Shown in pieces: positions 1 through 23,823 of a stretch of DNA of 23,823 nt. The stretch is from a virus. Where the stretch lies: positions 1 to 23,823 of IMG/VR virus record IMGVR_UViG_3300036768_000395. One strand, 5' to 3'. Position 1 is the stretch's first letter. Each line of letters begins with the position of its first letter. The notes under the pieces are model-generated. The model ran no database searches, had not been told where the DNA came from, and was given only the letters and a program-made list of their open reading frames with translations. Position numbers and translations under genes: made by a program.

Positions 1-352
1 ATGCCCCATCAATCGGATCATCATCTCCAGGTTGGCCGCCCATCTCCCCGATCTGCTGCCCGCCGCTGACAGCATCCCCGACATTGACCATCACACGATG
101 CAGATGAGCATATAACGTTTTATATGCTCCAGACTCGTGCACGACGATAACATGCCGCCCATATCCATGAGCGCCAGTCAGGTTTACCTCCGCCACAACC
201 CCATCCGCCGCCGCATAGATCGGCGCCCCTACCGGCCCGCCGATGTCAACACCCATGTGCCGGTAGGTCGGCGCGGGATACATCTTTGCGTTCACATTCC
301 CCCACCGCTGCATCACCTGCAAATCCTCGCGTGTCGGATATACATATTTCAT
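1..352 (-). CDS. M23-family peptidase (LytM/endolysin-like), partial
   Basis: The reading frame opens at 352 and runs open through the left edge, so only the first 117 codons are seen. The protein contains the LytM signature: HMGVDIGG near residue 33 (H and D are zinc ligands in the family), followed by PVGAPIYAAADG and, further on, YAHLHRV with the second H-x-H ligand pair. M23 enzymes are zinc endopeptidases that cut peptidoglycan cross-bridges. There is no signal peptide at the visible N-terminus, so export would need the holin-like proteins encoded upstream, or the domain is a virion-associated lysin. A GGAG sequence lies 8 bases before the ATG. It follows the large terminase gene in the same late transcription unit. 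Whether it is an endolysin or a structural lysin cannot be decided without the missing 3' part. Confidence 0.85.
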   Translation of the reverse strand, partial: MKYVYPTREDLQVMQRWGNVNAKMYPAPTYRHMGVDIGGPVGAPIYAAADGVVAEVNLTGAHGYGRHVIVVHESGAYKTLYAHLHRVMVNVGDAVSGGQQIGEMGGQPGDDDPIDGA

Positions 353-379
353 TCATCAATCTCCAATCACCAATCTACA

Positions 380-1924
380 TCACAAAATCCTGCTCTCCCT
401 CGCCCTCCGCGTCAACTTCAACAACTCGTTGAACGCGCTCGCCGCCGCATCCACCTGGTCATCATGCCTCCCGTTGGGGAACGCCGCGCACTCATCCAAA
501 AAATCCGCATTCCACTCCCCCCTCACAATCCGCACCTTCCCGCTTTGCGCCATCCCCGCCAGCGGACCCGCCCGCACCGCCTTATCCCCCGTCACCGGAT
601 CGAACCGCGCCCGCAGTCCGGCCTCTGCTAGCGCCTCATTCGTCGCCCGTGCGCTGTCCAGCCCGGCGCTCCCCGGATCCTGCTGGTGCAGAATCACGAA
701 CGGCCCCAGCGCCTCGTAATCCCGCCGCCCGATCTCCACCATCGCCCGGTCCCGCTCCCCGCTCGCGGCGCGCATCCGCGCCACATGCTCGATATAAAAA
801 TACCCATCATCCCCAACACTCATCAAAACCCCAGCCGTATAGTCCCCGGTGGGTGACGCCGCCTTATCCCAGTACCGCACCCGCGCCCGCACCTGGCTCG
901 GACCCGTCTCCACAACCGTAAACCACTCCCGGCGGAAAAACCCACCCTCCCGCAGGTACGGCATCTGCTGATACAACGCCTCGAAATCATACGCCCCTAG
1001 ATTCAGCCGCCGCTCCGCCAGCCACTCCGCCCCGAACCGCTCTGGCCAGAGCGCCTCGCCCGGTCGCCGTCCCAGTGCATCCTCAAGCGGGAGATAAATT
1101 CCATCCCTCATCATCTCCCGCTGTTGCGCCTCACTCCCCGCATACTGCTCCAGCGCCAGCGCGGGCAGGCACACCACCGTCCAGGCGTCCCCGCCCTCCA
1201 GTTGCCGCCGTAGCAACCGCCCAGCCAAATCGTCCGGGTGCCAGCGCGTATGAAACAGCACAATCGCACCCCACGGAGAGAGACGGGTATATGCGCTCGA
1301 CCGATACCAGTCATCCACCAGATTCCGCCGCGCCTCGCTCTCCGCCTCCTCGCGGTTTTTAATGGGGTCATCAATAATCAACAAATCCGCCGAGAGACCC
1401 GTAATCCCGCCGCCCACGCCCGCCGCCACCAGCCCCCCCCGATGCGGCTGTGCCAAATCCCATGCCTGCACGTTTCGGCTATCGCTTGAAAGTTGCACAG
1501 GCTCATCCACCGCGCTTAACCCCCCAAACAACGCCTGGAACGCCGTCCCCGTGACGATTTCCCGCACCGCCCGGCTCGACTTCACTGCCAGGTCGGCACC
1601 ATAACTCGCCAGGATAATCCGCGTATCCGGTCGCCGTCCCATCATCCACGCTGGAAACAACCGACTCGCTAGTTCTGTTTTACCATGTCTCGGCGGCATT
1701 AGAATCATCAACCGCCCGATGCCCTCTCGCCCCCCCGTCTCGATGAACCGCGCCACCTGCTCCAGCCGCTCCGCCAACAATGCCACATGCGCCGGGACCT
1801 GATACTGCGCATCCACATACTGGCAGAAATGCACCAGCCGCCGCCGTGCCAGTTCCCGCCGTGCCCGTTCCGCTGCCGCCTTCCGCGGCGTCACCCGCGT
1901 CATCGCGCCCGCCGCCAGCGTCAT
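380..1924 (-). CDS. terL: Phage terminase large subunit (TerL)
   Basis: This 514-residue protein is the ATP-driven DNA packaging motor and nuclease. A Walker A-type P-loop, PPRHGKTE, is at residues 77-84. The Walker B segment LLIIDDP is at 181-187, and the coupling motif region FHTRWHPDD is near 224-232. The C-terminal RNase H-like nuclease domain begins around YWDKAASPTGDY (351-362, with acidic D353) and ends with HDDQVDA (487-493), whose aspartates are the expected metal ligands. The length is normal for the family. The start overlaps the stop of the small subunit gene by 4 bases (ATGA), which fits translational coupling, and a GAGGAGGG-type ribosome site precedes it. All key motifs are intact, so the protein should be functional. 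Confidence 0.96.
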   Translation of the reverse strand: MTLAAGAMTRVTPRKAAAERARRELARRRLVHFCQYVDAQYQVPAHVALLAERLEQVARFIETGGREGIGRLMILMPPRHGKTELASRLFPAWMMGRRPDTRIILASYGADLAVKSSRAVREIVTGTAFQALFGGLSAVDEPVQLSSDSRNVQAWDLAQPHRGGLVAAGVGGGITGLSADLLIIDDPIKNREEAESEARRNLVDDWYRSSAYTRLSPWGAIVLFHTRWHPDDLAGRLLRRQLEGGDAWTVVCLPALALEQYAGSEAQQREMMRDGIYLPLEDALGRRPGEALWPERFGAEWLAERRLNLGAYDFEALYQQMPYLREGGFFRREWFTVVETGPSQVRARVRYWDKAASPTGDYTAGVLMSVGDDGYFYIEHVARMRAASGERDRAMVEIGRRDYEALGPFVILHQQDPGSAGLDSARATNEALAEAGLRARFDPVTGDKAVRAGPLAGMAQSGKVRIVRGEWNADFLDECAAFPNGRHDDQVDAAASAFNELLKLTRRARESRIL

Positions 1925-2541
1925 CCCTCGCCCTCCTCATCCCGCAATGCCCGTGCCAGCGCCGCCAGTTCCTCCTCGCTCCACTCGCTCAAATCCCCTT
2001 TCACCCGCTTCGTCATTTCCGCCACCAGTTTACTGGCAGGCACGTAATCCCCCAGTAGTTCCAGCGCCAGTTTACGGTCGTTGTGCGATTTATATTCCGG
2101 CTTCACCGCCACCGCCAGCAATGCCCGATAAATCTCCGCCCGATGCTCCCACAGCGGAGCCGCCTGCAACTGCGCCACCATCTCATCAATCAGCGGATTT
2201 TTGCGCCGCCAGGTGCTGATCGCCCGGTCGCTTGTCAGCCCCAGATGCTCCCGCGCCAACTCGTCCATCGTCCGCGGCTGGCGATTGACCTTTGGGCTGG
2301 ACGCCCACGCGATATACGCCGCCTGCCGCCATGGCCATCCACCCGCCCGCAGACGCAGATAATCCTCATACCATCCGACACCCGGCCCGAACCGCGCCTC
2401 GAACGCCGCCCGCGCCTGCTCACTGATCCGGCGCGCCTCCTCCGCCGAAAACGCCTCCGCGTCCTCGGTCGGAACATCCAGGTCAAACGCCAACTGCCGG
2501 TACTCATCCGGCAGCGTCACATCCGGTCGCTTAATCGGCAT
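1921..2541 (-). CDS. terS: Phage terminase small subunit-like protein
   Basis: This 206-residue protein lies directly upstream of terL and overlaps its start by 4 bases. The central part (about residues 65-125) reads as a DNA-binding region: GGWPWRQAAYIAW, then a helix-turn-helix-like stretch, LGLTSDRAISTWRRK. This is followed by a helical region of the kind used for oligomerisation (EIYRALLAVA, DRKLALELLGDY), as in small terminases that recognise the packaging site and hand DNA to TerL. The last 30 residues are rich in charged residues (EWSEEELAALARALRDEEGEG). The call rests on position plus HTH content, because small subunits diverge quickly. A weak GATGAGGT ribosome site precedes the ATG at 2541. 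Confidence 0.8.
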   Translation of the reverse strand: MPIKRPDVTLPDEYRQLAFDLDVPTEDAEAFSAEEARRISEQARAAFEARFGPGVGWYEDYLRLRAGGWPWRQAAYIAWASSPKVNRQPRTMDELAREHLGLTSDRAISTWRRKNPLIDEMVAQLQAAPLWEHRAEIYRALLAVAVKPEYKSHNDRKLALELLGDYVPASKLVAEMTKRVKGDLSEWSEEELAALARALRDEEGEG

Positions 2542-2553
2542 ACCTCATCACTT

Positions 2554-2579
2554 CCACTGCCAACTGCTCACTGCTCACT
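2554..2579. repeat. Heptamer repeat (CTGCTCA type)
   Basis: Tandem CTGCTCA units overlap the gap between the small membrane gene and the terminase small subunit. They are a variant of the heptamer family seen elsewhere in the window. Confidence 0.55.
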
Positions 2580-2849
2580 CTTCCTCGCCACCTTCACCGC
2601 CCCCTCAATTTTCGCCATCGCCTGCCGCATCGCCGTATCATGCGCATCGAGCCGCTGGGACACACGGTCCAGCATATCTGCAATCCGCTCCATCGCCACA
2701 TCGTTTATTTTTGCCTGCTGGACAAAAAATTCCCGCCACTGCGAATCCCGCTGCGCCGCGTATTTTGCGTTTCGCCGGTCCATCTCCAGAACAAACCAGA
2801 CGAACACCCCCACGATGGGAAACTGCGTCAACAAATTGTCCCAATTCAT
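2568..2849 (-). CDS. Small membrane protein with coiled coil, holin- or spanin-like
   Basis: This 93-residue protein has one N-terminal hydrophobic segment (about residues 9-22, FPIVGVFVWFVLEM). It is followed by a charged segment (DRRNAKYAAQRDSQWREFF) and then a heptad-like helical region (MERIADMLDRVSQRLDAHDTAMRQAMAKI). This layout of short N-terminus, single membrane helix and charged coiled coil matches BhlA/UviB-type phage holins and other lysis accessory proteins. It lies between a polytopic holin-like gene and the terminase genes, in the place where lambdoid phages keep lysis genes. The ribosome site is weak (GGGTG). The holin role is inference from layout and position; no diagnostic motif is visible. 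Confidence 0.6.
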   Translation of the reverse strand: MNWDNLLTQFPIVGVFVWFVLEMDRRNAKYAAQRDSQWREFFVQQAKINDVAMERIADMLDRVSQRLDAHDTAMRQAMAKIEGAVKVARKSEQ

Positions 2850-2868
2850 CTACACACCCACGTGTCCA

Positions 2869-3210
2869 TCACCAACCGAACCGCTCAGCAATTCCGTCCA
2901 GCACTCGTTTCAGCAGCGCGTTATACACCAGCGTCGCAAATCCAACAAACGCCGAAAGCGGCACCAGCAACTCGCCCGCCCATGCCACCAGCGCAGGCAC
3001 AAACCCAGCCAGGTCACCGCCCCACGTCGGGAACGGCGGCAGACTCACCGGTGAAAACGCCCATGCCAGCAACCCGGCTACAACGTACACTCCAGCCGTC
3101 AACCACCCACTGGGAATACTCCCGCCGCGTTTGCTGATTGCTCGCACCACCCACACAATCACCGATGCGACCAAACCAACCATAAACATCAACTCAGGCG
3201 ACATCTCCAT
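2869..3210 (-). CDS. Holin-like polytopic membrane protein
   Basis: The 113-residue protein starts at the ATG at 3210, preceded by GAGGTG at good spacing. The frame stays open further upstream to 3474, but that part crosses a promoter, a terminator and a CRISPR-like repeat and is not coding. Three hydrophobic segments are visible: about residues 7-24 (FMVGLVASVIVWVVRAI), 34-54 (WLTAGVYVVAGLLAWAF) and 74-100 (FVPALVAWAGELLVPL and beyond). The C-terminus is basic (LLKRVLDGIAERFGW). A small three-helix membrane protein as first gene of the late unit, just ahead of terminase genes, is typical of a phage holin, which forms the lesion that releases or activates lysins. The exact holin class cannot be assigned. 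Confidence 0.6.
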   Translation of the reverse strand: MEMSPELMFMVGLVASVIVWVVRAISKRGGSIPSGWLTAGVYVVAGLLAWAFSPVSLPPFPTWGGDLAGFVPALVAWAGELLVPLSAFVGFATLVYNALLKRVLDGIAERFGW

Positions 3211-3228
3211 CGTACACCTCCAAATCGT

Positions 3229-3271
3229 TAAAAATAGAGCGCCGCCGGTCATTGCTGACACGGCGGCGCTC
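3229..3271 (-). terminator. Intrinsic terminator/attenuator in late leader
   Basis: A perfect 11-bp inverted repeat (3237-3247 with 3261-3271, GAGCGCCGCCG and its complement, 13-base loop) is followed on the minus strand by UAUUUUUA. It lies about 80 bases after the predicted start of transcription and about 20 bases before the holin-like gene. It should stop or attenuate transcription unless an antiterminator acts, as at lambda tR'. Confidence 0.7.
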
Positions 3272-3293
3272 ATCTCGCCAAATCGTCCCGCCT

Positions 3294-3327
3294 GGGCGCT
3301 GGGGAGGGGGTCGGGGGGACAGCGCCC
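3294..3327 (-). promoter_or_regulatory. Leader RNA hairpin, GC-rich
   Basis: A perfect 8-bp stem (GGGCGCTG at one end, CAGCGCCC at the other) encloses a 18-base loop. It lies in the untranslated leader between the promoter at 3354-3383 and the terminator at 3229-3271. It may shape RNA polymerase pausing or antitermination; no protein target is evident. Confidence 0.5.
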
Positions 3328-3328
3328 T

Positions 3329-3348
3329 GCAGAACCGCTAGGCTCTGC
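3329..3348 (-). promoter_or_regulatory. 5'-end hairpin of late leader
   Basis: An 8-bp hairpin, GCAGAGCC-TAGC-GGTTCTGC on the minus strand (one G-U pair), sits right at the predicted transcription start. Hairpins at this position can stabilise the transcript or take part in antitermination. Confidence 0.45.
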
Positions 3349-3353
3349 AAAAA

Positions 3354-3383
3354 ATTTTAGCACAAACATTCTGTAATTGTCAA
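3354..3383 (-). promoter_or_regulatory. Sigma70-type late promoter
   Basis: On the minus strand, TTGACA (3378-3383) and TAAAAT (3354-3359) are separated by 18 bases. This is a near-consensus housekeeping promoter reading toward the holin-like, terminase and M23 peptidase genes. The upstream flank CTATTGACAATT is shared with the promoter at 9869-9896, which suggests common recognition or a shared operator. The predicted start point is near 3347, just at the first leader hairpin. Confidence 0.75.
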
Positions 3384-3400
3384 TAGGCAATTGCCAGAGA

Positions 3401-3429
3401 TTATTCCCCACACACGTGGGGATGAACCG
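3401..3429 (+). CRISPR. Solitary type I-E-like CRISPR repeat
   Basis: One 29-base unit has the architecture of type I-E repeats on the plus strand: a TT-rich 5' end, the hairpin CCCCAC-ACAC-GTGGGG (6-bp stem, 4-base loop), then ATGAACCG, which equals the class's 8-base 5' handle (E. coli: ATAAACCG). No second intact copy, no cas gene and no array were found in the window. At a 61-base offset (29+32, the type I-E repeat-spacer period) 3462-3490 keeps 15 of 29 matching bases, which may be a decayed repeat or chance. Solitary repeats in phages are known to act as RNA-based anti-CRISPRs; a captured host remnant is the alternative. No promoter reading through it on the plus strand is convincing. 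Confidence 0.75.
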
Positions 3430-3431
3430 CA

Positions 3432-3555
3432 GCCCAACATTTGCGTTAGGCGCACGGCGGATTAAGCCACACACCTGCGCTTACAAATTATTTTGTTATG
3501 TCACGCTTGCCCGCTTGGGACAGCGTAGCCGTGTCGCCTGCACGCGATGTTAGGT
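3432..3555 (-). repeat. Integron attC-like imperfect palindrome
   Basis: Read on the minus strand, this 124-base element starts with ACCTAAC (R'' consensus RYYYAAC) and ends with GTTGGGC (R' consensus GTTRRRY). The 28- and 27-base end arms pair at about 22 positions. There is a GCGT/AGGCG/CACGGC block of paired L-type boxes and unpaired extra bases on one arm, as in true attC sites, where extrahelical bases set the recombined strand. Size falls within the usual attC range (about 57-141 bases). It covers the 3' end of the 76-residue gene at 3488-3718, which is where an attC sits in a gene cassette. No integron integrase is in the window. Confidence 0.5.
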
Positions 3556-3718
3556 GGCGTTTCATTTCGGTGAGAATAATCTCTAGGTCGCTTATTTTGT
3601 ACTCGCCATATAAAGTAACTATTTCATCACCCGCGAAAAAATGAACATAACCTCCGTGAGAAGCGAAGTATTCAATACCACCAAAGTCATCGTCTTTTGA
3701 AATCAATTTTATTGTCAT
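3488..3718 (-). CDS. Hypothetical 76-residue protein, possible integron-cassette gene
   Basis: The ATG at 3718 has a strong AGGAGG ribosome site 8 bases upstream. The body of the protein (residues 1-52) is acidic and beta-rich in look (MTIKLISKDDDFGGIEYF, VTLYGEYKISDLEIILTEM) and is not a family I recognise. The final part, from about residue 54 (RHLTSRAGDTATLSQAG), is encoded by the attC-like palindrome, so it is probably a read-through tail rather than a conserved domain. A near-match to the cassette junction (GTTAGGA, 3728-3734) just upstream of the ribosome site would make 3432-3733 a cassette of about 300 bases. The gene is lower in GC than its neighbours, consistent with separate origin. 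Because it adjoins a CRISPR-like repeat, an anti-defence role is imaginable but unsupported. Confidence 0.65.
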   Translation of the reverse strand: MTIKLISKDDDFGGIEYFASHGGYVHFFAGDEIVTLYGEYKISDLEIILTEMKRHLTSRAGDTATLSQAGKRDITK

Positions 3719-3727
3719 AAATAAGCC

Positions 3728-3734
3728 TCCTAAC
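3728..3734 (-). repeat. Possible cassette boundary (GTTAGGA)
   Basis: GTTAGGA on the minus strand matches 6 of 7 positions of the integron core site GTTRRRY. It lies just upstream of the 76-residue gene, where the left boundary of a cassette ending at 3432 would be expected. It overlaps the ribosome binding site, so the match may be chance. Confidence 0.25.
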
Positions 3735-3764
3735 TATGGATTATATGGATTAGATTAATTTCTG

Positions 3765-4391
3765 TTACTCCCATGCCCTCGAATATGGCCTGTCCTTGAA
3801 CAATGCCGCCAACCCGCTAATCTGTTTCAGGCGCAAAAGCTCCTCTGCATCCATCCCAATATGCTTTCGGATCCAGTCATCCCCCATCCCTGCCTCCACC
3901 AGTTCTGCCACGATGTTGACCATCAGGTCAACACTATGCGTTCCCCTCGCCCGATTATGTCGGATAGTGGACGCCATCCGGTCCGTCAATGCTCGCTTCT
4001 CCGGGCGGATCGTCGTAATCGGAATATATCCTCGCGTGGACTCATGGATGGATGCACTCGTCCGTTCTGCCTTGCGCCGGTGGAACCCGTCCACAATGCG
4101 GATAACATCCGTGTCGGGGAACGTGACAATCGGCATAGTATATCCGTCCTCGTCAATTGAACGAATAAGCAATTTCATTTCTGGCGGTGCGACCACGTTG
4201 GGGTTGTACTCGTTCCCCTCAACATTTTCCGACTTTTCCCAGCGGACATAATCCACTGGGTGATGTTTCAACGGGCTGACCTGGTGCAGGATGTACCGTA
4301 CCTGATTCAACGCGTTTATTTTCTGGTCTTCGTCTGGCAGCGCTGCAATCGCATCCGCCAATTCCTGTGCCTTTTTCAAAATTTCGTCCAT
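3765..4391 (-). CDS. ibrB: IbrB-like ParB/sulfiredoxin-fold protein
   Basis: This 208-residue protein has the ParB N-terminal-like fold of IbrB. The proline/asparagine-rich entry YNPNVVAPPEMKLLIRSI (about residues 62-79) precedes the core VDGFHRRKA (101-109, like the ParB GxxRxxA box), then ALTDRMASTIRHNRARG (135-151), the second conserved box. The C-terminus has an HTH-like helical segment (DDWIRKHIGMDAEELLRLKQ). IbrB proteins are always found with IbrA, as here, where only one base separates the ibrA stop from this ATG. ParB-fold proteins of this group bind nucleotide and may cut or modify DNA; the true role of IbrB is not established. The stop at 3765 is about 45 bases ahead of the 76-residue gene, so both may be co-transcribed. 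Confidence 0.85.
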   Translation of the reverse strand: MDEILKKAQELADAIAALPDEDQKINALNQVRYILHQVSPLKHHPVDYVRWEKSENVEGNEYNPNVVAPPEMKLLIRSIDEDGYTMPIVTFPDTDVIRIVDGFHRRKAERTSASIHESTRGYIPITTIRPEKRALTDRMASTIRHNRARGTHSVDLMVNIVAELVEAGMGDDWIRKHIGMDAEELLRLKQISGLAALFKDRPYSRAWE

Positions 4392-4392
4392 T

Positions 4393-5721
4393 TTACAACT
4401 CCATGAATTTTCTCATTGCGTCGTGCCGCAATTGTTTTTCGTAATTCGTCATCCCGTAACCCATGTATTTACAGGAATAATCGTTTTTAAGAATAGTGAT
4501 CACAATTCGCTTCCATGAAGGCAAATTGACAAAGTGTTTGCTGTCAATGTCGTCCGGGTACTCCTTGAACCGCACAAGCACAATATCATCTCTGTCCTGA
4601 TAAATTTTTCCAGGTGGTTTTCCCAATATCTCAAACTCATACCCGGAACGATACAGATCTGGAAGCGCGTCCACATAAACTGTTGCACCTGTTTTAAGCC
4701 ATACTTTAAATGTACTCTCAAATTTTTTCCTGAACATCTTGGCAATGTAAGGCGGTAAAGTCGAAAGTAAAAACTCAGCGTAACTCTTCCAGGTATGCCC
4801 AGGCGGAAGAGAAACCTGTTTGTATCCCATCGCCTTTGTTGCCCCATAAATTGCGCCAAAGTTTGCTCCATTCACACGGCCAACCAGTTTCGCCCAGGTA
4901 TTCGGCTCAATCGCCCGATGCAGCCCCAGGCTCGACACACCCTCATCAATGAATGCACTCGCCACGCGCATCTCCCGAAAATCCAGTCCTGCCTGATAGT
5001 ACAAATCATACAAGCGGTTATAGTCGAACCCCTCACGGGCATTGGCTGTCCACACATCCTCAAATAGCCAATCGTAAATTGGATATGCCATGTATTGGTC
5101 TTTTTTGACTTTTGTAATCCACTTTCTGCCCTTATAGAGATTGACTTTCTTCTCACTGGCAACCGCCCGCCAGCGATTGACGCTCTCCTGCGCCCGGATA
5201 CCGAGCGCGTTGACTGTTTTCCCGCCTTTCATCCGGTGAACCCAATCAAGAAATTTACTATCGAATTCGGTATCTTCAATCCCCCTGTAGTAAAAATCAT
5301 ATGGATGATTTTCCTCTGTATAAACATGCAGTCCATTACTAAGTTTAGGATAATCCCGCACCCAAATCTCCCTCTCTTCTGGGTTCCACGGCAACCAATA
5401 ATTACGATAAATGCTGACCCCACATTTCGTTTTGTACGTAAGACAAACCCAATGTAGCTCAATCAAATCAGCATTTGCCTCCACCATGCGACGGATAAAA
5501 TCCTCTGTGTACTGATAACTACCCTCATAATCCATGTAATAAACCACAATTTTGCGCGTGATATTTTCTCTCCGCATATATCGGAAAATCATATTCAACA
5601 AAACTCCGCTATCTTTTCCCCCCGAAAAAGACACAACGATATTATCAAACTCATGAAACAAGAACGCAATACGCTCCTGCGCCGCCTCGTAAACGTCTTT
5701 GTCTAAATATTGTTGCGCCAT
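4393..5721 (-). CDS. ibrA: IbrA-like PAPS reductase-family PP-loop enzyme (DUF3440)
   Basis: The 442-residue protein opens with the PP-loop SFSGGKDSG (31-39), which binds ATP or adenylyl-sulfate in the PAPS-reductase/N-type ATP pyrophosphatase superfamily. It continues with YYMDYEGSYQYT (61-72), the family's second loop, and the conserved GIRAQESVNRWRA (about 174-186), corresponding to the R-x-E-S motif. The long C-terminal half is the DUF3440 region that marks IbrA. IbrA was named in E. coli ECOR-9 as a regulator of immunoglobulin-binding proteins, but homologues are widespread in phages and islands, where sulfur chemistry on DNA, as for DndC, has been considered. Its start lies 19 bases inside the SNF2 gene, so the two are coupled. 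Ribosome site AGAGGGT. Confidence 0.88.
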   Translation of the reverse strand: MAQQYLDKDVYEAAQERIAFLFHEFDNIVVSFSGGKDSGVLLNMIFRYMRRENITRKIVVYYMDYEGSYQYTEDFIRRMVEANADLIELHWVCLTYKTKCGVSIYRNYWLPWNPEEREIWVRDYPKLSNGLHVYTEENHPYDFYYRGIEDTEFDSKFLDWVHRMKGGKTVNALGIRAQESVNRWRAVASEKKVNLYKGRKWITKVKKDQYMAYPIYDWLFEDVWTANAREGFDYNRLYDLYYQAGLDFREMRVASAFIDEGVSSLGLHRAIEPNTWAKLVGRVNGANFGAIYGATKAMGYKQVSLPPGHTWKSYAEFLLSTLPPYIAKMFRKKFESTFKVWLKTGATVYVDALPDLYRSGYEFEILGKPPGKIYQDRDDIVLVRFKEYPDDIDSKHFVNLPSWKRIVITILKNDYSCKYMGYGMTNYEKQLRHDAMRKFMEL

Positions 5722-7706
5722 TTTTCGACCCTCTCTTTTTTGACCTCGTCTCTAAACGCTCGGACAACATCCTGTTTTCTCGACAGCGCCTCCTGAATAC
5801 GTTTGTCAATGCCAGCATTCGCCACAATGTCAATATACGTCACGGGCGCCGTCTGTCCAATCCGATGGCTGCGGTCCTCCGCCTGTACCCGATGACTGTA
5901 TTTGAACTCATTTTCATAAAAAACGTGATAATGCGCTTCGTTTAGCGTCAATCCATGCCCACCGGTCGCCTGGGTCGCCACCAGATACCGACAATCTCCG
6001 CGAAAACGCCTTAATTGCTCATCTCGCTGCTTTTCGGACAAATCGCCATAATACAGCGCGCAATCGTCCAGTGCCTCCGCAATTTGCCGCACGCTCTCTA
6101 CATATTTACACCAGATGATGACCTTTTCACATTCGGGGATACCACTCAGCGCCGTCTTCAACGTTTCCACCCGCCGATGGGGAAAGCGCAAAAACTCCCG
6201 CCCGTTTCGGTTCCAAAATCCCGAAACAATCTGCTGAAGCGCAGTGAACAACTGGAAAATGATGTAATCTTGAATTTCATCCAGAATGCCATTGATGATT
6301 TCATCCTTCGCCTGCTGATAGGCGTCCCACTGCTCATCGGTCAGCCCAAAATAAATCTGGTCATAGAGTTTATCAGGCAGACTCATGCACTCTTCCTTCG
6401 TCACCTGATAGACAAACGGCTCAATCCGTTTGACAATCTCATCTACTCCATAAGTCCTGACGATCAGTCCAGGATACTTTTCACTGTATTCCAGGTGCTT
6501 GCGGGCAAAAGAGTAAAATGAACTGTATCCCAAAATATCGGGTGACAAAAAGCGCATTTGCGCATACAGATCAACAACCCCCTGCGTGATTGGCGTCCCA
6601 GTCAATAGCAACCGATACCGCGCCCGCGCGCTCAACTCGGTAATTCGCGTGGAACGCTTCGACGCATGTCCCTTAATATATGATGATTCATCAACGATAA
6701 CAAACGTATCCTCATCAATCAATCTGTTGACCGCCAACACCACGCGGTCACTGCTCGACATGGACTCAATCCCTACCACATACCAAAACGCATCTGGCAG
6801 GTTGTCCGCGCTTGTGTCATTATCAAAAACGTGTATCGTCTCGCCCTCAGTGTGCTTCTGAATTTCAGCCGCGACCGTCAGTTTCAAACTCACTGGGCAG
6901 AACCAGATAACACGACTGACCCGTTCCTGACGTCGCGCAACCAACTCGATAGCGCAGCGCGTCTTGCCAGTCCCCATGTCCATGAACAGCGCGCCAACTC
7001 GTAACGGCAGAATTTTCTCAACCGCCGGAATCTGATGCGGAAGCAAATCCGTCTTCACGCGCAGATTTCTAGACGGTAAATCAGCGAACTTTGCCAGGTC
7101 ATACATTCGCTCTTTGCCACGTTTTTTCTCAATTGCTTTCGGCTTCGGCGCTTCGGGCAAAATGATTCGCTGATACGCCCGCTTGGACTCTTCCAGGCTC
7201 TCCTGCGCCCGCCGCGTAAACTCGAATCCATGCTCCTCCGCGAACCCAATCACCTCGCCGAAATAAACGGCAGGGACAGCAACACCACGTGCATCACTGT
7301 CCCACGCCGCCTCGGGCAGCATCAACGCGCGATGATACAAATCATCCTCCTGCCCCCGCCAGGACAACACATACCGCCCATTAATGTACTTTACCCATCG
7401 CTTCTGCTCTGGCTTCCACGCTCCTCTGACGACCAGGTCGGCGACCGTCTCATCCACCTCGCACCCAAATCCCGCATTGACCAACGCGCTCACCAACTCA
7501 GCCGCACGGTCAATGGGTTCTCCGTTCGTCTCCACATTCAGTACCCTGTGCCAGGCTCGTTTTTCCTCCGCCCACGAGTACCCAAGCCCCTTGACGATCT
7601 TACGAAAAGCCTCGTCATGGGCTTTGAATGAACAAAGCACCTCGCTGCCAGAAAAACGCACTTTGGCGACAATATCGGTACTGGACGCGCTTGGGGAAAT
7701 AATCAT
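5703..7706 (-). CDS. SNF2-family helicase/ATPase
   Basis: This 667-residue protein is a superfamily 2 DNA translocase. After an N-terminal region of about 200 residues with no recognised domain come motif I MDMGTGKT (about 242-249), motif II DESS in FVIVDESSYIKG (about 335-346), motif III LLLTGTPITQG (about 366-376), and motifs V-VI in the second RecA domain, GHGLTLNEAHYHVF and QAEDRSHRIGQ. The last is the hallmark SNF2 arginine-finger box. The ATG at 7706 is chosen over the TTG at 7712; either has a poor ribosome site and relies on coupling to the gene ending at 7713. It heads a unit with ibrA and ibrB, suggesting that the helicase moves along or remodels DNA for the same process. Phage SNF2 proteins also occur as replication helicases. 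Confidence 0.9.
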   Translation of the reverse strand: MIISPSASSTDIVAKVRFSGSEVLCSFKAHDEAFRKIVKGLGYSWAEEKRAWHRVLNVETNGEPIDRAAELVSALVNAGFGCEVDETVADLVVRGAWKPEQKRWVKYINGRYVLSWRGQEDDLYHRALMLPEAAWDSDARGVAVPAVYFGEVIGFAEEHGFEFTRRAQESLEESKRAYQRIILPEAPKPKAIEKKRGKERMYDLAKFADLPSRNLRVKTDLLPHQIPAVEKILPLRVGALFMDMGTGKTRCAIELVARRQERVSRVIWFCPVSLKLTVAAEIQKHTEGETIHVFDNDTSADNLPDAFWYVVGIESMSSSDRVVLAVNRLIDEDTFVIVDESSYIKGHASKRSTRITELSARARYRLLLTGTPITQGVVDLYAQMRFLSPDILGYSSFYSFARKHLEYSEKYPGLIVRTYGVDEIVKRIEPFVYQVTKEECMSLPDKLYDQIYFGLTDEQWDAYQQAKDEIINGILDEIQDYIIFQLFTALQQIVSGFWNRNGREFLRFPHRRVETLKTALSGIPECEKVIIWCKYVESVRQIAEALDDCALYYGDLSEKQRDEQLRRFRGDCRYLVATQATGGHGLTLNEAHYHVFYENEFKYSHRVQAEDRSHRIGQTAPVTYIDIVANAGIDKRIQEALSRKQDVVRAFRDEVKKERVEKWRNNI

Positions 7707-7712
7707 AGGCAA

Positions 7713-7949
7713 CTACATGCACTCATCAAAAATTTTTTGATGTTCTTCCGCGGTGTCGGTAATACAACCGCACCAGTAGAGTTCCAATTGTTCCTTCTGG
7801 AATCTTTCCCACTGTTCATCTGTCATAGTTACCTTCACAACGTCTCCCATCACCTCATTGTTCGCTGGCTCAACGATATACCCCAGTTCCTCAAATATTT
7901 CCAACAATGCAGGAATTCCATTGCCGTCAGAATAGTAAATTGTTTTCAT
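7713..7949 (-). CDS. Hypothetical 78-residue acidic protein
   Basis: The ATG at 7949 overlaps the previous stop (ATGA) and has AAAGGAG at good spacing. The frame is open further upstream but that part is covered by the preceding gene. The protein is acidic and compact: MKTIYYSDGNGIPALLEI at the start, KVTMTDEQWERFQKEQLE in the middle, and a C-terminus with three cysteines (WCGCITDT, FDEC). I do not recognise the family. It ends 6 bases before the SNF2 start and so belongs to the same operon. Confidence 0.7.
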   Translation of the reverse strand: MKTIYYSDGNGIPALLEIFEELGYIVEPANNEVMGDVVKVTMTDEQWERFQKEQLELYWCGCITDTAEEHQKIFDECM

Positions 7950-8218
7950 TGCTTTATCTCCTTTTTTGTATTTGTTTCCGTTTTTTTCGGCCTCCCCGCA
8001 CCAGGCCGCGGGCCGCCCCACTGGCCAGCCATTTCCCCCCGCGCCCGGCGTACTGCCCGCGCGATGTGACGCTTGCAGGTCTCATAGCGCGCGTCGCACC
8101 GCTCCTGCATCTGTTTCGCCAGCTGGCGAATCTCCACCCGCTGGCTCACGTCCACACCGCTCTCAGCCAGTATCTCGGCGGCAATAGCAGCCAACTGTTG
8201 AGTTCTCTGTTTTGTCAT
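7946..8218 (-). CDS. Small basic DNA-binding-like protein
   Basis: The 90-residue protein begins at the ATG at 8218 (GAGG 5 bases upstream; a TTG at 8221 is also possible). The N-terminal two-thirds are helical and Arg-rich (QLAKQMQERCDARYETCKRHIARAVRRARG). A GGPRPGAGRPKK segment near residue 75 follows. The G-RPK type box recurs in phage DNA-binding proteins and resembles an AT-hook. A regulatory or DNA-packaging accessory role is plausible but not shown. The gene follows repeat copy 1 of the three-copy intercistronic element. Confidence 0.7.
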   Translation of the reverse strand: MTKQRTQQLAAIAAEILAESGVDVSQRVEIRQLAKQMQERCDARYETCKRHIARAVRRARGEMAGQWGGPRPGAGRPKKTETNTKKEIKQ

Positions 8219-8243
8219 CAATGCCTCGTATATTTATAATATC

Positions 8244-8309
8244 GGTGGCAATCCTGTCCACCTGACCGCCCGCCAACTCTCGCTGACGGGTGGATGCTGG
8301 GCGGGATTA
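8244..8309 (-). repeat. Intercistronic RNA-like element, copy 1
   Basis: The element starts (minus strand) with the TAA stop codon of the gene ending at 8307 and runs toward the next gene. Its core hairpin is at 8269-8290, a 9-bp stem with a GAGA (GNRA) tetraloop at 8278-8281 on the minus strand. The flanks CCCAGCATC and CAGGTGG are shared with copies 2 and 3. The outer ends AATCC and GGATT can pair. Unlike copies 2 and 3, it lacks the GC-rich second half before the ribosome site. Confidence 0.65.
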
Positions 8310-8618
8310 CAAAATAGACTCAATTTCTTGGTACACGCTGTGGCGTAAATGTTCTAATATGGCTTTCGCAGCCGCGTGATTGGGGGTCACATCCTCGGCA
8401 ACCGCGATAATCTGACCTTTTTCGTCATGGAGAGTGGCCTCAAAGTAATTGCCATTGTAATTGTCATCCCACTTTCTCTCTTCTTCGTAGAGAGCGGCAA
8501 ATGGGTCTTCCGCTTTGCGTTTTTCGGGGTTTACATAGGTAAGTGTAACCTTACCGTATGTAGTCCAGATGACTACATGATTACCGTGTTTATATTGGAA
8601 ATTACTCATTGTGTTCAT
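8307..8618 (-). CDS. Hypothetical 103-residue protein
   Basis: The ATG at 8618 has AGAGGA about 9 bases upstream; the longer frame reaching 8813 overlaps the neighbouring gene and is not used. The protein starts MNTMSNFQYKHGNHVVIW and alternates beta-like and charged segments (YGKVTLTYVNPEKRKAED, NGNYFEATLHDEKGQIIAV), ending in an amphipathic helix (AAAKAILEHLRHSVYQEIE). I recognise no family. Its stop codon is the first base triplet of repeat copy 1. It is one of a run of short unknown genes between the promoter at 9.89 kb and the SNF2 gene. Confidence 0.7.
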   Translation of the reverse strand: MNTMSNFQYKHGNHVVIWTTYGKVTLTYVNPEKRKAEDPFAALYEEERKWDDNYNGNYFEATLHDEKGQIIAVAEDVTPNHAAAKAILEHLRHSVYQEIESIL

Positions 8619-8643
8619 TTCGTTCTTCCTCTTTATTATGGGA

Positions 8644-8943
8644 TTACGCAATATCCAGATTACCAGCGCCAATGCTGGCCATGTATTTAGCCTCGGCGCA
8701 GCGTGCCTGGCTAATAAACTCGCTCTCCAAATTCCGCATCGCGGTCTCGTGGCTCTGATATTCGGTTTCCCCCGTGCCGCTGACCGTGTAAACACGGTCA
8801 GGACGCTCTCCATCGCGGGGAACGATGTAGGAAATCTCGGTTACATAGTACGGCTGAAATGGTTCGAGAAACTCAGGGTTGATAAGTTTCATAAACCCGT
8901 TTGGCTCGCTCACGTACTTTGTTTTGATAGATACGATTTTCAT
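8644..8943 (-). CDS. Hypothetical 99-residue protein
   Basis: The ATG at 8943 is preceded by AAAGGAG. The protein begins MKIVSIKTKYVSEPNG, a short beta-like domain follows (YYVTEISYIVPRDG, DRVYTVSGTGETEYQ), and the C-terminal part is helical (HETAMRNLESEFISQARCAEAKYM). No known family. It follows repeat copy 2. After its own stop the sequence begins TAATCCC like the repeat element and then diverges, so a lost copy may once have stood there. Confidence 0.7.
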   Translation of the reverse strand: MKIVSIKTKYVSEPNGFMKLINPEFLEPFQPYYVTEISYIVPRDGERPDRVYTVSGTGETEYQSHETAMRNLESEFISQARCAEAKYMASIGAGNLDIA

Positions 8944-8945
8944 AT

Positions 8946-9053
8946 TTTCTCCTTTGCCCCTGTCCGGCGGGACCAGCCATTAGGATTTGGTGGTATTCTG
9001 CCCACATAACTGCCCGTCAACTCTCGCTGACGGGCGGATGCTGGGCGGGATTA
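8946..9053 (-). repeat. Intercistronic RNA-like element, copy 2 (extended)
   Basis: The element fills the whole gap between the stop of one small gene (TAA at 9051-9053 is its first triplet) and the ribosome site of the next. The core hairpin at 9012-9035 has a 10-bp stem (one G-U pair) and a GAGA tetraloop at 9022-9025, read on the minus strand. The part at 8946-8988 (GGGGCAAAGGAG before the start codon) is shared with copy 3 and includes the ribosome site. Confidence 0.7.
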
Positions 9054-9326
9054 TGACATATCTGGAATCATCGAGAAAGATTCTTGAGAAGATGGGAAAA
9101 AATTGCCATCTGCATAGAATCCCTCTGGGGAATTTATCCGATATGGCAATACATTTCCCCTTGCCTGCGCAACCAAAAGATCGCACGGCGAATGGCACAA
9201 TTTGTAGGCCAGCGGGCAAAGCGGCTTATCGTGATGCGCGGTGTCAAACTTGCAGCGATGGGTTGGTGTCGTATTTGCCACACGTGCAGTGGAAAAAAGC
9301 AATTCTTGCAAATCTTCTGGTTTCAT
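9051..9326 (-). CDS. Hypothetical 91-residue Cys/His-rich protein
   Basis: The ATG at 9326 has AAAGGAG at good distance. Four cysteines occur at about residues 25, 37, 44 and 48, with a His pair between (HRCKFDTAHHDKPLCPLA, YKLCHSPCDLL), which could make a small zinc or iron-sulfur site. The rest (QARGNVLPYRINSPEGFY) gives no family. It lies between copies 3 and 2 of the intercistronic element. The function is unknown. Confidence 0.7.
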   Translation of the reverse strand: MKPEDLQELLFSTARVANTTPTHRCKFDTAHHDKPLCPLAYKLCHSPCDLLVAQARGNVLPYRINSPEGFYADGNFFPSSQESFSMIPDMS

Positions 9327-9329
9327 GAT

Positions 9330-9434
9330 TTTCTCCTTTGCCCCTTTCCGGGGCCAGCCTTTGAGATTTTGGGGGCAATCCTTCCCACCTGACTGCTCAC
9401 CAGTTGCCTGGTGAACAGATGCTGGGTAGGATTA
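9330..9434 (-). repeat. Intercistronic RNA-like element, copy 3 (extended)
   Basis: As in the other copies, the first triplet on the minus strand is the TAA stop of the upstream gene (9432-9434). The core hairpin at 9397-9414 has a 7-bp stem whose sequence differs completely from copies 1 and 2 yet still pairs perfectly, with a GCAA (GNRA) tetraloop at 9404-9407. The outer arms AATCC and GGATT pair. The second half (CCCCGGAAAGGGG hairpin, then CAAAGGAG) supplies the ribosome site of the next gene. Confidence 0.7.
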
Positions 9435-9830
9435 GACGAGAGCGGCTGCTCGGCGGGTAGCCTCCAGGGTGGTATGCCATGTCTCCACCACCCAGTCATA
9501 CCGGTAAAAATGCTGTTTCTTGAAATGGTCGTAGTGAATCCAATATGCGATGCGTCTGGCGATAACATAGACACCGCTGAATGGGACGATATAGATGGCC
9601 GTGTCGCCGACCACGCGAGCCAGTTCCGAGCCTTCAGGAGGCGTTTCGTGCGAGAAATAACTCTCGATGACCTGCCGCGCGAGTTCACGCGCGGAGGATT
9701 TGGTGGCATGGCACCGACCGGTGCCTTTTTTTATGTCACCGACCCGTACACAGGCGGAGAATATCGCCTGTTTGTCTTCCGCCGAGCCATAAACCTCGAC
9801 TGCCACATTTCCGAATTCAAAATTAATCAT
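9432..9830 (-). CDS. Hypothetical 132-residue protein
   Basis: This is the first gene behind the promoter at 9869-9896. AAGGAG precedes the ATG at 9830. The protein starts MINFEFGNVAVEVYGSAEDK, with alternating beta and charged segments, an internal helix (SARELARQVIESYFSH), an aromatic stretch (IAYWIHYDHFKKQHFYRYDW) and an Ala-rich end. I do not recognise the family. Its stop codon starts repeat copy 3. Position at the head of the small-gene operon suggests early expression. Confidence 0.7.
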   Translation of the reverse strand: MINFEFGNVAVEVYGSAEDKQAIFSACVRVGDIKKGTGRCHATKSSARELARQVIESYFSHETPPEGSELARVVGDTAIYIVPFSGVYVIARRIAYWIHYDHFKKQHFYRYDWVVETWHTTLEATRRAAALV

Positions 9831-9868
9831 TTCATTTCTCCTTGTTGTTTGAACTATTTACAACCCTA

Positions 9869-9896
9869 ATTGTAATCAAACTGTTTGAATTGTCAA
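9869..9896 (-). promoter_or_regulatory. Sigma70-type promoter with palindromic operator
   Basis: On the minus strand, TTGACA (9891-9896) and TACAAT (9869-9874) are 16 bases apart. A perfect 6-bp-arm palindrome, TCAAACTGTTTGA (9876-9888), fills the spacer, so a repressor bound there would block polymerase. It reads toward the small-gene, SNF2 and ibrAB unit. The flank CTATTGACAATT matches the late promoter at 3378-3383. Confidence 0.7.
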
Positions 9897-9902
9897 TAGT
9901 TT

Positions 9903-10148
9903 CTAACCACCAATTTCCACCCATGTCCTCACCGCCCCGCAAATCGAGCACCTCACATCCAACACCGTCCCCTGCACCACCGCCATCACATCCACCATCC
10001 CCTCTCCATCAACAATCGCCTGCCGATACAGTAGCAACCGATCCACATGCCGCCCATTGACCCGCACCCGCTCCACCATCCCCATCACATGCCCACGCCT
10101 GCACCGCCACGGCTTCAACCGCCTCCCATTTGACTGATCACCGCTCAC
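9903..10148 (-). CDS. Small zinc-ribbon protein
   Basis: The 81-residue protein uses a GTG start at 10148, with GGAGGTG just upstream; it overlaps the previous gene by 11 bases. Two metal-binding halves are visible: CRRGH (about residues 16-20) and CSIC (about 67-70), a C-x3-H...C-x2-C pattern. The middle is LYRQAIVDGEG with a beta-like stretch. The W-C-x-RGH-x-x-G segment also appears in the gene at 11477-11695, so the two may be related. Such small zinc ribbons are common in phages, but their roles are mostly unknown. Confidence 0.65.
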   Translation of the reverse strand: MSGDQSNGRRLKPWRCRRGHVMGMVERVRVNGRHVDRLLLYRQAIVDGEGMVDVMAVVQGTVLDVRCSICGAVRTWVEIGG

Positions 10149-10509
10149 CGAGCACCTCCACCCTATCCATCTTCACCTCTGCCCGCCGATTGACCAGCGC
10201 CACGCACCCCTCCGGCGCCCACTCCGCCTCGATCAACATCACCCCATCCACCTCGACCCCGTCCTCCGCCCCAACAGGCATCCGCCACACAAACGCATAC
10301 TCCGGTCGTATCCCCGACGCCCGCAAAAACGCCTCCACCGCCTCCCGCACCTGCTCGCTCACCCGCCTCCCACGCTCCAACCGCACCACTCCTGCCCGCA
10401 TCCGCCACATACAATCCGGTCTCAACGGACACTCCTCCATGCAGTATCGGCTGCCTCGCCCCCCACACACCTGTACCTGCTGAAACTCAACCCACTCAAT
10501 TGCAGTCAT
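10138..10509 (-). CDS. Hypothetical 123-residue Cys-motif protein
   Basis: The ATG at 10509 follows GAGGTG. The N-terminal part holds a cysteine cluster (VCGGRGSRYCMEECPLRPDC, about residues 14-33), which suggests a bound metal. It is followed by a helical Arg-rich segment (LERGRRVSEQVREAVEAFL) and a beta-like C-terminal half with charged residues. A similar CPL...C arrangement closes the 220-residue protein at 19768-20430. No family is recognised. It overlaps the zinc-ribbon gene downstream by 11 bases. Confidence 0.65.
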   Translation of the reverse strand: MTAIEWVEFQQVQVCGGRGSRYCMEECPLRPDCMWRMRAGVVRLERGRRVSEQVREAVEAFLRASGIRPEYAFVWRMPVGAEDGVEVDGVMLIEAEWAPEGCVALVNRRAEVKMDRVEVLGER

Positions 10510-10512
10510 TGC

Positions 10513-11439
10513 TCACCTCTGCTTATCCTCGACACCCGGCACATCTCTCCATACCTCCCCATCTAACACATGCCCTGCCAGTGCCCGCCCTACCCGGCAC
10601 ATCGTCACCCCATCTAACGCCATCGGTCGGTACCGCAACGTCGTCCTGTCCGTCACCCACGGCAAATGACCCAGTGGCGCCCACTCCCCCCATTGCTTGA
10701 AGAAAAACGGCACACCTGTCTCTCGGCACTGATCACGCAGCGACCGCGCCCAATCCGGGTGCATCGGTCGCGCCCCCGCCCCGCTCTCCCCGCCGACAAT
10801 CACCCAATCCAGCCGCCCGCGCATATACTCATCATCCCCGCCCAGCGCGTCCAATGTACGACCGCGCTCTGCGTCCGCCACCCGGCGTAAATTCACTGGT
10901 CCCAACAGCGGCTCGCAACTCACGAACCGCCGCGCCCCATGCACACACAACAACGCCGATACCCGCTCGTCAGCCGCCCGCTGATTCTCCGCGCTCACCC
11001 CCAGCCACAAATTGGCTGGCAACCGATAATCACCCCCATTGGCCACCTCAATCCAATGCGCATACCAGCCAAGCATCCGCGACGCCCGTTTTGTCAGTAC
11101 CTGGAACGTATGCCAGTGTGCTTGCCGCACGACATCAACCACCTGGTCAATGAACTCAAACGGCACAGCATCATGGAATAAATCGCTCACCGAATTGACA
11201 AAAATCCGCCTCGGCGTCCGCCACCGCAGCGGCAAATCCAGCCGCTCGCTCATCAATTGCACCTGCTCAAATGGCACGGCATATTGTGCGGGCATTCGTT
11301 TCCCCGCCAGATATGCCTCATGCCGTTTATCGTGCAGCGCCTTCGCGTAACAATTCCGGCAACCCTCGCTCACCCGCCTGCACCCAACCACAGGATTCCA
11401 TGTCGCATCCGTCCATTCGATTTTCGTTTTTTGCGCCAT
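10513..11439 (-). CDS. DUF5131 (phage Gp37/Gp68) family protein
   Basis: The 308-residue protein starts at the ATG at 11439 behind AGGAG; the longer frame adds nine residues without a ribosome site. It carries the family's landmarks: KIEWTDATWNPVVGC (about 5-20), then the cysteine set C20, C27, C30 in GCRRVSEGCRNCYA (C-x6-C-x2-C), and the later blocks IFVNSVSDLFHD, FQVLTKRA, LWLGVSAENQ, RFVSCEPLLGP, DWVIVGGESG and FFFKQWGEW. The cysteine set and barrel-like blocks suggest an iron-sulfur enzyme distantly related to radical SAM proteins. The family is frequent in phage and prophage genomes, but its reaction is not known. All key residues are present. Confidence 0.92.
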   Translation of the reverse strand: MAQKTKIEWTDATWNPVVGCRRVSEGCRNCYAKALHDKRHEAYLAGKRMPAQYAVPFEQVQLMSERLDLPLRWRTPRRIFVNSVSDLFHDAVPFEFIDQVVDVVRQAHWHTFQVLTKRASRMLGWYAHWIEVANGGDYRLPANLWLGVSAENQRAADERVSALLCVHGARRFVSCEPLLGPVNLRRVADAERGRTLDALGGDDEYMRGRLDWVIVGGESGAGARPMHPDWARSLRDQCRETGVPFFFKQWGEWAPLGHLPWVTDRTTLRYRPMALDGVTMCRVGRALAGHVLDGEVWRDVPGVEDKQR

Positions 11440-11453
11440 TTCATATCTCCTTT

Positions 11454-11487
11454 GATTACTGCTCACTGATTACTGATTACTGATTAC
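11454..11487. repeat. Heptamer tandem repeat (CAGTAAT type)
   Basis: Several tandem copies of a 7-base unit (minus strand CAGTAAT, variant CAGTGAG) fill the space between two genes. Similar short tandem repeats recur at six other junctions in this window. Confidence 0.75.
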
Positions 11488-11695
11488 TTTTACTTGCATC
11501 TCCGGCTATCAAATGCCCGCGCAAACACCACCGCGCCTCCCGCACCTCCACCCCCTCCAGGCGCAGACCCGTCCCAGGCGGCACCACCACCACCTGCGCC
11601 GCCCGCCCGAAACGCTGCATATACACCCCCATCGCCAGCAGCGCCTCCTCTTCCCATCCGCGCCGCTCATCCACCCGCCATAAAATCCCAGTCAT
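11477..11695 (-). CDS. Hypothetical 72-residue protein
   Basis: The ATG at 11695 has a good AGGAGG ribosome site. The protein reads MTGILWRVDERRGWEEEALLAMGVYMQ at its start in two helical blocks, a beta-like middle (AAQVVVVPPGTGLRL), and near its end ARWCLRGHLIAG, a Cys-x2-Gly-His segment like that of the zinc-ribbon protein at 9903-10148. The last residues come from the heptamer repeat. No family is recognised. Confidence 0.6.
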   Translation of the reverse strand: MTGILWRVDERRGWEEEALLAMGVYMQRFGRAAQVVVVPPGTGLRLEGVEVREARWCLRGHLIAGDASKSNQ

Positions 11696-11710
11696 ATCAG
11701 CCTCCTTTTT

Positions 11711-11743
11711 TACTGATTACTGATTACTGATCACTTATCACTT
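11711..11743. repeat. Heptamer tandem repeat (CAGTAAT type)
   Basis: Four near-copies of the 7-base unit lie across the 3' end of the 72-residue gene at 11724-11942 and encode its tail (EVISDQ). Confidence 0.7.
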
Positions 11744-11942
11744 CACTGCCCTGCGCAAACCTCGTCATCTCATCCAGCACGGCATAAAAATCCTGCGCAT
11801 CGCACCCAGGCGAAAGCCTACCGGTCGCCTGATAATGAATCCGAATGTACTCCGAAAACAAGGCCGCCCTATCCTTGCCCGTTTCCATCGCCATCCGCAC
11901 AATCTCGCGGATAACTCTTTCAGGATGTACCTTTTTTGCCAT
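11724..11942 (-). CDS. Hypothetical 72-residue protein
   Basis: The ATG at 11942 follows GAGGTG at good spacing, so it is preferred to the GTG six bases upstream. The protein starts MAKKVHPERVIREIVRMAME, has two helical blocks (RAALFSEYIRIHYQ; FYAVLDEMTRFAQ), and ends with residues encoded by the heptamer repeat. It may be a small DNA-binding or regulatory protein. The start sits 2 bases before the stop of the upstream membrane-HTH gene, so they are coupled. Confidence 0.65.
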   Translation of the reverse strand: MAKKVHPERVIREIVRMAMETGKDRAALFSEYIRIHYQATGRLSPGCDAQDFYAVLDEMTRFAQGSEVISDQ

Positions 11943-11944
11943 AT

Positions 11945-12748
11945 TCACCTCACTGAATATTGACCGCTCTTCACCGACACCGATCCCTGCTCACTATTTT
12001 CCTGCGCAAACCTCGCCACCTCCCCCACCACTCCAAACTCCGCCCGCGCTCGCACCAGCCAGTTCCGCGCCGTCCGCTCCGGCACCCCCCACGCCGCCAT
12101 CACATCCCGCGTGGTGCGGCACGCCGCCACCTGCAGCCGTTCCTCATGCGTCAACGTCCGCCAGTCGCGGCCATTTCCGTTCTCGGAAAATTCCGGCAAC
12201 TTACCGGAAAATTCCGCTGATTTTCCGCCATCCTGCCGCAATCTGGCCGTTCGCGCCTCCCGGCGCTCCCGCCGCGCCTCCTCCCGCTCCGCCAGCCGCC
12301 GCGCATGTTGACTGCGCAGCGCCAGCACCACCCCCGCCACTACCGAGAGTAGACTCAAAATCGCCTTCGCCGTCTTCTCCCAAAATCCCCCCCCGTCCAG
12401 GATGACATTAACCACCATCACCACCAGCACATACATCCCCGCCGCCCCCAATGCAGCCCCCAACGGCGCCGCCTGCTCGCTCACCCGTTTCGTGTCATTC
12501 CATTCCCACAGCCGGAACGCCGTCGAGATCGCCGACAATCCTAGCCCCTCCACCGCCAGCGCCACCGTCAATGCTACCCACGCAGGCCAACGGAACGCCT
12601 CAATCGTATTGGCGTATGCCATATATGCCGGAGCCATCGGAGCCAGCCACGGCACCGTCGCCGCGATATTATCCACCAGCGTTCGCTCCGCTGCCTGAAT
12701 AATCCGGCTCCACGCCTCGAAAAATCGCTCAATCCATCCGACGACCAT
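11945..12748 (-). CDS. Multi-pass membrane protein with C-terminal HTH
   Basis: This 267-residue protein starts at the ATG at 12748 behind GGAGG. There are hydrophobic segments near residues 30-48, 55-78, 96-118 and 128-146. Next comes an extremely Arg/Glu-rich helix (about 148-170, LAEREEARRERREARTARL) and a Cys-containing helix-turn-helix, ACRTTRDVMAAWGVPERTARNWL (two blocks, about 209-231). A membrane domain joined to a DNA-binding HTH suggests a membrane-tethered DNA-binding protein, as in some conjugation or spatial regulation systems. The C-terminal tail (EQGSVSVKSGQYSVR) is repeat-derived. It follows the FtsK-like ATPase gene by 15 bases. Confidence 0.7.
   Translation of the reverse strand: MVVGWIERFFEAWSRIIQAAERTLVDNIAATVPWLAPMAPAYMAYANTIEAFRWPAWVALTVALAVEGLGLSAISTAFRLWEWNDTKRVSEQAAPLGAALGAAGMYVLVVMVVNVILDGGGFWEKTAKAILSLLSVVAGVVLALRSQHARRLAEREEARRERREARTARLRQDGGKSAEFSGKLPEFSENGNGRDWRTLTHEERLQVAACRTTRDVMAAWGVPERTARNWLVRARAEFGVVGEVARFAQENSEQGSVSVKSGQYSVR
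12185..12215. repeat. Paired GGAAAATTCC sites
   Basis: Two copies of GGAAAATTCC (12185-12194 and 12206-12215) lie 21 bases apart, two helical turns, inside the membrane-HTH gene. They could be protein-binding sites or simply a repeated EFS/PEFSE-type coding motif. Confidence 0.3.
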
Positions 12749-12758
12749 CTCAACCTCC

Positions 12759-12790
12759 ACTGATTACTGATTACTGGTTAACTGCATACT
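12759..12790. repeat. Heptamer tandem repeat (CAGTAAT type)
   Basis: Near-copies of the 7-base unit occur across the 3' end of the FtsK-like gene and the gap to the next gene. Confidence 0.7.
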
Positions 12791-14098
12791 GCCACCCTGG
12801 ACACTCTGGACGCCACTTTTGACACCCTGGACACCATCGGACGTCCTGGGCGATTGGACAAGATAGATCGCATTATTGCGCTCCGCACGGTGCTCTGCCA
12901 GCCCGCGCCGCACCCAGTCCTCCCGCAGACGCCGCGCCGCCCGCTCCGGGATACCCTGCGCCATCAACCACTCCAGGCTCACCCGCCCCTCCTGCTCCGC
13001 CTGAATACGCTGGATCAATTCCCGCTCCCGCTCGCTCATCACCGGACCCGCAACCTGCTCCCGGATCATCAACATCTCCCGCGCCACCAGGTACGTTTGC
13101 ATCGTCCACTGCGGCGTCATCGCCCTCCCCGGCCAGCGCAGCCCCTCCGCCCCCCGCCGCCCAATCACTACATCCGAAATATCCGCCGTCGCCACGCGAA
13201 AACTCACCCGCGTTCGCATCTGCTCCCGCACCGGGCCGACAACCTCCTTGCTGAAATCCTGCCCCGCAAGTACAACCTGTAGGCCAAATTTTAGCCCCCG
13301 CCACGCCAGTTCCGTTACGTTTTTCGCAAACTGCCCGCGCGGACCGCCCATCCCCTGCACCACGCTGGAAAATTCGTCAAATACCACCAGCACCGGCGCC
13401 AGCGGCTCCACCGCCGCCGCGTTGTACTCATCCAGATTGTCCACCATCTCCTCCACCTGGTCGAATAGCCGCGTCCGCCGCGCCAGTTCCTCCAGCGCCG
13501 CCCCGGCCATCTGCTCGAACCCCTCCCGCGTGTTGGCAATCGGCAGTATCAACGCCCCATCCCTCCGCAACGTTCCGAAAGTCCGGCCATCCAAATCGCC
13601 CAGCAAAAAACGATACCCAGCCGCCCGCGCTTGGAGCGTCAACAACCGCAGGAAATTTGACTTCCCGTACTGCGTCATCCCCGCCACCAGCACGTGCCCC
13701 AGGTCGCGCCAGGACATCCGCACCTCTCGCCCCCCGCGCCGTACCCCTAGCCGCACCACACCAGTCTCCATGCCAGGAAAAACGACCTCCTTCGGCAGCG
13801 GCGCCCGCCCGCTTAATAGTATTGCATAGCGGAAGCCAGAACTGTTGCTGATAAACACCGGCATCCCTCGCAAACTCGTTGAGAGCGCGTGTAGCGCATT
13901 AATCCACGGCTGATAATTAGCCACTCGCAGGTCGTCAATCTCCGCGAACATCCACGCGTCCGTCTCCGTCCGCGTCAGAATAAACCTCGTCACCAGCGCC
14001 GGGTCCGTCCCATTATGGCTCTCCAGTACCCGCAGCACCACCCGCGCTGCCGACTCCGCTGCCATCATATAGCGATCATTCACTGAAATAATATTCAT
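12764..14098 (-). CDS. FtsK/HerA-like DNA translocase ATPase
   Basis: This 444-residue protein carries a Walker A, VAGMTQYGKSN (about 138-148), and a Walker B, VLVVFDEFSS (about 236-245), in the arrangement of the FtsK/HerA superfamily. A GDLDGRTFG segment (about 167-175) sits between them. The C-terminus has a winged-helix-like part (GIPERAARRLREDWVRRG). The ATP motor would thread double-stranded DNA. In actinomycete and Firmicute elements, FtsK-like proteins of this type move DNA between cells (Tra/TcpA style), while phages use other motors for packaging, and this phage already has terL. The ATG overlaps the lipoprotein stop by one base (TGATG), with ribosome site GGAGG. The last ~25 residues (VQGVKSGVQSVQGG) look repeat-derived. 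Confidence 0.75.
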   Translation of the reverse strand: MNIISVNDRYMMAAESAARVVLRVLESHNGTDPALVTRFILTRTETDAWMFAEIDDLRVANYQPWINALHALSTSLRGMPVFISNSSGFRYAILLSGRAPLPKEVVFPGMETGVVRLGVRRGGREVRMSWRDLGHVLVAGMTQYGKSNFLRLLTLQARAAGYRFLLGDLDGRTFGTLRRDGALILPIANTREGFEQMAGAALEELARRTRLFDQVEEMVDNLDEYNAAAVEPLAPVLVVFDEFSSVVQGMGGPRGQFAKNVTELAWRGLKFGLQVVLAGQDFSKEVVGPVREQMRTRVSFRVATADISDVVIGRRGAEGLRWPGRAMTPQWTMQTYLVAREMLMIREQVAGPVMSERERELIQRIQAEQEGRVSLEWLMAQGIPERAARRLREDWVRRGLAEHRAERNNAIYLVQSPRTSDGVQGVKSGVQSVQGGSMQLTSNQ

Positions 14099-15054
14099 CA
14101 CTCCACCTCCTCCGCCTGTCGCTCCACATCATCCAGCCAACCGCGTACCACCTCCGCATCCACCACCTCAATTCGCGGCTGCGCCTGCCCCCCCATCGGC
14201 AGTATCGGCTGCACATCCTGCCTCCCAACAGGCAGTGAGCGTATCGCCTGCACCTGTTGCGCCCGCGCAGTTACCTCTCTATCCCCCGGGACTACATCCA
14301 CCGCATCCCCGCGCACCACAAACCCAGCCCCTGGCGACCTCTCCGGGTCTAGAATGACCTTCCCGCGCACAATCACCGGTGCCGCTCCAAACGCATCCCG
14401 TTGCACAATCCGCATCTCACTCCAGCGGATGGCCAAAAAACCAATCAATCCAATCGCAAGCACAAATGTCATCCACGGCACCCACGCCCGCACCAGGTTA
14501 GTCTGACGTTCCCGCTCTAGCGCCAGCCGTACTATCTCCGCATTGGCCGCATCCGCCGTTGCCTGTACTGCCCGACGGTTAGCCTCGCTCGTCGCCTGTG
14601 CCGCCCATGCCATCTGTGTCCGCGTTGCTTCTATTGCCTGGGCTGTGGTAGTGGGTGGATATGCTGTGGCAGTTGCAGCAGCCTGACGGGTCGCCGCCAG
14701 GGCAAATGCCTCATGTGTCGCCGTGGTCTGCGCCGCAAATGCCACACTGGTTGCCTGCGCCGCCTGCGCCGTGGCGCGCTCATCTCGCGCCCAGGCAGTC
14801 GCCGTCATCTGCCCATTGACCCACTGCATCGTCGCCTCCATCGCTGCGCTCGTTGCCCGCGCCTGCTCCACCGCCACCGCAAATGCCACCGCCTGCGGGA
14901 TAGGCGTCTCCGTGGGCGTCGCATACATCGCCATCTGCGTCTGCGTCAGCGGCACCGCCGTGTACGCCATCTCCAATTGTGCCCCCTCGCTCGCGCACCC
15001 AGCCGCCAGTCCTGCCAGCATCAGAATAAATCCGAAAATAAAGTACTTTTTCAT
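14098..15054 (-). CDS. Ala/Thr-rich lipoprotein with coiled coil and membrane anchor
   Basis: The 318-residue protein starts at the ATG at 15054 behind GGAG. It has a lipoprotein signal peptide (MKKYFIFGFILMLAGLAAGC) whose lipobox ends at Cys20. Residues 25-180 are a long Ala/Thr/Gln-rich helical coiled coil (e.g. ATATAYPPTTTAQA) with hardly any other residues. A transmembrane segment lies at about 191-211 (WVPWMTFVLAIGLIGFLA). The rest is a small soluble domain with DP/GD-rich loops. Lipidation plus a second membrane anchor would span or bridge envelope layers. Similar repetitive Ala/Thr proteins are frequent in Chloroflexota. The gene directly precedes the FtsK-like ATPase gene. Confidence 0.75.
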   Translation of the reverse strand: MKKYFIFGFILMLAGLAAGCASEGAQLEMAYTAVPLTQTQMAMYATPTETPIPQAVAFAVAVEQARATSAAMEATMQWVNGQMTATAWARDERATAQAAQATSVAFAAQTTATHEAFALAATRQAAATATAYPPTTTAQAIEATRTQMAWAAQATSEANRRAVQATADAANAEIVRLALERERQTNLVRAWVPWMTFVLAIGLIGFLAIRWSEMRIVQRDAFGAAPVIVRGKVILDPERSPGAGFVVRGDAVDVVPGDREVTARAQQVQAIRSLPVGRQDVQPILPMGGQAQPRIEVVDAEVVRGWLDDVERQAEEVE

Positions 15055-15347
15055 CTCATTCTCCTTCTCCGTTTGCAAGCGGTGTACGGACTTTTGTGAC
15101 GCGCCATCATTCTGTTGTAACGCTTGCGGTGGCGTTCTTTTTTTGCTTCGCGCAAATAAATTCTAATAAACTCATCTGGCAAATTTTTTTCAATCTCTCC
15201 AACGACAAGACTCATGGCCCTTCCGAAATCTAGAAACACTTTTTCCAGATGTTTAACAATTGGCATCGCGGCTTCTCCTAGTTTCACTCCTAACTCGTTA
15301 ATCATTTTTATTTTTTCTTCAAGTGGAAGTTCGTCAAAATTTGTCAT
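15051..15347 (-). CDS. Hypothetical 98-residue protein
   Basis: The ATG at 15347 follows AAGGAG. The N-terminal half is acidic and helical (MTNFDELPLEEKIKMINEL). After a hydrophobic amphipathic middle (AAMPIVKHLEKVFLDFGRAMSL) come strongly basic residues (KKERHRKRYNRMM; ACKRRRRMR). Its end overlaps the lipoprotein start by 4 bases, so translation may be coupled. No family is recognised; the acidic-basic split suggests nucleic acid or protein binding. Confidence 0.65.
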   Translation of the reverse strand: MTNFDELPLEEKIKMINELGVKLGEAAMPIVKHLEKVFLDFGRAMSLVVGEIEKNLPDEFIRIYLREAKKERHRKRYNRMMARHKSPYTACKRRRRMR

Positions 15348-15401
15348 TTTGCAATCTCCTTGCGCCACGAAGCGCCAAACTCGCAGATAACATCCTCACC
15401 A

Positions 15402-15800
15402 TCATCGCTCACTTCTTTCATCCTTCGTCAAATCTCTCACCAGCGCCGCTGTGAGCAGTTCCTGCAAACTCGGCTGCCTCGGCTGTTTCGGCACCCTCAC
15501 CCTACGCCGCTCCCAAAACCGCTCCCAGCCGTGCCCGCGCAACTCGGCAATCCGCGCCGCCTGGTACAGCGCCAGACCCCCAATCAGGAGCAGCGTCACC
15601 AGCGCCCCTGCCAGCGCCTTCACCAGTACTCCCTCAGCCACCCCGGCCGCTGCCTGTGCCCCCTCCGGCGCTCGGGCCAGTTCACTCCCCATCTGCGCCT
15701 GTGCCGCCGCTATCCGTGTCTGGTCAATGCTCGCATACCACCCCGCCCCCATTACCAGGACAATTAGTGCCAAAATCAGCAAAATAGTTGTTTTATCCAT
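15402..15800 (-). CDS. Two-pass membrane protein
   Basis: The 132-residue protein starts at the ATG at 15800 behind AAGGAG. Two transmembrane segments are visible: about residues 5-23 (TILLILALIVLVMGAGWYA) and 60-79 (VKALAGALVTLLLIGGLALY). A connecting loop is Ala-rich; the C-terminus is basic (RFWERRRVRVPKQPRQPS). It is the first gene after the iteron-like block and heads the membrane-linked group that ends with the FtsK-like and membrane-HTH genes. The function is unknown. Confidence 0.65.
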   Translation of the reverse strand: MDKTTILLILALIVLVMGAGWYASIDQTRIAAAQAQMGSELARAPEGAQAAAGVAEGVLVKALAGALVTLLLIGGLALYQAARIAELRGHGWERFWERRRVRVPKQPRQPSLQELLTAALVRDLTKDERSER

Positions 15801-15814
15801 GTTTACTCCTTGTT

Positions 15815-15889
15815 TTAATGAAGTTTTGCTTCAGCAAACTTCATAATTGCTTCATTAATCACCATGCCAAAACCGTCATTTTTACTCAT
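15815..15889 (-). CDS. Possible 24-residue micro-ORF
   Basis: An ATG at 15889 opens a 24-codon frame ending in TAA at 15815-15817, upstream of the two-pass membrane gene. The peptide starts MSKNDGFGMVINEAIMKFAE and ends in an amphipathic helix. The upstream AAAAGG is a weak ribosome site. It could be a leader peptide or chance; no homologue can be claimed. Confidence 0.35.
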   Translation of the reverse strand: MSKNDGFGMVINEAIMKFAEAKLH

Positions 15890-15917
15890 AGCAAAAAAAC
15901 GCCTTTTAATACCAGTA

Positions 15918-15945
15918 CTTCATTAATGTTCATTTGGTTCATTAA
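15918..15945 (+). repeat. Iteron-like block C (TTCATTAA repeats)
   Basis: Three near-copies of a 9-10 base unit based on GGTTCAT/TTCATTAA occur here in plus orientation. Same units lie in blocks B and A. See the origin entry. Confidence 0.6.
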
Positions 15946-15964
15946 ATCAACCATACATATCCGA

Positions 15965-15994
15965 ATTAATGAACCTTATGAACCTTAATGAACC
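15965..15994 (-). repeat. Iteron-like block B, inverted
   Basis: Three units of type TTAATGAACC / TTATGAACC in tandem at 9-10 base steps, inverted with respect to blocks A and C. Confidence 0.6.
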
Positions 15995-16020
15995 TGTTTT
16001 GTCCCAAAAATACCCCCAAA

Positions 16021-16069
16021 AATTTGTTTTGTGTGCCAAAGCCTGCCAAAAACTCACACAAAACAAATT
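16021..16069. repeat. Perfect 15-bp inverted repeat in origin block
   Basis: Arms AATTTGTTTTGTGTG (16021-16035) and its exact complement (16055-16069) are separated by a 19-base spacer. A hairpin or cruciform of this strength in a non-coding region beside iteron-like repeats suggests a protein-binding or replication structure. Confidence 0.65.
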
Positions 16070-16093
16070 GATCCCCCCAACCGCCCGAATCCG

Positions 16094-16120
16094 CTTCATA
16101 AGGTTCATCTGGTTCATTAA
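16094..16120 (+). repeat. Iteron-like block A
   Basis: Three units (TTCATAAGG, TTCATCTGG, TTCATTAA) at 9-base steps in plus orientation, the same orientation as block C. Confidence 0.6.
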
Positions 16121-16140
16121 TCCATCCTCCAATCTCCAAT

Positions 16141-19137
16141 CTAAAATTTCCATTCTTCCTGCTCCGCCTGTCCACTATCCACTGATAACTGATTACTGAT
16201 CACTACCGACTGCTCATTATTCACTGATAACTGACCACTTCCCTCACTCATCCCAAATCTCAGTTTGACGATACCAATCTTCTTCCGGTCCAACACTACC
16301 GCCCAGCCCATCCCCGTCCGATGTACCGGCAGACGGAACGCATCGCGGCAAATCGTCCCTATGGTGTTACTTTTCACCCGGTCCTTGTCGCTCGCCGTCA
16401 TCCCCGCCGAGACGTTCTCGGCATCAATGATTTCGTTCGCGACCAGCGCCAAATCCTTATACAGGATATATCGGCACATCCCCAATGACCCCAGCGTCCC
16501 CTCATGGACATACTTCTGGTACTCCTCGCGCTCATCCGCCGCCACCACTGCCCGGAAGATCAGCGCCTCGAACGTGCCCGCCCTCCGTGTTACCTCATCC
16601 TCATAATTCGCCCGCCCAAGCGCAAACAGGTCATCCAGCAGTTTTTTATCATTCTGCTGGACCGCCAGAACCTTCAATGGGCGCATAATCTGGTTGACGC
16701 GCGCGCTCACCATCGGATCCATCAACTGATACTGTTTCCGTTGTTCTGGCGTCAGTTCCAGGCTCGGCATCCAGTGCTGCAGCCGCCAACGTATCAGGTC
16801 ATTCCGCAGCGCCAGTGCCTCTGCCTCCATTTCCGGCGGGATATATCCTGGCTCGATCCCAGCCTGTGCCAGTTCGACCGCCTCCTTTTCCATCAGATCA
16901 AACGTCAGGCATCTGGACTCTGTCCCTGGGTCTTTAAACGCTCCGTACATCGTCATCAGCGTCGGCCCATACACATACGTCGTTGCCGGGCTGAACCCAT
17001 GCGTCCCGTCTGCCCGCACCACCTCCATCATCGTCACCACGCGGGCTTGTTTTTTCATCGCCCGAACATTGAGCAATGCTCGCATCTCCCCCTTATCCTC
17101 TTTCAGCAAATTGTCCACCTCGTCAATGAACAATGTGCCTTTATATAAGTGTGCCAAACCCTTGAACCCAGCCAGGCTCGACACACCACTGGTGATCATC
17201 ATCCGATAGCACACCAGCCCCAGGCGCAGCATCAATTCTGATTTTCCGGTCCCCGGCCCGCCCCGCGCCCGCAGGTACAGCAACTGGTCAAAACTGTCAT
17301 AAACCCACGTGAAAAGAGCGTACAGTGCCCCAAATTTGTAATGAAGGGGATTGTCCAACAAAAAGTACCGTTTGATAAAAAACTCAATCCGCGAGAGCAA
17401 TTCCCTGGTCTCCCGCAACTGCCCCAACTCACTCGGCATCACCACCGTCCCATAACGAATGTTATCGTCCACCATCGGCACCAGGCGCTTCCCGTTGATG
17501 TCCAGGAAATTGCACGAGTCAATCTCCCGCCGTCCATCTTGGAAAATATGCGCATATACCAGTTTGCCCTTCATGGTCTTCCTGTCGAAAACCATATCCA
17601 CCAGGTATCCCTCCCCCTCATCGTTGACCGGATACCACCCGCCGATCGTCTCCTCAATCTCGGCAGGCTTCCCCTCGTCATCCCCTTTCGCCCCCTCCTT
17701 CACCTCATCACCCACCAGTTTATTGAACGCGCGCAGCGGCGACCGCCCCAATTCCGGGAATTTATCCTCTGGGTACAGTGCCTTCGCCAGCCGCATCCGC
17801 CAGTCGTTCCGCGCATTGCGCGGCATCGCCGCAATCAACGGTACCACCACCGCCAGCAGTTTCTCGCGCTTTGGCCCGACCGCCTGCCCGGCCATCTCCG
17901 CAATCTCTATCACAATCGGCCTGGCCTGCGCAAAAACAGCCTCCACCGCCTCCCGTTCTGCATCCCCCGTCACCCCTGTCCCGCGAAAGTATTGCAGCAG
18001 GTCATTGGCGTCCTTCACATGCCGCACCCCGTCGTTCGGGTCGCTCCACTCCACCCGCGGCCATCGCGCAATCCATAACATAGGACCGAAAGCAGCAGCC
18101 AGCGGAAAATCAAAATCCTTCCCTGTGACAATTCGCTCCCCCGCCGCGTCCGCATCGCTGGCAAAATAAATCGCGTCGTAGCCTTTTTTCAATGCTTCAA
18201 TGACCTCTCCCAGGTTCTTCCATTGCGCCCCGCAGAGTGCCATCGCCGGGATTCCCCACTGCCCCAGCGTAATTGCATCCATCTGCCCCTCAACGATGAC
18301 AATGCGCTCTTCCACCCGCCCCGCTAGGTGATTGAAAAACGGCATCCGCTCCCCTGCCAGGCTGGTATATGGATTAAACGATTTCCACGGCTGTTGTTCT
18401 CCATCCCGCTCGATCACATCGTGACCTGGTAACTGTCTCCGCGTCACATACCGGATCCGTCCCCCAATCCTGTGCGGGAACACAATCCCCGGCGCGTCCA
18501 TCATCCCGTGAATGCGATCCTCCCGCAAACTGGCCGGGTCAATCCCATGAGCCCGTGCCCACGCCCCCACATCGCCCCGGTACCCCAGGATGGTCACCGC
18601 CTGCGGGCTATTCGGGTCAATCCCGTACATGGCAAATATATCCGCCATTTCTTTTCTGGCAGCAGCAGTTCCCCGCCCAGAAAATCCAATGCCGCTCGCC
18701 CGAATCGTCTCATCCGCCAACCCGCGCCCGCGCACATACGCCAGCGCCTCCTCATCCTCCCACAGCCATTTTTGGAAAATCCCCATCGCTGCCTTGTACG
18801 CGTCCTCTTGCACACGTGCCGCCAGCCGCTGTTTCATTTCTTTCTCGTCAACCCGTAGCGGGATATTTGCCCGCTCCGCCAGCCGCTTGATGGCCTCGTG
18901 CAAATCAACGTTATCCCGCTTCATCACCCAGTCAATGACTGTTCCCCCCTCCCCGCAACCAAAACAGTGCCAGGTCTGGCTATCTGGCCACACCACCAGC
19001 GCAGGCGTGCGCTTGTTCTCGTGATACGGGCAAAACCCTGTCCACGCCCGCCCGCTCCGCCTCAACCGAACACTCGGTGTCTCATTCACTAACGCTATCA
19101 GGTCTGTCTTGTCCTTGATTTCATCAATGATACTCAT
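16141..19137 (-). CDS. Phage primase-helicase (CHC2 zinc finger, Toprim, P-loop ATPase)
   Basis: This 998-residue protein combines primase and ATPase parts for replication. The DnaG-type zinc finger has ligands C36, H39, C58 and C61 (CPYHENK, CFGCGEGG). The Toprim catalytic domain has VIVEGQMDAI (E284) and FASDADAAG (D328, D330). After a linker of about 250 residues, a P-loop ATPase has Walker A GGPGTGKS (626-633) and Walker B LFIDEVDN (669-676). The order matches fused primase-helicases of phages and mobile elements. The C-terminal tail (about 35 residues, e.g. SVVISNQLSVDSGQ) is encoded by heptamer repeats. The ATG at 19137 follows GGAG. The gene lies next to the iteron-like block, in keeping with autonomous replication. 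Confidence 0.92.
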   Translation of the reverse strand: MSIIDEIKDKTDLIALVNETPSVRLRRSGRAWTGFCPYHENKRTPALVVWPDSQTWHCFGCGEGGTVIDWVMKRDNVDLHEAIKRLAERANIPLRVDEKEMKQRLAARVQEDAYKAAMGIFQKWLWEDEEALAYVRGRGLADETIRASGIGFSGRGTAAARKEMADIFAMYGIDPNSPQAVTILGYRGDVGAWARAHGIDPASLREDRIHGMMDAPGIVFPHRIGGRIRYVTRRQLPGHDVIERDGEQQPWKSFNPYTSLAGERMPFFNHLAGRVEERIVIVEGQMDAITLGQWGIPAMALCGAQWKNLGEVIEALKKGYDAIYFASDADAAGERIVTGKDFDFPLAAAFGPMLWIARWPRVEWSDPNDGVRHVKDANDLLQYFRGTGVTGDAEREAVEAVFAQARPIVIEIAEMAGQAVGPKREKLLAVVVPLIAAMPRNARNDWRMRLAKALYPEDKFPELGRSPLRAFNKLVGDEVKEGAKGDDEGKPAEIEETIGGWYPVNDEGEGYLVDMVFDRKTMKGKLVYAHIFQDGRREIDSCNFLDINGKRLVPMVDDNIRYGTVVMPSELGQLRETRELLSRIEFFIKRYFLLDNPLHYKFGALYALFTWVYDSFDQLLYLRARGGPGTGKSELMLRLGLVCYRMMITSGVSSLAGFKGLAHLYKGTLFIDEVDNLLKEDKGEMRALLNVRAMKKQARVVTMMEVVRADGTHGFSPATTYVYGPTLMTMYGAFKDPGTESRCLTFDLMEKEAVELAQAGIEPGYIPPEMEAEALALRNDLIRWRLQHWMPSLELTPEQRKQYQLMDPMVSARVNQIMRPLKVLAVQQNDKKLLDDLFALGRANYEDEVTRRAGTFEALIFRAVVAADEREEYQKYVHEGTLGSLGMCRYILYKDLALVANEIIDAENVSAGMTASDKDRVKSNTIGTICRDAFRLPVHRTGMGWAVVLDRKKIGIVKLRFGMSEGSGQLSVNNEQSVVISNQLSVDSGQAEQEEWKF
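16172..16240. repeat. Heptamer tandem repeat, longest array
   Basis: About nine near-copies of the 7-base unit (CAGTAAT, CAGTTAT, CAGTGGA on the minus strand) lie inside the 3' end of the primase-helicase gene and encode its tail. This is the longest of the window's heptamer arrays. Confidence 0.75.
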
Positions 19138-19194
19138 GCGTTTCTCCGTATCACCTGCAATTTTCTCGGGCAGTTACCGCGCTGCCCATCGCCT

Positions 19195-19218
19195 GGGGCG
19201 GGGTTCACACCCCGCCCC
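19195..19218. repeat. GC-rich 10-bp perfect hairpin
   Basis: GGGGCGGGGT and its exact complement with a 4-base loop, in the gap upstream of the primase-helicase gene. No U-tract follows it on either strand, so it is not a classic terminator; it may act as a leader hairpin. Confidence 0.5.
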
Positions 19219-19232
19219 CTCCCCCCTCGTCT

Positions 19233-19269
19233 AAACATGCAACATAACCCCACATTATGTTGCATGTTT
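19233..19269. repeat. Perfect 15-bp inverted repeat
   Basis: AAACATGCAACATAA (19233-19247) is repeated as its exact complement at 19255-19269 with a 7-base spacer. On the plus strand the repeat is followed by a short T run, so it may act as a terminator for plus-strand transcripts; on the minus strand it lies between two co-directional genes. An operator for the downstream primase gene is equally possible. Confidence 0.6.
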
Positions 19270-19349
19270 TTCGTCCGTTTTCGCACCGCGCCGCCCGTTT
19301 CCCCACGCCACCCGACCGCCCCATGTGGACGGGAAGCATGGGACTCCTT

Positions 19350-19538
19350 CTACTGCTGCATCACTACCCACCCACGCCCAATCATCCATGCCGCATACGG
19401 CGTCAGCATCCCCAGCACCCCCAGCGTGTACGCCGGGACACGCGGTAACTCCCGCCCGCCCAGCGCCCATCGCCACTGAAAATAATGCAGGAACGCCTCG
19501 ATGAATACAACCAAAGTGACCATCACCGGCATGCTCAT
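19350..19538 (-). CDS. Small membrane protein (62 residues)
   Basis: The ATG at 19538 (GGGAGG upstream; ATGA overlap with the preceding stop) gives a 62-residue protein with two hydrophobic segments, about 4-18 (PVMVTLVVFIEAFLHYF) and 37-52 (GVLGMLTPYAAWMI), joined by a short charged loop. The longer frame to 19646 overlaps the neighbouring gene and lacks a ribosome site. The role is unknown; small membrane proteins next to integrase genes are common. Confidence 0.6.
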   Translation of the reverse strand: MSMPVMVTLVVFIEAFLHYFQWRWALGGRELPRVPAYTLGVLGMLTPYAAWMIGRGWVVMQQ

Positions 19539-19765
19539 TTCACACCTCCCAAAACGCGCGCCAGCGCCAGCGCATTGACACCATTCCGCGCCCGCTCCGC
19601 ACAATCTACACACAACGGAATGCACACCTGCCTTACCCGCATCCACTCGCCACTGTCAATGACCAGATTCACCGAAACAAATGCAGTGGCCTCTTGTCCA
19701 CACGCCGCGCATTTCAAATGTGTGGCATAACTTATTTTTGCAGTAGTAGTTCGAACCTGACTCAT
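19535..19765 (-). CDS. Small zinc-ribbon-like protein
   Basis: The ATG at 19765 (GGAG five bases upstream) is preferred over the GTG at 19771. The 76-residue protein has two cysteine pairs, CAAC (near residue 19) and CVDC (near residue 52), a C-x2-C...C-x2-C zinc-ribbon pattern. Between them is a beta-rich stretch (AFVSVNLVIDSGEWMRV); a C-terminal helix follows (LALARVLGG). It overlaps the 62-residue gene by 4 bases. Likely DNA or protein binding; no closer assignment. Confidence 0.65.
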   Translation of the reverse strand: MSQVRTTTAKISYATHLKCAACGQEATAFVSVNLVIDSGEWMRVRQVCIPLCVDCAERARNGVNALALARVLGGVK

Positions 19766-19767
19766 AG

Positions 19768-20430
19768 TCACTCCAGACCAGACTCATGATGCAAGGCGGC
19801 AATACCCAAAATCTTGACAGCGCACTGGTTAAACCCTCTATACTGCACGAACCATGCGCATTGTTCCTTTTCACACCCCTGGTACTTGTCCGGGTGCGCC
19901 AGCGGGCACAACAGTGGCGGTTCCAATTCTTTCTGCTCGCGCTTCGCCTGCTCCAGCAACTGCTGTGCTTCTCGCTCCGCCTCCTCGCGCCCATCCCCCA
20001 TTTCAACCGCCCTGGCAAGCGCAATCTCTAAATCATCGGTGCGGTCCACGATACTCAAATAAACTTCCCCCTCATCATCCGACTTCCAGCGTTTTATTAG
20101 CCACAATCCATAATTGAGCACATGCCTGACCTTATCAACGACACGTATATCGCCGTCGTCTGTTGCGATGGTCTTGCAGTCATAATACAGCACTTGCGGA
20201 TTACTTGTCACCCACGCTGCTCCTGGCAAACAAACGGCAATCTCCCTATCATCAACCCTGCAAAACTCATGCAGCGCTTCCGGCACCAGCGCCAGCAGCG
20301 CCCGCCGCAGATAATCCGCCTCGACCTGTTTGCGCCGCACCGCCGCGGCAATTTCCGCCTGCGACGCCTCAATGGACGCCTGGATTTTCTTGCGCCCGGC
20401 ATTCAAAATGGATTGAATTTGTTCGTTCAT
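19768..20430 (-). CDS. Hypothetical 220-residue protein with C-terminal Cys motif
   Basis: The ATG at 20430 follows AAAGGAG; the frame extends upstream to 20574, but there it crosses a heptamer repeat and the integrase gene. The N-terminal 45 residues form a coiled coil (RKKIQASIEASQAEIAAAV). A beta-rich middle (REIAVCLPGAAWV, VLYYDCKTIATDDGD, EVYLSIVDRTDDLE) is followed by an acidic helix and a C-terminal four-cysteine set (about residues 175, 186, 191 and 203; CPLAHPDKYQGC, EKEQCAW, FNQC). Similar C-x10-C-x4-C-x11-C sets are typical of uncharacterised phage proteins and may bind zinc or an iron-sulfur cluster. Confidence 0.65.
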   Translation of the reverse strand: MNEQIQSILNAGRKKIQASIEASQAEIAAAVRRKQVEADYLRRALLALVPEALHEFCRVDDREIAVCLPGAAWVTSNPQVLYYDCKTIATDDGDIRVVDKVRHVLNYGLWLIKRWKSDDEGEVYLSIVDRTDDLEIALARAVEMGDGREEAEREAQQLLEQAKREQKELEPPLLCPLAHPDKYQGCEKEQCAWFVQYRGFNQCAVKILGIAALHHESGLE

Positions 20431-20459
20431 TTTTTTTGGCTCCTTTCTGAAAATGGAAA

Positions 20460-20476
20460 ACTGATTACTGATCACA
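20460..20476. repeat. Heptamer repeat, short
   Basis: Two near-copies of the CAGTAAT unit (CTGATTACTGATCACAG on the plus strand) at the 3' end of the integrase gene. Confidence 0.6.
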
Positions 20477-21424
20477 GAGACTTTCCACCGCCGCGCGGAC
20501 CTCGCTCCCGCGCACGCGGAAATACAACAATGTCGTCTTACTGTCCCCATGCCGCAACTGGCGCCGCACCCCATCCAGCGCCTTCTCCGGCGACAGCCCC
20601 TGGCGCGTCATCGCCTGCGCCAGGCGATACGCGTAGGAATGCCGCAAATCGTGCGGCTTGAGATCGTGAATCCCCGCGGCCTCCCCCATCATCTGCAACC
20701 GCCGCCGGATTTGCCCCGTCGTCATCCGCTCCCCGCGCCAGCCCACCAGTACCGCCGCGCTTTCCCCCCCGCGCCCCTCAATCCATTCCCGCAGCGTATC
20801 CATCAGCGCGGACGGCGCCGTCACCACCGCTTTCTTTCCCCCTTTTCCCAGCACGCGGATTGTGCAGGCGTCAAAATCCAGATCATCCACATCCAGCCCC
20901 GCCACCTCGTGAATACGAAGCCCGGTCTGAATGAAAATCTCATACAGCACCCGATCCCGCCACGCCAGCCACCCGTGACGCTCCCCCTCGCAGCGAATAT
21001 GCGCCCCAGCCTCGACAACCGCCTCCAGCCGAGTCAACTCCTCCCCCGTCCGGTCACGCGGCGTCAACTCCACCGCCACGCGACGGACCGCCACCGTCGG
21101 GTCATACTCCAACAAACCCGCCGCCACCGCCCACTCCACCAGCACGCGCAGACTGGCCAGCCGCCGATTGCGGCTTGTCGGTGCCACCGACTTATCTGCA
21201 TCCATCTCCGCGAAATAGGCTTTCACATCGCTGGCGTTCAACAGACCAGGCTCAAACGCCTGCTTGTTCACACGTTCAAAGAAACGCCCAAAATGTTTGA
21301 CATCCTGCATGTATGCCTCGACCGAGTTCTCCCGCCGCCCGCTCTCCCGTAGCCACCCCTCGAACGCGCTCATCCAGTCCGTCAACACCACCTGACGACT
21401 GACAACTGATAACAGATCACTCAT
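20465..21424 (-). CDS. int: Tyrosine recombinase/integrase (XerD-like)
   Basis: This 319-residue protein starts at the ATG at 21424 (GGAGG upstream) and overlaps the RHH-like gene by 8 bases. The N-terminal SAM-like/core-binding domain (about residues 15-110) includes WMSAFEGWLRESGRREN. The catalytic domain contains R170 (TGLRIHE), K194 or K197 (GKGGKK), H258 and R261 (HDLRHSYA), H292 (RHGDSKT) and Y301 (LLYF), thus the full catalytic R-K-H-R-H-Y set. The enzyme would insert and excise the element at an att site. No att core was identified from this sequence alone. The first residues (LLSVVSRQVV) are encoded by heptamer repeat. Confidence 0.94.
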   Translation of the reverse strand: MSDLLSVVSRQVVLTDWMSAFEGWLRESGRRENSVEAYMQDVKHFGRFFERVNKQAFEPGLLNASDVKAYFAEMDADKSVAPTSRNRRLASLRVLVEWAVAAGLLEYDPTVAVRRVAVELTPRDRTGEELTRLEAVVEAGAHIRCEGERHGWLAWRDRVLYEIFIQTGLRIHEVAGLDVDDLDFDACTIRVLGKGGKKAVVTAPSALMDTLREWIEGRGGESAAVLVGWRGERMTTGQIRRRLQMMGEAAGIHDLKPHDLRHSYAYRLAQAMTRQGLSPEKALDGVRRQLRHGDSKTTLLYFRVRGSEVRAAVESLCDQ

Positions 21425-21427
21425 TAC
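21397..21427. repeat. Heptamer repeat at integrase start
   Basis: Three or four degenerate copies of the heptamer unit (CTGACAA, CTGATAA, CAGATCA on the plus strand) overlap the integrase start codon region. Confidence 0.55.
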
Positions 21428-21638
21428 CGACCTCCTCCTCAAAATCCGTAGCCGCGGAAACAACAACGGGCGCCACCAGTTTCACCTGCGCCCATTTTTC
21501 GTACTCTTTCTCAATCAACCTTCTTACCATTGCCCCCTGCCCGCGCCGTCCCAGCCGGAATGCATCACACAAGGCTAACAGTTTCTCGTGCGTTCCTGGG
21601 TCAATCGGCACCATCTTATATTTAGTCGTTTTGACCAT
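21417..21638 (-). CDS. RHH-like small regulator
   Basis: The 73-residue protein has an ATG at 21638 with GAGAGG upstream. The N-terminal part is short, basic and beta-like (MVKTTKYKMVPID), followed by two helices (PGTHEKLLALCDAFRLG; GQGAMVRRLIEKEYEKW). This is the ribbon-helix-helix arrangement of Arc/CopG-type regulators. It heads the integrase unit behind a promoter with a palindrome, so it could autoregulate that unit or act with the integrase as a directionality factor. The RHH call is from pattern only. Confidence 0.65.
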   Translation of the reverse strand: MVKTTKYKMVPIDPGTHEKLLALCDAFRLGRRGQGAMVRRLIEKEYEKWAQVKLVAPVVVSAATDFEEEVGNE

Positions 21639-21688
21639 ATCGCCTCTCGGTTACTTTTATGTTTCCAAATGTCAATTGCCTATCTGGA

Positions 21689-21716
21689 ATTATAACTAAT
21701 TATAATCACTTGTCAA
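21689..21716 (-). promoter_or_regulatory. Sigma70-type promoter of RHH-integrase unit
   Basis: On the minus strand TTGACA (21711-21716) and TATAAT (21689-21694), a perfect consensus pair, are 16 bases apart. A palindrome, CACTTG-T-CAAGTG (21707-21719), overlaps the -35 box, a likely operator. It reads toward the RHH-like and integrase genes. Confidence 0.75.
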
Positions 21717-21846
21717 GTGGCAATCTTCAACCATCGCGGCTTCATCTACCACATCACCGTTAAAAAAGATGCCGCCGGGAACATCACCGGCGACATCACC
21801 TACTTCACCCCACCCACAGACGGAACATCTCCCCATTTTGACCTAT

Positions 21847-21911
21847 CCCCCGCCTCGGGGGATTTGCCTATAGAGTCCCCCTCCTCGGGGCCGCCTCTCT
21901 ATAGGCAAATC
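21847..21911. terminator. Nested hairpins, likely tail-operon terminator
   Basis: A perfect 15-bp inverted repeat, GATTTGCCTATAGAG (21861-21875) with its complement at 21897-21911, encloses a C4/G4 hairpin; directly beside it lies a second C-rich/G-rich hairpin at 21847-21860. It stands between the end of the tail genes and the integrase promoter. It has no strong U-tract, so it may act as a structural barrier or processing site rather than as a textbook terminator. Confidence 0.5.
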
Positions 21912-21953
21912 TTCACCCATCCTCTTATTTCTTTTTCCTCTCCTCCAACATGA

Positions 21954-22652
21954 TTACCAGGCGATAAAATCCATGCCATTAATCGCTGACGCTGCCGTGC
22001 CGAATTTGCCAACAAATCCAATGCGTGTCGGCGTCCAGGAAAAAAATGGCGTAGTGGCGCCAATGAGGACAGTTGTGTAATTGGAGATAAAAGCCTCTAC
22101 AATTTGCCAGTTTGTCCATTTTGTTCCGATTACAGTTGCCTTTATTGCATCAGGCATAAATGACCCCGACGGCGTCCTGCTCGGCGTGATTGCGGTTACT
22201 GTTCCGCCGCCTGTGCGATAATAAATTTTATAGAGCAATGGTGGATTCGCATTTTGGTACTCCACAACTATCTCGACATAATTATTGTCTGTTCCGTTGT
22301 CAATGCGCAGGCCAGCATACTGGCCTGCGCTGTTTGTACTATTGGTGGGCAAAAAATAGACATTCGTTGCGCTATTAAGCTCGTTCGTAACCGGCTTGTA
22401 AAAAAATGCTCTCTCGCTTCCGGAAAAGCCAGAAGCGGAGAGAACGGTATTGCTCGCGATCGAAACTGATGGCGGAGTGGCAAATGGCGTTCCGGCCCAG
22501 AAATAATCAGACGGAATGTCACCGAAATCTTCCAGATAGGAAATCCCCTCCAGGATATTCGCGCGCCTATCTAATACCTCCCCTGCTTCCATCTCCGCAA
22601 TGCGCCTTTCAAGCGCTGCAATGCGTTCGACGATTTGTTTGTCCAGCATCAT
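21954..22652 (-). CDS. Tail/baseplate-associated protein with N-terminal coiled coil
   Basis: The 232-residue protein starts at the ATG at 22652 behind GGAGG. A heptad-type helix (LDKQIVERIAALERRIAEME, about residues 3-22) suggests trimerisation, as in phage tail proteins. The rest is a beta-rich domain of about 175 residues with many Ser/Thr/Asn/Gly residues (e.g. SVSIASNTVLSASGF, NNYVEIVVEYQN, IYYRTGGGTVTAITP), consistent with a jelly-roll or concanavalin-like receptor-binding fold. It is the last gene of the tail operon, where host-binding proteins usually lie. The host-binding role is inference. Confidence 0.7.
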   Translation of the reverse strand: MMLDKQIVERIAALERRIAEMEAGEVLDRRANILEGISYLEDFGDIPSDYFWAGTPFATPPSVSIASNTVLSASGFSGSERAFFYKPVTNELNSATNVYFLPTNSTNSAGQYAGLRIDNGTDNNYVEIVVEYQNANPPLLYKIYYRTGGGTVTAITPSRTPSGSFMPDAIKATVIGTKWTNWQIVEAFISNYTTVLIGATTPFFSWTPTRIGFVGKFGTAASAINGMDFIAW

Positions 22653-22653
22653 A

Positions 22654-23739
22654 TTAGATTGCCTCCAGTGTGGTCTCAAATGTAGTCACACCATCGCTTG
22701 ACGACAGCCGCACGGCGCGCAAAATCATGTCGTATTCCGCGCGGCCCTTGACGGTAACTGCATCTCCTACCGCTATGTCGCGGCCATAGCGGATAAGATA
22801 GCCGTCGTTGAGTTTCGCCTCCACCGTCGTTTTCGGTTTCCCAGCGCGCAGGTGCTTGCGTGCGGCGGCGGTAAGGTCGGACTTTTTTCCATACTGCGAA
22901 CCGTCGTAAAAATTTTCTGCGCGCGCGATTACTGATTGGCTTATATCTCCGCCATCACTCAAAGAAACGATAACGCGGCCTGCTCCGTTACCTTGTCCGC
23001 CAGCATATACGTAATTATATGTGTCTCGCCTATCATACGACTCGACAATCTCATCAATCGTCCCGTTATCGGGGCTGAGCCACAGCGCAGACGAAGACGA
23101 CATGCGCCGGTCGCGGAAAAACGACTTGCGCACCTGGAACGTGCCACTCCAGCCGTCGCTGCCAGGCACAATGTCCCAGTACAATTGTTCTGCGTTTTGC
23201 TGGTATGCTGCCCTCGCAATATCTACCAATACATCAATCACCTTGCGCCAGGCAAATGCCATTGACACTGATTGCGCCAGGGATAAATCGGCCTCGACCG
23301 AGAAACCATAGGCACTAATATCCCTGTCACTACTCGCCAACGAGCCGAGATTCTCGCGCACGACGGCGCGCATGATATTATCTGCCGCGTCGCTCTTTTT
23401 CGCCTGCGCCGAACCGGCTGCATAAGCGATAATGCGCCGCATGAGCAGGCTGTTAAGGCACAGTCCGTTGAGTGTCACATATCTCTCATGGCCGATTGTT
23501 TGCCATACCCAGCCGCCAAGCAAGTACGTGCCAAAAAGGTGGGAATAGGAGTCATCGCTCAAGATAAGCGCCATGCGCGTATCGGCCTGAAGTGGAAAAT
23601 CTGTCACCTGACTTTCGGCCAACGTGAACGAGATTGCGCCGACACCAGAGACGACACGTGTCGCCTCCAGGTCGCGGAAATCTACAATCATTTTTTGCAG
23701 CGTCGCGCTCTCTGGCCGGTAGACTGCTATCGTAATCAT
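22654..23739 (-). CDS. Siphovirus ReqiPepy6 Gp37-like tail protein
   Basis: The 361-residue protein starts at the ATG at 23739, overlapping the previous stop (ATGA), with GGAGG upstream. It begins MITIAVYRPESATLQKMIVD and continues with blocks typical of the Gp37-like baseplate/tail hub family, such as VSGVGAISFTLA, YLLGGWVWQTIG, YVTLNGLCLNSLLMRRI, and a C-terminal ribbon-like domain (YLIRYGRDIAVGDAVTVKG). Proteins of this family sit at the tail tip and often have a Tal-like fold. The motifs are general, so the name is given with moderate confidence; a structural tail role is strongly supported by the neighbours. Confidence 0.78.
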   Translation of the reverse strand: MITIAVYRPESATLQKMIVDFRDLEATRVVSGVGAISFTLAESQVTDFPLQADTRMALILSDDSYSHLFGTYLLGGWVWQTIGHERYVTLNGLCLNSLLMRRIIAYAAGSAQAKKSDAADNIMRAVVRENLGSLASSDRDISAYGFSVEADLSLAQSVSMAFAWRKVIDVLVDIARAAYQQNAEQLYWDIVPGSDGWSGTFQVRKSFFRDRRMSSSSALWLSPDNGTIDEIVESYDRRDTYNYVYAGGQGNGAGRVIVSLSDGGDISQSVIARAENFYDGSQYGKKSDLTAAARKHLRAGKPKTTVEAKLNDGYLIRYGRDIAVGDAVTVKGRAEYDMILRAVRLSSSDGVTTFETTLEAI

Positions 23740-23823
23740 TGCAGCGCCTCCGCCAATGTCTCATATTGCGGATTCCAGGATAGTTGAGTGGTAACAGTTC
23801 CGCTCGGAGCAAAAAACAGGAGA
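23736..23823 (-). CDS. Tail gene, C-terminal fragment
   Basis: The frame is open from the right edge to the stop TGA at 23736-23738; about 28 codons are visible and end in NPQYETLAEALQ. The stop overlaps the next start by 4 bases. By position it should be a distal tail or similar structural protein, but too little is seen to classify it. Confidence 0.65.
   Translation of the reverse strand, partial: LLFFAPSGTVTTQLSWNPQYETLAEALQ

Follow-up and report, generated by a model that had tools for sequence, protein, structure and literature searches.

A phage of probable Anaerolineae hosts carries a genuine solitary repeat unit (SRU) of the type I-E CRISPR system found in that host lineage, and the repeat lies beside an attC-like integron recombination site in a genomic slot whose content differs between relatives. 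The single most likely role of the repeat, to which we assign a probability of roughly 45%, is that of an RNA decoy for the host Cas proteins, with a captured scrap of host DNA close behind. The setting, an SRU and candidate RNA anti-CRISPR (Racr) next to an integron cassette, is apparently unreported and more interesting than the repeat itself; a literature search, which did not extend to subscription papers, yielded no report that combines integron cassettes and solitary CRISPR repeats.

A solitary type I-E repeat in a phage genome

The window, meaning the whole stretch of DNA that was analysed, is a 23,823-bp virus record (IMGVR_UViG_3300036768_000395) with genes for a terminase, a siphovirus tail protein, an integrase and a primase, and its likely genes are all on the minus strand. 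The feature at the centre of the analysis is:

3401–3429, plus strand: solitary type I-E CRISPR repeat unit TTATTCCCCACACACGTGGGGATGAACCG, with a 7-bp stem, an ACAC loop and the 3' handle ATGAACCG

The 29-base unit is present just as the initial annotation had described it, with a CCCCAC/GTGGGG stem (7 bp once the closing T-A pair is counted), a 4-base loop and a handle on the plus strand. It equals the Anaerolineales repeat GTATTCCCCACACACGTGGGGATGAACCG at 28 of 29 bases, the sole difference being base 1, whereas the rest of the window reaches a top score of 18/29 and mononucleotide-shuffled windows score 17–19/29, which rules out a chance palindrome as its origin. Folded as RNA, the repeat forms a stable hairpin (z = −3.4), and the same stem is formed by the minus-strand RNA; a search of Rfam gave no match.

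Because only one copy exists in the whole record, the unit is not an array, and its membership of a longer array is ruled out; no degenerate second repeat was detected within 200 nt. The repeat is intergenic, lying between the likely start of the minus-strand gene at 2869–3210 and the minus-strand ORF at 3488–3718. Only a mechanical GTG extension of the former overlaps it, and the RFIPTCVGN translation of this extension is the CRISPR repeat itself. The strong match to a known repeat, the lack of a second or partial repeat nearby and the intergenic position are the hallmarks by which SRUs are recognized, and the 28/29 match to the host repeat, together with its solitary and leaderless state, identifies the unit as a type I-E SRU of the host-lineage type. 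Scans of ~20 window proteins against Pfam, PADLOC and PHROGs revealed no Cas families, the nearest approach being a weak CARF/WYL match given by the integrase, in keeping with the earlier description of a lone repeat in a phage devoid of cas genes.

Elsewhere in the window (4393–7712), a PAPS-reductase/DUF3440 protein adjoins an SNF2-type helicase, with weak similarity to the DndC and ZorD/DpdE defence proteins; the same gene pair, beside a ParB-like gene, is common to several relatives (L157–L165).

Matching arrays in the Anaerolineae

The 28-mer that remains when base 1 is left out was found exactly in 16 genome-contig stretches, mostly of Chloroflexota (Anaerolineales MAGs, Brevefilum and Villigracilaceae), with a few matches in MAGs labelled Thiomargarita, Desulfovibrio(naceae) and Pyrinomonas; an array in UBA2395 holds more than 100 copies. 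On one Chloroflexota MAG contig (L005), cas7 (PF09344; cas7e), cas5, cas6e (PF08798) and cas1 are followed by the array, and on an Anaerolineales MAG contig (L009) cas6e stands beside it. Given these adjoining cas genes, both arrays belong to type I-E systems. The expectation that the host lineage carries type I-E arrays was thus borne out, with repeats that match exactly over the 28-mer and at 28/29 bases overall. Nothing next to the phage repeat resembles the leaders of the host arrays, which rules out a capture of the repeat together with its leader.

The host assignment itself is probable on sequence grounds. A 36-nt intergenic repeat of the TTACTGATTACTG type at 11453–11488 is 100% identical in Anaerolineae genomes and therefore fits a host of that lineage; none of the 464 spacers from arrays of this repeat class matches the window above chance, and protospacers lend the assignment no support. 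Intergenic TTACTGATTACTG repeats are spread across the phage (11442–11489, 11696–11743, 12750–12783, 16172–16240, 20444–20477 and 21396–21429), with stretches that are 100% identical in Anaerolineae genomes.

A putative integron-type cassette beside the repeat

An attC-bearing cassette and the swappable module to which it belongs had been missed by the initial annotation. The cassette comprises the following features:

3432–3555, minus strand: attC-like integron recombination site (R'' ACCTAAC at 3555–3549, R' GTTGGGC at 3438–3432)
3438–3733, minus strand: putative ~296-bp gene cassette, running from after G3734 (GTTAGGA) to the attC crossover base, with presumed boundaries
3488–3718, minus strand: orphan ORF of the cassette, 76 aa, with its stop inside the attC-like site

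The attC-like site starts 2 bp from the CRISPR repeat and is a 124-nt imperfect palindrome with attC end boxes and paired arms (ACCTAAC...GTTGGGC in the minus orientation); judged by its sequence, crossover would be expected at G|TT, between 3438 and 3437. A rule scan for RYYYAAC...GTTRRRY ends and arm pairing found it to be the sole site in the window scoring at least 10, a score attained in 0 of 100 Markov-randomised windows. When the scan was extended to 1.66 Mb of fetched DNA, scores of at least 10.5 were returned from Anaerolineae intI loci, from phage contig L173 and from a simple-repeat artefact in L200; the background at lower scores amounts to 27 matches of at least 7.5 in 1.16 Mb of viral loci. 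The single-stranded DNA fold of the site is also stable (z = −3.85), and end boxes, complementary arms and a hairpin-forming single strand, the sequence features of attC, are thus all present.

As the attC-like site closes the ORF and a near-consensus G|TTAGGA lies at the start (3734/3733), 3438–3733 can be outlined as a probable cassette, presumably brought in by integron recombination. Its 76-aa ORF has no match in Pfam, NCBIfam or PADLOC and no significant match in PHROGs; a search of 298 Anaerolineae genomes and of viral contigs, phages and plasmids gave no homologues, and the structure of the product was modelled with low confidence (pLDDT 49). Of the 298 Anaerolineae genomes, 74 encode integron integrases that score above the family cut-off; one of them is G008, from UBA2395, which holds the large array of the same CRISPR repeat. 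The phage integrase, the gene for which is 17 kb from the repeat in the contig, is XerC-like and not IntI (64.6 bits versus the integron-integrase cut-off of 265).

The putative cassette and the repeat occupy a swappable slot

Comparison with two relatives outlined an accessory slot, bordered by promoter-like sites:

3401–3738 (approximate), no strand assigned: swappable module of cassette and repeat, replaced in L021 and absent in L157
3740–3768, minus strand: promoter-like site GTAACA-17-TATAAT in front of the module (consensus match only; hexamers identical in L021)
3354–3383, minus strand: promoter-like site TTGACA-18-TAAAAT behind the module, directed away from the repeat (consensus match only; hexamers identical in L021)
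3386–3395, no strand assigned: palindrome GGCAATTGCC beside the 3354–3383 site (GGTAATTACC in L021, a paired change)

The terminase of L021 is 98% identical to that of the window, and the two sequences match at 93% over 350–3407 and at 95.7% over 3739–4086; between these flanks, the place of the cassette and the repeat is taken by ~339 bp of unrelated sequence that carries another ORF, of 68 aa. As a whole the two inserts are not related, 825 of 1000 randomised segments aligning equally well, and an attC-like right arm common to both (7 of 2000 randomised) was noticed post hoc and is suggestive only. In L157, whose ParB-like protein is 83% identical, just a short spacer leads from the ParB-like gene to a promoter-like TTGACA, and there is no insert. 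The initial annotation had looked to conservation of the unit in related phages; neither relative with this locus, the close L021 or the more distant L157, has the unit.

The slot is flanked by the ParB-like gene on one side and by the putative promoter of the following genes on the other, and the end of the repeat is the exact point where the shared backbone resumes. An assembly chimera is unlikely, because the phage backbone continues on either side in the same order as in L021. The slot is preceded by a promoter-like site, and whatever it contains, be it the cassette and repeat or a different small orphan ORF, is exchanged as one piece. In L021 the corresponding 29-nt stretch was considered as a repeat of another type and dismissed, having no match with up to three mismatches in 150 Anaerolineae genomes. 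For the 68-aa orphan ORF of L021 (407–613), two confident helices were predicted (pLDDT 91), with no viral fold match at E ≤ 0.001; by its position only, this ORF is an anti-defence candidate.

Both neighbouring genes and the two good promoter-like sites nearby are read from the strand opposite to the repeat. The only promoter-like match on the plus strand, TTGTCA-16-GATTAT (9/12), ends at 3404 and is unusable for a sense repeat, because the RNA start would fall inside the stem. The consensus scan accordingly gave no correctly placed sense promoter, as the initial annotation had also concluded. The palindrome at 3386–3395 may be an operator. A further motif, TGTCAATTGCCTA, is present in inverted copies at 3374–3396, adjoining the conserved promoter-like site 3383–3354, and at 21670–21692, in an intergenic position upstream of the integrase end; the two copies possibly represent a shared operator.

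Related repeats and repeat–attC junctions

When IMG/VR was scanned for the stem class TTCCCCAC-N4-GTGGGGATGAACCG, it returned 39 stretches, about a dozen of which have a single repeat away from the contig ends. Judged by mechanical ORF calls, most of these single repeats point the same way as an adjacent gene, in many cases as the genes on either side. The same repeat core forms a two-repeat mini-array in a 73-kb phage contig (L004, 3221–3309) and a five-repeat array in another IMG/VR record (L002, 7284–7553).

One contig, L173 (IMGVR_UViG_3300025308_000004), offers a parallel to the window. This 50.7-kb phage contig encodes a DNA methylase, a DnaC/IstB-like protein and an antirepressor, and includes two clusters of integron attC cassettes (1–1766 and 8450–10010). 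Bordering one attC array, its solitary type I-E repeat follows a decayed attC-like sequence by 2 nt and is 275 nt away from the last strong site. Because this adjoining sequence folds poorly, and the likeness was noticed after the fact, the parallel is suggestive only. When viral sequences were scanned a second time, for attC adjoining a sense repeat, L173 was the only find besides two ordinary arrays. Among 396 Anaerolineae genomes, six matches to a repeat–attC junction came from three genomes (G008, G367 and G011). Those in G008 and G367 were checked and map inside ordinary CRISPR arrays, so that none of the matches checked is a solitary repeat–attC junction; G011, which gave a single match, itself carries an array of this repeat (L009).

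Possible roles of the repeat

SRUs are a known source of Racrs, as the initial annotation had stated, and two type I-E candidates have been shown to work (PMC10651486). In the Racr model, Cas6 and Cas7 bind an RNA that resembles the repeat and form a dead-end complex with it, and ~90% of SRU-bearing viruses infect CRISPR-Cas hosts (PMC10651486). The phage carries a solitary type I-E repeat of the CRISPR system of an Anaerolineae lineage, along with a putative integron-type cassette, in a swappable accessory slot. We propose that it most likely serves as an RNA decoy: the site may be transcribed, in which case the hairpin would be bound and cut by host Cas6e. A sense RNA from this site would carry all parts of the repeat, and its AUGAACCG handle would also draw Cascade subunits into a dead-end complex, as with Racrs. 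Transcription, Cas binding and a benefit to the phage are presumed in this proposal. It is favoured by the 28/29 identity with intact stem, scissile G/A and handle, by the presence of identical repeats next to cas7e/cas5/cas6e/cas1 in the host lineage, by the solitary, intergenic position in an accessory slot, by solitary repeats or mini-arrays of the same core on other IMG/VR contigs, and by the inhibition of CRISPR-Cas by SRUs of types I-E, I-F, I-C and V-A (PMC10651486). The fit to a decoy that the initial annotation had suggested is only partial: the unit is a type I-E SRU with matching host-lineage arrays, but it is a single occurrence in its lineage, missing from L021 and L157, and antisense to the neighbouring genes and both promoter-like sites, with no well-placed sense promoter.

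The same orientation and the same absence from relatives are what would be expected of a functionless scrap, that is, a piece of DNA from a host CRISPR locus or integron neighbourhood that was carried passively into the phage with the module, and we regard this as a plausible though less probable origin. The attC-bearing cassette and the swappable module make recombination capture a serious rival: the repeat ends exactly at the module edge, it has no leader, spacer or sense promoter, and a recent capture would suffice to explain the 28/29 identity. One complete repeat with all its functional parts and no spacer, leader or cas DNA around it is nevertheless tidy for scrap, and solitary repeats of this class occur in other phages too. 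Because close relatives have exchanged the content of this slot, a decoy maintained by selection and a passive capture of recent date are not distinguished by the data.

The repeat could also act in the reverse orientation, through a cassette mRNA from the 3740–3768 promoter-like site, which is kept in L021 in front of the module. Since TCCCCAC/GTGGGGA is identical on both strands and is followed by an A in both, such an antisense RNA could present a Cas6e-like hairpin without the handle, and it might occupy Cas6e or pair with the repeats of pre-crRNA. We consider this role rather improbable: Cas6e is not known to bind an antisense form with a GUGU loop, and the known Racrs are sense repeats. 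Least likely is a role at the DNA level, with the repeat as an attachment or recombination target (a phage attP through which it would enter host arrays, or a site at which cassettes would insert). The 2-bp distance to the attC R' box and the similar place of the L173 repeat at a cassette-array edge are consistent with it, as is the suggestion of viral integration into arrays that has been made for SRUs (cited in PMC10651486), but the integrase gene is distant and falls far below the integron-integrase cut-off, and the Anaerolineae genomes yielded no solitary junction.

Returning to the sense decoy, its functioning would extend RNA anti-CRISPRs to phages of the Anaerolineae, a largely uncultured group, and the attC neighbourhood would offer a concrete possible route for the exchange of decoys between phages. 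A broader conjecture, which we consider unlikely, is that Racr units travel with integron cassettes, such that host attC recombination delivers and swaps CRISPR-repeat decoys in a promoter-fed phage slot, linking the integron and CRISPR arms races. The slot contents of relatives, including the 68-aa ORF of L021, form a guided set of anti-defence candidates. If the repeat is only scrap, repeat similarity taken without a check of expression overcounts Racrs.

Comparison with known systems

Like the SRUs and Racrs described so far (RacrIE1 and RacrIE2; PMC10651486), the window has one intergenic phage repeat of the subtype of the inferred host, with stem and handle intact and no cas genes or array; unlike Racrs (PMC10651486), its repeat, a candidate Racr, is antisense to the neighbours, has no sense promoter just upstream and lies beside an attC-bearing cassette. 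With the integron cassettes of phages and with CALINs (PMC9892861), it shares a small orphan ORF whose 3' end bears an attC-like site with paired R/L arms, and a phage background that lacks intI, but CALINs have at least two attC sites without intI, whereas the 23.8-kb record, possibly a fragment, has one, with a CRISPR repeat adjoining. The virus-borne mini-CRISPR arrays (PMC6858448) likewise place host-type repeats in a virus, and the same core forms the two-repeat array of L004; such arrays have at least two repeats around a spacer, and the window differs from them in having a single host-type repeat and no spacer.
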